From positions 1 to 64,000 of the forward strand of contig NZ_CP009528.1 in assembly GCF_000970025.1 (NCBI RefSeq): a stretch of DNA of 64,000 bases, read 5' to 3'. The DNA comes from Methanosarcina barkeri MS (GTDB lineage: Archaea > Halobacteriota > Methanosarcinia > Methanosarcinales > Methanosarcinaceae). Under the pieces are notes generated by a model. The model was not told the origin of the DNA. It worked only from the letters and a program-made list of their open reading frames with translations, and ran no database searches. Each line of letters begins with the position of its first letter. Position 1 is the first letter of the stretch. Both the position numbers and the translations under genes were made by a program. This document shows, piece after piece, positions 1 to 64,000 of the stretch.

Positions 1-18
1 TATTTAGGGTCTAAATCT

Positions 19-42
19 TTTCCAGTGGAAATATGGGGGTCT
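19..42 (+). promoter_or_regulatory. ORB-like origin recognition box
   Basis: The site has the dyad TTTCCAGTGGAAA followed by a G-rich tail (ATATGGGGGTC). This dyad plus G-stretch is the layout of euryarchaeal origin recognition boxes bound by Orc1/Cdc6. Near-identical sites occur at 16359-16382, 16537-16558 and 20330-20353. Binding by the adjacent Cdc6 is inferred. Confidence 0.6.
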
Positions 43-738
43 TTACCATAACAATTAATACGGTGTACTTCCATTGGATCTACTGCAAATATAGCTTAAA
101 ATTACTTGCTTATAAACCAATTTCATCCAAAATTTTGATAAAAGAAGATCCGGAATATATATTTTATCTGGCTTGCGAGGTATCTTAACACTTAAGATTC
201 GCCCGCCATTTTATCAGTAATTAGTAGAAAATGAGAGCTTCATGTATTAACTATAAGAAAGATATATCTTCTATCCCTTTCTCCTCATTATCAGGATTCA
301 TAGGGTTTTTCATAAAGGTACAAACAATAATGAAGTAAAATCTCAGAAATCCTAAAATAAATTTTAATTCCAGACATCGAGAGTTAAGACTTCGGAATTA
401 AGAGTTTAACCTTTCTCTCTTTCCCTCTTTCCAAAGTCCATTACATGAATCCCATTTACAACTCCCCTAATCCCTTGATGATTATTACAATAATTATTTA
501 AACTTGCTAAACGGCTATTGTAAGATCAATCTAAAGCTTGTCAAGTAGTTGTGGTTATAGTTGTCTAAGCATTTGAAGAGGAAACTCAAAAAAGAAACTC
601 TAAAAAAGACAGCTCTAAAAAACATAACTCGAAAAATGTAGCCAAAAACACAATATTCAATAGATGTGGATTCGAGGATTAAGTTGGCTGCAGACTATGA
701 AATTTTTCATGATATCAGGCAGTAGTAAAATGCTTAAA

Positions 739-985
739 ATTAAAACACTAAATTAAAAACGTTTAAAATTAAAAACGTTTAAAATTAAAACACTAAATTA
801 AAAACGTTTAAAATTAAAAACGTTTAAAATTAAAACACTTAAAATTAAAACACTAAATTAAAAACGTTTAAAATTAAAACACTTAAAATTAAAACACTAA
901 ATTAAAAACGTTTAAAATTAAAACACTTAAAATTAAAACACTAAATTAAAAACGTTTAAAATTAAAACACTTAAAATTAAAACAC
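739..985. repeat. AT-rich tandem array before cdc6
   Basis: Short units of the type AAATTAAAACACTTAAAATT and AAATTAAAAACGTTTAAAATT alternate about a dozen times. The array is almost pure A/T with regularly placed CAC or CG steps. It may act as the unwinding part of the origin, or it may be one of the many short intergenic arrays in this genome. Confidence 0.85.
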
Positions 986-1215
986 GAAAAAATCAATATT
1001 AGTATTACAAAAATAAAAATTAAAGTAATTCAAAGAAAAGGTAGACAGAGTTTACCAACCATGTCAATTTATTACATAATTTATTTAGTAAAATTACTGT
1101 ATCAATTAGTATCAATTAGTTTGACATGAAATGATTTGCATTGTATTAATCATCTGCGTTAGAATTATCTTAATTCCTTAAATGCTTAACATTATAATTT
1201 TTATAGAGGATCTTC

Positions 1216-2460
1216 ATGATAAAAGCTCAATCATTAGACGGCTTATTCGAAAAATTACTTGACGGTAAATCAATTTTCAAAAATAAAGAAGTACTTCGGC
1301 CTTCTTACACTCCTGACCTTTTATTGCACAGAAATGAGCAAATTAACAGTCTTGCAACAATCTTGGTTTCTGCACTCCGAGGAGAGACTCCTTCCAATGT
1401 ACTTATTTATGGGAAAACCGGGACAGGAAAAACAGCGGTTACCCGTTATGTTGGAAAAGAACTTGAAAGGGTAAGTGAAGACAAATCACTTTTTTGTTCG
1501 GTTGTTTATATTAATTGTGAAGTAATTGATACACAGTACCGTCTTCTTGCAAATCTTGCCAGACATTTCGAAGAAGATGTTCCTATGACCGGATGGCCTA
1601 CTGACCAGGTTTTCATGAAATTCAAGGAGGCAATCGATTCCAAAGAGCAGGTCATTGTCATAATTCTGGATGAAATCGATAAGCTGATCAAAAAAGGTGA
1701 TGATGTTCTTTATAACCTATCGAGAATCAATACAGACTTGCAGAGAGCCAAAGTCAGTATGATCGGTGTTTCAAATGATTTGAAATTCACTGAATTTCTG
1801 GATCCAAGGGTCAAAAGTTCCCTGGGTGAAGAAGAACTGATTTTCCCTCCTTATGATGCTGAACAGATAAGCGATATCCTGAAGCAAAGAGCAAAAATGG
1901 CTTACACTGACGGCTCTCTCGGTGAGATGGTAATTCCCTTATGCGCTGCTTTTGCAGCTCAGGAACACGGCGATGCAAGGCGCGCACTCGACCTCCTGCG
2001 GGTCTCGGGGGAAATTGCAGAAAGGGAAAACCAGCCTCAGGTTCTTGAAGAGCACGTAAGGCGCGCTCAGGAAAAAATCGAAGTTGATCGCGTAGTCGAA
2101 GTGGTAAGAACCCTTCCAACGCAGTCCAAACTCGTACTCTATAGTATCATTCTTTTGCGGAGCCGGGGCAGAGAAGGTAAGAATGTCACAACAGGCGAGA
2201 TGTATAATGTTTATCGTCAGCTCTGTCACCATATTGATGTGGATATCCTTACCCAGCGCAGGGTTACCGATCTCATGTCCGAACTTGATATGCTGGGCAT
2301 AGTCAACGCAGTGGTTGTAAGTAAAGGCCGTTATGGTCGAACGAAAGAAATTTCATTGAGCGTTCCAGTAGAAAGTACCCGTAAAGTACTTCTTGAGGAT
2401 TACAGGCTCAAACCTCTGGTAGATTTCAAGGCGTCAGTTTTCAGCAAGATGTTTTCATAA
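1216..2460 (+). CDS. cdc6: Orc1/Cdc6 replication initiator
   Basis: Origin-binding AAA+ ATPase that marks the replication origin and is thought to help load the MCM helicase. The 414 residues match the usual family length. The P-loop GKTGTGKT is at about 66-73, Walker B ILDEID at about 150-155, a sensor 1 segment (GVSNDL) at about 184-189 and sensor 2 (GDARRAL) at about 252-258. A C-terminal winged-helix region follows from about 290. The ATG is preceded by GAGGAT a few bases upstream, which supports this start. The gene lies directly after the AT-rich origin-like region and faces away from it, the usual arrangement of an archaeal cdc6 beside its origin. Confidence 0.96.
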   Translation: MIKAQSLDGLFEKLLDGKSIFKNKEVLRPSYTPDLLLHRNEQINSLATILVSALRGETPSNVLIYGKTGTGKTAVTRYVGKELERVSEDKSLFCSVVYINCEVIDTQYRLLANLARHFEEDVPMTGWPTDQVFMKFKEAIDSKEQVIVIILDEIDKLIKKGDDVLYNLSRINTDLQRAKVSMIGVSNDLKFTEFLDPRVKSSLGEEELIFPPYDAEQISDILKQRAKMAYTDGSLGEMVIPLCAAFAAQEHGDARRALDLLRVSGEIAERENQPQVLEEHVRRAQEKIEVDRVVEVVRTLPTQSKLVLYSIILLRSRGREGKNVTTGEMYNVYRQLCHHIDVDILTQRRVTDLMSELDMLGIVNAVVVSKGRYGRTKEISLSVPVESTRKVLLEDYRLKPLVDFKASVFSKMFS

Positions 2461-3252
2461 AGATAGGCATGTTTTCATAGGAATGGTGCGTGTCTTCATA
2501 GGAATAAGGCATGTTTTCATAAGGATGAGACTTTCATATTTTTCGTCCTGGTCTTTTTGGCCCACATGCTAACTTCTCACTTTTTCAGGTTTTTCCTGAC
2601 TTTTTTATCTTTCTTACTTCAGGTCTTTAAGTCTTCTCTAACTTCCACTACTTCAGGTTTTTTGACTTTCTTTACTTTCAGCTTTTCAGTTTTTTCGCGT
2701 TCCAGCCTTGCTACAGCTTATTTTTATCATTCATTATTAGTTTTCAGGAAATAATATATACGATCCTGTGATTTGACTAGAATTATATCGTCTTACAGTT
2801 AGCTTATGGGTTCGATTATTCAACTTACTATTTAATTTATAATTTTAACTCTATTGAGCTTTGAAATTAAGATTCAGTATATCCATGTTTCTGTTCAAAC
2901 CTAATAATTCAATAGTTCAAACCTAATAATTCAATAGTTCAAACCTAATAATTCAATAGTTCAAACCTAATAATTCAATAGTTCAAACCTAATAATTCAA
3001 TAGTTCAAACCCGATAATCTATGATTCAATAGTTTAAATCCAGTAGTCCATGATTTAATAATTCAAATCCAATAATTTAAGATTCAATAATTCAAATCCA
3101 ATAATTTAAGATTCAATAATTCGAATCCAATGATTAGTGATTAGACAATTTGAATCCAATGATTCACTATCCAATAATTCAAGTTAATAATTCAGGTCTA
3201 ATGTCTCAAATTATTAGTTTTAATTCAATTAAAGTTTAAAGGGTAATTTTTG
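2461..3252. repeat. Intergenic region with two tandem repeat arrays
   Basis: No gene is supported here. Just after cdc6 (2461-2540) a roughly 24-base unit containing CATGTTTTCATA recurs imperfectly three times. From about 2895 to 3190 a unit of about 20 bases, built on TTCAAACCTAATAATTCAATAG, recurs about a dozen times with increasing divergence towards the right. A T-rich stretch (2550-2740) can be read as an ORF, but its composition is biased and it resembles no protein. Confidence 0.8.
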
Positions 3253-3813
3253 ATGAAAATAATAGCGTTCGTAGGCATGCCAGCATCTGGAAAGTCGGAA
3301 GCTGCCAGAATTGCTGCTGAAATGGACATTCCCGTTATTAACATGGGTGATGTGATCCGGAAGGAAGTTTCAAGGCGTGGGCTTGAACCCAATGATTCCA
3401 ACACCGGAATGGTTGCAACACAGCTTCGCAAATGCGAGGGTATGGATGCAGTCGCAGTACGCTGCATTTCCCAAATTATAGATGCTGGCTCTGGCCTTGT
3501 TGTTGTGGATGGGGTGCGCGGAATTGCCGAAGTGGAATGCTTCAGGCGAGAATTCGGAGAAGGTTTTATTCTGATTTCGATTTACGCTCCTATTGAAATC
3601 CGCTTTTCCAGGGTTCAGAAACGAGGCAGAAGTGATGATATGAATAGTATAGAAGGGCTTCGCAACCGGGACGAACGAGAACTCGGCTGGGGAATGGGAA
3701 AAGCTATAGAGGCAGCAAATATCGAAATTGAAAATAATTCCACTCTGGAAATTTTCAAAAAGGATGTTGTTGAAGTTTTGAGCAACTACTTAGGAAAAAA
3801 CCCCATTGAGTAA
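3253..3813 (+). CDS. UPF0200-family nucleotide kinase-like protein
   Basis: Small P-loop NTPase of the archaeal UPF0200 family, related in sequence to dephospho-CoA and adenylate kinases. Its substrate is not established. The P-loop GMPASGKSE lies near residues 8-16, followed by a kinase-like segment INMGDVIRKE. The first possible start is a TTG at 3250, but the ATG at 3253 gives the normal MKIIAFVGMP beginning and is preferred. The next gene is a UPF0201 protein, and these two families are often neighbours in archaea, so a functional link is plausible. No transfer or damage signs are seen. Confidence 0.85.
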   Translation: MKIIAFVGMPASGKSEAARIAAEMDIPVINMGDVIRKEVSRRGLEPNDSNTGMVATQLRKCEGMDAVAVRCISQIIDAGSGLVVVDGVRGIAEVECFRREFGEGFILISIYAPIEIRFSRVQKRGRSDDMNSIEGLRNRDERELGWGMGKAIEAANIEIENNSTLEIFKKDVVEVLSNYLGKNPIE

Positions 3814-3885
3814 CTCTCTTGAGTATATTTCTGAAAAAATTCAAAATTCTTGAATAAATCCTTTTTAAATTACTGGAGTAAATTT

Positions 3886-4365
3886 ATGATACATGTTAAG
3901 GTTTCAGCAGCTGTATATCCTACAGAAGACTCGGAAAAGGTTATCAAAGCAGTCTCTTTCCTTTTTACTGATATTGAACTTGAGCAGAAAGATATTGAGA
4001 CCACTGGATCAGAACCAGGGTTTTATCCTTCCTTTTTCCTTTCAGGGGAAGGAGGAATTGACATTCTGCAAACCCTGCATGAGCTTATTCGCAGGGAAGA
4101 AATTATAGATAGCGTTCGCAATAAAGCTTTCAGTAAAGGTTTATCCAGCGACGGGCTTTCGGTTTGTTTTTCGCTTAACAAACAGGCTGCTTTTGTCGGA
4201 ATTCCCAGTGTTCCTGCACAGGAAGAACCTCTTGGATCTATTGAAATCATTATCAGAGTTGATTCTCAGGAAGAAATGGAAAGACTTTTTGAATGGCTTT
4301 TGCCTCTTACTGAAGAAGGAAAACCTGTCGTTGAGGTAGAAATGGATTATGTGGAGAGGGATTGA
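3886..4365 (+). CDS. UPF0201-family protein
   Basis: Conserved archaeal protein of unknown biochemical role in the UPF0201 family. About 159 residues are encoded from the ATG at 3886, which has a GGAG Shine-Dalgarno site about 8 bases upstream. A TTG at 3850 would add 12 residues unlike the family and is not favoured. The protein starts MIHVKVSAAVYPTED and ends in an acidic segment. It follows the UPF0200 kinase-like gene by 72 bases on the same strand and may be co-transcribed. I see no catalytic motif. Confidence 0.85.
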   Translation: MIHVKVSAAVYPTEDSEKVIKAVSFLFTDIELEQKDIETTGSEPGFYPSFFLSGEGGIDILQTLHELIRREEIIDSVRNKAFSKGLSSDGLSVCFSLNKQAAFVGIPSVPAQEEPLGSIEIIIRVDSQEEMERLFEWLLPLTEEGKPVVEVEMDYVERD

Positions 4366-4809
4366 AGGACCTTAATACATTTAACACAACATACATTTAT
4401 TTCTCTATATGTTTTTAGTATATTGTTAATGTCTCTGATATTTTGTAAAGCTGAGATCGTAAATAGTTCACTCAACTCGTTCACTCAATTCGTTTATTGA
4501 AACTGTTCATTAAAACCGTTCATTAAATTCGTTCACTCAATTCGTTTATTGAAACTGTTCATTAAAACCGTTCATTAAATTCGTTCACTCAATTCGTTTA
4601 TTAAACTCGTTCATTAAAACCGTTCATTAAATTCGTTCATTAAATTCGTTCATTAAATTCGTTCATTAAATTCGTTCATTAAATTCGTTCATTAAATTCG
4701 TTCATTAAATTCGTTCATTAAATTCGTTCATTAAATTCGTTCAGTTAAATATATCTCAGTTCTCGCTAGATGACGTATATTGATAAATGAAAAGGAATGA
4801 ACTTTCATC
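4366..4809. repeat. 13-base tandem array (TTCATTAAATTCG)
   Basis: About 4470-4745 holds a run of 13-mers TTCATTAAATTCG and close variants (TTCACTCAATTCG, TTTATTGAAACTG, TTCATTAAAACCG). The last nine or so copies are nearly perfect, and the left part shows older, higher-order variants. No gene is supported here. Confidence 0.9.
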
Positions 4810-5583
4810 ATGCAATTGCATAGAATTAGCTATTCTTCGCGTGCAGTCGTTGAAGACCCTTTCAAATGGGCTTACACGCTTGAAGACCATGGGTATACCG
4901 GTTGGGAAATCGTACAGGAAGGTTCTCAGTGCCTGAACAGCAAGAACATTCAGAATTTGAAAAATATCAGTGAAACCACAGACCTTGAATTAACTCTGCA
5001 CCTGCCCTTCTCGGATATGAATCTGGCAGGTCTGAACGACTCAATAAGGGCAGAAGTCATCAGGCAGATGGAGCACTACCTGACTCTTGCCTCTAACTAT
5101 GTCAATTTAGCTGTAGTACATCCTGGTTATCTTTCCCCTTATGGCACGCAGGTTCCACAGAAAGCATATTTTACCAATCTTGCTTCTCTCCAGGAAATAT
5201 GTGACTTTGCTGCGGATTTTGGAATTCTTGTTGCTGTCGAAAATATGCCCGACATGCCGAAAATCTTTGGAAAATATCCTGACGAGATGCTTGAGATGCT
5301 TGAATCCATTGGAAGCCATAATGTGGGTTTTACTTTCGATGTAGGACACGCAAACACTGTAGGGCTTATTGACGACTTTCTGGAACTTTTTAACGAAAAA
5401 ATCTCTCATGTGCATATCCATGACAACATGGGTAAAAAAGATGAACATCTACCTCTTGGAAAAGGCATAATAGACTGGAAGCAAGTTATGGAAAAACTTT
5501 CGGATTATAAAGGAATTTTCGTTACCGAGATGAGTTCTGTAGAGGAAGGAATTGAGAGCCTTGAGTTTTTAAGAAATCTGTAA
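4810..5583 (+). CDS. Sugar phosphate isomerase/epimerase-like TIM barrel
   Basis: Protein of 257 residues of the xylose-isomerase-like TIM-barrel superfamily (AP endonuclease 2 fold). Members act as sugar isomerases, epimerases or endonuclease IV. Metal-site-like segments include AVVHPGY near residue 102, VENMPDMP near 143, FTFDVGHA near 175 and VHIHDNMG near 200. The first ATG follows AAGGAATGA, a weak ribosome-binding site. It stands alone between two repeat-rich spacers, so context does not give its substrate. Confidence 0.8.
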   Translation: MQLHRISYSSRAVVEDPFKWAYTLEDHGYTGWEIVQEGSQCLNSKNIQNLKNISETTDLELTLHLPFSDMNLAGLNDSIRAEVIRQMEHYLTLASNYVNLAVVHPGYLSPYGTQVPQKAYFTNLASLQEICDFAADFGILVAVENMPDMPKIFGKYPDEMLEMLESIGSHNVGFTFDVGHANTVGLIDDFLELFNEKISHVHIHDNMGKKDEHLPLGKGIIDWKQVMEKLSDYKGIFVTEMSSVEEGIESLEFLRNL

Positions 5584-5680
5584 GATTTAGAGAATCTGTC
5601 AGCTTTAAGGTTTCTATTTTCCACACCTTTATTTTTTCATTTTCTTCTATTTTTCGTCTTTCTTTATTGTCTCAGTTTTT

Positions 5681-6151
5681 TCACTCAGTTAATTTTCTTT
5701 CCTGTAATTCTCTTTCTTGTAATTTTCTTTCCTGTAATTCTCTTTCCTGTAATTCTCTTTCTTGTAATTCTCTTTCCTGTAACTCTTTTTCATTCAAGTA
5801 TCTGGCCCAGTCGCCGTGCTCGATTCTTTCTGATTCAGGTTTCTCATCATAAACGTAGATAAAGCCCCTGAATTTCTGCTCACCAATTTCTAGATCCACA
5901 TATTCCCTGTGGTATCCTCCGAAAAGTTCCATATAATCAATTGATTTGGCAATTTCAAGTTGTTGTTTTCCTGAAAACCTGCGTACTTCAGCTAAAACAC
6001 AGGAATTTTCCAAAGGGTAGATGCCGGGATAAGGGCCTAGGGAGTAAAGAGCGTATCCGTTTACCTTTGTTGTACCCAGAAACTCTGACCTGTTTTGCAG
6101 ATCAAAACGACGGCTATTGTAAAGCCCGTTTCTGAGACTGCCGTATAGTGC
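5681..6151 (-). CDS. Gamma-glutamylcyclotransferase-like protein with repeat-encoded tail
   Basis: AIG2/GGCT-like protein. These enzymes make 5-oxoproline from gamma-glutamyl compounds or cleave gamma-glutamylamines. The diagnostic N-terminal segment is MALYGSLRNG, and the ATG at 6151 places it at the protein start. The frame stays open to 6298 and would add 49 unconserved residues, so the start is uncertain. The C-terminal 40 or so residues are a five-residue repeat (ELQER with ELQERK variants) encoded by a 15-base DNA repeat, predicted to form a charged helix. The tail is unlikely to be needed for catalysis and looks like a microsatellite grown into the gene. Confidence 0.75.
   Translation of the reverse strand, partial: ALYGSLRNGLYNSRRFDLQNRSEFLGTTKVNGYALYSLGPYPGIYPLENSCVLAEVRRFSGKQQLEIAKSIDYMELFGGYHREYVDLEIGEQKFRGFIYVYDEKPESERIEHGDWARYLNEKELQERELQERELQERELQERKLQERELQERKLTE
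5683..5795 (-). repeat. 15-base repeat inside the 3' end of the GGCT-like gene
   Basis: About seven copies of a 15-base unit reading TCTCTTTCCTGTAAT on the plus strand, with single-base variants. Because 15 is a multiple of three, copy-number changes would keep the reading frame and only lengthen or shorten the ELQER tail. Confidence 0.9.
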
Positions 6152-6368
6152 CATGATAAGCTCTTCGCCTTTAGGTTTCTGGTAAGAACGCTGCCAGCAG
6201 ACATTTCTGTGAAAAACATTTCCATAGAGAGTCTTATCTTTTACTTTACTCTCTCTGTCTTCACAAGTAGCTTCATTTTTTCTTGAATCCTCTTCCATAT
6301 TATACCCTTAAAAGAATTATTTAATAAAAAATTTAAAAGAATTATTTAATAAAAAATTTATAAAATAC

Positions 6369-7439
6369 TTATTTCATAAAGCCATAACCTGCAAACCGCT
6401 GAGGCAGGTCAAGATTTGCCAGTAGGAAACGATCTTCTTTACTGTAAGCTACTTTTTTGTTACCTAAAAGTTCCATTACGCAGGTACTGCCAGGCTTTAC
6501 CTCTTTTACTTCCTGCCCATCAACCAGGATTTTCTCAACACGTACAGGTTCGGACTGCAGGCCAACAAAGAGATGAAGTACACTTGAGGTTTCAATTGCT
6601 CGCGTGAATTTTGAGATGGTGCATTCAAGGACATAATCGGTACTTATGATTTCTTTATCGGAGATAATAAATCCTCTTTCTATATCTTTGGCCTGCACGT
6701 TTTTAAGACGCATTCCTACTCTGGTGCCTGTGGGTGCACTGTCAATATCCACATCGTGGCTCTGGATAGATCGGATTTCAATGTCTCTATCCATCGGGAA
6801 AATTTTAGTCTTGTCCTTGTCTTTTGAAATCCCCTGTTTGACAACTCCAAGAACAACGCAGCCTTTTCCAGTAACATTGAATGCATGGTCTATAAACACT
6901 CTTACAGGCAGACTATTCAGCTCAGCCTGTTCAGCTTCGATTTTTTCCGAGATCTCGGAAATTTTAGCTTTGAGGTCTTCCACACCCTCAAAAGGATTTT
7001 TTGCACCTTTGTTTGTATTCAGGGAAATACATTCCCAATCCTGAAGGGAAGTGCCCGCAGTCATCAGTTTTATTTTCTTTTTCAGCTCATCGATTGCATA
7101 CATATGTGTACTGTCGGACTTTGTCAGGACAATAATTCCATGCTTAAGGCCGAGCAGATCCAGGGCAACAATGCATTCTCCGGTATGAACACTTGCAGGA
7201 TTATTCCTATCAAGGCCGTCAGGAGGGACACAGAGGACTGCCATATCTGAGATATTCAGTGCCGTAATCAGGGATTTTAAAGCTTTGGGATAGCCGTGCG
7301 AGTCTACAAAAACCATTTTCCGGCTCTCCTTAGCGTTATTATACATAGTTATGTCGGAGGATGTTCCTTTTTTCCCCAGGTTTGCGGCAAGGGAGGTTCT
7401 TCCACTCTTTTCCGTCCCGATAATTGCAACGTTTGTCAT
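6369..7439 (-). CDS. EF1A/SelB-like translation factor paralogue with degenerate GTPase motifs
   Basis: Protein of 356 residues with the layout of a small EF-Tu/EF1A/SelB relative: an N-terminal G-like domain, then beta-barrel domains 2 and 3. The P-loop reads GTEKSGRTS, so the invariant Lys of GKS/T is Arg. The usual DxPGH is DSHGY, while TKSD matches the G4 motif. Domain 2 shows FNVTGKGCVVLGVVKQG. The domain is short for an active EF1A. Nucleotide binding is therefore doubtful and a regulatory or specialised tRNA/ribosome role is inferred. The ATG has AAGGA upstream. It stands alone on the minus strand after the GGCT-like gene. Confidence 0.7.
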   Translation of the reverse strand: MTNVAIIGTEKSGRTSLAANLGKKGTSSDITMYNNAKESRKMVFVDSHGYPKALKSLITALNISDMAVLCVPPDGLDRNNPASVHTGECIVALDLLGLKHGIIVLTKSDSTHMYAIDELKKKIKLMTAGTSLQDWECISLNTNKGAKNPFEGVEDLKAKISEISEKIEAEQAELNSLPVRVFIDHAFNVTGKGCVVLGVVKQGISKDKDKTKIFPMDRDIEIRSIQSHDVDIDSAPTGTRVGMRLKNVQAKDIERGFIISDKEIISTDYVLECTISKFTRAIETSSVLHLFVGLQSEPVRVEKILVDGQEVKEVKPGSTCVMELLGNKKVAYSKEDRFLLANLDLPQRFAGYGFMK

Positions 7440-7717
7440 ACTGGATTCCTTCTAGTTCTTTGTAGTTCCTTTTAATTTCTTATAATTTCTTATAATCCCT
7501 TTTAATCCCTTTTAATTTCTTGAGCTGCATGTTATTAATAACTCTGAATTTACAAGGTATTATAAATCTGAACCTATATCTGGTATAATGCATCTGGTAT
7601 AATGCATCTGGTATAATTATACTGTAATATATTTCTTTTCGAAACACTTTAAAAAAGTTCTTAAATACAAAAGTTCTCAAAAATTCAAATCTTAAAACAC
7701 AATCTGGTAGGAAAAGA

Positions 7718-8890
7718 TCACCAGGTTTCGCCCTGCCAGATTGCTTGAGTTTTATCGTTAGTACTTTTATTAATCTTTTTTATAATTACCAGATACTCTT
7801 CCCCTACTAACTGAGGCTCTTCAAAAATTGCATCTATCCCGAGTCTTTTAAGATAATCTTCGAACTCGGCTGCAGTTTTTAGATCCTTTACCCGGATCTT
7901 TGCTTCTTCATATAAACGCTGACCGTTTTTTACACTTAGGATGGATTCACTGAGAGGGCCAAGTATACTCTTCCCTAGCTGCATGCAGCGTTTTTCAAAC
8001 TCGGCTTTATTTTCTTTCCATTCAACTGTTTGGAAACCTTCTCTGACAATCCGGGAAAGCATATAGTCTCTGCCGGTCTCATTGTAAAACTTAAAGGCAT
8101 GCCTGAGATCCGAGCAATTACTCTGGGAAGAGGTATATTTTAATGGAGAAAGAACCATTTCCGGATCTTTTATTACGACGCCTTCATGTTCTTTTTCTCC
8201 AAGTTCCCGGATGATTTTTCCGATTTCTTTAGCAGCAGTTTCGAGAGGAATTTCTTTGAAGAACTTTACCTGGAAAAAGCCGTACTTTTCCAGAATTTCC
8301 TGCTTCCGGTTTATTGGAATAGGCTTGCCGCTGTTTTTCTCCCGAATATCAAAGATGTAAAACTCTACCGATTCAATGCCATAGATATCTTTTGGAACAT
8401 AAGGATTGTCCGGGCCTATCATTTCTCCATAAAGTACAAGTCCAGGGAAATCATCAAAAAATTTCAGATTCAATTTCTCTTTTGCTTTTTGAGTCGTATA
8501 AGGGCAGATATATCCACTCCGGGTAATTGCAATGATTTCGTCTTTTGCAATCGCTATGCGGACATTATACCCATTCATTTTTTCTTCCACGGCCACTTTT
8601 TCAAGGCCGCTAAAGTGCTTTTTAATCGTGGGATCCAGTACCATGGCTCTCCGGATTTTTGGGAAACCCATAATGATTTCGAAAGAACCGTCTTTCTCAT
8701 AAAGCACGGTTCCCCTTTCGATATGGGAGATCTCCTTATCGAAGCGGAATAGATATTCATATTTTCCCCAATTCTGGGCAAGATAGTTCTTCTCAAAAAG
8801 GTGCTGAACCCTTTCCTTATCAAACCCCAGGAAACTGGCAAGCCTAGCTATAAATTGAGGATCTATTTCCTCGTTCCCCTCTCTACTCAT
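7718..8890 (-). CDS. ATP-dependent RNA ligase, archaeal Rnl3 type
   Basis: Nucleotidyltransferase-fold RNA ligase of 390 residues, the usual size for the homodimeric Pab1020/MthRnl group. The adenylated lysine should be K104 in EEKMNGYN (motif I). Motif III is LYGEMIG (about 154-160), motif IV EGVVIK (about 236-241) and motif V PLKYTSS (about 249-255). Family members join or circularise RNA with 5'-phosphate and 3'-OH ends. An N-terminal helical part and a C-terminal dimerisation part flank the core. KptA and RtcA, also RNA-end enzymes, lie 10-12 kb away. Confidence 0.9.
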   Translation of the reverse strand: MSREGNEEIDPQFIARLASFLGFDKERVQHLFEKNYLAQNWGKYEYLFRFDKEISHIERGTVLYEKDGSFEIIMGFPKIRRAMVLDPTIKKHFSGLEKVAVEEKMNGYNVRIAIAKDEIIAITRSGYICPYTTQKAKEKLNLKFFDDFPGLVLYGEMIGPDNPYVPKDIYGIESVEFYIFDIREKNSGKPIPINRKQEILEKYGFFQVKFFKEIPLETAAKEIGKIIRELGEKEHEGVVIKDPEMVLSPLKYTSSQSNCSDLRHAFKFYNETGRDYMLSRIVREGFQTVEWKENKAEFEKRCMQLGKSILGPLSESILSVKNGQRLYEEAKIRVKDLKTAAEFEDYLKRLGIDAIFEEPQLVGEEYLVIIKKINKSTNDKTQAIWQGETW

Positions 8891-9235
8891 GTTTATTTAT
8901 CTGTTTTCAAGCCTGAAATAAGTTATCGTTCTCAGGCATGTCTTCGAATGACACATTTTCAGAGTATCTGGTTTTAGGTATAATTCTCAGGTGTAGATAT
9001 CTGGTATAATTCTCAGGTGTAGATATCTGGTATAATTCTCAGGTGTAGATATCTGGTATAATTCTCTGGTGTGGGTATCTGGTGCGATTCTCAGGTGTGT
9101 GTATCAGTACATAACCTGTTTTTACCGATTTCTTGAGAAACAAATTGGGAAATGTCTCAGTGCATTGAAAATGTTTTTAAGTATTTGGCTTATAATCTGT
9201 TACATCTAATTTGCAAAAAGATTGGAGAGTATAAT
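8891..9235. repeat. Intergenic 25-base repeats between RNA ligase and AIM24-like gene
   Basis: About 8975-9100 holds five copies of a unit of about 25 bases with the core ATCTGGTATAATTCTCAGGT. The shorter motif CTGGTATAATG also recurs at 7576-7616 on the other side of the ligase gene. No gene is seen. The last 40 bases are the leader of the next gene. Confidence 0.85.
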
Positions 9236-10024
9236 ATGGCAGATGAGATTGACTATGAGATTATCGGCAACGATATGCAGATAGTTGAAATTGAGCTTGA
9301 TCCTGAAGAAGCCGTTCAAGCAGAAGCCGGGGCTATGGCTTATATGGGGCCCGGAATTCAGATGCAGACCAGTATGGGTAATGAAGGTAGTGGGCTTTTC
9401 GGAGGTCTCAAAAAAGGACTTAAAAGGGCCTTGACAGGAGAAAGTTTCTTCATTACAAGCTTTGTTCAAAAAGGTTCCGGAAAAGGGCATGTAGCTTTTG
9501 CGGCTCCTTATCCAGGAAAGATTATTCCCCTTGATCTCACAAAGTTCGGAGGCGGTCTCCTCTGTCAGAAAGACTCATTTCTCTGTGCTGCTCGCGGAGT
9601 AGAAATAGAAGTAGCTTTCACCCGCAAGCTTGGAGTAGGCTTTTTCAGTGGCGAAGGTTTTATCCTGCAGAGATTGAAGGGTGATGGTCTGGCCTTTCTC
9701 CATATAGGGGGCACAGTTATAAGAAAAGATCTAGCAGTTGGTGAGACTTATCGTGTCGATACAGGCTGTGTGGCAGCTTTCACTGAAACCGTAACCTATG
9801 ATATAACTTGGTCAAAAAACTTTAAAAACGCCCTTTTCGGTGGTGAAGGAGTTGTTCTTGCAACTCTTACAGGCCCTGGCACGGTGTACATGCAGAGTCT
9901 GCCTTTCTCCCGCCTTGCTGACAGAATCTTTGCAGCCTCTGCCTTTGGTAACCGGGAAGAACAAAATGGCGTTGCTGGGACTGGTATCCTGGGGGGCCTC
10001 ATTGGTGGAGATAGATCATTCTAA
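9236..10024 (+). CDS. AIM24/TIGR00266-family protein
   Basis: Conserved protein of about 262 residues from the ATG at 9236, which has GGAGAG about 8 bases upstream. The frame opens at 9152, but the extra residues are unlike the family. It resembles the AIM24 family (beta-rich, role unclear, some members linked to membrane or stress functions): EAGAMAYMGPGI near the start, GGGLLCQKDSFLCAA in the middle and a Gly-rich end GTGILGGLIGG. It has no clear membrane anchor or signal peptide and stands alone. Confidence 0.85.
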   Translation: MADEIDYEIIGNDMQIVEIELDPEEAVQAEAGAMAYMGPGIQMQTSMGNEGSGLFGGLKKGLKRALTGESFFITSFVQKGSGKGHVAFAAPYPGKIIPLDLTKFGGGLLCQKDSFLCAARGVEIEVAFTRKLGVGFFSGEGFILQRLKGDGLAFLHIGGTVIRKDLAVGETYRVDTGCVAAFTETVTYDITWSKNFKNALFGGEGVVLATLTGPGTVYMQSLPFSRLADRIFAASAFGNREEQNGVAGTGILGGLIGGDRSF

Positions 10025-10383
10025 AAATGGGAAATTGTTCTAAACAAAAAAATATTCTAAAAAGGTAATTGGTTTTTAAATCGAGTTCGTCTTAAAGAGG
10101 AATGCATTGTAAAATAGAACCCCTTCTTAAATGGGATTAAAGTAGAATTTGTTTTAAAGCAAGAAATAAGTCCAAGGGAAAGGGTAGAAATTCAAAAGAA
10201 ATTGTAAAATCCAAAAGAAATTGTAAAATCCAAAAGAAATTGTAAAATTCAAAAGAAATTGTAAAATTCAAAAGAAATTGTAAAATCCAAAAGAAATTGT
10301 AAAATCCAAAAGAAATTGTAAAATCCAAAAGAAATTGTAAAGTTCAAAAGAAATTGTAAAGTTCAAAGGAAATTGTAAAGTTC
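10025..10383. repeat. 20-base tandem array after the AIM24-like gene
   Basis: From about 10180 to 10383, roughly ten copies of a 20-base unit (CCAAAAGAAATTGTAAAATC and variants) run up to the terminator hairpin. The array lies between convergent genes. It can be read as an open frame on the minus strand, but only because the unit lacks stops. Confidence 0.9.
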
Positions 10384-10419
10384 AAAAAGGCCTGTTTTTA
10401 AGAAAGCAGGCCTTTTTTT
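10384..10419. terminator. Terminator-like hairpin
   Basis: AAAAAGGCCTG and CAGGCCTTTTTTT form a stem of about 11 base pairs around a 12-base loop, followed by T residues. It sits between the convergent AIM24-like and CBS genes and could end transcription from both sides. Confidence 0.75.
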
Positions 10420-10480
10420 AATTACTGGCTTTCAGGATTTCACTTAAGTTTTTTCTGGCTCTCTTTCTCTGGTTTTGAGC

Positions 10481-11257
10481 TTATTTCTCAAGTGTATTTA
10501 TTACATTTCTGCGGGCCAGGAAACCAGCAAGTTCATCATCCAAGCTAAGGACTGGAACACCTCCTACATCGTGTTCTAGCATTGTCCTAACAGCTTCTTC
10601 AAGCGGAGTATTGGTATAGACACTAATCACACTACGGGTCATAATATCCCCTACCAATAGGTTCTTGATCCTTGAATCCTGCTGATTATCAGCCACCAGA
10701 TCTCTGAAAGAACGCATGGCAAAGGCAATATCGTCTTCAGCAATAATGCCTACAAGTTTTCCGTTTTCAATTACTGGCAGCCTTCCTACATCTTTGTCAA
10801 GGATAAGTCTCCTAGCGTGGCTAACCCTCTCAGATGAACTGATAACTACAGGACTTTTTTCCATTACTTCCCCGGCAAAGCCTGTGAAGTGGTTTAGTTC
10901 CATGAATTCTTGGGGTGTCACCCAGCCCAGAGCTTTTCCATTATCAGTGACAATAATTACGCCACCAGTCTTTTTCATCAGGGTAAGAACATCCTTGGTA
11001 TCGGTATCAGGCAGAACCTTTACAAAATTGTCGGATACGGCTGTTGCAACATGCAGAGAGGATGCAGGTTTACTCAGTTTCTTACGAGTCCCTAGCTGCT
11101 CTGTCAGACTTCTCATTGTAAGTACACCGATTATCTGGTCGTCGTGAACTACCAGCAGACGTTTTGTGTTTTTCTTTTCCATTAGATCCAGAGCGTGAGA
11201 TATAGTGTCTGACTTATCAATCCTGTATGGCTGTACCATTATGTCTTTAGCTTGCAT
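10481..11257 (-). CDS. CBS-domain protein, four CBS modules
   Basis: Stand-alone CBS-domain protein of about 258 residues, with four tandem CBS modules (two Bateman pairs) across nearly its whole length. Typical segments are [25 protein letters not shown] and [16 protein letters not shown] pairs bind adenine nucleotides or SAM and act as sensors. No effector domain is fused. The ATG at 11257 is chosen over the upstream 11290 because GAGGTGA lies just before it. It is the last of five CBS genes in the same orientation. Confidence 0.9.
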
Positions 11258-11427
11258 GCAATTCACCTCATGCGTATCCAGAATTTTCAATTATATTTTT
11301 CGCAATTCTTCGCGTGTTTTCTTCATCCGTTTCCTACGGTTTAATTCCGTATCCTTTTCTTACTTTGGATGATTTATCTATCGCAGTTTATTGTTTTTTT
11401 CGCAGTACATACCTCCACTGCGGTGTT

Positions 11428-12273
11428 TCAGAGGATGGCTTTCATGATATCGGTTCTGCTTAGTATACCCACTATATCTTCTCCATCACTGACGGGTAAT
11501 GCAGTCACTCCATCTTCCATCATCTTTTTGGCGGCTGCACTAACATCCTCATTTACGTCAATGGAATTTATTGGAGATATCATGATATCTTCTGCGGTCA
11601 AGGGTAACTCTTTTACGTATCTATAGGTCTTCTGGCCTCCAGGAGAGGATTTCCTGGTCATCTTGATATTTTTCATGGAAAGTTCGCCTTGAAAATCAGT
11701 TAAGAGATTTAAGGCGAGACTTCTGCTGGAAATAATCCCTACAGGCTTTCCTGCATCGTCTTTAACGATCACTCTTTCAATGTTATTCCTGTTCATTTCG
11801 TCAATCACATGGTTGATAGTATGATGCCTGTGAACAGAAATAATATCCTCAGTCATTAATTTAGAGATTTTTGTTTTCATATCCTCTTTATTTTCCGCAA
11901 CATAGCGCACAAGATCTGTCCTGGTGATAATACCTACAATATCGTTCTTTACCACCGGAATAGTATGCACTCCGTTCTCAAGCATTAAGGCAGCTGCCTG
12001 GGAAATAGAGGCTTCAGGATAGATGCTAATAACCGACTCAGTCATCAATAATTTGATAGGGATCTGATCTATCGGTCTTCTCCTCCAGAGAGGTTCAGCC
12101 TGAGCCAGACGGTTAGTGATGTCTGATTTTGTAACGATTCCCACTATCTTGTCCTCATTGAGAACAAGCAACGTACTGATTTTATGCCTTAACATCAGTT
12201 TTCTCGCACGTGACACGGGTTCTTCTGTGTTTACGACGTACACAGGTGAACTCATGATGTCCGCTACATTCAT
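11428..12273 (-). CDS. CBS-domain protein, four CBS modules
   Basis: Protein of 281 residues with four CBS modules. Repeated segments are [38 protein letters not shown] and [13 protein letters not shown], and each module ends in a GIITRTDL-like strand. A strong AGGAGG site precedes the ATG. Similar size and layout to its neighbours point to local duplication. Ligand and target are unknown. Confidence 0.92.
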
Positions 12274-12796
12274 GAAGTACCTCCTTCACTTTTACAATAT
12301 ATAAGTGTCAATAATTATACTTTTTGAATCGGAAGCAAAAGTTACAATTTTTAGCTATACTCGGTCAACTTTTAAGGAAGTAACCAGTACCTCTTGTTGA
12401 AGCGAGAGTTATTTTAATAGGTTCTTATTTTATAAAGTTCTTACTTTAAAATGAGCTACACTTCAAATTCTAAGTACTCAATGTACAGCTTACTTTTCTA
12501 TCTATCCAGCTAGAGAATTTTCCTTTTCTCCAAATCTCTTGGAAGCTTAATCTCCTTAAAACTTAATCTCCTTAAAACTTAATCTCCTTAAAACTTAATC
12601 TCCTTAAAACTTAAATCCGAAGGTTTTTCGGGCTCAATCGACTTAATGCTCAGTTTAATTTTAATTTTCGCTAAACTTAGTTAAGTTCCGTAACAGTTTG
12701 AACCAGTAATAGTTTGAACCAGCTTGAACTGCCTGGACAGCCTGGACCAGGTTTAATCAATTGGAATCACCTAATCAATTGATTATGTTCTCAAGT
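12274..12796. repeat. Intergenic region with 17-base repeats
   Basis: At about 12545-12612 the unit CTTAATCTCCTTAAAA occurs four times in a row. The rest is AT-rich, with a second small repeat (AGTTTGAACCAG) at about 12695-12725. No gene is seen. Confidence 0.8.
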
Positions 12797-13747
12797 TCAT
12801 TTAAGAGATCTCAGAAGATCCCTTTCAGTAATAATACCGCGGAGCAGCCCGTTATCCAGGACCGGAAGTGAACCTATCTTTTTCTCAAGCATTATTTCCA
12901 TTGCTTTTCCCAGGTCTGTACCTGGACCAGTCCATATCAGCTCTCTTGAGACAATAGAACCTACAGGCTGGTCTAGAGCCTCGTGAATGTTTCCTGTTGT
13001 TAGCTTACTGAAAGCTTCTCCATTTCCAAGGAAATGGATAATATCAGAGGACGTGATAATTCCTGCGAAGATGCCATCCTTAACTACAGGAAGCCTTCGG
13101 AGCCTGTTATCTACCATTACTTTTGCTGCCTGTCCAATGGGTGTATCAGTTGATATCATCTTGACGTTCTCGGTCATATATTCATCAACAGTTCTGTTTG
13201 TCACAAGTCCACCCATCAGTTCAAGTGCATTCCTTTCGGTAAAGATTGCGACGACCTGCATGTCACTGTTCACGATTGGCAGACCACCTGTTCTTCTTTC
13301 AATCATTGTTGAAACAGCGTCTTTAAAGTCAGCCTGGTCAGATAGATAGGGAATGTCAGTTTCCATGATTTGCCGTACTTCTTCGTTGATCGCAGCTAGA
13401 AGGTTACCTTTGAAGCGGTTTTCAACGAGCAGATTCTTTCTTCCGCCCCCAAGAAAATCAATAATATCTACGGAAGTAACTACCCCTTCCAACCTCCGTG
13501 TTCCGGCGTTTGTAATAGGAATACGCCTGAACCTCTTTTCAGTCATAATCTTGATTGCGTCCATTATTGTTGCGGTTGGAGGGAGGGTTAATACATTCCT
13601 TGTTGCCAGGGCCAGGATTTTTCCCTCATGTTCTGAAATGCGGGATTTAAACTCAGGACCTATTCGCATAGTACCCATGCTGCTAATCGTGTGAGGGTCT
13701 TTCTGCTGTGCTTTCTTGGATTTGCTTACACCTGGCTGAACTTTCAT
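12797..13747 (-). CDS. CBS-domain protein with basic N-terminal segment
   Basis: Four CBS modules occupy the C-terminal 270 residues, following a basic leader ([17 protein letters not shown] then [13 protein letters not shown]). Conserved segments include [30 protein letters not shown] and [12 protein letters not shown]. The frame is open to a TTG at 13954. No start has a strong Shine-Dalgarno site, and the ATG at 13747 is preferred because upstream residues look unconserved. ATGs at 13678 and 13669 are other options. The basic leader could bind nucleic acid, which is inference only. Confidence 0.85.
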
Positions 13748-14140
13748 CTTATCGACGGACGAAAATGTCGTATTTCTGTTCAATAGGATCACCGAATTCG
13801 AGTTGCAGTTAATTGCTTTTTTCGTATTCCATTTCTTCTTTTCCTGCTTTCTTGCAGAAACTTTTCTTGGAGTCTGTAGTTCATTCCTCAACAGACCCAG
13901 ATTTGCTCCCGGAAAAAATAAAACCTGAAAGCAATTTCTCCCGAATTTTTCCAAAAGGTTTACTTTATCCTATATTTATAATTATTATTAATGATGATCT
14001 TTGATGTTATAATCTTTTTGTGTGAAAATTTAATGCTGCTTTCTGCGTTGCATTAATTCTCTTTTAATTCTCTTTTAATTCTCTTTTAATTCTGTGATTA
14101 GTTGTTAACCTTTCACCGGATACTTTCATTATATGTTCTT
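13748..14140. other. Spacer between CBS genes
   Basis: The spacer of 393 bases is AT-rich and includes a short run of the decamer TTAATTCTCT (about 14050-14092). The left part (13748-13954) stays open in frame with the CBS gene, so some of it may be coding if an upstream start is used. Confidence 0.5.
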
Positions 14141-14956
14141 TCAAAGGCGATTTTCTGAGGGTTTTTCAGGCCATACATTGACAATAGATCCCAGAAGGTC
14201 CTGTCTATCAACGATTCCAGATACTCTGTCTTTTTCATTTACAATGGTAACTCTTCCGATATCCTGACGAATAATCATCTCAATTGCTTTCTGAATAGAA
14301 TCCTTTTCTGAAAGTGTATACGTAGGGGTTGACATTATCTTCTCAACTTTTGGGCTTTCATTAGGCCTTGTTCGTCTCTCGTCTTCCACTTCAGTGCGCA
14401 CAGCACCTGATTTGATTATGTCCCTGCGAGTTATCATTCCAATGGGTTCGCCTTTCTTTGAAACTACAGGAATACCTGTATAATCGGTCTCGAGCATACG
14501 CGCCCAGACTACGCTAACTTTGTCCTCTTGTGAACACGTTTTGACTTTTTTCGTCATCACGGCATGCAATGTTTTAGGAATATTTTTTGGAACTTCAACA
14601 TTTCTGAGAATATCCACATTACTCAGGACTCCAACAACTGTACGGTCCGTAGTTGATTTAACAACGGGAACTCTGTTCTGCTTCGACTGCACCATCAGTT
14701 TTGCGGCCTTTATAATATTCATGTCTGGAGTGACTGTAGGGGACTGGCTTGCATACCCGCCTACTGTGACATTCGAGCGTGTAGAGGTAATCCTCAAGAT
14801 ATCCTGGTCACTCAGCATTCCCACAAGCCTGTTTTCTTCGTCAACAACGACAAGGCTTCGAAGAAGGTAATCGCGCATCAGCTGACGGGCGCGAGTCACA
14901 AATTCTCCCTCTTTGATACTTACAGGTTCATCTGTCATAATCTCGCTAACGTTCAT
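14141..14956 (-). CDS. CBS-domain protein, four CBS modules
   Basis: Protein of 271 residues with four CBS modules ([53 protein letters not shown]). A charged linker (about 185-205) separates the third and fourth. AGGAGG precedes the ATG by the usual distance. It lies 63 bases downstream of the CBS/zinc-ribbon gene and probably shares its transcript. Confidence 0.92.
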
Positions 14957-15019
14957 TGTCTGCCTCCTTATACTCTCTTTAAAAAAAGAATTTCAAAATC
15001 GATATCTAAAGACCGTAAG

Positions 15020-15673
15020 TTACTCGTAGTCCTCGCCTTCTTCTTGCCGGCAGTTTCCGCAAAGGTATCTTCCGTCCACAAGTCTAAGATCATATGAAAA
15101 GATATTACAGGATTCGCACATCCCAGTTTGCAAATCTTCTCCCTCTGAAACCTCTTCGATTGATGGGGTGGAAAGGAGAACCTCTCTGTTCATGTCAATA
15201 AGTTCTTTAAGGATAGTATTAAGTCCGGGCGTTACTATCAGGATGTCAGTGTTCGAAATCACTCCTACTATTCTACCGTTTTCCAGGACAGGCAGCCTTT
15301 TAATATTCGCCTTTAACATGATCTCGGAAGCTTCTACTATACTTGTTTCAGGTTCTACGGTTATTAAGGGGGTTGATAGGATTTCGCTTGCCTTTACCTC
15401 ACCTGGTTTTTTATCTTCTGTAATAATACCCTTTACAAAGTCCCTTTCAGTTATAATTCCCATGGCTTTGTCATTTTCTGTAATAATGACGCTTCCTGCA
15501 TCGCGGCTGACCATTTCCCTTGCAATGGCAGGAATATCTGAATTAATGTCCATTATTATGACTGCTTTATTCATGACTTCAGCAACTGAGACTTCTCTTT
15601 CAATCTCTCTGCTGTGAATACCAGTACCTATAGCTTTCTCAGCATCGGTGTCCCTTCCCGGTCCATCTGCCAT
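15020..15673 (-). CDS. CBS-pair protein with C-terminal zinc ribbon
   Basis: Protein of 217 residues. Two CBS modules (about 28-150) are followed by a C-terminal zinc ribbon with CESC and CGNC pairs 18 residues apart (about 186-209). Such CBS/ribbon fusions occur in archaea, but their function is not settled. The ribbon suggests nucleic acid or protein contact. GGGGGA precedes the ATG. It is the first gene of the five-gene CBS set, so it may be the effector member that links the sensor modules to a target. Confidence 0.9.
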   Translation of the reverse strand: MADGPGRDTDAEKAIGTGIHSREIEREVSVAEVMNKAVIIMDINSDIPAIAREMVSRDAGSVIITENDKAMGIITERDFVKGIITEDKKPGEVKASEILSTPLITVEPETSIVEASEIMLKANIKRLPVLENGRIVGVISNTDILIVTPGLNTILKELIDMNREVLLSTPSIEEVSEGEDLQTGMCESCNIFSYDLRLVDGRYLCGNCRQEEGEDYE

Positions 15674-15724
15674 CTACTGCCGTTCCCCCTTTCATTCCGT
15701 AAGTCGGCAATTCACAATATAATA

Positions 15725-15925
15725 TTTATGGATAATTTCAAATAATTTCAAATAATTTCAAATAATTTCAGATAATTTCAGATAATTTCAGATAATTTCA
15801 GATAATTTCAGATAATTTCAGATAATTTCAGATAATTTCAAATAATTTCAGATAATTTCAAATAATTTCAAATAATTTCAGATAATTTCAGATAATTTCA
15901 GATAATTTCAAATAATTTCAGATTG
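15725..15925. repeat. Decamer tandem array (GATAATTTCA)
   Basis: About twenty head-to-tail copies of a 10-base unit with only G/A variation at the first base. A period close to one helical turn would place each copy on the same DNA face, which could matter for bending or protein binding. Confidence 0.95.
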
Positions 15926-16358
15926 TCTACAATATATAATCCATAATGTGTTATTTAAAATATAGCTTATACTAAAATTTCGAAAAAGTTTTTCAGGTAT
16001 CAAGTTTCCTGTGGAAAAACGTTTAAGATTGCTTTAGTTTTCCCTCCAGTTTAGGCCTCGCAATCGTTAACTTTTTAAAGCTAACATTCCGGTAAGGCCC
16101 GTTGTCCCGGATTTATTTTTTGTCCGCTTCCTCTAAGATGTTTTCCCCATAATTTTCGGACTTTTTTTATAGCTTATATGACTTTTTTACAGCTTATATA
16201 TATGATTCAATGGTACATAATAATAACGGCATTTACTTTTTTTGTAGAGAACATAAACTTGCATGAAGTCAATCGCATTCACTTTAAATCTCCAGTTAGC
16301 TTGTTTATGGTATAGCTCATGGTAAAAAACTTACGAAAATCACGAAGGAAATTTTTCA

Positions 16359-16382
16359 GGACCCCTCTATTTCCACTGGAAA
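16359..16382 (-). promoter_or_regulatory. ORB-like element
   Basis: Read on the minus strand it is TTTCCAGTGGAAATAG followed by AGGGGTCC. It matches the site near cdc6 in both dyad and G-tract. Confidence 0.55.
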
Positions 16383-16536
16383 TTTTTGCTGAGAATGAAA
16401 AAGGTTCAATCGTCTGAAATAAGTATTAGAAAGAAGTGCAGAAAAGCAGTATACTTTAGAAAACAGACTTATACAGTTTAAAAAAATCTAAATTATATTT
16501 GTAATGCTTTCTATTTCTCTCACAGGAAATTTTTCA

Positions 16537-16558
16537 GACCCCTTTATTTCCACTGGAA
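16537..16558 (-). promoter_or_regulatory. ORB-like element
   Basis: On the minus strand it reads TTCCAGTGGAAATAAA followed by GGGGTC. It is the second copy of a 35-base direct repeat spaced 178 bases from the first. It lies about 90 bases downstream of the rpa stop codon. Confidence 0.55.
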
Positions 16559-16648
16559 CGCACTTCATAAGCTTTTACCTTGCAAAGCATGGTTTAAGGA
16601 GGAAATCAGAAGCAAAAGCCAAATCAGAAACCGAAAAAGGGAGAGTGA

Positions 16649-18103
16649 TTAAAGCATAATTACTCTGCTTCGATTCCCGATACTCAGTTCGATTTCTTCA
16701 TTCAAGCCATACTTCGCATATGCATTAATGATCTGGATTTCAGAGTCAATATCAAGATCTTCGATCACATAAGCCTGCTCTCCCCAGAGAGTTAGCCTTA
16801 TGCTGCCGGTTTCGTCTTTTAACTGGAGATTTGCAACCACGTTCTCGGTTCCATCCTCTCTTTCAAACTCTCGGAGTTCTCCTATTTCGGAAACCTTACC
16901 CTGGACCGAATAGCTTTCTCCAGGGATAATATCAGCGATGTCCGTAAACTTTTCTCTGTATTCAATTTCCTTTTCACTCTTCTGGATTATTCCCCGGTTT
17001 CCGAGATTGAGTTCCACCTGCTGGTTGAAGGCATTTTCCCGAGAATAAGCATGAAGTACTTCTATAGTCTCGTCAAAATCGACTTCATCCAGAAAGCTTG
17101 TTTTTTCATCCCATAGAGTCAGCCTGATTTTTCCAGTGGAATCGCCAAGAAGAAGATTTCCGACTCTTCCGGTAGACCCGTCTTTTTTCTCAAAAGTCCG
17201 GATTTCCCCTATATCGAGTATTCTACCGGAAACGTTAATATTGTTCATATCAGCCTTTATATCCTCAATTGGGGTGAATTTCTCTTCGTACTCGACTTTT
17301 TTCTCACTCTTCTTTATTATACTTCGGTTTCCCACCTGCAACTCAACTTTCTGGGTAAAGGCATTCTCCCGCGCATAAGCATTGACCAGCTCCACAGTGT
17401 CTCCGTATTCTATCTGGTTCAGAAACTCGGTCCTATCGTCCCAGAGGGTCACTCTGACTGTGCCTGTACTGTCTCCAAGAAGAAGGTTTCCTACTTTTCC
17501 GCTGGTACCGTCTTTTCGCTGGAAGGTCCTTACATCTGAAATTTCCAGGACTTTTCCTGTCAAATTCAGGTCTCCCATGCCGTCTTTTATATCCTTTATT
17601 TTCTGATTGTTGGCAGCTACATCGATTTCTTCTTCACTCTCGGCCAGGACTCCATTATTTCCCACATTGACTTCCACTCCTGAGTATCCCTGCTTCGCAT
17701 AGCCGCTGATCTGGAGGGTTTGCCCTGCTATGATTTTTCCAGCTTTTATGAGGTCTGCCATGTTGTCCCAGAGCGTTAGCCGAATCTTGCCGGTTTCATC
17801 TCCAACAATTATATTTCCGACTCTACCTATTGTCCCGTCGTTTCGGGTAAATTCTTTGGTCTCAAAAACCGACACAACCTTTGCAACAAAGTTAATTTGT
17901 CCGCTCTCAGCTGTAATGTTTTCAATCTTTACACTGTCCCGGCCTACATCCGAAAATCCAAGTTCGTTGGCAACCAGCATGGCAGCCATAGGTTCATCGC
18001 AAAGCCCTCCCATGCTTTCGACCTTTTCCTGTACACGTTGCAGGAAGTCCTCTTTACTGATAACATGGCTAAGTTTTTCATAGATTGATTCAATATCTGT
18101 CAT
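16649..18103 (-). CDS. rpa: Replication protein A, four OB folds (RPA1-type)
   Basis: Single-stranded DNA-binding protein for replication and repair. The 484 residues hold four tandem OB folds, each with the pattern RxDGTxGxVGNLLLGDxTGxIRLTLWD (about residues 70-170, 175-270, 285-385 and 390-480). This matches the four-domain Methanosarcina RPA1 rather than RPA forms with a zinc finger. AAGGGG precedes the ATG. The N-terminal 60 residues are helical and unrelated to OB folds. Confidence 0.93.
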   Translation of the reverse strand: MTDIESIYEKLSHVISKEDFLQRVQEKVESMGGLCDEPMAAMLVANELGFSDVGRDSVKIENITAESGQINFVAKVVSVFETKEFTRNDGTIGRVGNIIVGDETGKIRLTLWDNMADLIKAGKIIAGQTLQISGYAKQGYSGVEVNVGNNGVLAESEEEIDVAANNQKIKDIKDGMGDLNLTGKVLEISDVRTFQRKDGTSGKVGNLLLGDSTGTVRVTLWDDRTEFLNQIEYGDTVELVNAYARENAFTQKVELQVGNRSIIKKSEKKVEYEEKFTPIEDIKADMNNINVSGRILDIGEIRTFEKKDGSTGRVGNLLLGDSTGKIRLTLWDEKTSFLDEVDFDETIEVLHAYSRENAFNQQVELNLGNRGIIQKSEKEIEYREKFTDIADIIPGESYSVQGKVSEIGELREFEREDGTENVVANLQLKDETGSIRLTLWGEQAYVIEDLDIDSEIQIINAYAKYGLNEEIELSIGNRSRVIML

Positions 18104-18817
18104 ATTATCCCCTTAATATATGATTTCTATTTTCAGTGTCTATTATTTGCCTCAATTCTGTGGCAATAATTGTTAGTGACTATTAGTGACAGTTGATGCT
18201 TTGAATTCGGTTTAGCATTATGGCATAAAATTCAAAAACTGTTAAGAGACAAGTAGATTACAGGCTAGTAAATTACAAATTTACACGTTTACAAACCTGA
18301 GCACATTAACTTTTTAATTACATCTTTTAATGAGTGATAAGAACGGTCATAATCACATACCTTCTAAAGTCTCTTTTATTCTTTTTGATTTTAAGTTTGA
18401 ACACGCGGCTGTCGAAGTACTTTATATATTGTGCTACGATATGCAAGCCGTCTTACTAAAGATTACCGTGTGCCAGATGAAAGTATTTCTCAACAAAGCG
18501 GAATCAATATTAATAAACTATGCCCGTTTAATAAATTATGCCTATGCTTATCTATTATGCTTACCTATTCTATCTCCCGCGGGCTTTCGTGCTAAAGATA
18601 TCCTGAAATCAAAGCTTGACATTCACTATTTTTCTTTGAATGTTCCCTTAAATACCGTACTGAAGAACTCAGAGGTTTCCTGTTCTGCAAAATTCCAGGA
18701 AATAAATTGGGACAGAGGATAGCTGAGAGACATAAAATTTTGGCTCTGCAACTTTGTCAAAATAGAACTTAAAACAAAACCTTATTTATAGTAAAGTTTC
18801 ATTATGTACGTGATACC
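18104..18817. other. Intergenic region between rpa and kptA
   Basis: AT-rich stretch of 714 bases between divergent genes. A 130-codon open frame (18330-18722) has no ribosome-binding site and resembles no family. At 18779-18790 there is a TATA-like CCTTATTTATAG about 30 bases before the kptA ATG, consistent with a leaderless kptA transcript. Confidence 0.55.
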
Positions 18818-19441
18818 ATGATTCGAAAATGCACTGAGCACGGCTATTTTAGAGGAGGCAGCTGTCTGCAGTGTAAACGCCCTGGAAGATACCTGCTGGA
18901 CGATAATAAGGAAGAAAAGCTTGGCAGGTTTGTATCTGGCACTCTCCGGCATTTCCCAGAATCTGTAGGAGTTAAAATGGACAGATTCGGTTGGGTTAAT
19001 ATCAACGATTTCTGTGACGTTATGAGAAAGCGATACAACTGGATGAGGAAGGAATACCTGTACGCACTTGTAGAATCTGATGAAAAAGGAAGGTATGAGA
19101 TCCGCGATTCGAGAATCAGGGCACGTTACGGGCACTCTGTCAATATTGATCTGGATTACAGGGAAAGCGATTCTTCATATCTGTATTATGGGGCAAGCCC
19201 TGAAGAAGTTGATGTTTTGCTGGAGAACGGAATTTTTCCAATAAAGCAAAGATATGTACATCTCAGCACTTCGTATGAAAAGGCAGTAGAAGTGGCCCTT
19301 ATTCATACTGAAAGCCCTGTAATCCTTCAAATCGATGCCTTTAAAGCTCAGGAGGATGGGATCTCTCTCAAACTTGCAACTGATGACATCGTACTTGCGG
19401 AAAAGATACCTCGTGAATACCTTTTTGTCGTTGAAGATTGA
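18818..19441 (+). CDS. kptA: RNA 2'-phosphotransferase KptA
   Basis: Tpt1/KptA enzyme that moves an RNA 2'-phosphate to NAD, giving ADP-ribose cyclic phosphate. Substrates in archaea are uncertain. The N-terminus has a zinc-ribbon-like set (C5, H8, C16, C19), an archaeal addition. Likely catalytic residues are R44-H45 (TLRHFP), R101/R103 (RARYGHS) and R145 (KQRYVHLS). Length of 207 is typical for the ribbon-bearing form. The ATG lacks a Shine-Dalgarno site and lies about 30 bases after a TATA-like box. The convergent rtcA is a second RNA-end enzyme. Confidence 0.93.
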   Translation: MIRKCTEHGYFRGGSCLQCKRPGRYLLDDNKEEKLGRFVSGTLRHFPESVGVKMDRFGWVNINDFCDVMRKRYNWMRKEYLYALVESDEKGRYEIRDSRIRARYGHSVNIDLDYRESDSSYLYYGASPEEVDVLLENGIFPIKQRYVHLSTSYEKAVEVALIHTESPVILQIDAFKAQEDGISLKLATDDIVLAEKIPREYLFVVED

Positions 19442-19583
19442 TTTAGGGCTGATTTCAAAAGAATAACTTAAAAGACTGATTGTTAAATTTCTAGCAAGTT
19501 ATTTGTGGTACTTTTCCTGTTTCTTTTCTTTCCTTTTTTCTTCCCTTTTCTATTTCCTTTTACTCCCGATTTCCTTTTCTCTC

Positions 19584-20579
19584 TCAATTCACGGACACTT
19601 CCAAAAGGCCTTCTTTTTTTTCTATCCTGAATTTGACGTCCAGAAACTGTTCAGTAACCCAGATATTTGTCGTAGTATGAAGAGAGAGTTCACGGACAGT
19701 GTAAGAACTATTTCCTGCAAGAGCCATGTAAGGTATTAGCTGGTCTGCCAAATGTGTGTCCACCGCGGCTCCTGATCTAAGTTCAGAAATAATTTCGTCT
19801 GCGGCATGTTTGCCTACTTTTTCCGCGTGAAGTCCTTTTTCCCCAAGTGCACTCCCACCTATGTAGCCTGTCCAGAGGGTTATCCCGCTTCCAGTGGAAA
19901 AAGCTTCAAAGGATTGAGTTTCAATTTGAGAGGGATATCCGGCTTCCATTAGTCTCGTATTGGCAGCTTCAGCCTGACGTAAGGGTACATGAGCCGGAAG
20001 ATTCGAAGCGTGAGAGATTCCATTGATTTCTTCCTCTTCTTTTATAAAATGAAATCCTCGCAGCCTGCATGGTTTAAAATAAGCTGAAACTTTTCCTCCT
20101 CCTTTCGGGTAGTAACCATGTTCTTTCAGAGTTATGCTGCCTGAATATCCAAGTTTCTCCAGAGCCCTGAAGGTTATATGTTGCAGGTAGTCTGTTGTTG
20201 GAGACCAGGCCACGTCAGTTCCCCCTTTTATAGTGAGCTTGATTTTTTCTTTTGCAAAAGGCAGGGCAGGCATAATACACTGGAGGAGTAGGGTTATGCT
20301 TCCTGCAGTCCCGATATCAATATCATACTTACCCCCCTTTATTTCCACTGGAACAAAAGAAATTTCAGTAGAGCCTGGAAAAAGTCCAGATATCTGAGCT
20401 TTACAAATCCTGGCTGCAGTTTCCAGTGCCTTTAAATGCTGCTGTTTCAGGCCTGGACTTGGCCTATTTTTTCTGATATTAGTAATCCTTATCCCTTTTC
20501 CGGTAACTGCGGAAAGAGCAACAGCCGTTCTGACCAACTGCCCTCCCCCTTCACCATAAGAGCCTTCGATCTCTAACAT
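19584..20579 (-). CDS. rtcA: RNA 3'-terminal phosphate cyclase RtcA
   Basis: Converts RNA 3'-phosphate to 2',3'-cyclic phosphate using ATP. Family marks are MLEIEGSYGEGGGQLVR at the start, NRPSPGLKQQHLKAL near 40, GGKVSAYF near 160 and the catalytic histidine of THLADQLIPYMALA (about H276). The ATG at 20579 gives the family start. An in-frame ATG at 20594 would add five residues. About 331 residues is normal. The gene contains an ORB-like stretch at 20330-20353. It is convergent with kptA. Confidence 0.95.
   Translation of the reverse strand: MLEIEGSYGEGGGQLVRTAVALSAVTGKGIRITNIRKNRPSPGLKQQHLKALETAARICKAQISGLFPGSTEISFVPVEIKGGKYDIDIGTAGSITLLLQCIMPALPFAKEKIKLTIKGGTDVAWSPTTDYLQHITFRALEKLGYSGSITLKEHGYYPKGGGKVSAYFKPCRLRGFHFIKEEEEINGISHASNLPAHVPLRQAEAANTRLMEAGYPSQIETQSFEAFSTGSGITLWTGYIGGSALGEKGLHAEKVGKHAADEIISELRSGAAVDTHLADQLIPYMALAGNSSYTVRELSLHTTTNIWVTEQFLDVKFRIEKKEGLLEVSVN
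20330..20353 (-). promoter_or_regulatory. ORB-like sequence inside rtcA
   Basis: On the minus strand it reads GTTCCAGTGGAAATAAA then GGGGGG, matching the non-coding ORB-like sites over about 20 bases. It encodes VPVEIKGG, so it may be chance under codon constraint. Confidence 0.35.
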
Positions 20580-20633
20580 TTGCTTCCCACACATTTTCCT
20601 GATTTCGTCTTATGTTATCCTGCTGCTTTCCAT

Positions 20634-20712
20634 TTTCTTTGCTTGTATTTTCTTTGCTTGTATTTTCTTTGCTTGTATTTTCTTTGCTTCCATTTACTTT
20701 GCTTGTATTTGC
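20634..20712. repeat. 15-base repeats between rtcA and the oxidoreductase gene
   Basis: Four to five copies of TTTGCTTGTATTTTC lie across the stop region of the upstream oxidoreductase and the short spacer before rtcA. A minus-strand frame through it encodes NTSKE repeats and is not considered a gene. Confidence 0.9.
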
Positions 20713-22172
20713 TTTTCTTTCTTTTCCTTTATATTTCGGATTGCAGCTTTTACAGCTGGTCTGAGAGGATCCACAAGCATAGAGACCGGTGGCGCATAGC
20801 AAGTCTCCAGGTCAAGAAGGTCTCTAATAGTAGCTTTTTTTCGGATTGCTAGGGAAAAGGCATCGATCCTTTCCTTTATCCCCTCTCCTCCGATAAGCTG
20901 CGCCCCCACCAGAATATCGTCTTTGAACAGGAGTTTAATGTACAGGTCTTTACGGCCCGGATAATAGGAAGCTCTTGTACGTCCCCTTGAAAATCCTGTG
21001 TTTATCTTTATTCCATGGCTTTCAGCCTCTTTTGAGGTAATGCCGACTCCGCCAAATTGTAATTCTCCTGCCACAGCTACCCAGGGATTGGCAAGTGGCC
21101 CGAGAGGAGTATATTTTCCTGTGATATTATTGCCGATTATGTCGGCCATATGTCGGGCTGTCGTGCCCAGATGGCTTAATTTTGCTTCCCCTGTTATAAG
21201 ATCTATTATTTCCACACATTCCCCGCCTGCATATACATAGGGAAGAAATTTTTCTCTTGCCTTAACCTGGAGCATTTCATTTACTATTATTCCTCCTGCT
21301 TTCCCAATTTTGATACCGGCCTCCAGAGCAAGGGATACCTCAGGTCTAACTCCACTTGCAAGAAGTATAAGATCTGCAGGAAGCTGCCTATCCCATACAT
21401 ATAGTGTTTTTTCTTTCCAGAAATTTTCAGGATAAGCAGCAAGTTTTCCGGAGATGACCTCAATCCCAAGACTTTCAAGATGTTCTCTTATGATTTCGGA
21501 AATGTCAGGGTCCAGTTGTTTGGAAAGCAGGTTTTTACTCCGGTTTATGAGGAAGGTTTTAATTCCCCTTTTTGAAAGTGCTGCTGCGCACTCTATTCCT
21601 ATTGTTCCTGCGCCTATTATGCAAACTCTCTCAACAGTTTCCAGGGCTTTTTCAAAAAGCACTCCATCATCAAGATTCCTCAGAGTAAAAATACCATAAG
21701 GGAGAACATTTGTGTTGCCTGTAAAAGGTATAAAGGGAAGGCTACCTGTGGCGATAACGAGTTTGTCAAAAGGATAAGTCTCTTCTCCTGTCCGAACAAC
21801 TTTTAAATCCAGGTCTATTGAGCTGACATATTCGTTTAGCTTGACATCTATTCGATTTCTTTTGAAAAAATCTCTGGGTTTCACTATTAATTTTTCAAAG
21901 CTCTCAATTTCCCGTCCCAGAACAAAAGGGATTCCGCAGTGGCTGTAAGCGGTATGGGAATCTCTTGAAATTACAGTAATCTCAAAATCGCTTTGTCTTC
22001 GAATTTTGGTAGCAACGGCCATGCCACAGGCCCCCCCTCCTATAATGACTACTTTTATGGGATCTTTTTTTTCGAGGTTCTGTGTGGATACTGTTCCCTG
22101 AAATTTTTCATCAGCTTTGGCTGTTTTCTGGATTTCATCTACAGCGCTTTTTGTGTCAAAATCGCTTCCCAT
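20694..22172 (-). CDS. FAD-dependent pyridine nucleotide-disulfide oxidoreductase (CoA-disulfide reductase/NADH oxidase type)
   Basis: Flavoprotein with an FAD Rossmann motif (VVIIGGGACG, about 41-50) and an NAD(P) motif (IGAGTIGIECA, about 195). A single redox cysteine, C79 in AYSHCGIPFVLG, places it with CoA-disulfide reductases, NADH oxidases and polysulfide reductases rather than glutathione reductase. YAGGECVEI is the second FAD contact. It carries an unusual 38-residue charged N-terminal extension and a Lys-rich end. The true start may be later, but no strong internal site is seen. Substrate is not determined. Confidence 0.85.
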   Translation of the reverse strand: MGSDFDTKSAVDEIQKTAKADEKFQGTVSTQNLEKKDPIKVVIIGGGACGMAVATKIRRQSDFEITVISRDSHTAYSHCGIPFVLGREIESFEKLIVKPRDFFKRNRIDVKLNEYVSSIDLDLKVVRTGEETYPFDKLVIATGSLPFIPFTGNTNVLPYGIFTLRNLDDGVLFEKALETVERVCIIGAGTIGIECAAALSKRGIKTFLINRSKNLLSKQLDPDISEIIREHLESLGIEVISGKLAAYPENFWKEKTLYVWDRQLPADLILLASGVRPEVSLALEAGIKIGKAGGIIVNEMLQVKAREKFLPYVYAGGECVEIIDLITGEAKLSHLGTTARHMADIIGNNITGKYTPLGPLANPWVAVAGELQFGGVGITSKEAESHGIKINTGFSRGRTRASYYPGRKDLYIKLLFKDDILVGAQLIGGEGIKERIDAFSLAIRKKATIRDLLDLETCYAPPVSMLVDPLRPAVKAAIRNIKEKKEKQIQAK

Positions 22173-23662
22173 ACTCTCAGTAATTGTGTTTTACGCCTAT
22201 TATAACTATTTAAGTGTTCGAAAAGCTTTCAGGTTAACGAGTAGGGAATTCTCAGAGCGATTTATCAAGGCTATTTGATCAGATATTTTTTGAAAGACAA
22301 ATTACTTGAAAATCTACTTGGAATAGTCAGAAAAAAGCACGAAAAGGACTTATAGTGTTCAGAGAGGCTGAACGAGCGAGTTTGGGAGTGGGGGGTTAGT
22401 ACATAAAAAAGTTTCTATGTCTCGCCCGTTCAATTTTTTACAAGTCTTTTTTTTTATATATACTTTTCTAAATTTTCGACTCTATTATTTTTTAAAATTT
22501 TCTATATTTCTTATGACCTGTTCTGAAAGACTTCTTCTGGAGTTGTTTTGAAAGTCTCTTATCTTCAAGACGTCAGAAATGAAAAATGACTTTGATTTGA
22601 TAAAATTCTTTAAATAACCACAAAGTTCTTAAATCCTGCCGGCATTAAATACATGAATTTAAAACATATGACGCACAGGGTTCCTCATTTGCCGAGACTC
22701 CTTTAAAGGCGGGAGGGAACTGTTTTGTCAGATCATATCATTGATTAACAAGTTCACCTATTCACCATTGCTAAATTCGTAAAGATAATCCAATGTAACT
22801 AATCCATATGCAAATATAATAAAACTTCAGATTTACTACATTATCACTCAGGGTTAAAATACTGTTCAACATAAAACTGGAATTATATCTTATCACCCAT
22901 GAAGTAAAAGTCAAAAAGTGCTCTCGATTAAACCTGATACACATTTCACTTACTGCTTACCATTTATCACTACAGAGCCCATAAACCACGGGATAGGGCG
23001 TCTGGCACATATCGGCTTCATGTCCGGATTACCCGTTTTTAAGGGTATTTCTTGAAAATCTCAGTTATCAGGCTAATTGAAATACGAACACTTTTTTTGG
23101 CTTTTGGCGCTGAAGTTTATCTCAGGGTCATAATAAAAACTTATGTTAGGAAATGGGCTTTCGAGCAGATATTGGAAAGTCTCAGGAACAACGCAGGTAT
23201 TATTGTCTGCTCATTTGAAAGTTAAGAGACTCTAGATCTAAGAGAGCCTTAAGCTAGGTTAACTCAGGTCTGGAACTTTAACAGGTTCTCATAAGGTAAG
23301 AGCTTCCACTCGATAATGTAAATTTATGGCACTCTACCGGATAAGGTCTTCTGGCATAAGTATAATGTAAACTCAGGCAGGTTCGGAATTATCTTTCCGG
23401 CTACAGTTCTAGTTAATTTTTAAATCTGCCCCTTCAAGGGTGTTTTATCCCTGATCCGTAATATCTGATTTTTTACTGTTTTTGCATTGTCCAGGGCTTT
23501 ACGAGTTTTCGGAGTCTAGAGAATAGTTTATGTTATCAGAAAACTCGATGGATTTAATTCCAAAATGCAATTAATTGCAACGGTTTAAAATGAAATTCTT
23601 AGTGAATTTAATTTAATAAAACTATCACGATAAATCATTCACAATATATGAGGAGAATTCAC
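22173..23662. other. Long non-coding region before dnaG
   Basis: Almost 1.5 kb between divergent genes without a credible ORF. It holds a strong inverted repeat at 22369-22432 followed by a T-rich tract, and a G-rich motif GCGGGAGGGAAC near 22709 whose complement recurs near 63820. The 600 bases before dnaG are moderately GC-balanced and may contain a long leader or an unrecognised RNA. Confidence 0.5.
22369..22432. ncRNA. Possible structured RNA or terminator
   Basis: TGAACGAGCGAG (22369-22380) pairs with CTCGCCCGTTCA (22421-22432) with one mismatch. An inner ACATA/TATGT pair lies next to the 3' arm, leaving a G-rich asymmetric bulge of 20 bases. T runs follow at 22435 and 22449. Expression and strand are unknown. 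Confidence 0.35.
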
Positions 23663-25213
23663 ATGCAAAATACAGATACTACAAAATACATCATTCATTC
23701 TAAGATTAATGCGGATGGGGTAATTGAACGTCCTGATATCGTAGGTGCGATTTTTGGGCAAACTGAGGGATTACTCGGGGCTGATCTTGATCTTCGTGAC
23801 CTGCAAAAAACTGGCAGGATTGGCAGGATCGAGGTAATGGTTACGGCTAAAGGAGGAAAGACCAAAGGAAATATCTTTGTTCCCTCAAGCCTTGATAAGG
23901 TCGAAACCTCAATTCTTGCCGCGTCGCTTGAGACTATTGACAGAGTCGGGCCATGCAGTGCTAAAATCGAGGTTTTCCAGGTAGAAGACGTAAGAGCTGT
24001 AAAGCGAAAGAAGATTATTGAAAGGGCAAAACTCATTTTTACCAAAATGTTTGATGAGACCGTTCCCGAATCCCAGGAGCTGGCCGACGAAGTCCGACAG
24101 TCCGTAAGAGTTGATGAACTCACTTACTACGGAAAGTCCAGAATCCCCTGTGGGCCTAATGTACTTAACTCAGATGCCATCATTATTCTCGAGGGAAGAG
24201 CTGACATTCTGAACCTTCTCCGCTATGGTATAAAGAATACCATATGCGTAGGGGGAACAAACATTCCTCCGGAAGTTGCAGAGCTTACTAAAAAGAAAAC
24301 AGTAACAGCGTTTACTGATGGAGACCGTGGAGGGGAGCTCATAATACGTGAGCTACTGCAGGTGGCAGACATCGACTATGTTGCCCGTGCTCCCGATGGA
24401 AAATGTGTAGAGGACCTTGTCCAGAAAGAAGTTATACGGGCTCTTCGTCGGAAAGTTCCTGTAGAGCAGATCATCGAGAAATACGGAATCCAGGAGAGGG
24501 AGGAAGAAGGTGCCAGAGTGGAGAGAGGCTCCAAAAGAAAGATAAGAGCACCTGAGATTGCTCCCAGGATTACTGAAAAGAAGCTGCATAAGCGTGTTAA
24601 AGTTCACAGGGTCTCTTCAAAGCCAGATCTTTATGGGGAGGAATTTTCGGAGGAAAAAACGAAAGGAAAAGAATCTATAAAAGCTTTTGAAAAGGTTTCT
24701 GAAAAAACTGCTGAGAAAGTCTCGGAAATGGTTCCTGCGACTGCAGCAAAAGTCAAAACGAGATCTATCGTCACAAAACCTCATATTTCATCAAGGACAG
24801 TTCCTGTTGCCGCTAGAGTTCCCAGAGAAAAGCCTGTAGAAAAGGTTCATGCAGCTGTCAAAGTTCCTGGAGGTGAGGCGGTCAGAGTCTCTCCTGCTCC
24901 GGTAAAGACGGTCACGGTTTCTCCTGAAGCCACCAGGTTCAGACCTCATGTCGAAGCTCTGAAAGGAACTTTAACGGCCAGAATTCTTGACTCCCATGAT
25001 AAGGTCATAGAGGAGATTGCGGTGCGGGACCTTGCGAGCAGGTTGAAAACCTATAAAGAAAACATCCAGAGCGTAGTTTTTGATGGCGTAATTACTCAAA
25101 GGCTAGTTGATATTGCCTCAAGTAATGCAATTAAGAACCTTATAGGTGTAAAGATAGGAAATATAGCTAAGGTTCCTGCTGATATGGAAGTTTTGACCGC
25201 AAGCATGCTTTGA
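23663..25213 (+). CDS. dnaG: Archaeal DnaG-type primase/exosome subunit
   Basis: Archaeal DnaG has a TOPRIM core and is found with the RNA exosome, and primase activity has also been reported. The N-terminal region precedes a TOPRIM domain with [14 protein letters not shown] (catalytic Glu about 177) and FTDGDRGGE (about 218). A long charged linker (about 280-430) is low in complexity and longer than typical. A conserved C-terminal region ([12 protein letters not shown] onward) closes the protein. The ATG at 23663 has GAGGAG 8 bases upstream, favoured over 23648. About 516 residues. Confidence 0.94.
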
Positions 25214-25933
25214 GAGATCTTTACTTCTCTTAATATTCATTCTTTTTTACTCCCTTTTCTTAATTTCCATTCCTTTTAGCTCTCTTTTCTTAATCTTCAC
25301 TTTTCTCTATTTCCTTTTTCTCTCTCCCCTCTTTCCTCTTCCCTCTTTCTTTTTCCTTCTCTCCTCTTCCCTCTTTCTTTTTTCCTTCTCTCCTCTTCCC
25401 TCTTTCTTTTTCCCTCTCTCCTCTTCTCCACCCCTTTAATTTTCCGTTTCTTCTGTCCTAATGCTTAATCTTCTTCTATTTCTTACCCACTGAGTTTCCA
25501 ATTTCTTTTTCCAGCTTCTCTTTCATTTTTTCACGTTTTTACTCTCTTTTTTGTTTCTTTTCTTAATTCAAGGGCAGTGTACTGTTTTTATTTTTTAAAA
25601 CTGGGTTTTTTACACGAGGTATTGATTTTCATGCTCTCGTTTTTGTAAAAATGACATTTCTACACTTTTTATAATTGTTCTAAAGTTTAACTCCTTTTGG
25701 ACTATCATCTTTAATCTTTATATATAGGATTCACAGGATTACTATTATTTGGCATTATTTCACACCGCAGTGCTAAATTTCACACTTTCTCCCATAATCC
25801 TTCATTATTTATCATATACATTATATAGAAAAGTTTATCATATAAAACTAGGAAGTTCATTTCCTCGGATAATTCTTTTATCCGATTTAAGATGATATTA
25901 AATTGATCTTGTAAAATTGTAGGTCTGTTCGCT
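25214..25933. other. Polypyrimidine-rich spacer
   Basis: About 25215-25560 is mostly C and T on the plus strand, with tandem units such as CTCTTTCTTTTTCCTTCTCTC at 25316-25430. It directly follows dnaG and may end its transcript, since T-rich tracts terminate archaeal transcription. The remaining AT-rich part carries TTTATATATAGG near 25717, a possible promoter. No gene seen. Confidence 0.6.
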
Positions 25934-26212
25934 ATGCACAAGGAAGAGCTAATACAACTACACACGTATATGGCCCAGATGAAGAGATATTTTGAAAGGC
26001 ACGGGGTAACGCACGAATTCGATGATTACAAGGCTTTATCCATAAGCCCTGTACACATTCACCGGAGCAAGGCGGATCACAAGCGCGCAATTTTTATTTT
26101 AGGAGGCGAGCTTGCAACTCTCATGTCCCGGGACGACCCTATCTTTGAGGAAACACCAGCTCATATGAGGGATTCACTGAATTCCGTCATCAAGCTCATG
26201 GGTAATAACTGA
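25934..26212 (+). CDS. UPF0058-family protein
   Basis: Small archaeal protein of 92 residues matching UPF0058, a family of unknown function with His-rich segments (LIQLHTYM, PVHIHRSKADHKRA). Length is typical. No strong ribosome-binding site precedes the ATG. Its 3' end overlaps the convergent rimI-like gene by 17 bases. Confidence 0.85.
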   Translation: MHKEELIQLHTYMAQMKRYFERHGVTHEFDDYKALSISPVHIHRSKADHKRAIFILGGELATLMSRDDPIFEETPAHMRDSLNSVIKLMGNN

Positions 26213-26726
26213 TAGGGCTCTTGAAGGTGACAAAGAATTCGTTATCTGAAATTATAGATTCCAGATACTTTTGCTTTGAAATTAGGAGACGATAAGGGTG
26301 AAGATGCATTTTCATCACCATCCCGTCCTCTCCATCTGAGTAATATTTTTTTTCGGTCCAGCAGGGTACAAATCCTATGGACCTATATAATTTTTGTGCC
26401 CTTTTGTTACTATTTCTTACTTCGAGCCTTGCGTATCGAAGTCCGTTTGCAACAAATATGTCACAGATAGCGTGAATTAGTGATGTACCTATTCTTCTTC
26501 CCCGATATTCTTCTTTGACACCGACAGAAAAAATGTGCCCTTCGTTTTCTCCAGAACGGTAGCCTACTACATACCCCACGACTTTTCCATCCTGCTCTGC
26601 AACAAGGAAACCATCTCCAACGGTTTCGTAAAAGCTCATATATAAAAGGGAGTTGTGCTCCGAAAAGGCCTCACTTTCAATTTCAACTACTTCTTGAAAG
26701 TCCTCAGGTGCAAAACGCCTTATCAT
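26196..26726 (-). CDS. rimI: RimI-like GNAT N-acetyltransferase
   Basis: GNAT acetyltransferase of 176 residues. Acetyl-CoA motif A is VGVKEEYRGRRIGTSLI (about 79-95), followed by ARLEVRNSNKRAQKLYRSIGF, typical of the archaeal RimI/Ard1-like enzymes that acetylate protein N-termini. The start ATG reads MIRRFAPEDF, a standard GNAT beginning. The last 25 residues extend past the fold and overlap the UPF0058 stop, suggesting stop-codon drift. Confidence 0.87.
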   Translation of the reverse strand: MIRRFAPEDFQEVVEIESEAFSEHNSLLYMSFYETVGDGFLVAEQDGKVVGYVVGYRSGENEGHIFSVGVKEEYRGRRIGTSLIHAICDIFVANGLRYARLEVRNSNKRAQKLYRSIGFVPCWTEKKYYSDGEDGMVMKMHLHPYRLLISKQKYLESIISDNEFFVTFKSPISYYP

Positions 26727-27002
26727 AATATCTAATATATTCCTGCCATTTTATTATTTCTTCGAGAGGAATAATTTCTTCTAAATTCCTCACGAAGTTT
26801 TTCTGAAGTCATTTTGAAGTCCTACAGTCCAGATTTTATGAACTTATTTCAGTATAGCTGATTTTTCATAGACTTGATTTTCATAGACCTGATTTTCATA
26901 GAACTTGTTTTCGTAGACTTGATTTTCATAGAACCGATTTTCATAGAACTTGTTCTCGTAGAACTTATTTCAATAGAACTTATTTAGAGTCCACATGCGA
27001 GC
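26727..27002. repeat. Imperfect repeats between rimI and arcS
   Basis: From about 26866 to 26985 an 18-20 base unit (CATAGACTTGATTTT, CATAGAACTTGTTTTC and variants) recurs seven times. No gene. Confidence 0.8.
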
Positions 27003-28883
27003 TCAGAGTTTCTTGATATGCCTGACATCCACTGCAACTCCTCTACTGGATTTTACCATTTCCTCTCCGCTCATCATGGCTCGCCCTACACAGAGCGCTT
27101 TTTTCCCGAGCACAATTACCTCATCATTAGGTCTTATTCCCGGATCAGCCTCAGTAACTCCTGGGGCAAGGATGGAACCTCGTGGGAGAAAATCATCAAT
27201 TTTTACTAAGTATTTCTCACTTTTTAGCATCCTTTCAGCCCCTTCGAGAGAAAGAGCAAGCATTCCGTATTGAGGAACCAGGGTTGCGAGTTGTTTTTTT
27301 CCGGAAAAGAGCTGATACTTAGGGAATCGGCCTTTGACTGCAAGCTTTCCGGTTTCTTCAGAGAAAAGAAATGCAGCACTTTCTCCGAACTGATATTCTG
27401 CAATAGCTCTCACGAAATTCTTTTTGTTTTCTTCTGCATTCAGGCTCTTCCTGCTGAAACTTTCGGATGTGTAGATAGACTCAACGGTCTTCTTGAGGTT
27501 TGAAAGAGCTTCCATAGACACAAGGCTTCCTGTGGCAGTATAGGTTATTTCAATCCCAAGATTACCTGCCGCTCGTTCACAGATTTCCCTGTATGCCCCT
27601 TCTACATGGGCAATTATGGCCTTGTAACTGTGTTTTGAGAGATAAGCCTCGAGGCAGCCGGAAACCCAGGCTTTTTCTTCTTCGTCCCAGTGTCCTGTAA
27701 CCGCAGTGTCATAATGGGCTGCTGGATATGTCAATTCCAGTTCTCTGGGCACTATTCCAAGAGGTGAGGTTAAAATCACTTCATGGACGAATTTCCGATA
27801 TTTTCCTAAGGCCAGAATAAATTTCTGATGGGATTGGGAAGTTGAGTAAGGTTTTCTGGCCGCGCATGGCAAAAGCACGAGGACCTCAAGGTCCGGAGGT
27901 GTATACCTTTCCTGTATGCGCTGTGCAAACCTCACCACTTCGACTCGAGATAGAGCCTCCGAGGTATCTGCAAGCAACTGGTTTTGCCGGAAAGCAGGAA
28001 CTCTTTCTTCAAGATAGGAATACTCAAAATCTCCAAGTCTTAACAGGGCTGTGAGCCAGGGCCTGACCCTGCACTGGCCTTCAACATATTCTCTCAATGT
28101 TCCTGCCCTTATCCTTTCCCGCACAAGGGAAAGTTCGGATTCGAGAGCATTCTTATTGTGAGCTGAAAGGAATTTTGCTCTCTCGATCTTCGGAAGCTTC
28201 CTGAGTTCTTCAGGTGTACTTTCAGCACATACCCTGCACCTGCAGGGAAACTCTGTCAGGGAGTCAAGATAAAAGTTGCCTGCTGCTGTCAGGTAGATAT
28301 CAGAATAAGCTGCAATTTCTGCTCTGGTATCGTCCAGGACATCAACTCCGAGGTAGACTAGCATAGCTATATTTTCAGGAAGCGCGAGGTTTGGGGCATA
28401 AAGAGCTGTATCAGGGGAAATCTGGTTTCTAAACTCTATTATGATCTCGAGAAATCTTCGTGCATTGTTTTCCAGGGTACCTGCCCCTTCCATTACATAC
28501 AGGTCGGTTTTCTCAGGCTTTCCTCCTATTTTCAGGAGAGAACCTGTAGGGCCTGCATCTTCAACGTTTTCGCCTTTAAGATCAGTAAATTTTTGGACTT
28601 TCCCAAGGGACTCAGCCGGAATGGAAGGAGGATAAGCTTGATGCGGCAGGATTATAAGAGTTCCTTTTCCCGCTTTTTCCCAGATTTGCTTTACGTGTGT
28701 TTCGAGCTCTGCATCGGATTTAACACCCCAGAAACTTCCTGCGTCAACAACAGAGCCGGGGTTTTCAAGCTTTCCAAGTTCTGCCGCATTCAAAATGCAG
28801 GGCGTATGAAGCTCGGGAGACAGCAGAAGTTTTCCTATCCTTGCTGCTCCGTCTCTTTGTTCTATCTCAAAGTACCGTGTCAT
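27003..28883 (-). CDS. arcS: Archaeosine synthase ArcS (TgtA2)
   Basis: Works on preQ0-modified tRNA at position 15 to form the archaeosine pathway product. It is a TGT paralogue of about 626 residues with the ArcS signature PCAARKPYSTSQSH (about 339-352), a zinc site (FPCRCRVC with a later His, about 214-242) and a C-terminal PUA domain (about 545-626, FLPRGSILAPGV). The first frame start at 28928 adds 15 residues; the ATG at 28883 with AGAGGAC before it gives MTRYFEIE and is preferred. Confidence 0.93.
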   Translation of the reverse strand: MTRYFEIEQRDGAARIGKLLLSPELHTPCILNAAELGKLENPGSVVDAGSFWGVKSDAELETHVKQIWEKAGKGTLIILPHQAYPPSIPAESLGKVQKFTDLKGENVEDAGPTGSLLKIGGKPEKTDLYVMEGAGTLENNARRFLEIIIEFRNQISPDTALYAPNLALPENIAMLVYLGVDVLDDTRAEIAAYSDIYLTAAGNFYLDSLTEFPCRCRVCAESTPEELRKLPKIERAKFLSAHNKNALESELSLVRERIRAGTLREYVEGQCRVRPWLTALLRLGDFEYSYLEERVPAFRQNQLLADTSEALSRVEVVRFAQRIQERYTPPDLEVLVLLPCAARKPYSTSQSHQKFILALGKYRKFVHEVILTSPLGIVPRELELTYPAAHYDTAVTGHWDEEEKAWVSGCLEAYLSKHSYKAIIAHVEGAYREICERAAGNLGIEITYTATGSLVSMEALSNLKKTVESIYTSESFSRKSLNAEENKKNFVRAIAEYQFGESAAFLFSEETGKLAVKGRFPKYQLFSGKKQLATLVPQYGMLALSLEGAERMLKSEKYLVKIDDFLPRGSILAPGVTEADPGIRPNDEVIVLGKKALCVGRAMMSGEEMVKSSRGVAVDVRHIKKL

Positions 28884-29198
28884 GTTTGTCCTCTTATGTC
28901 TATCAGGATGTAAAGGTTTGTCCTGCACTTTTTCCTGAGAGTTTCTTTTATTCCTTGTTTTTCTGAAGCTGAAAGGTTCTCAGCTTTACGGTTTATTCCA
29001 TGCTAACTCTTCAGAAGGAAAATAGTATTCTTCAGAAAGAGAATGATATTCTTCAGAAGAAAGGAGGATGGTATATTTTTATATATTATTAATCTTGATT
29101 ATCTGCTGCAACTCATCTTTCATTTGTCTGTCATTGTCTGTCTCAAGCCGTGACAGAAATTCTATTTTTCACATTTGAACTCCAATTTGAGGTCTAGA
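28884..29198. other. Divergent promoter region arcS/glcD-like
   Basis: AT-rich spacer of 315 bases with three copies of ATTCTTCAGAA (29028-29060) and a TATA-like TTTTTATATATTA at about 29076. The TATA-like element faces the downstream glcD-like gene. Confidence 0.5.
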
Positions 29199-30569
29199 AT
29201 GGATATAACTGCAGAACTTCAAAAAATCGTTAGTGGGCGACTCTCAGTCTCGCCTTCTGAACTTTATTGTTATTCTTCTGACGCATCCCAGGTCAAGGGA
29301 ATGCCTGATTACGTAGTACGCCCGAAAAGCACAGACGAAGTAAGCCGGATTGTCAGGCTTGCCTATGAGAACGAGATCCCTGTGACTGCAAGGGGAGCAG
29401 GCACCGGACTTGCAGGCGGTGCAGTTCCTGTTAAAGGGGGCATTGTGCTGGATATGTCGGGCATGAATCGGATTCTTGAAATCGATATTAATAATATTCA
29501 GGTCCAGGTAGAACCCGGGGTTATTCAGGATGCTTTAAATGAAGCGCTAAAGCCGTATGGTTTTTTCTTTCCTCCGAATCCTGGCAGTTCAGCCATGTGT
29601 ACTATCGGGGGTATGATAGCTTACAACGCAAGTGGAATGCGCTGTGTTAAGTACGGTACTACCAGACACTATGTTCGCGACCTTGAAGTGGTGCTTGCGG
29701 ACGGGACAGTTATTCATACCGGTTCGAAGATGTTGAAATCCGCAGCAGGATATGACTTGACCCAGCTTATTGTGGGTTCGGAAGGCACACTCGGCATTGT
29801 TACAAAAGCCAGGCTTAAGATTGCTCCCCTTCCTAAAACTCGAAAACTGGTAATTGCTTCTTTTGAAAACGCGGAAATTGCAGGGCAAGCAGTCGTAAAA
29901 ACCTTCTCACACGGTGTCATTCCCTCAGCTTGTGAGATTCTTGATAGGGTTTCCCTGCAGGTTCTCAAACGTTACGACCCGAACCTTGTGCTTCCTTCAG
30001 AAGGCGATGTGATTCTTTTTGAGGTTGACGGAACTGAAAGCTCGGCACGTGAAGCTGCAGAACAGATCATGAAAGTCTGTACTCCCCTGGCTCTCTCTAT
30101 GAGGCTTGCGGAAAGTGAAAAGGAAATGGCAGATATCTGGGCAGCCAGAAAACTCGTAGGGGCTGCGGTTTCTCGCCTGGACCCGACAAAGAGCCGCATC
30201 TATGTAGGAGAAGATGTGGGAGTTCCCATAAAGCGAATCCCTGAACTGCTAAAACGAGCACAGGAAATCGCTGAGAAATTCAACCTGCCGGCTATGAAAT
30301 ACGGGCATATAGGAGACGGAAACCTGCACTTTGCACTTTTCATTGATGTCCTGAATAAAGATGAATGGGACCGCCTGAATAAAGCTGCGGATCTTATTCA
30401 CAGGACAGCGATTGAGCTTGGAGGCACAGTTAGCTCTGAACATGGAATAGGCGCGGCCAGAGCCAAATACATGAAAGCCCAATGGGGCCCTGCTCTTGAG
30501 GTAATGCGTGCGATCAAAAATGTCCTTGACCCGAAAGGTATACTGAATCCGGGCAAACTGGGGTTGTGA
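29199..30569 (+). CDS. glcD: FAD-binding dehydrogenase, GlcD/D-lactate dehydrogenase type
   Basis: FAD-linked oxidase of about 456 residues that oxidises a 2-hydroxy acid such as D-lactate or glycolate. The PCMH-type FAD loop is VTARGAGTGLAGGAVP (about 64-79), NPGSSAMCTIGGMIAYNASGM follows, and the C-terminal cap ends in SEHGIGAARAKYM and DPKGILNPGKLG. The ATG at 29199 has GAGGT upstream and is favoured over 29175. The next gene, four bases on, encodes its iron-sulfur partner, so the two form a dehydrogenase complex. Electron acceptor is unknown. Confidence 0.9.
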   Translation: MDITAELQKIVSGRLSVSPSELYCYSSDASQVKGMPDYVVRPKSTDEVSRIVRLAYENEIPVTARGAGTGLAGGAVPVKGGIVLDMSGMNRILEIDINNIQVQVEPGVIQDALNEALKPYGFFFPPNPGSSAMCTIGGMIAYNASGMRCVKYGTTRHYVRDLEVVLADGTVIHTGSKMLKSAAGYDLTQLIVGSEGTLGIVTKARLKIAPLPKTRKLVIASFENAEIAGQAVVKTFSHGVIPSACEILDRVSLQVLKRYDPNLVLPSEGDVILFEVDGTESSAREAAEQIMKVCTPLALSMRLAESEKEMADIWAARKLVGAAVSRLDPTKSRIYVGEDVGVPIKRIPELLKRAQEIAEKFNLPAMKYGHIGDGNLHFALFIDVLNKDEWDRLNKAADLIHRTAIELGGTVSSEHGIGAARAKYMKAQWGPALEVMRAIKNVLDPKGILNPGKLGL

Positions 30570-30573
30570 GAAC

Positions 30574-31740
30574 ATGAAAAACGAAGGAAAAAAGGAAACT
30601 GAGCAGGCAAAAAAACCGGAAAAAACCAAAATAAGTGAGAATGAGATTAACGGGAACGAGAGTGGAAAGCAGCCCTTTGAGGTTGACCGCAGGTCGGTTT
30701 ATAGATGCGTACAGTGCGGAACCTGCCGCTCGGTTTGCCCCGTATTTGACGTGGTAGGCTGGGAATCTGCCAATACACGAGGCAGAATGCTCATCATTAA
30801 AAGCCTGCTCGAAGGCAGGCCCCCTTCTGAAGATATGCTTCCAAGCCTTGCTTCCTGTACAACCTGCGGGATCTGCGCTGTCAAGTGCCCCGCAGGAGTA
30901 AAACCACCTGAGGTTGTTGAAGCTGCTCGTGCCCAGCTTGTGAAATGTGGCATCACGACTGAAGTCCAGAAAAACTTGAAATCAGCCATTATGACATATG
31001 GTAATTCTTTCGGGGAAACAAAAGATCGTAAACACTGGCTCTCCAAAGTAGAACGTTCAAAACTTCCTGTAAAGTCCGATTATGTCTATTTTGTGGGCTG
31101 TTTTGACTCCTACCGCTATCCGGAGTTTGCTAAAAAAACGTTTGAAATTCTGCAGCAGTTTGGTGTAACTCTCCTGCCTGACGAGCAGTGCTGTGCTTCT
31201 CCTCTCCTGCGTACCGGATTTAAGGAGGATGCAGAAAAGGTCATGAAGCACAACCTTGAGCAGATCAGAAAAGTGGGTGCGCACACAATTATCACGAGCT
31301 GTGCCGGTTGTTATACAACGCTCAAGAACAACTACCCAGAGGAACTTAAGGTTATAAGTCTCCCAGAATTCCTTGCCGAACATCTGGAAGAACTCAATTT
31401 GAAGAAACTTGACCTTACAGTTACTTATCATGATCCCTGTCACCTGGGCAGGCATAATCAGGTTTATGATGCTCCAAGAAAGGTTATCCAGGCAATATGT
31501 ACTCTTAAGGAAATGAAATATATTAAAGAAAATGCACGCTGCTGCGGCGGCGGAGGCGGAGTACGGGCAGGGTATCCTGATATTTCCCTTGAGCTTGCAA
31601 GAAACAGGCTTCAAGATGTGCCAGAAGGAGTAGATTACATTGTCACTTCCTGTCCTCTCTGCGTAAGGAACCTCAGGGACGCAGGTGGAGACATCGAGGT
31701 TATTGATATTGTAGAACTCGTAGCAATGTCAATGAAGTAG
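30574..31740 (+). CDS. HdrD/GlcF-like iron-sulfur subunit
   Basis: Protein of 388 residues with two [4Fe-4S] ferredoxin motifs (C45-C48-C51-C55 and C95-C98-C101-C105) and two CCG domains (CCASPLLRTG about 207, CCGGGGGVR about 322), as in HdrD and GlcF. It likely passes electrons from the FAD subunit encoded directly upstream. A charged, low-complexity 38-residue N-terminus precedes the clusters. Cytosolic with no membrane segment seen. It is not the energy-conserving HdrD, which pairs with a cytochrome subunit absent here. Confidence 0.9.
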   Translation: MKNEGKKETEQAKKPEKTKISENEINGNESGKQPFEVDRRSVYRCVQCGTCRSVCPVFDVVGWESANTRGRMLIIKSLLEGRPPSEDMLPSLASCTTCGICAVKCPAGVKPPEVVEAARAQLVKCGITTEVQKNLKSAIMTYGNSFGETKDRKHWLSKVERSKLPVKSDYVYFVGCFDSYRYPEFAKKTFEILQQFGVTLLPDEQCCASPLLRTGFKEDAEKVMKHNLEQIRKVGAHTIITSCAGCYTTLKNNYPEELKVISLPEFLAEHLEELNLKKLDLTVTYHDPCHLGRHNQVYDAPRKVIQAICTLKEMKYIKENARCCGGGGGVRAGYPDISLELARNRLQDVPEGVDYIVTSCPLCVRNLRDAGGDIEVIDIVELVAMSMK

Positions 31741-31902
31741 TCTGGCTAACTTCAGAGTCTGGCTACTTCTTAGTCTAGCTATTTTAAGTTCAACTGCTGC
31801 TTCTCAGTTGATTTTACTAAGAGCCGGCTTAATTCGGCTCAACCCCATCTTTTTTTCGAAATAATTAGTTATCACTCTAATAAAATATCGGGAAAATATT
31901 CC

Positions 31903-32096
31903 AATTTTTGGCTCTTCTCTGTTTCGAGTGGATAACTTACATTCATCTTCATAAATGTTAGAATAGTATATCTAAAATTTATAAACATTTATGGTTGAAA
32001 ATCACATTTGAGCGTGATGTTTCTCTTTTTGGTCTAGTTACTTTCTAACTAAGCAATTATTTTCAATCCATACAAAACAGCGAAGAGCCAATTTTT
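31903..32096. mobile_element. MITE-like element with GGCTCTTC inverted ends
   Basis: Inverted ends GGCTCTTCTCTGTTT (31910-31924) and AAACAGCGAAGAGCC (32075-32089) match at 14 of 15 bases and enclose about 150 AT-rich non-coding bases. This is the form of a short non-autonomous insertion element or a deleted insertion sequence. No target duplication was confirmed. Confidence 0.6.
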
Positions 32097-32103
32097 AATA
32101 TCG

Positions 32104-32126
32104 ACCTACGAAAGTAGGTTCTTATT
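32104..32126 (+). terminator. GAAA-loop hairpin with T-rich tail
   Basis: ACCTAC and GTAGGT form a perfect 6-base-pair stem around a GAAA tetraloop, followed by TTCTTATTTTT. It could end transcription from the left or be part of the adjacent element. Confidence 0.5.
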
Positions 32127-32274
32127 TTTCAGCTTTATTTTTTCGTGTCTCTAATTATAAATTCTCTTATATTTCTCCAAGTCATCCAATACAAATTCTC
32201 TGACCTCTATTAACGCATTATAGTACTGTATTTTTATTTGTATTCTGTTGTTATGATGTATAATAAGTTTATAA

Positions 32275-33303
32275 TTAGACTGAATTTTTGTTAATTCTGT
32301 AGAAACAGTATGGGTCATTGTGAAATTTACCCGAAGCTGCATAAGAATTTGATGAGCAACCTCCCAAGCACTCCATAGCTTTATTGCAAGAACTGCAGTT
32401 TGATCCTAATTCTTTATCTGAAAAGCGACGAGTATAAGCAAAAGAATCAGGGTGGAACCATATACTCCAAAAATCATCCTTGCGCAGATCACCTTCTATC
32501 AAATTATCTGGTAAAGATAAACATCCTTTCACCTTGCCGTCACTGGTTATGCTGCAAGTTACCCAACCAGCAGGACAACCGCGCCAAGGTCTTTCACAAT
32601 TCGAGATTCCGTCTATATATTCGAGTCCATCGCTGCATATAATATGTGTACCTTCATTTTTAGATTTAGGTTCCCAACATTGTATAAATTTTCCAAGCTT
32701 AAGTATGCCTGCATTGTCCATGTAGAGCTTTTTAAAGTTGTTCGCGCGTCCCATTGGAATTAGTGGCTGGACTCTCCAATATTGTATTCCAACAGATTGC
32801 AGTAAATGAAGGATGGCTGGCAGCTCATCAATATTAAGGTTGTTGACCGTGGTAATGACAATTATACGAATATTCTCCTGCTGGAGTAATTCTATACTTC
32901 TCAGCACCTGTTTAAAGGAACCTTTGTGTCCTCTGATGTAATCGTGAGTTGTTTCAAGCCCATCCAGGCTTATACCAACATCAGAAATGCCCACATTTTT
33001 CATCTGCGATACTATTTTCGAGTCTAGAGCAAGACCATTAGTGATTATGTTTGTCGATATTCCCAGATCCTTTAGGTATAGAGCTATCTCTGCCCAGTAT
33101 GGACTCAACAAAGGCTCACCACCCGTAAAATTCACTTCTTGCACTAGTAATTCCGGAAACTGGTCACATATTTTTAATGCTTCTTCTTTTGTAAGTTCAT
33201 TATGCCTCGGCAAACCAGCTGCTGAGGCACAATGATTACAGCGTAGATTGCATGCTAGTGTTAGTTCCCATCCTAGATTAAATGGAAATCCTTCAAAGCT
33301 CAA
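32275..33303 (-). CDS. Radical SAM/SPASM maturase-like protein
   Basis: Radical SAM enzyme of 342 residues. The SAM cluster is C18-x3-C22-x2-C25 (LACNLRCNHC), followed by FTGGEPLLS at about 59. The C-terminus is a SPASM domain: cysteines at 236, 243, 250, 261 and then C303-x2-C306-x5-C312-x3-C316 and C333, enough for two auxiliary clusters. SPASM enzymes typically mature peptides or proteins. The start is TTG with GAGGA six bases upstream. It follows a 138-residue gene by 38 bases, its probable substrate or partner. Exact chemistry is unknown. Confidence 0.88.
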   Translation of the reverse strand: MSFEGFPFNLGWELTLACNLRCNHCASAAGLPRHNELTKEEALKICDQFPELLVQEVNFTGGEPLLSPYWAEIALYLKDLGISTNIITNGLALDSKIVSQMKNVGISDVGISLDGLETTHDYIRGHKGSFKQVLRSIELLQQENIRIIVITTVNNLNIDELPAILHLLQSVGIQYWRVQPLIPMGRANNFKKLYMDNAGILKLGKFIQCWEPKSKNEGTHIICSDGLEYIDGISNCERPWRGCPAGWVTCSITSDGKVKGCLSLPDNLIEGDLRKDDFWSIWFHPDSFAYTRRFSDKELGSNCSSCNKAMECLGGCSSNSYAASGKFHNDPYCFYRINKNSV

Positions 33304-33341
33304 ATTGATTCCTCATTTTACAAAAATAGATAAATCGCTCT

Positions 33342-33758
33342 TTATTTTCCATTATTTTTTATAAAGTTCTGGATAGAGATATAATCTCCAGCTCTTAAAA
33401 CTGGTTCTCTCCCATCCAATATGTCATCGCCAATATTCATAATTGCAGCAGCAATCTCAGCTGGAGGTTCTTTCTTGTCAATTAAATATGCATTTACATG
33501 CGTCTCAACTAATTCTTCGAACTGTTTGCCAAAGTTGCCCTCAACTACTGCTCCAAATTGTTCGCCGAAGTTGCCGGTATTAGTATGTTTTCCTAGCTTG
33601 TCATAAAAATCAGGTATTACTAAATACTTTACCCAGTTTTTTCTGTCAAAATCAGTTACTCTAACTTTATTTATTGCTTTCTCCAGTTTTGCATTTCCAA
33701 GCATGTCTACCTTCGCTATTGTACTTCCACGCCTATCTACGTGTACACGTTTATCCAT
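33342..33758 (-). CDS. Cysteine-free protein upstream of radical SAM gene, candidate precursor
   Basis: No family recognised. The 138 residues contain no cysteine and a tandem 12-residue repeat, GNFGEQFGAVVE and GNFGKQFEELVE (62-85). The N-terminus is basic (MDKRVHVDRRGS) and the C-terminus ends in NNGK. GAGGAG precedes the ATG. It lies 38 bases upstream of the radical SAM/SPASM gene on the same strand, the usual place of a peptide precursor or recognition protein. It is longer than most RiPP precursors, so it could instead be a binding partner. The precursor role is inferred from context only. Confidence 0.7.
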   Translation of the reverse strand: MDKRVHVDRRGSTIAKVDMLGNAKLEKAINKVRVTDFDRKNWVKYLVIPDFYDKLGKHTNTGNFGEQFGAVVEGNFGKQFEELVETHVNAYLIDKKEPPAEIAAAIMNIGDDILDGREPVLRAGDYISIQNFIKNNGK

Positions 33759-34305
33759 ACAATCTTCTCCTCTATTTGCTTAACTTGTGTCAGTGAACAA
33801 TTATTAAGCTAAAATTCTTTAGTTTTATTATCAAAAATATTAGGAACTTCTATCATATATATTTATTTATATTTGAGGAAAGATATATAATTATTAATTA
33901 TTATAAGCTTGTTTCAAAATTGTATACATTGGTCATCGGTTAAGGAATTTTCTCGCCTGATAGCTATTGATTTTGCATGAAAAGTCGGACTTAAATTTTG
34001 GTCTATTTACATGAAATCGATACCAAGTTTCAGCTCATAATCTATTAATATATTTAATAAATGTTGAGGAAATTGACGCAATTTATCACGATTCCTCACT
34101 TAACAGAAGACGCATGGAATGTTATTATAAAAGCATATACAGAAAATGGATTTTATGCTTAACTGATGACGTATGAATACATTTTTTATAGATCGCATCT
34201 TAAAAAATACAAATGAATACTATTTTATTTCCGGAAAACAAGATTCTTGTTTACTGGGTTTTAAGCTGAAGATGAATTTTAGAGGTCGGTTAGGAGGACA
34301 GAATA
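33759..34305. other. AT-rich spacer holding a MITE-like element
   Basis: Divergent region between the precursor-like gene and the first small paralogue. It holds the MITE-like copy at 33927-34116 and, to its right, a partial inverted end CTTAACTGATGACGTATG (34158-34175) that resembles the element terminus again, suggesting nested or repeated insertion. No gene. Confidence 0.6.
33927..34116 (-). mobile_element. MITE-like element, family 1, copy A
   Basis: Element of about 185 bases with ends TCATCGGTTAAG (33933-33944) and CTTAACAGAAGA (34099-34110). Internally it shares GAAATTGACG, CATGAAATCGATACC and the TTTTGCATGA segments with copy B (reverse orientation) and copy C at the window end. It has no coding capacity. 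Confidence 0.8.
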
Positions 34306-34563
34306 ATGAGTTGTAAACCGATAACGTTTCGTAATGTTAATCCTGATACTTTTAATTGTATGAAGAAAAAGCTTCAGGGATACGGAATCCATGTCCCAGA
34401 AGGTTATAGAGGAGAGCTTTCTGGCAAAGGAATTACTGCGAATTTCGAATGGGACGGACAGTCTAATCTTACCATTACAATTACGGAAAAACCTTTTATC
34501 GTTAGTTGTGAAATCGCGGCTCAGAAAATAAAAAGTTTTATAAGAGCTTGCCATGGCTCGTAA
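34306..34563 (+). CDS. Small conserved protein, paralogue 1
   Basis: Protein of 85 residues with unknown function. It shares FRNVNPDTFNCMKKKL, YGI, the GELSGKGI loop, a WDG strand and a C-terminal IRACHG with the next gene. The pattern suggests a small alpha/beta fold with two conserved cysteines (C18 and C82). AGGAGG precedes the ATG. The second paralogue lies 103 bases downstream, and a third, decayed copy is at 37993-38143. Confidence 0.75.
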   Translation: MSCKPITFRNVNPDTFNCMKKKLQGYGIHVPEGYRGELSGKGITANFEWDGQSNLTITITEKPFIVSCEIAAQKIKSFIRACHGS

Positions 34564-34666
34564 AAGTTTTCCTCAGCTCGTGAGGAAATTTAGGAATTGG
34601 CTTCAAAAATGATCTTCGGATTACTACAAAAATCCATTTCATAGGAATTAATTTCGGATTAAAACT

Positions 34667-34948
34667 ATGGGCGAAAGGAAACTGGATACTGAGGGCTGCC
34701 AGGGGATTAAATTCAGAAATGTAACTCCTGAAGTATTTTCCTGTATGAAGAAAAAACTTGAGAGCTATGGAATTGAAGTTTCATCCGGAAATTCCGGTGT
34801 TCTTGAAGGAAACGGAATAGTTGCCCATTTTAGCTGGGATGGTGAGGCAAATCTGTCAATTGAGATCAAAGAAAGACCTCTGGACACTTACTGCGGGCAG
34901 GTAAGTGGTAAATTGAGGGCTTTCTGGCGTGAGTGTCAGGGATACTGA
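34667..34948 (+). CDS. Small conserved protein, paralogue 2
   Basis: Protein of 93 residues, clearly homologous to the preceding gene (KFRNVTPEVFSCMKKKLESYGIEV, GNGIVAHFSWDG, FWRECQG). It has a 13-residue N-terminal extension. The upstream site is weak, and the ATG shown gives MGERKLDTEG. Tandem duplication is evident from the protein match. Function unknown. Confidence 0.75.
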   Translation: MGERKLDTEGCQGIKFRNVTPEVFSCMKKKLESYGIEVSSGNSGVLEGNGIVAHFSWDGEANLSIEIKERPLDTYCGQVSGKLRAFWRECQGY

Positions 34949-35008
34949 AGAAATTAAATGAAAGAATATTTTCTCATTGCTGTGATCTGATGGGATTGTC
35001 AAGACAAA

Positions 35009-36427
35009 TCAGTTATTTCTGTTCCTTAGATAAGAAGGCCAGGCAGCAATTACACATATCAGGGCAGCTATAACCAGCGTCATTCCTGAAGATAGGGTCA
35101 GGTTGTTGATATCTGTTTCAGGCAATAACTTTGCGGAAAGGATGACAGACGCAAAAGAAGCTCCTATTGCCATCCCAAAATATCTGCCCGTATTTGCAAT
35201 ACTGGAAGCGATAGCTGCTCTATCTTTATGTAATCCCCTCATTATCTCAATATTATTGGGGCTCTGGAAAAGAGAATACCCAGCTGCAAATAGACCCATT
35301 GATAATAAAACGATCTCTAATTTTTCACTCAATGTTGCCCAGGCGCATATCAGCAAGGCTGAGAAGGCTATTAACAGTCCCGTAGCTGAAAAGTATTGCC
35401 ATAGAGAACGATCGTACAACCATCCTATTATTGGAGATCCAATAACTAGAACAAGGGGAATGATCATCATCATTGTTCCTACGTGTAATGGGGTAAACTT
35501 CAGCACTCTCTCTAGATAGAAAGGCATGGTTATATTCAGCATGAAAACTGCAGCAAAGAAAAGGACCATGCTCAAGAGAGGTAGAAGAAACATTGGTTCA
35601 CGGAAAACTCTGATATCAAGAATTGGGTTTATCTGCTTTTTCTCATTCCATTTCAGGAATATGAATGCTGAAGACATAGTTGTAAAAGAGGTCAGAACTT
35701 CCATAGAATACAAGCCTTTTGTAGCTATTGCATTGAACAGAACCATAACTGATGTAATGCCAATTGCAAAACTTATAGCTCCTGTCCAATCTATGTTCTC
35801 TCCTTTTTTTCTTTCTCCTTTTTCTCTTATATCTGTTATTCTTAGATAAGGAATGCCTAACAAGAGTCCAATTATTCCTATCGGGATATTAATATAGAAA
35901 ATGGATCTCCAGTCTAACACTTCGATCAATACCCCGCCAATACCCGGACCTGCAAGGCTTCCGATGGCTACGGTCGCACCCATGATACCGATTGCCTTTC
36001 CCTGCATATCAGGCGGGTTAAGCCTGTATATAATGGCCATGCTGATAGAACTCGTCATGGCTCCTCCAATTGCTTGAGCTATCCTGAAAGTGATGAGTAT
36101 GGGAAGAGAAGGAGCTATACCACATCCAAGAGAGCTGATTGTAAAAAGAGCGATCCCTCCAAGGAACATCTTTTTCAGTCCCGTGTATGCAGAAAGCTTT
36201 CCAAAAATCATCATAGATGCCGTGATAGTGATCAAATATGCAGTTACAACCCATTGTGATTCGGAGATCGTATTTCCGAAGTACGCAGTTATACTTGGCA
36301 GTGCTATGCTTACAATAACAGTATCCAGCACGGACATGAAAAGTCCAAGCAGCACAATTCCCATCGCAAGCATGCGCTCTTTTCCACTCAAAATATTACA
36401 TTCCGAAGCATTCCCATCTGTCTTCAA
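35009..36427 (-). CDS. MFS transporter, DHA2/EmrB type
   Basis: Multidrug efflux-type transporter of 472 residues with about 14 predicted membrane helices. Motif LDTVIVSIALPSI in helix 1, the GPGIGGVL motif C near 155 and a WRSIFYINIPIG segment after it mark the EmrB/QacA group. The start is a TTG overlapping the stop of the upstream methyltransferase (TTGA) with GAGGAGG before it, so the two are translationally coupled. Substrate is not predictable. Confidence 0.9.
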   Translation of the reverse strand: MKTDGNASECNILSGKERMLAMGIVLLGLFMSVLDTVIVSIALPSITAYFGNTISESQWVVTAYLITITASMMIFGKLSAYTGLKKMFLGGIALFTISSLGCGIAPSLPILITFRIAQAIGGAMTSSISMAIIYRLNPPDMQGKAIGIMGATVAIGSLAGPGIGGVLIEVLDWRSIFYINIPIGIIGLLLGIPYLRITDIREKGERKKGENIDWTGAISFAIGITSVMVLFNAIATKGLYSMEVLTSFTTMSSAFIFLKWNEKKQINPILDIRVFREPMFLLPLLSMVLFFAAVFMLNITMPFYLERVLKFTPLHVGTMMMIIPLVLVIGSPIIGWLYDRSLWQYFSATGLLIAFSALLICAWATLSEKLEIVLLSMGLFAAGYSLFQSPNNIEIMRGLHKDRAAIASSIANTGRYFGMAIGASFASVILSAKLLPETDINNLTLSSGMTLVIAALICVIAAWPSYLRNRNN

Positions 36428-37029
36428 AGTAGAGCCTCCTCTTGATTTTGGTTATTTTCATTATTGGTTGCCGAAAATACCAGGAAGCTCTGTTCTGGAA
36501 GGAATGTGTGATTTTCTACCAGGCTGTATCCTGCCACATTCATTTCGTTAATTATTGTCGCTTTTGGGACATAGTGGCAGAAGAGTCGGTGTGAGCTCCA
36601 TTTACCCCTTCCATCATAATCTATAATCGCAATCTTTGCTCCGGTGCTCAGGGAGTCGACTAGATTACTGAAATAAATTTCTCTGTTGGGAAGATGATGG
36701 TATACATTACGCAGAAAGACCAGGTCCAGTTTTTCATTCATAAGAGAGAACCTGCTGTCTTCAGCAAATACTGTTATAATGTTATGGAAACCGTTCCTTT
36801 CTGAATTGCTTCTTACAAAGTCAAGAAGCCCTTTGTTTGTATCGACCGCATATACCTTTCCTTCTCTACCGACATCTCTGGCAAAAAGGAAGGAAAAATA
36901 GCCTCCGCCCGAGCCAACGTCTGCAATTTGCTGGCCGGGTTTCAGGGAGAGAGCTTTTATTATTTCTTCAGATTTGCTCTTCGCACTTGATGCCCTTCTA
37001 TTTAACATTCTGGCTTTTATATTGTTCAC
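36424..37029 (-). CDS. Class I SAM-dependent methyltransferase
   Basis: Methyltransferase of about 201 residues with motif I IADVGSGGGYFSFLFA (about 36-51), motif II AVDTNKG and LVFLRNVYHHLP typical of small-molecule methyltransferases. The frame start is GTG at 37029, and an ATG at 37008 is an alternative. It is coupled to the MFS transporter downstream. Together they may modify and export a compound, under the divergent regulator. Confidence 0.87.
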   Translation of the reverse strand: MNNIKARMLNRRASSAKSKSEEIIKALSLKPGQQIADVGSGGGYFSFLFARDVGREGKVYAVDTNKGLLDFVRSNSERNGFHNIITVFAEDSRFSLMNEKLDLVFLRNVYHHLPNREIYFSNLVDSLSTGAKIAIIDYDGRGKWSSHRLFCHYVPKATIINEMNVAGYSLVENHTFLPEQSFLVFSATNNENNQNQEEALL

Positions 37030-37146
37030 TGTTTCAACTTCCGGAAACGTTCATCGAGGAATTTGAGTTCCTGTTCGACCATCTATTTCACGAATAGTTA
37101 TACTCCAGTGCGTTTATTTAAGAAAAATCTGGAACAGACGTTACAG

Positions 37147-37166
37147 TAGTTACATTAATATAACTA
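37147..37166. promoter_or_regulatory. Palindromic operator candidate
   Basis: TAGTTACATTAATATAACTA is a 20-base palindrome with only one mismatched pair. It lies 29 bases before the regulator ATG in the 165-base divergent spacer, a natural place for auto-regulation and control of the methyltransferase/MFS operon. Confidence 0.55.
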
Positions 37167-37194
37167 AGTGGCATAATTGCCAGAACGTAAAGAA

Positions 37195-37935
37195 ATGAAA
37201 AGTCACGAGCTTTTTTCCGAGCTGTCATCCGGGAGTAGGCTTGCTATACTAAAGGCGCTTGAGAAAGAACCATTGAAATTCACCCGGCTGACAACTATAA
37301 TAGACGCTACATCTCCAGAAGCAGCGAGGCAATTGAACCGTCTGCTCAAAAGTAGTCTAATCTGCAAAGATATCGAGGGATATTATTCACTTACTTCTTT
37401 CGGAAAGTTGGTAGTATCGTCAATACCAAATCTGGAGATTATAGCTCAAAGGTCAGATTTTTTCCTTCATCATGATACGTCTTCTATACCTCCCAAGCTG
37501 CTCAGGGATCTTGGTGCTTTTAAAGATGTGGAAGCTGTTCAGGGAGTTTTTGAGCTGGTCAATAAAACGACACAGCTTTTCGAAGAGATTCATGAATATG
37601 CCTGGTACCTCACTGATAGTTTTCCTCATTTCTTCATACCTCGCATAGAAAAGAAGATCAACGATGGAGTGAGTTTTCGTTTTGTCTATCCCGAAAATCT
37701 TGGTAAAAGCCCTATGTTTGATTTGCCGGAAAGAATCCTGAATGCTGTAGAAACCCGTTCTATAGATGAGGTTAAAATAGTCATTAATGTCAGTGATAGG
37801 TTCGGTTTACTTGCACTTCCCGGGCTTGATGGAAAGATTGACCGTGACGATGCGCTTATCGGGTACGACAGTAGATTCAAAGACTGGTGTAAAGAAGTTT
37901 TTGAATATTACTTTAAAACCTCCAGTCAATGCTAG
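37195..37935 (+). CDS. HTH regulator with FilR1/DUF1724 domain
   Basis: Transcriptional regulator of about 246 residues: an N-terminal winged helix-turn-helix (ELFSELSSGSRLAILKALEKEP, then PEAARQLNRLLKSSLI, about 1-70) and a C-terminal FilR1-type domain (about 130-245) seen in methanogen regulators. The ATG at 37195 is preferred over a TTG at 37177. It is divergent from the methyltransferase/MFS operon with a palindrome between them. Ligand unknown. Confidence 0.87.
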   Translation: MKSHELFSELSSGSRLAILKALEKEPLKFTRLTTIIDATSPEAARQLNRLLKSSLICKDIEGYYSLTSFGKLVVSSIPNLEIIAQRSDFFLHHDTSSIPPKLLRDLGAFKDVEAVQGVFELVNKTTQLFEEIHEYAWYLTDSFPHFFIPRIEKKINDGVSFRFVYPENLGKSPMFDLPERILNAVETRSIDEVKIVINVSDRFGLLALPGLDGKIDRDDALIGYDSRFKDWCKEVFEYYFKTSSQC

Positions 37936-37992
37936 TGTCGGGTCAATTAAATTGATTTATAGTACCAGGAAGGTGTGTAGATCAGAAACTCC

Positions 37993-38143
37993 AATTGTTT
38001 GAAGGCAATGGCATAGTTTTCCATTTTGCTGAGATGGTGAAGCAAACCTGTCAATTGAGATCAAGGAAAGACCTCCAGACACTTACTGTGGGCAGGTAAG
38101 TGGAAAATTAAGGGCTTTCTGGCGTGAGTGTCAGGGTTTATGA
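37993..38143 (+). pseudogene. Decayed third copy of the small paralogue
   Basis: About 150 bases match the 3' half of the gene at 34667-34948 closely (GAAGGCAATGGCATAG, GAGATCAAGGAAAGACCTCC, GGGCTTTCTGGCGTGAGTGT). One base is missing in the stretch for FSWDG, breaking the frame, and the 5' half is absent. It sits just after the FilR1 regulator gene. Confidence 0.85.
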
Positions 38144-38249
38144 AGGTGAATCCAAGCCATGCTTACATCAGGATTACGTGTATTACAACAAATTCATGAT
38201 ACTGCCAAACTGCTACTAAAATTTAGCAATTCCTGAACTTGTACTTTAA

Positions 38250-38516
38250 TTAATAAGCATCTTTGTGATGGGCCAATTTTACTAACGTCACAGTCTGTTC
38301 TTTTTCATTAACAGAAAAACATAGTACAAAATTAGAATCTACATGCACTCGCTTATACTTATTCAAAGGATAGTTGAGATTTTTGTAGTGCTGAGGAGTA
38401 ATGCAAATTTCATCAGCTTTCTTGAATACTGCCTCAAACAGTACATGATTCTTTTTGTTTAACTTTCTCAGCTCTTTTGAAAGTTTTCCTTTGATTAATA
38501 ATTTGTAAAAGCTTAC
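38250..38516 (-). pseudogene. RelE/ParE-like toxin lacking an in-frame start
   Basis: An open frame of about 87 codons encodes SFYKLLIKGKLSKELRKL and ends VTLVKLAHHKDAY, a RelE/YafQ-like toxin pattern. It follows the antitoxin at the normal overlap, but the only nearby ATG (38520, reading ATGAGTAAG) is one frame off and an in-frame TGA lies at 38517-38519. A one-base insertion would explain this. Alternatives are a non-standard start codon or frameshifting at the overlap. Confidence 0.65.
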
Positions 38517-38779
38517 TCATCCTCATCAGGCAAGCTTTCGATGTATGCTTTTAGTTCATTGGCATTTTCAAATGGCCCAATCACTTCGTCATTCTCTGAA
38601 TCAAGCATTTCTTTTATGAACTCAGGCCTGTATTGAGACTCAAGTATTTTCTCTTCATACTGAGCTACAACTAAGTCAAGAGCTGCACTCTTATCTTTTA
38701 GGTTATATTTGGCTTTAACAATATTCAGAACCTGGTTTGTCCTGTCTGATAGTTTAACTCTAGCTTGTATTATATGCAT
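38513..38779 (-). CDS. DUF2683 antitoxin-like protein
   Basis: Protein of 88 residues with a ribbon-helix-helix-like N-terminus (IIQARVKLSDRTNQVLNIVKAKYNLKDKSAALDLVV) and an acidic C-terminus (SLPDEDE) that could bind a toxin. It matches DUF2683 proteins found next to RelE-type toxins in Methanosarcina. It lies just inside the MITE-like copy B. Confidence 0.8.
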   Translation of the reverse strand: MHIIQARVKLSDRTNQVLNIVKAKYNLKDKSAALDLVVAQYEEKILESQYRPEFIKEMLDSENDEVIGPFENANELKAYIESLPDEDE

Positions 38780-39232
38780 TCCTCATGCACATCATATGCA
38801 CACGCTAAATATAAAACTATCTTTCTGTGAAGTCGAAAAATACTCATGAGTCTTCGGTTAAGTGAGGACTCATGACAAATTACGTCAATTTCCACAATAT
38901 TTGTCAAATATTTTATAAATAAGAAGCTGGAACAGAGTCTCGATTTCATGTAAATAGGCCAAAATTTAAGGCTAGCTTCTAATGCAAAATCGATAGTTTT
39001 CAGGCAAGAAAATTCCTTAACCGATGACCAATGAAGAAATACTAGTTTTATAAAATTTATAGAACTTTAGATATACTGCTTGATTTGGCAGTGTGCATAA
39101 TTTTCTGTAAAATAACAAATCTCATAAAGTAGTTTGGTAGAAGATTTCATATCAGAAGCTCAATTTTTACCAGAGTATACAAAAATTTGACTTCGAATTT
39201 ACAGCAAATTCGTGACATTACCATCTTTTGAT
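38780..39232. other. Spacer with MITE-like copy B
   Basis: AT-rich spacer of 453 bases between the TA pair and the HEPN-motif gene, both on the minus strand. Most of it is the MITE-like element. The remaining 190 bases show nothing. Confidence 0.6.
38845..39033 (+). mobile_element. MITE-like element, family 1, copy B
   Basis: Ends TCTTCGGTTAAG (38851-38862) and CTTAACCGATGA (39016-39027) enclose about 155 bases. The interior matches copies A and C over long stretches (CGATTTCATGTAAATAGGCC, CAAAATTTAAGG, TGCAAAATCGATAG). Inverted relative to copy A, so the two flank a segment of about 4.7 kb. Confidence 0.82.
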
Positions 39233-40879
39233 TTATGAAATAACCTTATTTTTAGAAATTAAAGCAAGAATTTCTGCATTCAGCTTGTTTGTTTTTCCTA
39301 ATGGTAAATTTATATTTTTTTCTGGGAATCCAATTACCGATCTATCGACATGCCTTCCTTCATATCCTAAAACTTTTAAGAACACTCTATGAAAAAGTGT
39401 TTGATAAGCACGAGTACACCTTTCCATCTTTTCAAATTCTTTAATGTCCATCTTATTGCCATGTGCCATAGCATGCCTAGCATTTATTGCTTTTTTTTCA
39501 ACTGGCCCACTTTCAAGTCCAATTTCTTTAAAAAAGGCTAGATATTGCTTAGATATAGACATTCCATTTGAATGACATATATTATTCATTATTGTCTTTT
39601 TCAGCTCTTCAATTTCTTGAGCTTCTAATGAATCGCTGTTTTCTAAACTTTTGATCTTATTTTCTATGTACTCGTCAATCTTTTTTTCAGCAACGCTTAA
39701 ACTTTCCTTAATCATATCTTCGAAATCTCCATTTGGTATCCAGAATCCATTACTTTTTGAATTTTCACTCTTGAACCAATTATGCATTATAAGTTCTAGA
39801 GAACTGGAAAGAACTGGAAGATTTGTTCCAAGGGGGTTGTCTCTTGATATCCAATATCTCCATAAAGCTTCTTTCAGCCCCAGTTTGTCTCTTTTATTTA
39901 AATATTTAGGAACAAGATCACACATTAGTTCTTCAATTTTCCCTTCATTAATTATAGCACTCTTAATTCCTAACTTAAATGGTGACAGCGGTATATTTTC
40001 ACAGACTGATCTTGAATATGCCTTTCCCCATGAAGGCTGCGCGAAATACGCCAACGTCTGACCTTCATTATCATACTCTGTAAATCCAACATTCAAAAGT
40101 TGTGTGCCTAACACAAAGCTAACTATTTCACTAATAGCTTCTCTTTTTTCTCTGTCAGGAATTAAACCAAATTCCTTTCTATATTCTATACATATATTTC
40201 TTGACCATTTAGGACCAAAATGGCTTGGTACTGTTGCAATTATAAATTTTATATCATCTAAGGTTACAAGTATAAAGTCACGACCCATCTCTGAAGACCC
40301 AATGTTTTGAACGCTTAATTGTATGGCTTTATCAAGTGTGATGTCAATCGGAACTCTTTTTCTCTCTTCTATTTTATCAGAATCTTTTTTTAGTATTCTT
40401 AAAGTCTCTCTTGGAAAAAATACTTCTTTACCTGGTCCGTTTAAGTACCATTCTGATAAGCAAGATGCATCATAACCACTATTTTTATCGATATTTATTT
40501 CATATACTATAATGTTGAATGTTACCACTTTTTTCAAATTTTCTCTATAATTTTCTTCAGAACGTATATTAGTTACATAGCATTTTTTTAATTCTACTTT
40601 TGAACCATATTGATCTCTCCCTTCTATATCAAACGGTTCTATGTGTTCTCCAGGGGATGTTTCATAGAAATGTGTATAGCATTTTATGTTTGTTTCTGCC
40701 GTCAATGGTCCGCGTTCTTCGATGGCTGTTAAAACGGCTTGTATCTGGTAAGAATCAGTTCTATCTACTACTATACGTACAGAATTTTTTGGTATACATT
40801 CGTTTGGAATTATTTCTTCGATTATAAGTGGTTCTTGAAGAACTTCCCATTCTAAATCACTGTTATTTATTTCGAGCAC
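39233..40879 (-). CDS. Hypothetical protein with C-terminal HEPN-type motif
   Basis: Large protein of 548 residues without a firmly recognised family. The C-terminal half ends in a helical region with RHAMAHGN, where R468 and H473 fit the Rx4-6H motif of HEPN ribonucleases, followed by GRHVDRSVIGFP. The layout (beta-rich N-terminal half, HEPN at the end) resembles ApeA-like anti-phage defence proteins. The start is GTG with GGTGAGA upstream. It lies in the AT-rich island beside a MITE. Defence function is inference. Confidence 0.55.
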   Translation of the reverse strand: MLEINNSDLEWEVLQEPLIIEEIIPNECIPKNSVRIVVDRTDSYQIQAVLTAIEERGPLTAETNIKCYTHFYETSPGEHIEPFDIEGRDQYGSKVELKKCYVTNIRSEENYRENLKKVVTFNIIVYEINIDKNSGYDASCLSEWYLNGPGKEVFFPRETLRILKKDSDKIEERKRVPIDITLDKAIQLSVQNIGSSEMGRDFILVTLDDIKFIIATVPSHFGPKWSRNICIEYRKEFGLIPDREKREAISEIVSFVLGTQLLNVGFTEYDNEGQTLAYFAQPSWGKAYSRSVCENIPLSPFKLGIKSAIINEGKIEELMCDLVPKYLNKRDKLGLKEALWRYWISRDNPLGTNLPVLSSSLELIMHNWFKSENSKSNGFWIPNGDFEDMIKESLSVAEKKIDEYIENKIKSLENSDSLEAQEIEELKKTIMNNICHSNGMSISKQYLAFFKEIGLESGPVEKKAINARHAMAHGNKMDIKEFEKMERCTRAYQTLFHRVFLKVLGYEGRHVDRSVIGFPEKNINLPLGKTNKLNAEILALISKNKVIS

Positions 40880-41622
40880 TATCTCACCATTTTTAAAAAA
40901 AGGTCTCGATTAATAAATTTTTTGAATTTAGGTACTGTCAAATCTACGGGTGCTAAGAAATTTTTCCAGCTACTGTTGAACCTATAAATTTAGGGTCCTT
41001 CAAAATAAGTGCCTAAATAAAGATGCTAAAATGCTTATTTCAGTCTATATACATATAATTAAAGTTCCTCAAATAAAAATACATCTTAAAAATCAAAATT
41101 TTAAAATAATAACTAAAATTAAGCTTTATTAATAAACTACATTTATTTATAATTATGGCATTCGATCACATTTTTCCTTTATACACAATTTCACCTTATA
41201 AAACGGACTAATTAGTATTTAAATCGGGAATTAAGAGCATAGATTTACTTTAAATATAAAAAATTAGTTTACAAGTGTATTTTACTCTGGGGAACAACAG
41301 AACAATACTTGATTTCAAAAATAAAACTTATTAATCCTTAAAAACGAACCAATTTTTAAGGACCCTCAGAACTTCATAACAATGCTGCTAAAATAGAAAA
41401 GATTAATAATTTAAAGCACTTACCATTAAAAATGAGGATTTGATTACTAATATTCTAGCGATTTATGCATATGAGCAAAGATAGAGTATTAATAATTTAG
41501 CTGTAAAAATCTTGACTTTATGACCAGAATGATCACATGTTTTTATTTCAACGATGCATAATCAATAAGCAATTTTTTAATAACTGCTAAGGTTCAATTA
41601 ATGAAAGTAAAGGTGTTTTACA
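40880..41622. other. AT-rich spacer with inverted repeat element
   Basis: Divergent region of 743 bases. It holds an inverted repeat AGGGTCCTT(C/A)AAAAT at 40992-41006 and 41352-41366, about 375 bases apart, a possible MITE. No gene is supported. Confidence 0.55.
40992..41366. mobile_element. Possible MITE-like element with GGGTCCTT ends
   Basis: Short inverted ends of about 15 bases with one mismatch enclose AT-rich non-coding sequence. The copy is single in this window, so mobility is not shown. Confidence 0.35.
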
Positions 41623-42921
41623 ATGACAATACTTTTGGCTTCAGGTATAGAGTGTAAAGATGTACGTGGAGTAAAAAGTAAAAAAGGTACACATTCTAAC
41701 AAATTTATTTCTGAAAATTTCAAAGCGATCCAAAATCCCATTGTGTGTTGTCTTCTGCCTTGGGTCGCATGGCTGAGTATTTTCATAATGGTTCTACTTC
41801 TTACTATGAATAAGTTAAACTTTTTTAGTGATGAGGTAATTATTTCTTGGTTGCCAATTATTATATCGGGTTATTGTGTGGCTGGCACAAGTCTCATATT
41901 CCAAAGCTTATTTATAAAAAAAATACCTAAGTTTTTTATTGAATTATGGTGTCGAAAAATCATTACAGGTGCATTTATTTACGGACCCACTTCCAGTGAT
42001 ATGAATATCGAGGAGTCCATAGTAATAGATTCAAAGAACATACAGCTTGAGGAAAGATATCTCCAATTTATATATGAAATACAAAAAAGATTAAATAATT
42101 CTTGGCAATGGCTCTTCGGTATAATTTTATTCTTGCTGACGTTTCTCTGGAATCCCTTAAGAACTTTGAATAATTTTCCTGTGCTGGGAAATTACTCCCT
42201 AACTGATGATTGGAATCAGAAAGATTTTTGGCAATACTTCATTCAGCAGAATTGGCATTTCTTAAATGAATTGCCAGTTTCCTTAATTGCCTTTATGTTA
42301 GGACTTATGATTTGGAGGATGTATGTCGCCTCCACATCTATTGATAAACTTGTAGACAAATTCCAATTTGAACCGAAACTCGGACATCAAGACATGTCAG
42401 GTGGGCTCTCACCTCTTGGTAATCTCTGCCTATGGAATTGTACTATTGCCTCTTTACCTTCAATTTATCTTAGTATCTGGTTGTTAATGGGAAATCTGGA
42501 TAATTTTCCAAGTCCTTATCCCGATATGCCAAATTACTACACTTATGAGTTTTTAATATTATTATTCTCGTTAAGTATTCTTCCAATTGTGTTTTGTTTC
42601 GTCCGACCTTTATGGAAAGTGCATCGGGAAATGAATTGTTGGAGAATCAGTAAACAAGAACGACTATATGACATTGGAGACACAATTCACCTCAGTGAAT
42701 CTAGGCTACTGCATGACATGGAAAAGATTGAACAGAAAGAGTTTGAAATCATCTATAACGATATAGAGAAGAAAAAAATTATTTACACACAGACAAAAAA
42801 ACTTCCCATATGGCCATTCAACATGAAAATTCTGGGACAACTTTTCATGGCATATATTATACCTATTATGAGTTTTATCGAGATATTAGCTCCAATAATT
42901 CAAAATTTACATTATTTTTAG
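41623..42921 (+). CDS. Multi-pass membrane protein of unknown function
   Basis: Protein of 432 residues with about six to seven predicted membrane helices (around 41-62, 74-100, 158-172, 215-235, 268-292, 306-330 and 405-428). Soluble charged loops lie between helices 2 and 3 and in residues 340-400. I recognise no family. AT-rich codon use matches the island. The next gene is also a membrane protein, but 240 bases separate them. Confidence 0.7.
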   Translation: MTILLASGIECKDVRGVKSKKGTHSNKFISENFKAIQNPIVCCLLPWVAWLSIFIMVLLLTMNKLNFFSDEVIISWLPIIISGYCVAGTSLIFQSLFIKKIPKFFIELWCRKIITGAFIYGPTSSDMNIEESIVIDSKNIQLEERYLQFIYEIQKRLNNSWQWLFGIILFLLTFLWNPLRTLNNFPVLGNYSLTDDWNQKDFWQYFIQQNWHFLNELPVSLIAFMLGLMIWRMYVASTSIDKLVDKFQFEPKLGHQDMSGGLSPLGNLCLWNCTIASLPSIYLSIWLLMGNLDNFPSPYPDMPNYYTYEFLILLFSLSILPIVFCFVRPLWKVHREMNCWRISKQERLYDIGDTIHLSESRLLHDMEKIEQKEFEIIYNDIEKKKIIYTQTKKLPIWPFNMKILGQLFMAYIIPIMSFIEILAPIIQNLHYF

Positions 42922-43155
42922 TACAAAAGAGGCATAAAGAGTCTACAATTTATAGTTGATTGTTTGATGTTCATGAAGCTTATTCTGGGGTCAACTGTAT
43001 AAATCCTTACTAATTTAAATAATGGAGCTGTAATATCAGAGTATCTATTCCAGTTGTGCATATTGCATGCTGTAAAAGTTATAGCAGGTAATAACTTTTC
43101 GGATAGGCTCTTAATGCGATATCCCATTTAAAAGCGAGTTGATTATATTTAAAAT

Positions 43156-43788
43156 GTGATTTTAATGAAACTTTTGAATCTGAAAAAAATGCCTTTAACT
43201 AGTGTAGGGAGCTTTTTAGCTATCTTGATTTTTCTCATAAGTTTATATGCTTCGTCACAATTGTACAATGGTTCATATTCAATATTAAATAATTGGATAA
43301 GCGATTTAGGAAATTCAACTAAAAATCCAACTGGCTATATCTATTTTGACATTGGATGTATTTTAACAGGAATTGCTATTATAATATCGGCCATCGGACT
43401 GGCAAAATGGAAAATTACTAATCGTAAACAAAATTATCTAATCCTTTTATCACAATATTGTGAGTTCTTAATGGCATTTGCTCTTATTATGGTAGGTATA
43501 TTTTCAGAAGATTATGGTAGAGTACATTATGTGTGGGCATCAATATACTTTATACTACTGTTTGTGTTTTTAATAATTGTAAATATTACACTAAAAAGTC
43601 ATCCAAGCTACATAAAATGGATCTGGTACTATACCTTTGTATCAATTTTTATAAATTTTATATTCATGTTCACTGTTATAATTGGATTTCATATACCAAT
43701 TTTAGAATGGTTAGCAGTACTTAGTGGATTACTCTGGATAGGGTTAATTGGATATAATACATTAAAGTTAGAAAAACCAATGATTTAG
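43156..43788 (+). CDS. DUF998-family membrane protein
   Basis: Protein of 210 residues with six predicted helices and the DUF998 pattern (YNGSYSILNNWISDLGNSTKNPTG then helices). The ORF starts GTG at 43156, and an ATG three codons later (43165) is the likelier start. Function of the family is unknown. Codon use is AT-rich as in its neighbours. Confidence 0.8.
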   Translation: MILMKLLNLKKMPLTSVGSFLAILIFLISLYASSQLYNGSYSILNNWISDLGNSTKNPTGYIYFDIGCILTGIAIIISAIGLAKWKITNRKQNYLILLSQYCEFLMAFALIMVGIFSEDYGRVHYVWASIYFILLFVFLIIVNITLKSHPSYIKWIWYYTFVSIFINFIFMFTVIIGFHIPILEWLAVLSGLLWIGLIGYNTLKLEKPMI

Positions 43789-44083
43789 ACCTATTCAAAA
43801 GTGTTATGATCTCTTAACTTTCACAATTGGTAGTACACAATCGAACAATATTCCACAAACACCTATGTGTTTGTTTTCTCGATTGTTCCATTGTTTATGG
43901 AAATATGCCTATTTCCATCTGTTTATCATCAAACGTAAAAAATAGTAAGAAACGCATAGGCAGAATTAATGGATATTTTTACACAGTTTTTGCAACAAAG
44001 CCTATGCATCACACACTAGAATTCACAGAACCTTCAGTAGGCTACCATTGATCACTCTAATTTCTATACGAACATCTTCACCT
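43789..44083. other. Hairpin-rich non-coding stretch
   Basis: Several perfect hairpins follow one another: GAACAAT/ATTGTTC (43843-43888) with an inner ACAAACAC/GTGTTTGT, ATGGAAATA/TATTTCCAT around TGCC (43897-43918), and GCATAGGC (43953-43960) with GCCTATGC further on (44003-44010). It may hold a structured RNA or a remnant of a mobile element. It marks the right border of the island. Confidence 0.5.
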
Positions 44084-46396
44084 TTACCGCTTACTTTTTC
44101 TTCTTATCAAACACTTATGGGCATTACCTATGAGGTCAAGTCTTCCTGCCTTCTCCAGAGCTTCATATACAAGCTCGTAATTTGCAGGGTTCCTGTAGTG
44201 CATAAGGGCTCGTTGCATCGCTTTTTCTTTCTTGCCTCTTGCAACGTATACTTTTTTGCCTGTGAATGGGTCCAGTCCTGTATAATACATGCATGTCGAT
44301 ACGGTCATAGGTGTTGGGGTAAAGTCCTGTACTTGTTCGGTATAGCCTCCATGGTCCCGCACATACTCCGCCATCTCTATCATATCTTCAAGGGTACAGC
44401 CCGGATGCCCTGACATCAGGTAGTTTACAATGTACTGTTCTTTGCCGCACTTTCGGTTGAGCTCTGTAAATTTCTGGGTAAATTTCTCGTAGACTTCCCT
44501 GCCTGGCTTGCACATTACATTTGTGACCTGCCTCGAAAAGTGTTCAGGTGCGATTCGTAATTGTCCGCTAATATGGTAAGCGCAAAGTTCTCCGAGGTAC
44601 TCTTCATCCTTAAGAGCCAGGTCATAACGTACCCCGTAGCCTGTAAAGACATGCTTAACTCCTGGAAGTTCGCGCAGGCGGCGTAAGAGTTCGAGCAGCT
44701 TTTTGTGGCTGGTATCCAGAGCAGGGCAAATGCGAGGATAAAGGCAGGACTTGTCCAAGCAGGCTCCTTTTTTTTCCCATGTTTTACACTCCATGCCATA
44801 CATATTTGCGCTTGGGCCACCAACTCCATTTATAATGCCCTTGAAATCAGGTTTTTCCGTCAGCTTTTTTGCTTCACGCAGGACAGATTCGATACTGCGG
44901 CTTGCAATCATGCGCCCCTGGTGTTCTGTAATTGCACAGAAAGCACAACCTCCGAAACAGCCTCTGTGCGTTGTAAGGGAGAATTTTACCATTTCCAGGG
45001 CAGGAACGGGTTCGGTATAGGAAGGATGGGTTTCACCAGTGAACGGCAGTTCGTACACATGGTCCATTTCAGCCTCTGTAAGAAGGCGCATTGGCCTGTT
45101 CTGCACGATTACGGTTTTCGGGTGAGGCTGAATAACCCCTTTTCCAGTAACAGGATTCTGTTCCGCGAAATATATACGAAAAGCCTTTGCAAAAGCTGTT
45201 TTATCCTGAGAAACCTCTGAAAAGGAAGGAATTTCGAGATATTGCTTTAAAAATGTGGTTGCGTCCTCAGCTATTTTTTCGTCTTCTTGTCCTGACTTTT
45301 CCTTTTCCAGTACTTCTTGTTCCAATTTTTCCTTTTCCGGTATTCCCTGTTCCGATTTTTCCTTTTTCAGTACTTCCTTTTCTGATTTTTCCTGTTCTTT
45401 TTTATTCGACCTATTATCTGACTTTTCCGCTCTTTCTTTGAGCTCCTTCCAGGCTTTAACTTCCATCTTCCATACTGTGCCGGGGATATCTCTAATATTT
45501 CTGATATCTTCCCCGGCTTGCAGTCTTTTTGCAATTTCTACGATCTGAAGCTCTCCCATACCGTAGACTATGAGGTCAGCAGGCGCGTCAGCCAGAATGG
45601 ATTGCCTGACCTTATCTGAAAGATAATCATAATGGGCAAAGCGACGTAAGGAAGCTTCAATACCTCCCATTACTATAGGCACTTCAGGGAAAGCCTCTTT
45701 TATCCTGTTCGAGTAAATTATCACGGAGCGGTTAGGACGAAGCCCTGTTTTTCCTCCAGGGGAATAAGCATCCTTATTTCGCGGTTTCAGGCCTGGGGTC
45801 AGGTTGCTGACCATAGAGTCTGTATTTCCTGCACTTACGGAAAAAAATAGTCTGGGTTTTCCAAGTTTTTTGAAATCTTCAGGGCTATCCCAGCGCGGTT
45901 GGGCGATCACTCCTACTCTAAAACCGGCATCTTCAAGAACTCTTCCTATTATTGCCGTGCCAAAACTGGAATGGTCTACATAGGCGTCCCCAGAAATCAG
46001 AATAATATCAAGCTCTTCCCAGCCGCGAGCTTTTACTTCTTCAAGGCTCATTGGAAGAAATTTCGATGCAGGTATGCGGGAAGAAACGGATTTTTCTTTT
46101 CTTTCTTTCTTCCTGTGTTTAGTTTTAGATCTTTTCCCGGTTTTTCTTCTCTCTTCTGTTGGGAAATTGACTTTTGAGAGCTTTCCTTCGGTTTTTTTCC
46201 CTTCGGCTTTTTTTTCTTTGGTTTTTTCAGGTTTTATCCCTGATTTTACCCTGAGTTCCACTCCATCTTGCGTTTTTTGTCTTAATTCAGCTTTTTTTGG
46301 AACAAAAGAACCGGTTTTTCTGCTCGTTTTTTCTTTATTCGGCTTTTCAGGGCTTAAGTTTTTATTCTTTTTTGAAATCGCTGTATCTTTGGCCAT
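44084..46396 (-). CDS. YgiQ/UPF0313-type radical SAM protein
   Basis: Large radical SAM protein of 770 residues of the YgiQ family. The cluster motif is CFGGCAFC in LTTHRGCFGGCAFCAIT, followed by GGPSANMYGM. A cobalamin-binding-like N-terminal region with DAYVDHSSFGTAIIGRVLEDAGF precedes it. It has a Lys/Glu-rich 100-residue N-terminal extension and a second charged insert before the SAM domain, both unlike bacterial homologues. Substrate unknown. Confidence 0.88.
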   Translation of the reverse strand: MAKDTAISKKNKNLSPEKPNKEKTSRKTGSFVPKKAELRQKTQDGVELRVKSGIKPEKTKEKKAEGKKTEGKLSKVNFPTEERRKTGKRSKTKHRKKERKEKSVSSRIPASKFLPMSLEEVKARGWEELDIILISGDAYVDHSSFGTAIIGRVLEDAGFRVGVIAQPRWDSPEDFKKLGKPRLFFSVSAGNTDSMVSNLTPGLKPRNKDAYSPGGKTGLRPNRSVIIYSNRIKEAFPEVPIVMGGIEASLRRFAHYDYLSDKVRQSILADAPADLIVYGMGELQIVEIAKRLQAGEDIRNIRDIPGTVWKMEVKAWKELKERAEKSDNRSNKKEQEKSEKEVLKKEKSEQGIPEKEKLEQEVLEKEKSGQEDEKIAEDATTFLKQYLEIPSFSEVSQDKTAFAKAFRIYFAEQNPVTGKGVIQPHPKTVIVQNRPMRLLTEAEMDHVYELPFTGETHPSYTEPVPALEMVKFSLTTHRGCFGGCAFCAITEHQGRMIASRSIESVLREAKKLTEKPDFKGIINGVGGPSANMYGMECKTWEKKGACLDKSCLYPRICPALDTSHKKLLELLRRLRELPGVKHVFTGYGVRYDLALKDEEYLGELCAYHISGQLRIAPEHFSRQVTNVMCKPGREVYEKFTQKFTELNRKCGKEQYIVNYLMSGHPGCTLEDMIEMAEYVRDHGGYTEQVQDFTPTPMTVSTCMYYTGLDPFTGKKVYVARGKKEKAMQRALMHYRNPANYELVYEALEKAGRLDLIGNAHKCLIRRKSKR

Positions 46397-46428
46397 AACT
46401 TGCTTTAAGGCTCCTTTTTCTCGTGCTT

Positions 46429-47070
46429 TTATTCGCCCATCATCATTTTTAACATTCTGTAGGAAGCCATAATCTGATTATTTCCATCTCTATCCGTAGG
46501 AGCTCCGTGTCCAGGGTACAGGTTTTTTACATCCAGTTTTGTGAGCTTTTCTATTGAGCTAGCCATCTTTTCAGGCACAGAGCCCTCAAAGTCCGTTCTT
46601 CCGGAACCCCCGCCTGGAAATACAGTGTCTCCGGAGAAAAGACTTTTTGAGACAGGCTCATAGAGGCAGATACTTCCTTTTGAGTGACCCGGCGTATGGA
46701 TTACTTCCAGGTATTCTCCATTTCCGATGTCAATTTTATCTCCTTCTTCATATGTAATTGTGGGCCTGACTTCAGGAGCCCGCTCCCCAAAAATCACGGC
46801 CACGCTGAGGTAGTCATCATTTATGCCCTCCAGGTCAGCTTTATGTATTCCGACTTTTGCACCGCTTCTTTCGGCAATAACTGCGGCTGCTGCGGCATGA
46901 TCATAATGGCAATGTGTCAGGACTATTAATTCAATGTCGGTTAGCTTTATATATTTCTCTAGTTGCTTGATAATCAGGTCGCTGTTCATTCCTGTGTCGA
47001 TCAGCACTTTCCCATTTACCAGATAGACACTGGAATCGTAAGCTGTAGGGCAAATATACCGGACTTCCAT
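46429..47070 (-). CDS. MBL-fold metallo-hydrolase
   Basis: Metallo-beta-lactamase-fold protein of 213 residues, glyoxalase II-like. Metal residues are in THCHYDHAAAA (about 52-61), HTPGHSKGSI (about 128), SGDTVFPGG and LYPGHGAPTD. GAGGA lies before the ATG. Substrate is not evident. It follows TatD on the same strand. Confidence 0.9.
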   Translation of the reverse strand: MEVRYICPTAYDSSVYLVNGKVLIDTGMNSDLIIKQLEKYIKLTDIELIVLTHCHYDHAAAAAVIAERSGAKVGIHKADLEGINDDYLSVAVIFGERAPEVRPTITYEEGDKIDIGNGEYLEVIHTPGHSKGSICLYEPVSKSLFSGDTVFPGGGSGRTDFEGSVPEKMASSIEKLTKLDVKNLYPGHGAPTDRDGNNQIMASYRMLKMMMGE

Positions 47071-47290
47071 AGTTCTTCCTCTTTCACTTCTCTTTTCCTT
47101 TTTTCCTTGCTTCCCTTTCCTGCACTTTCTGTGTTACTTCTCTTTCTTACACTTTCCTTACTGTTTACTCTTTGCTTTTAATATGTCTGAGAATTAATGT
47201 CTGGAATTAATGTCTAAGAATTAATGTCTGGAATTAATGTCTGGAAATTAATGTCTAAGAATTAATGTCTGGGAATTAATGTTTGAAAAT
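47071..47290. repeat. Short ATTAATGTCT repeats before MBL gene
   Basis: About 47185-47282 has seven copies of AATTAATGTCTGG/AAG-type units of 12-14 bases, between the tatD stop and the MBL hydrolase start. Confidence 0.85.
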
Positions 47291-48049
47291 TTAGATACTA
47301 AAAGCTCGGCGCGCATTTTCAGTAGTCGATTTTGCGATTTCTGCTGGCTCCATATCCTTAAGTTGCGCTACTACAGGAACAGAGTCTACTATGAAGGCAG
47401 GCTCATTTCTGCCTTTGCGGGGAGAAAGGAATGGACTATCGGTTTCCAGAAGCAAGTTTTCAAGCGGAACAGCTTCTGCAAGAGTCTGGTGATGTTCGGA
47501 GAAGCAGACAAGAGTTGCCAGGGAAATATAGTATCCCATATCCACAATTTCCCGCATGGTCTCAACAGGGCCGCTATAGCAGTGGTAGATTACCGTATTC
47601 ACGCCTTTGACAAGTTTCAGCACTTCCGCTTCAGCCTGCCGGGCGTGCACTATAAGAGGTTTGTCCAGATCTTTTGCAAGCTCAATTACCTTTTTGAATG
47701 CAGCAGTCTGCCTCTCACGTTCCTCGTTTGTTTTGCAGTCCTGAAAATCCAGACCTGCTTCTCCGATTCCAACTGCTTTTTCTGCATTTTCTTCAATCTG
47801 GGCAAGAATAGCATTTATCTCTTTATCCTCGCCTCCTCTGCCAATATCAGGACTCAGGCCAAGCGCGACATAAATATCTTCATTCTTTTCTGCAAGTTCA
47901 AGGCTAATACGGTTGCCTTTAAGGGAAATTCCGGAGTTGACCATTCCGACAACTCCTGCCTCTCTGGCTCGTAGAATAGTCTCTTCCCTATCGCGGTTGA
48001 ATTTAGGAAAATCAAGATGACAGTGGGAATCAATAATTGGATAAGGCAT
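47291..48049 (-). CDS. tatD: TatD-family metal-dependent hydrolase
   Basis: Protein of about 252 residues with the TatD metal motif DSHCHLDFPKF at the start, GIGEAGLDFQ (about 95), LIVHARQAE (about 132), IYHCYSG (about 155) and LLETDSPFLSP (about 205). Family members act as DNases or D-tyrosyl-type deacylases. The ATG at 48049 (MPYPIIDS) is preferred over 48064. Same strand as MBL hydrolase. Confidence 0.9.
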   Translation of the reverse strand: MPYPIIDSHCHLDFPKFNRDREETILRAREAGVVGMVNSGISLKGNRISLELAEKNEDIYVALGLSPDIGRGGEDKEINAILAQIEENAEKAVGIGEAGLDFQDCKTNEERERQTAAFKKVIELAKDLDKPLIVHARQAEAEVLKLVKGVNTVIYHCYSGPVETMREIVDMGYYISLATLVCFSEHHQTLAEAVPLENLLLETDSPFLSPRKGRNEPAFIVDSVPVVAQLKDMEPAEIAKSTTENARRAFSI

Positions 48050-48199
48050 GGATCTGTATTCCATCTCATTTTATTTTACTTTTTATACTAACTATGGAAT
48101 ACAAACCCAAAAATGAGTATGTAGCTCTTATCCGGTTTTTTGTTTTTTAATTATGGCACCTGAGCCCGCCAGTTGTTTGGCCAGCCCAAGTCTTCAATT

Positions 48200-49708
48200 T
48201 TAGCGTTCTGTTTCTCTCTTATACAGCAGGTTCATAGCATTTACAAGGGCTTCTACAGAGGCCATAACTATGTCCGGGTTTGCAGACCTTGCAGTTACAA
48301 CTCTGCCCTTTTCATTTTCGAGACCTATGTATACATCTGCAAGGGCATCTGCTCCGCCTGTAATTGCATCGATCCTGAATTCCTGGAGTCTGAAGTGGTT
48401 ACTTTCTCCCAGGATATCTCTTACTGCTTTGAGGGCGGCATCTACAGGGCCAACGCCTGTCTTTGCTGCAATGGTTTCTTTACCTTGGATATCTGCTTTG
48501 ACTACTGCAGTCGGTGTCAGGATATTTCCTGTCATTACAGAAACTTCTTTGAGTTTAATCAGTTCGTCTTCCGAACTTGCTTTCCCAAGCACGGCAGAGG
48601 CAACAGCATAAAGGTCCGCATCTGTAATGTGCTTTCCCTTATTTGCAATATCCTTAATTCTGGATACAATTTCATCAAGCTGCTTGTCATTGCTGATTAT
48701 GCCTGCAGATTCAAGAGACTGCTTGACTGCATGTTTACCTGTATGCTTACCAAGGACAATACGTCGTTTGTGTCCTACCATTTCCGGTGTCATTATCCCG
48801 GGCTCGAAAGTATCGGATTTTTCGAGTACTCCCTGGCTGTGGATTCCGGACTCATGGGAGAAGGCATTTTGGCCTACGACAGGTGTATTTGGAGGCAGCC
48901 TGATTCCTGTGTAGTTTTCAACCATTTTCGAGGTTTCTACAAGATACTCAGTGTGAATATTTGTTTTTGCCCCGTAGATTGAGGTCAGACTCATGACTGT
49001 CTGGGAAAGATCGGCGTTTCCTGCTCTTTCACCTATTCCATTTATTGTAACCTGAACCTGGGATGCACCTGCTTCGACTGCCATAAGGCTGTTTGCTACA
49101 GCAAGCCCAAAATCGTTATGGCAATGTACATCAATAGGAATCGTTATTTCAGCCGCGATATCCTTTATCTGCCTGTACATTGCTGATGGAACCATAACGC
49201 CTACGGTGTCTGGTACGTTAATGATATCGCATCCTGCTTCCTGCACTGCTTTGAAAACCTCTATGAGATATTCAGGTTCGGTTCTCGTAGCGTCCATCGC
49301 AGAAAACATGCATCTTCTCCCATTATCTTTAATGTACTGGACAGCCTCCACAGCCATTTGAATTACTTCTTCCTGGCTTTTTCTGATGGTATATGTCCGC
49401 TGTACTTCAGAAGTAGGGACGAAAGTATGCACAAGTCCTACATCACTGTCAAAACAGGCATCAATATCTTTTTTCAATACACGGGCAAGTCCACAAACCT
49501 CAAGATCCAGTCCGGCATGAGAAATAGATTTTACGGATTCTTTATCTCCTTCTGATGAGATTGGAAACCCAGCTTCTATAATGTCTACCCCGAGTTTGTC
49601 AAGTTGACGGGCAATTTCCAGCTTCTGGGCAGAAGTTAGAGATACACCAGGGGTTTGTTCTCCGTCACGCAGTGTTGTGTCAAAAACAGTTACCTTTTTA
49701 TTCCTCAT
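48200..49708 (-). CDS. leuA: 2-isopropylmalate/(R)-citramalate synthase
   Basis: Claisen-type synthase of 502 residues using acetyl-CoA in leucine or citramalate (isoleucine) synthesis. The catalytic start DTTLRDGEQTPGVS, VHCHNDFGLAVANSL (about 205), GIHSQG and the C-terminal regulatory LeuA dimer domain (about 380-500) are all present. Choice between LeuA and CimA cannot be made by eye, so the gene symbol is provisional. It is upstream of the rRNA operon and transcribed away from it. Confidence 0.85.
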   Translation of the reverse strand: MRNKKVTVFDTTLRDGEQTPGVSLTSAQKLEIARQLDKLGVDIIEAGFPISSEGDKESVKSISHAGLDLEVCGLARVLKKDIDACFDSDVGLVHTFVPTSEVQRTYTIRKSQEEVIQMAVEAVQYIKDNGRRCMFSAMDATRTEPEYLIEVFKAVQEAGCDIINVPDTVGVMVPSAMYRQIKDIAAEITIPIDVHCHNDFGLAVANSLMAVEAGASQVQVTINGIGERAGNADLSQTVMSLTSIYGAKTNIHTEYLVETSKMVENYTGIRLPPNTPVVGQNAFSHESGIHSQGVLEKSDTFEPGIMTPEMVGHKRRIVLGKHTGKHAVKQSLESAGIISNDKQLDEIVSRIKDIANKGKHITDADLYAVASAVLGKASSEDELIKLKEVSVMTGNILTPTAVVKADIQGKETIAAKTGVGPVDAALKAVRDILGESNHFRLQEFRIDAITGGADALADVYIGLENEKGRVVTARSANPDIVMASVEALVNAMNLLYKRETER

Positions 49709-50141
49709 AGGTTCGATGTAAAAATCGATCCCTTCTTTCAGTTCTTACATTCATAGTAATCATCTAGTTGAATGTAGATTTCTAGTATATAAATCTCACG
49801 AGAGTTCTTTTATATTTAAACTTAAGTTTTGTTTTTTTATTTTTCGACAGAAACTTATTTATACTAGATGCCCCATTCTAGGGTTGCTTCTCAAGGTGTA
49901 ACACGACATCTATGAGGATGAAAAACGAAACTTGAAAAACGGGACTTGAAAAACGGAATTTAAAGGTGCCGGAAAAACGAACCTGAAATATGGAAACCAA
50001 AGGTGCCTGTAGACATTGTTTTTCTGAAACAATGGCTCATAAAAACGGATAAAGTTAAGGATTCGAAAGTACAACTCTTTTGAAACCTTTTAACTCTTCT
50101 CATTTCCCTCTTTCAAAATTGTTCAATCTCCTTTGCAGGAG

Positions 50142-50297
50142 AAGTTTTATATATAATCAATGTGTTGGATAACTTCCCCGTACATATCAAATGTTCTGAG
50201 GAAAACAATACAAAGCTTTATATATAAGAAATTCCTTGTATACCTCCCTCTCACAATGTGATTGTGTCGAGGTAAATAACACAAAGCTTTATATACA
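50142..50297 (+). promoter_or_regulatory. Three tandem rRNA promoters
   Basis: TATA boxes read TTTTATATATAA, CTTTATATATAAG and CTTTATATACAAG, the latter two followed by the same spacer (AAATTCCTTGTATA and AAATACCTTGTATA). Each of the last two is followed by a short hairpin (CACAATGTGATTGTG and CGCAAACTGATTGCG). Confidence 0.75.
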
Positions 50298-50400
50298 AGA
50301 AATACCTTGTATATGTCCCTGCGCAAACTGATTGCGTAGGTATAAAAATCACAAATCTCTTTCATCTTTTAATGGAGTCAGGAGTTTTTTCCTGTCTGAC

Positions 50401-50444
50401 GAGGATTTTGTCGGTTCGGTTAATTCTGGGCGGTGAGAGTTTTT
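50401..50444 (+). other. 16S processing stem, 5' arm
   Basis: GAGGATTTTG through TTTTT pairs with 52028-52072 after the 16S gene over about 35 of 44 bases. It forms the long stem used to release 16S. Confidence 0.75.
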
Positions 50445-50545
50445 CATAACATATCATCGCGAAACGAAAATAACTGAATTGATAGTTGTTAGTGCAAGTT
50501 TCTGCGACCAAGACCTTTAATTTTAAAGTGTGCGATACATTAACA

Positions 50546-52023
<1,478 letters not shown>

Positions 52024-52027
52024 AAGC

Positions 52028-52072
52028 AAAAAAACTCACCACCCAGATGCCGATAAACCGAACAAAATCCTC
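52028..52072 (+). other. 16S processing stem, 3' arm
   Basis: Pairs with 50401-50444 across the 16S gene. Confidence 0.75.
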
Positions 52073-52183
52073 ACCATTAAAATCATCGATCATAATCTAA
52101 TGATCAACTCAAACTCATCAAATGCACCCGGAAAGTAAATTTTCGGGGAAGGACGGATTGCCTGCGTTGACACGCAGGTACAT

Positions 52184-52210
52184 GAAGTCATGTATAAGTG
52201 CTGTATACTG
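52184..52210 (+). other. 23S processing stem, 5' arm
   Basis: GAAGTCATGTATAAGTGCTG and onwards pairs with 55158-55183 after 23S. It has the inner mismatches expected of a bulge-helix-bulge cut site. Confidence 0.8.
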
Positions 52211-52227
52211 GACGCTTTCTGGACCTG

Positions 52228-55140
<2,913 letters not shown>

Positions 55141-55157
55141 CCGGTCCAGGCGAAATT

Positions 55158-55183
55158 CAGTATGCAGCACTGTACATGACTTC
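55158..55183 (+). other. 23S processing stem, 3' arm
   Basis: Pairs with 52184-52210 across 23S. Confidence 0.8.
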
Positions 55184-55208
55184 TTTTCACAATCCCATTT
55201 ATAGGTCG

Positions 55209-55334
55209 AGTTTGGCGGCCATAGCGGCAGTGTAACTCCTGTACCCATCCCGAACACAGTAGATAAGCCTGCCCGCGTTCCTTACTGTACTGAAGTGTGC
55301 GAGCCTTCGGGAACTCTGGATCGCTGCCATACTC
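55209..55334 (+). rRNA. rrf: 5S ribosomal RNA
   Basis: 5S rRNA of about 126 bases with the outer stem AGTTTGGCGGC/GCTGCCATACT and the conserved CCCATCCCGAACAC loop. It lies about 70 bases after 23S on the same strand. Confidence 0.92.
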
Positions 55335-55748
55335 ACCTTATAAAACTTTACTTTCCATAATCTATTTTGAACCACTTTTCATAATGGTTTTATCTCACTT
55401 TTCCAATCCATTTTTGAATTGTTTTTTATTAAATTCAACTTTTTATAGACCTTTTTTATGACTACAAAAACAGATATTCGCCATTTTCCATAAGAAATAA
55501 AGGTGTTTTCTGACTCTTTTAATGCTCATGTTTTTGTATTGTTATCATTTGACCGCTGGCCAATTTGGTAGGATATTTTGTATTCTTACATAATCGGTGG
55601 AATTAATGATTTAAGAAAGCAATAAAAAAGGCTAAAAATATTCACAAGTTCTATTTCCAGTTCCTCGTTTTATAATTCTCCTTAGAAAGATATTCCTGAG
55701 GCACTGGGAATTTTTTGCCCCTTAGTCAGGGTATTTTCATGAATGACC
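55335..55748. other. AT-rich spacer after 5S
   Basis: Intergenic stretch of 414 bases, AT-rich. The first 60 bases carry T runs that may end rRNA transcription. Nothing else was recognised. Confidence 0.5.
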
Positions 55749-56040
55749 CTAGGAATATCTTGAAAGAAATCTCTTAAAAGTATAAAGACGCAGCAGGAAC
55801 TTCCTTATCCATAGATCTGCTGTGCCAGATAGGGTCTGGATACCTATCTGTCCAATCTGATCTAGCGGGGTTTCTAACCAGTCGACGTGTTCTTCTTCTT
55901 CCTTCAGGATAGATTCTAGGAAAGTTTTATTGTTGTTATCTCCCAACTCCGTTGCCAGGCGAATGCCTTCATTATAACCTTTGACGGCCACTAATTCAAC
56001 CCTGAGATCAATAAGTCTTATCAGATTATTTTTGATAAAT
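55749..56040 (-). pseudogene. Bacterioferritin C-terminal fragment
   Basis: The minus-strand frame encodes LRVELVAVKGYNEGIRLATE and ILKEEEEHVDWLETPLDQIG, matching the second half of bacterioferritin (ferroxidase ligands in EEEEH). The first half (about 90 residues with the other metal ligands) is missing, and the last 25 residues differ from the usual tail. No upstream start or remnant is visible, so this is a truncated pseudogene. Confidence 0.8.
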
Positions 56041-56083
56041 TTATTTAAATAAAAATTAAATCTATATTTATTGGGGGTAACTT

Positions 56084-56713
56084 ATGGGTTATATCGAAAC
56101 CTGGGGAGAGGTAATGCAAAGCCCGTCTGACTTTTACAGAGATATGCCTAAGACCGGAGGGTATATTGATCCGCTTACTTTTGCAGCAATTAGTTTCATC
56201 ATATACGCATTTTTAGCTGCACTTTTAACCGTCCTCTTTGGCCCTGGAATGTATATGGGCTGGATGTAAGGTGGAACGGGTGGGATGTACGAGGGTATGT
56301 ACGGTAGTGCGAGAGGGCTTGGCTTTTTCGCGATACTTATGACTGTGATCATAACACCTATTGCAGGTATTATTTCTATCTTTATCGAAGCTGCAATACT
56401 CTATATTATTTATAAAATACTTGGAGGAACGGGAAGTTACGAAGGCACTGTAAGATTCATTTCTTATGCAACTGCTGTACTGGTACTTTCCTGGATTCCT
56501 ATTGTCGGCTGGATTGCCGGAATTTACGGGATATATCTCTATATTGTGGGCGGAATGCATGTCCATGATGTAAGCATGGCAAGGTCCGTAATAGCTGTAC
56601 TGCTACCAACTTTACTTATAATCTTGCTTATGGTTATATTTATGGCATGGCTATTTGCTTTTTCAGGATTATCTCTCTTCGGGTTCTTTTCTACGGGGGT
56701 TATCTTTTTATAA
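56084..56713 (+). pseudogene. Yip1-like membrane protein split by an in-frame TAA
   Basis: The first 61 codons (MGYIETWGEVMQSPSDFYRDM then a helix) end in TAA at 56267-56269. The frame continues with a Gly/Met/Tyr-rich segment and, from 56285, 142 codons with four helices, all typical of Yip1-family membrane proteins. The stop is ochre, not the pyrrolysine codon TAG, so readthrough by Pyl is not expected. Either the gene is disrupted or the two parts are made separately. Confidence 0.7.
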
Positions 56714-56777
56714 AAAACTCATCTTATTTTTTGATTATGTTCTATGTAAAAATTTAAAAACCGATTGCCTTGAGCTA

Positions 56778-56790
56778 AATGTTTATATAT
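56778..56790 (+). promoter_or_regulatory. tRNA-Cys promoter TATA box
   Basis: ATGTTTATATATT lies about 50 bases before the first tRNA-Cys. A second TATA-like TTTTATATAG (56943-56952) precedes the second copy by about 24 bases. Confidence 0.55.
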
Positions 56791-56838
56791 TAGAAATTCC
56801 TTTAATTGAAGCTACACGAGCAATACGTGATCAAGAAT

Positions 56839-56910
56839 GCCAAGATGGCGGAGCGGCTACGCAATCGCCTGCAGAGCGATTCCATTCCGGTTCGAATCCG
56901 GATCTTGGCT
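56839..56910 (+). tRNA. tRNA-Cys (GCA), copy 1
   Basis: Cloverleaf with acceptor GCCAAGA/TCTTGGC, anticodon loop CTGCAGA (anticodon GCA) in the stem ATCGC/GCGAT, T-arm CCGGTTCGAATCCGG and discriminator T, the known tRNA-Cys identity base. No CCA encoded. Confidence 0.96.
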
Positions 56911-56975
56911 TCTTCTTTAAACAATTTATTGCTCTGTAATTATTTTATATAGTACCCTACATGAATTTGCATAAT

Positions 56976-57047
56976 GCCAAGATGGCGGAGCGGCTACGCA
57001 ATCGCCTGCAGAGCGATTCCATTCCGGTTCGAATCCGGATCTTGGCT
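56976..57047 (+). tRNA. tRNA-Cys (GCA), copy 2
   Basis: Identical in all 72 bases to copy 1, and 65 bases downstream with its own TATA-like box. A recent tandem duplication or gene conversion is likely. Confidence 0.96.
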
Positions 57048-57284
57048 TTCCTTTAAAAACCAATCTTTTTTCCAGAACTTTTAATTTTCTGATTCTTACG
57101 ACCTATTCTTAAATTTTTTTCGTTTGGTCTGCTTAAGTAAAGTGACCACGTAAATGAATTCTCATATAAGTGGACCACATAAGTAAATCGTATGCCTGCT
57201 TCTGAGATGTAATTTAGAGCTTACTTTGATTCAAGGTTCAATTCCGAACCTTAATTTTATATTAGAGAAGACTGATTTTTGAGC

Positions 57285-57899
57285 ATGGACATTGATGAAC
57301 TCATGAGGAGGCTCTTTGAACTTTATCCTGAAGCTTCTAACGATGGCTTTACAGATCCTTTTTTTGCGTTAATTTCTACTGTGATGTCCCACAGAACCCG
57401 GGATGACGTGACCTATCCAGCGGCTAGCAAGCTTTTTGAGAGATTTTCGACGCCTGAAGAAATGGCGAGAGCTGATGTTAGCGAGATTGAAACTCTTATC
57501 AAAGATGTGGGCTTTTACAGAGTTAAAGCAGGGAGAATAAAGGAAATTTCCAGACTTCTTCTAGAGAAATATGATGGCAAGGTTCCTGACGATATGGAAG
57601 CTCTTCTTGAACTGCCTGGAGTAGGCAGGAAGACCGCTAACTGCGTGCTTGCGCATGCTTTTCTCAAGGATGCCCTTGCCGTGGACACTCATGTTCACAG
57701 GATTTCTAACAGGCTAGGTCTGGTAGATACAAAAACTCCTGAAGAAACTGAAACCGAATTAAAAAAGATCTTTCCACGGAAATATTGGAGACATATAAAT
57801 CTCTTGCTCGTAAAATTAGGGCAAAATACCTGCCGGCCTATTTCTCCAAGGTGCAAAACATGTACTCTTGATGATATCTGTCCTAAAATTCTCCTTTAA
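57285..57899 (+). CDS. nth: Endonuclease III
   Basis: DNA glycosylase/AP lyase removing oxidised pyrimidines. The helix-hairpin-helix LLELPGVGRKTANCVLA holds the catalytic Lys (about 117), VDTHVHRISNRLGL the catalytic Asp (about 137), and CRPISPRCKTCTLDDIC the four-Cys [4Fe-4S] loop near the end. The ATG at 57285 is preferred over TTG at 57279. Length of 204 is normal. Confidence 0.94.
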   Translation: MDIDELMRRLFELYPEASNDGFTDPFFALISTVMSHRTRDDVTYPAASKLFERFSTPEEMARADVSEIETLIKDVGFYRVKAGRIKEISRLLLEKYDGKVPDDMEALLELPGVGRKTANCVLAHAFLKDALAVDTHVHRISNRLGLVDTKTPEETETELKKIFPRKYWRHINLLLVKLGQNTCRPISPRCKTCTLDDICPKILL

Positions 57900-58158
57900 T
57901 AGGGAGTTTTATGTGGTCCCGGAAACTTCAAAGTCAAACTCCAAAATAGAACTCCGTGACTCTATCAGGGCTGCGGAAAAAACCTGTGGGACGATACGAG
58001 ATTATTTATAATATAAGGCTGGCATTTAGCAGGCAAAAGGTTATTCGTATCCTTAGTTGACAGTAAATTAATTCAAGGTATACGGCTATCCTCACCGTTA
58101 TCAATATTCAGGATCATATAATAGGATCTATAATTTATCACATTTTACGAGGTCAAAT

Positions 58159-59337
58159 ATGTTTCAAATAGGAGAAGCTTTAATGGGGCAGGGTGCAGAA
58201 CTTGCCCATGTTGATTTGATGATAGGAGACAAGGGAGGACCCGTAGGGCAAGCTTTTGCAAACGGCCTGACCCAGCTTTCAGTCGGTCATACCCCTCTCC
58301 TGTCCGTTATCAGACCCAATCTGCCTCCAAAACCTTCAACCCTAATTATTCCGAAGGTTACGGTAAAAAATATGGAGCAAGCAGGAAAAATTTTCGGACC
58401 TGCTCAGGCAGCCGTTGCAAAGGCAGTAGCAGACTCAGTTGAAGAAGGCGTAATCTCAAAGGATCAGGTTGAAGAAATTGTCATTGTAGCCAGTGTCTTT
58501 CTCCATCCTGATGCCCAGGATTACAACAAGATCTACAGGTATAATTACGGAGCAACAAAACTCGCAATCAAGCGTGCTCTCGAAGGTTTCCCGGACATTA
58601 ACACCGTTCTTGAGGAAAGCAACAAGTCTACCCATGCTATCATGGGATTCAAGGTCACAAGGCTCTGGGACCCACCATACCTGCAGGTTGCTTTTGACAA
58701 TCCTGACATCGAATTCGTGCAATCCGCCATATCTCAGATTCCTAAAAGCGATCACGTTATTATCGAAGCAGGCACACCTCTTATCAAACGCTATGGTATG
58801 GATGTCATCTCAAAGATCAGAGAGGTCAGGCCTGATGCCTTCATAGTAGCTGACTTAAAAACTCTGGATACCGGAAATCTTGAAGCAAGAATGGTTGCAG
58901 ATGCTGCAGGAGATGCTATTGTTGTCTCTGCACTTGCCCCAATAAGCACTATTGACAAGCTCATTGAGGAAGCCCATAAGACAGGTATCTATGCGGTAAT
59001 GGATACCCTCAACCAGCAAGATCCGATTTCTGTCTTAAAACAGCTTAAGGTCATGCCTGATGTCATTGAACTCCATCGTGGAATCGACATTGAAGCCACT
59101 GAACATGCATGGGGCAATATCGCCGAGATCAAGAAGGTTGCTCCAAAGACACTGGTTGCTGTTGCAGGCGGTGTCCGTCTTGACAAAGTGCCTGTAGCTC
59201 TCGGTCAGGGTGCTGACATTCTTGTGGTTGGACGTGCGATTACCAACTCAAAAGATGTCAGGGAAGTTGCCGAACAGTTTATCAACAGCCTTAACAAACC
59301 GGAAATTGACCAGTTCAGGGTCATGACTGACTTCTAA
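58159..59337 (+). CDS. fae-hps: Fae-Hps bifunctional enzyme
   Basis: Fusion of formaldehyde-activating enzyme (residues about 1-165, starting [20 protein letters not shown]) with 3-hexulose-6-phosphate synthase (about 170-392, with [16 protein letters not shown] and [13 protein letters not shown]). The first part condenses formaldehyde with tetrahydromethanopterin. The second part makes or cleaves hexulose phosphate, which in methanogens supplies ribose phosphate. The ATG has GAGGTC upstream. The fusion is typical of methanogenic archaea. Confidence 0.94.
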
Positions 59338-59509
59338 GCAGGTTTAAGAATTTCCCTTAAAAAAGTTGCTGAAAATCTACTGCTGAAAACCTACTGCTAA
59401 AAACTACTGCTAAAGGGAAAAACCATGCAGTGATTTCGGCAGAAACTTTTAGAGAAAGCGTCGAAATTCACGCTTTCCATTTCTTTTTACTTTTCAAGAG
59501 GGGATTTTT

Positions 59510-60178
59510 TTGGGTTTACCATTCATTGTATTGAACTATAAGACTTATTTACAGGGTACGGGCCAGGGAGCAGTGGAAATTGCAAAGGCCTGCAAAACCG
59601 TATCCGAAGAATCAGGTATTGAGATAGCAGTAGCCCCGCAGCTTTCGGATATTTACAGGGTAGCCTCGGAAGTTGAGCTTCCGGTTTTTTCCCAGCATCT
59701 GGATGGGATAGGAGCAGGAAGCTTCACAGGTCATGTTTTCGGAAAAGCCATAAAAGAAGCAGGCGCTGTAGGGACTCTGATCAACCACTCTGAGAGGCGT
59801 CTAACTCTTGCAGAGATCGAGGCATCTCTAAAGGCTGCAAAGGAATTCGGGCTCAGGTCAATTATCTGCACTAATAATGTCCCGACAACTGCAGCAGCAG
59901 CAGCCCTGGGGCCGGATTATGTTGCAATCGAACCCCCCGAACTTATAGGGAGTGGAATCCCTGTCTCAAAAGCTGACCCTGAAGTTGTTAGCGGTTCGGT
60001 TGAGGCGGTTGCAAAAATTGATCCCAGTGTAAAGGTACTCTGCGGAGCCGGGATTTCCAAAGGTGAAGACCTCAGGGCAGCCCTTGACCTTGGTTCTCAA
60101 GGCGTGCTTCTGGCATCTGGAATTGTAAAAGCCACAGACCCAAAAGCCGCACTGGAAGACCTTATCCGTCTGGTTTAA
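59510..60178 (+). CDS. tpiA: Triosephosphate isomerase
   Basis: Archaeal triosephosphate isomerase of 222 residues. Catalytic residues are K11 (VLNYKTYL), His in LINHSERRLT (about 93) and Glu in AIEPPELIG (about 143). The phosphate-binding GVLLASGIV is at the end. The start is TTG, with GAGGGG about 6 bases upstream. The gene overlaps the convergent HEAT-repeat gene by 4 bases. Confidence 0.95.
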   Translation: MGLPFIVLNYKTYLQGTGQGAVEIAKACKTVSEESGIEIAVAPQLSDIYRVASEVELPVFSQHLDGIGAGSFTGHVFGKAIKEAGAVGTLINHSERRLTLAEIEASLKAAKEFGLRSIICTNNVPTTAAAAALGPDYVAIEPPELIGSGIPVSKADPEVVSGSVEAVAKIDPSVKVLCGAGISKGEDLRAALDLGSQGVLLASGIVKATDPKAALEDLIRLV

Positions 60179-63051
60179 GTTTTGTTTTCTTGAATTTCAG
60201 GTTGAGCTCTGGTATTTGCATTCAAGTACTTGGTGAGAGGTTTTACTGCTCTTTCATCTCCAATGTCAATTAGCAGGAACACAGAGTTCTCCCTGATATT
60301 CTGGTTTTCACTATTCAGGCCTCTTATTAGAGGTTCCACTGCTTCTTCTTTTCTATCAAGAAGAATCTTTGACGCGCAGTCTCTTACTTTTTTATTATTA
60401 TCTCCCAAAGCCATGACAAGAGTGTCAGTTGCTTTTTCGCCTTTTATCTCTCCTAAAGCAGTAACAGCAGAGATCCGAATTCCGGAGTTATTATCCTTAA
60501 GAGCTTTCTTAAGAGTTCCAACTGCTTTTGGGTCATTTATTTTACCCAGGGCTTCTAAAGCAGTGCTTCTGAGTGTTTCATTTCCATCTGTTGTAGCACT
60601 ATTGAGCGCGCCTACAGCTGTGGCATCACCTATATTTCCAAGGGCCCATGCTGAAGCGACTCTCACAGTTTCGTCTCCATCCTGTAGTCCTACAGTTAAA
60701 GATTTCACTGCTTTTTGATCCCCTATTGCCCCCAGAGCCAGAGCTGCATTTCGCCGTACTTCGGGATTTTCATCGGATAGTATCTGGATCAGGGGTTTAA
60801 CCGCTTTCGGGTTTCCAATTTTTCCCAGAGCAAGGGCTGCACAACTTTTTACGGAATCGTTTTCGTTCAAAGCCATGATAAGAGGGTCTACTGCCCTTTG
60901 ATCCCCGATTTTTCCAAGGGAAATAGCACTGCACTCTTTCACATTGCCGTATTTATCCGTTTTCAGGGCAATTGATAATGGTTCCACTGCCTTTTCGTTT
61001 CCAATTTCTCCAAGAGAAAAGGCTGCACAGGCTTTTGTCTCATTGCAGTCTTTGACCAAGATTTCAATAAGAGGTTCGATAGAGCTTTCTTCTCTCATTC
61101 CTCCCAGTGCAAGTATAGAGCTGACTCTCACATAACTCTCTTCACGTTTTAATGCATCTAGGAGTTTTTCTGGCGCTTTTTTATCTTTAGGATTAACTCC
61201 GGAAGCCTCTTCGTATTTTTTTATGTTTTGAGGGTCTGCTTTTAGTGCATTGATGAGGGGTTCTGTTTCTGAGTTCCCAATATCTTCAAAGGCTTTTGCT
61301 ACTTCCTTCCGGAAGGTCATGTCTTTTTCTTCTACAGCTTTCTGGAGAGTCTGGTCTACTTTTTCGTCACCTTTTTTTTCAGTGAGTTCAGTAGAAGTTT
61401 CTGTTTTTTCCTTGAAAAGTTCCTTAAGTTCTGGAACAGCTCTCTTGTCTCCCATTTCAATGAGTGAAAAAACAATATATTTTCTAACAGTCTTATTCTG
61501 GTTCTCAAGAGATTTTATCATATCAGGAACTGCCGGTTCTCCTATTTCTACAAGAGCTCTGGCACAGCTCAATTTTGTTTCTTCATTTTCAGCCGAGAGA
61601 TTTTGAATGAGAGGTTTTATTGCCCTTTTATCTCCTATATTTCCAAGAGCCCAGGCGGCTGTACTGCTTGTATATGCATCATCATCTGAAAGGGCTTCTA
61701 TAAGGGGCTCAACTGCTGGTTTTCCGATTCCAACAAGAATCTCCCCAGCATACTGCTTGACATTATTATTTTTATCCTTTAATGCCTGAACAATCGGTTT
61801 AGTATTTCTGTCTCCAGTTTCTTCAAGTGTTTTTTCAGTTATATTTCTGACTTTTTGGTCAGGGTCTTTTAACTGCTGGACGAGAGCTCCTGTTGCTTCT
61901 TCTTCTCCTATTTTTCCAAGAGATTCCACAACAAGGCTCCGTACTTCAGGATCTTTATCTGAAAGAGCACTTATCAGGGCTTTCTCGGCTCTTTGATCCC
62001 CAATTTCTCCCAATTCGACAGCTGCAGTACAGCGGACGTCCTTGTCTTCATCCGAAAGTACCTTAATCAGGGCTTCTGTTGCTTTCTCTTCTCGGAGTTC
62101 TCCGAGAGCTACAATGGCTTTCTTTCTTGTCTCTCTGTCTTCGTCATTCAGTGCTTTTATCAGGGGTTCAGTGGCTTTTTTATCCCCTATCTTTCCAAGG
62201 GCTTCCACGGCGTTCCTTCGAACTTTTCTGTCCTCGTCTGAAAGTGCCTTAATCAGAGACTCTTCGGCTTTTTCTCCTCCAAGTTTTCCTAGAGCTTCTG
62301 CTGCACTGGACCTTACCTCACTGTTATTATCTTCGAGACTTAGGTTGAGGGCCTCAACAATTTTCTCATTTTCTACCTTTCCTGAGAATAAGGTCTCCCC
62401 CCAGCCATCTTCCTCTGAAGAAGAACCTGCCTTTTCAATTTCTCCAAGAGCCCAGGCTGAATTGGAGCGCACTCTTTCATCTTCGTCTGAAAGTGCTTGA
62501 ATTAGTTGTTTTTCTGCTCTCTGGCTTCTTGCATTACCAAGAGCTAGAGCTGCACCGCTTCTAACCTCTGGGTCTTCGTCCTTCAAAAGCTGTATTATGG
62601 CTTTTTCTGCTTTTTGCCCACCAATATTTCCAAGAGCCAGAGCTGCTTCACATCTTATTTCCGGGTTTTCAGAGTCAATAACTTCTATAAGAGGATCTAC
62701 AGCGTCTTCTTCCATTTCTTCCAGAGCGAATCTGGCTTCCTTTCTGGAGTTTATATCGTCATTTCCTAATGCCTTTATCAGAGGCTCTATAGCCTGTTGA
62801 GTTTCTGACTCATTCGTATCTAGAATGGTTGTCGCATTGGGGTTTTCATTGTTACCTTCATTGATTCCGGCAGCAACTCCAACCATTGTCAGTGTGGGAG
62901 GTTCTACAGCCTGTTGAGTTTCTGACTCATTCATATCTAACATGGTCGTTTCATTGGGGTTTTCTTTGTTGCTTTCGCTGATTCCGGCAGCAACTCCAAC
63001 CATTGTCAGTGTGAGTAGTAACAGTATGATTTTAGGCACTGAATGATTCAT
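60175..63051 (-). CDS. Secreted HEAT-repeat (PBS lyase-like) protein
   Basis: Protein of 958 residues: an N-terminal signal peptide (KIILLLLTLTMVGVAAG) followed by about 25 HEAT/PBS-lyase-type repeats of about 31 residues (ALGKIGDxxAVxPLIxALxDE). Such repeats form superhelices for protein binding. Unlike real phycobilin lyases there is no cofactor context. The first 90 residues contain a tandem copy of a 39-residue block that includes the signal hydrophobic segment. No cell-wall anchor is seen. Function unknown. Confidence 0.9.
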   Translation of the reverse strand: MNHSVPKIILLLLTLTMVGVAAGISESNKENPNETTMLDMNESETQQAVEPPTLTMVGVAAGINEGNNENPNATTILDTNESETQQAIEPLIKALGNDDINSRKEARFALEEMEEDAVDPLIEVIDSENPEIRCEAALALGNIGGQKAEKAIIQLLKDEDPEVRSGAALALGNARSQRAEKQLIQALSDEDERVRSNSAWALGEIEKAGSSSEEDGWGETLFSGKVENEKIVEALNLSLEDNNSEVRSSAAEALGKLGGEKAEESLIKALSDEDRKVRRNAVEALGKIGDKKATEPLIKALNDEDRETRKKAIVALGELREEKATEALIKVLSDEDKDVRCTAAVELGEIGDQRAEKALISALSDKDPEVRSLVVESLGKIGEEEATGALVQQLKDPDQKVRNITEKTLEETGDRNTKPIVQALKDKNNNVKQYAGEILVGIGKPAVEPLIEALSDDDAYTSSTAAWALGNIGDKRAIKPLIQNLSAENEETKLSCARALVEIGEPAVPDMIKSLENQNKTVRKYIVFSLIEMGDKRAVPELKELFKEKTETSTELTEKKGDEKVDQTLQKAVEEKDMTFRKEVAKAFEDIGNSETEPLINALKADPQNIKKYEEASGVNPKDKKAPEKLLDALKREESYVRVSSILALGGMREESSIEPLIEILVKDCNETKACAAFSLGEIGNEKAVEPLSIALKTDKYGNVKECSAISLGKIGDQRAVDPLIMALNENDSVKSCAALALGKIGNPKAVKPLIQILSDENPEVRRNAALALGAIGDQKAVKSLTVGLQDGDETVRVASAWALGNIGDATAVGALNSATTDGNETLRSTALEALGKINDPKAVGTLKKALKDNNSGIRISAVTALGEIKGEKATDTLVMALGDNNKKVRDCASKILLDRKEEAVEPLIRGLNSENQNIRENSVFLLIDIGDERAVKPLTKYLNANTRAQPEIQENKT

Positions 63052-64000
63052 ATTTTATACCGTTTCCGTAAATTCGATGTCAGTTTGATTTTGAAGTTTA
63101 GAGTTTTAAATTTGCGTAGAAATCCTCTTTAACAAGGAATCTTACTTAACGTTAAATGAATAGTCTGATACATTTTTAGTGTATATTCAGGTCTGATACA
63201 TTTTTAGTATATATTTAGTTTTTTGCAATTGACTTGTATGAATTTTTCGAAATAATTTTTCAGGAATTTGCATTCTTGCCAGGAACTGTACCTGATAAAA
63301 GATATAATTGGGTGACAATAAGTGATGCATCGAAGGAATTATAGATAAATTTTAAGAACCTCCATAGTGGTATTCATTTATCTAATTATTACTTTACTAT
63401 TTATGATTGAAAAAACATTGATTATTACAGTATATTATGAAAAAATGATTTTTAAAAATCCACGCTAGGAAATCTATCCTCAAACATTCGATAGCAATAC
63501 GCTGTTGGCAATTAGTTTCAGCTTCCAGAAAGCGCTTTTGAGAGCCTCTCAATTCCATGACTGCTATAAATATCTTTTAAGTATTTTCCAGATTTTTACC
63601 TTTTTCAAAGATTGAAAAATGTCAGGCAATTAACGGCTAGCATGAGACTCCATCAGGAAAGCATTGTTGTTTTAAACTAATAGTTCTGTTGCTTATTATA
63701 CTGAAAAATCAATTTTCAATATATTTAGAATTGTTAAGGATGCTTCTTCCGACTAGCTAATGATAAAGTAGTTAAAATATTCTGGTATTTGGGTAATAAC
63801 CGTTACATTTTCGGCTCAAAGTTCCCTCCCGCAAATGAAAAATTAAAAATGCTTTTCAATCTAATCTTTATAAATGCGTCTTCGGTTAAGTAAGAAATCG
63901 TGACAATTGTGTCAATTTCCTCAACAGTTACTAAATATTTTAATAAATTATGAGCTGGAATAGGGTATCGATTTCATGTAAATGGGCCAAAATTTAAGGC
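63052..64000. other. Right-edge intergenic DNA with MITE-like copy C
   Basis: AT-rich region without a gene. A 31-base direct repeat with core GTCTGATACATTTTTAGT lies at about 63162 and 63193, 110-165 bases upstream of the HEAT-repeat start. The right end holds MITE-like copy C, cut by the window. Confidence 0.6.
63877..64000 (+). mobile_element. MITE-like element, family 1, copy C (truncated by window)
   Basis: Starts TCTTCGGTTAAG at about 63881 and matches copies A and B through GTGTCAATTTCCTCAACAG, CGATTTCATGTAAATGGGCC and AAAATTTAAGGC. The right end lies outside the window. Confidence 0.8.

Follow-up and report, generated by a model that had tools for sequence, protein, structure and literature searches.

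Two adjacent open reading frames were found on the minus strand of the window, by which we mean the whole 64,000-nt stretch analysed (positions 1 to 64,000 of contig NZ_CP009528.1 from Methanosarcina barkeri MS). The upstream gene (33342..33758, ATG behind AGAGGAGA) encoded a 138-aa protein without cysteine, hereafter the partner and the proposed substrate; after a gap of 38 bp, it was followed by a radical SAM/SPASM enzyme of 342 aa (32275..33303) with a TTG start and the ribosome-binding-like sequence AATGAGGA upstream. Both frames and their order (partner from 33758 to 33342, then enzyme from 33303 to 32275; 32275-33758 in all) agreed with the original prediction, which had read them as a precursor-then-maturase unit matching no described family.

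The enzyme matched the Pfam families Radical_SAM (3e-27) and SPASM (4e-7) and carried the radical SAM/SPASM signature, CxxxCxxC plus CX9-15GX4C ... CX2CX5CX3C ... C. Its [4Fe-4S] motif CNLRCNHC (C18, C22 and C25; 33229..33252, minus strand) was invariant in the alignment. The SPASM domain (PF13186; 32305..32577, minus strand) held seven auxiliary-cluster cysteines (C243, C261, C303, C306, C312, C316 and C333) spaced as C243-x12-G-x4-C261 ... C303-x2-C306-x5-C312-x3-C316 ... C333; every one was invariant in the enzyme clade, confirming the full SPASM cysteine set that had been predicted. The dN/dS of the enzyme was approximately 0.12, indicating purifying selection.

The partner had no match in Pfam, NCBIfam or PHROGs, and cysteine was absent from five counted partner sequences and from the remaining three of the alignment, so the earlier description of a cysteine-free protein outside known families held. 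The doubled 12-residue repeat GNFGxQFxxxVE was also real: residues 62-73 (GNFGEQFGAVVE) and 74-85 (GNFGKQFEELVE) were identical at 8/12 amino acids and 29/36 nucleotides, and this level was reached by 0/300 residue shuffles. However, the repeat (33504..33575, minus strand) was a local 36-bp tandem duplication, it appeared in the alignment as a 12-residue insertion of the window partner alone, and it was absent from every homologue. The suggestion that the repeat is the site of modification was therefore not supported, and we rejected it as the target of the enzyme.

Genomic setting of the pair

The pair was contained in an insertion of approximately 2.36 kb (31860..34222); in a close relative, G078, the corresponding syntenic site was empty. 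A MITE-like repeat with inverted ends (31909..32090; 26-nt arms; 21 matches in the genome) was found on one side of the genes, and a second, unrelated dispersed repeat of 190 bp (33927..34116; at least 40 copies in the genome) was found on the other. The island between mobile elements that had been proposed was thus reduced to a small insertion with two short non-autonomous repeats (180-190 bp), flanked by core genes in an otherwise syntenic chromosome. Copies of the 190-bp repeat, apparently non-coding, were present in the window at 33927-34116, 38845-39033 and 63874-64000.

Two observations concerned the neighbouring core genes. The 85- and 93-aa genes at 34306 and 34667 (GYG/SYG) were considered as substrates and rejected, as they formed a core pair whose family was present in 30/31 genomes of the genus. 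Further along (34803-38145), the 3' end of the core 93-aa gene occurred twice, at 34803-34950 and, with 88% identity, at 37999-38145. A set comprising an MFS transporter, a methyltransferase and a regulator-like gene lay between the two, an arrangement that resembles an insertion accompanied by duplication of this end; L065 showed the same one.

Distribution of partner and enzyme

No second copy of the partner was recovered by single-sequence search of 112 genomes in the family of the host. When the enzyme was used as the query, 84-85% identical enzymes were recovered in two Candidatus Methanoperedens assemblies (L032 and L033, which appear in the genome collection as G499 and G511), with a partner homologue directly upstream in each (59 and 47% identity to the window partner, respectively). 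A three-row partner profile matched three more genomes from another family (f26), in which the partners lay directly upstream of same-clade enzymes 49-51% identical to that in the window, and a larger profile added a third Methanoperedens genome, G502, with two full copies and one fragment. Partner and enzyme clade (E below 1e-100) were detected in the identical 4 genomes of a 393-genome sample of the phylum (G000, G219, G378 and G439), and L032, L033 and G502 also had both; coverage outside the phylum was one contig scan for each gene. Partner relatives were thus present in seven archaeal genomes (the host Methanosarcina, three Methanoperedens and three of f26), in each of them directly upstream of a same-clade enzyme, in constant order and with a spacing of 38-71 bp across loci. 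Among the genomes found, there was no case of the enzyme clade without the partner, and no partner relatives were detected in IMG/VR viral contigs or PLSDB plasmids.

These data show that the partner keeps to a single enzyme clade and that it is maintained as a protein. Partner homologues beside SPASM genes, as the original prediction anticipated, were found in 7/7 genomes, supporting the precursor-then-maturase unit; the opposite case, a partner that commonly occurs where radical SAM genes are missing, was looked for and not seen, the partner and enzyme genomes being the same. The pair also showed the strict association of a precursor-like gene with a peptide-modifying enzyme that serves as a criterion for RiPP systems. 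Given the dispersed repeats on either side, one might suppose that two unrelated genes had hitch-hiked in a repeat-rich insertion. This is highly improbable, because the same association, order and spacing recurred in seven genomes of three archaeal families, indicating that the pair is not a product of chance. As protein identity reached 84-85% across families, lateral transfer is apparently the simplest reading for the pair, in line with the acquired unit suggested at the outset. Methanoperedens-like DNA (81% over approximately 1.3 kb) started right at the stop codon of the enzyme.

Apart from the G502 cluster, no third gene travelled with the enzyme across loci, and no exporter, leader peptidase or protease was common to them. 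With neither an exporter nor a protease at most loci, a modified protein that stays inside the cell is a likelier product than a secreted peptide.

The G502 cluster (L079:9977-16157) was operon-like, with short gaps between genes on one strand. It started with the partner, the SPASM enzyme and a B12-binding radical SAM enzyme. Next came a 230-aa protein, in which the motif EP[AV]H occurred six times, then two 69-aa paralogues, and finally a radical SAM enzyme resembling the YydG epimerase. A second partner copy, in convergent orientation, followed the YydG-like gene. The presence of two partner copies and three radical SAM enzymes strongly favours a role in peptide or protein modification over an unrelated one, and shows that the pair can belong to a multi-step pathway. 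The third G502 copy was a 44-aa remnant on another contig, where the 9 kb that were read contained no radical SAM gene. As a whole, the cluster has the appearance of a peptide pathway with several enzymes that has not been described before.

Partner anatomy and enzyme relationships

Seventeen positions were invariant across the 8 full partner sequences, although with 8 sequences from three archaeal families "invariant" rests on little. Before residue 80, these positions were only Tyr45 and Leu46 (33621..33626, minus strand), the sole invariant residues of a fast-evolving N-terminal half and the proposed target. Conserved candidates for modification were Tyr45-Leu46, Tyr91 and the AGDY motif at 123-126. 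In the single pair compared by halves, the two closest Methanoperedens partners (L032 and L033), the N-terminal 53 codons had a dN of 0.36, a dS of 0.53 and a dN/dS of 0.67, and the C-terminal 56 codons had values of 0.06, 0.41 and 0.14, respectively, which is the pattern expected for a variable target part joined to a constant recognition part. In these sequences, variation is concentrated towards the N-terminus and the C-terminal part stays constant, the reverse of the usual RiPP order; the variable core and conserved recognition part typical of RiPP precursors were therefore both found, in reversed order and in few sequences.

AlphaFold models built from a three-sequence alignment, with the window partner and the L032 partner as queries, contained three C-terminal helices in both cases (block confidence approximately 70-87) and had little confidence N-terminally, which may be a mere effect of the three-row alignment. 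Overall confidence was 62 for the window partner, and the L032 model was no better. The helices correspond to the proposed recognition domain, a conserved region (33351..33527, minus strand) that includes KEPPAEIA...AGDYISIQN. Foldseek returned no PDB match with E below 0.001 for the partner model, whose confidence was only 62.

Conserved polar residues in the 8-sequence alignment (N89, N108, D111, D112, D125, Y126 and Q130), together with the Lys-rich tail of the f26 partners, would fit a functional protein such as an enzyme subunit carrying a protein-derived cofactor made by the enzyme, with no RiPP involved. The stand-alone two-gene unit at most loci, with no shared exporter or protease, fits this as well. 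We nevertheless consider it unlikely, since the partner has no known domain or fold and a fast N-terminal half would be unusual for a catalytic subunit. It overlaps with the substrate reading that we prefer, the sole difference being the purpose of the modified protein.

The partner-associated enzymes formed one clade in two trees (support 100/99 and 99/98), placed as sister to the Tyr-Gly ("splicease", TIGR04103/TIGR03913) group with modest support (80/77 and 86/90); a topology joining them more closely to the Methanosarcina Tyr-Gly enzymes was not rejected (p 0.098). The best NCBIfam model for the window enzyme was TIGR04103 (nif11-class peptide radical SAM maturase 3), which we take to be the PlpX family, with 214.7 bits over a full-length alignment, far under the curated cut-off of 725 bits. 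The other nearest model was TIGR03913 (GDL-motif peptide-associated maturase; 175 bits).

Relatives in the sister group were repeatedly found beside small X-Tyr-Gly peptides, indicating that the lineage is a peptide-modifying one. In keeping with the assignment of TIGR04103 to PlpX, a Nostoc gene of this family adjoined a Nif11 peptide with the C-terminal sequence ALYGLPPELF, and a small ORF lay downstream. Azospirillum relatives had DUF1843 Tyr-Gly peptides alongside the enzyme, and candidate Tyr-Gly ORFs were present beside relatives in Agathobacter (with VMYG) and in a genome of the Gastranaerophilales (with PLYG). A 149-aa Gastranaerophilales ORF outside any Pfam family (L041:5467-5913), with IKPLYGVPV near its N-terminus, was located upstream of a related SPASM enzyme. 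The host genus itself had a second SPASM enzyme (L003-L010), 37-38% identical to that in the window, with an unannotated ORF of approximately 50 aa bearing PLYG/MYG sites about 450 bp upstream in 7/8 loci (L003-L008 and L010). These ORFs are candidate archaeal spliceotide precursors. They had two X-Tyr-Gly sites, PLYGIVRPLYGVPLK or KYGVV...MYGVI; one example is the ORF at L003:1004-1162, with its enzyme at L003:1471-2562.

Since the nearest models have neighbours carrying LYG, MYG or PYG peptides, the window enzyme might be an ordinary splicease that excises tyramine from an X-Tyr-Gly site. This is very improbable: the score was 214.7 against a cut-off of 725, the clade was separate, Tyr-Gly was found in none of the 8 partners, and no small X-Tyr-Gly ORF was common to the partner-enzyme loci.

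In the splicease reaction, PlpX acts together with the RRE protein PlpY to excise tyramine from X-Tyr-Gly (PMC11002830, PMC10533398). The partner could by analogy be a substrate-binding helper in a PlpY-like role, with the enzyme acting on a peptide encoded elsewhere, given that the related system needs a small RRE protein (PMC11002830), that a small ORF lies downstream of the Nostoc maturase gene and that the conserved region of the partner is predicted to be compact and helical. However, the partner had no match to the RRE/PqqD family and no similarity to the Nostoc candidate, although a very divergent RRE may escape detection. Neither profile similarity to a PlpY-like protein nor a fold match was found, the gene lies upstream rather than downstream, and no X-Tyr-Gly ORF common to the loci was available as the peptide. 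Two copies in one cluster and a fast-evolving half fit a substrate better, and we regard the helper role as doubtful. In the absence of profile similarity, the partner was also rejected as a relative of DUF1843, Nif11 or PlpY.

Proposed function and comparison with known systems

We propose, with moderate confidence, a dedicated maturase-substrate pair with recognition through the C-terminal helices and tyrosine-directed modification in the N-terminal half. The three-helix region (residues ~78-136) would be the part recognised by the enzyme, and the fast-evolving N-terminal half would carry the target, for which the likeliest candidate is the invariant Tyr45 in its X-Tyr-Leu setting, with Tyr91 and Tyr126 as alternatives. 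The enzyme would cleave SAM at the CxxxCxxC cluster and abstract hydrogen at or next to the target tyrosine, and the two SPASM clusters would act as electron acceptors, yielding a cross-link, a backbone change or an excision. These roles of the radical SAM and SPASM parts follow established knowledge of the superfamily. The logic would be shared with the sister splicease clade and the target sequence would differ. As the small protein was confined to the side of the enzyme, the pair probably represents a new means by which archaea modify a protein chemically, akin to splicease but without its target sequence. The full proposal, an archaeal sister group of splicease with tyrosine-directed radical chemistry (excision, cross-link or backbone change) at X-Tyr-Leu and a substrate bound via its C-terminal helical domain, which would be a hitherto undescribed modification, is tentative and rather unlikely.

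Little work exists on the SPASM enzymes with which methanogens and methane oxidisers modify peptides and proteins, and the pair connects a methanogen with an anaerobic methane oxidiser, apparently by lateral transfer. Sactipeptides and ranthipeptides need cysteine in the substrate, whereas the partners have none. Most RiPP precursors are shorter than the partner, whose recognition-like part is at the C-terminus. With regard to the epipeptide system YydFG, a YydG-like enzyme was present in the G502 cluster, but the window enzyme is outside the YydG family. The TIGR03913/DUF1843 systems resemble the pair in having a substrate-like gene upstream whose tyrosine site lies close to the N-terminal end and whose C-terminal part is conserved and includes GD[LY]; however, DUF1843 peptides are approximately 60 aa, mostly contain Tyr-Gly, occur in several copies and have no profile similarity to the partner. 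The Methanosarcina X-Tyr-Gly units (L003-L010) differ in having a PLYG/MYG ORF of approximately 50 aa about 450 bp upstream instead of a 138-aa protein. The pair also resembles splicease PlpXY/TIGR04103, a sister clade in the trees, in which a SPASM maturase likewise stands beside a small substrate and PlpX can sit in epimerase-containing clusters (PMC11002830), as does the G502 enzyme. The window pair is distinguished from splicease by a score far under the family cut-off and by the lack of a Nif11 leader, X-Tyr-Gly and a PlpY-like gene. A splicease-adjacent clade with an exclusive and different partner offers promising ground in the search for new tyrosine radical chemistry and protein-labelling tools.
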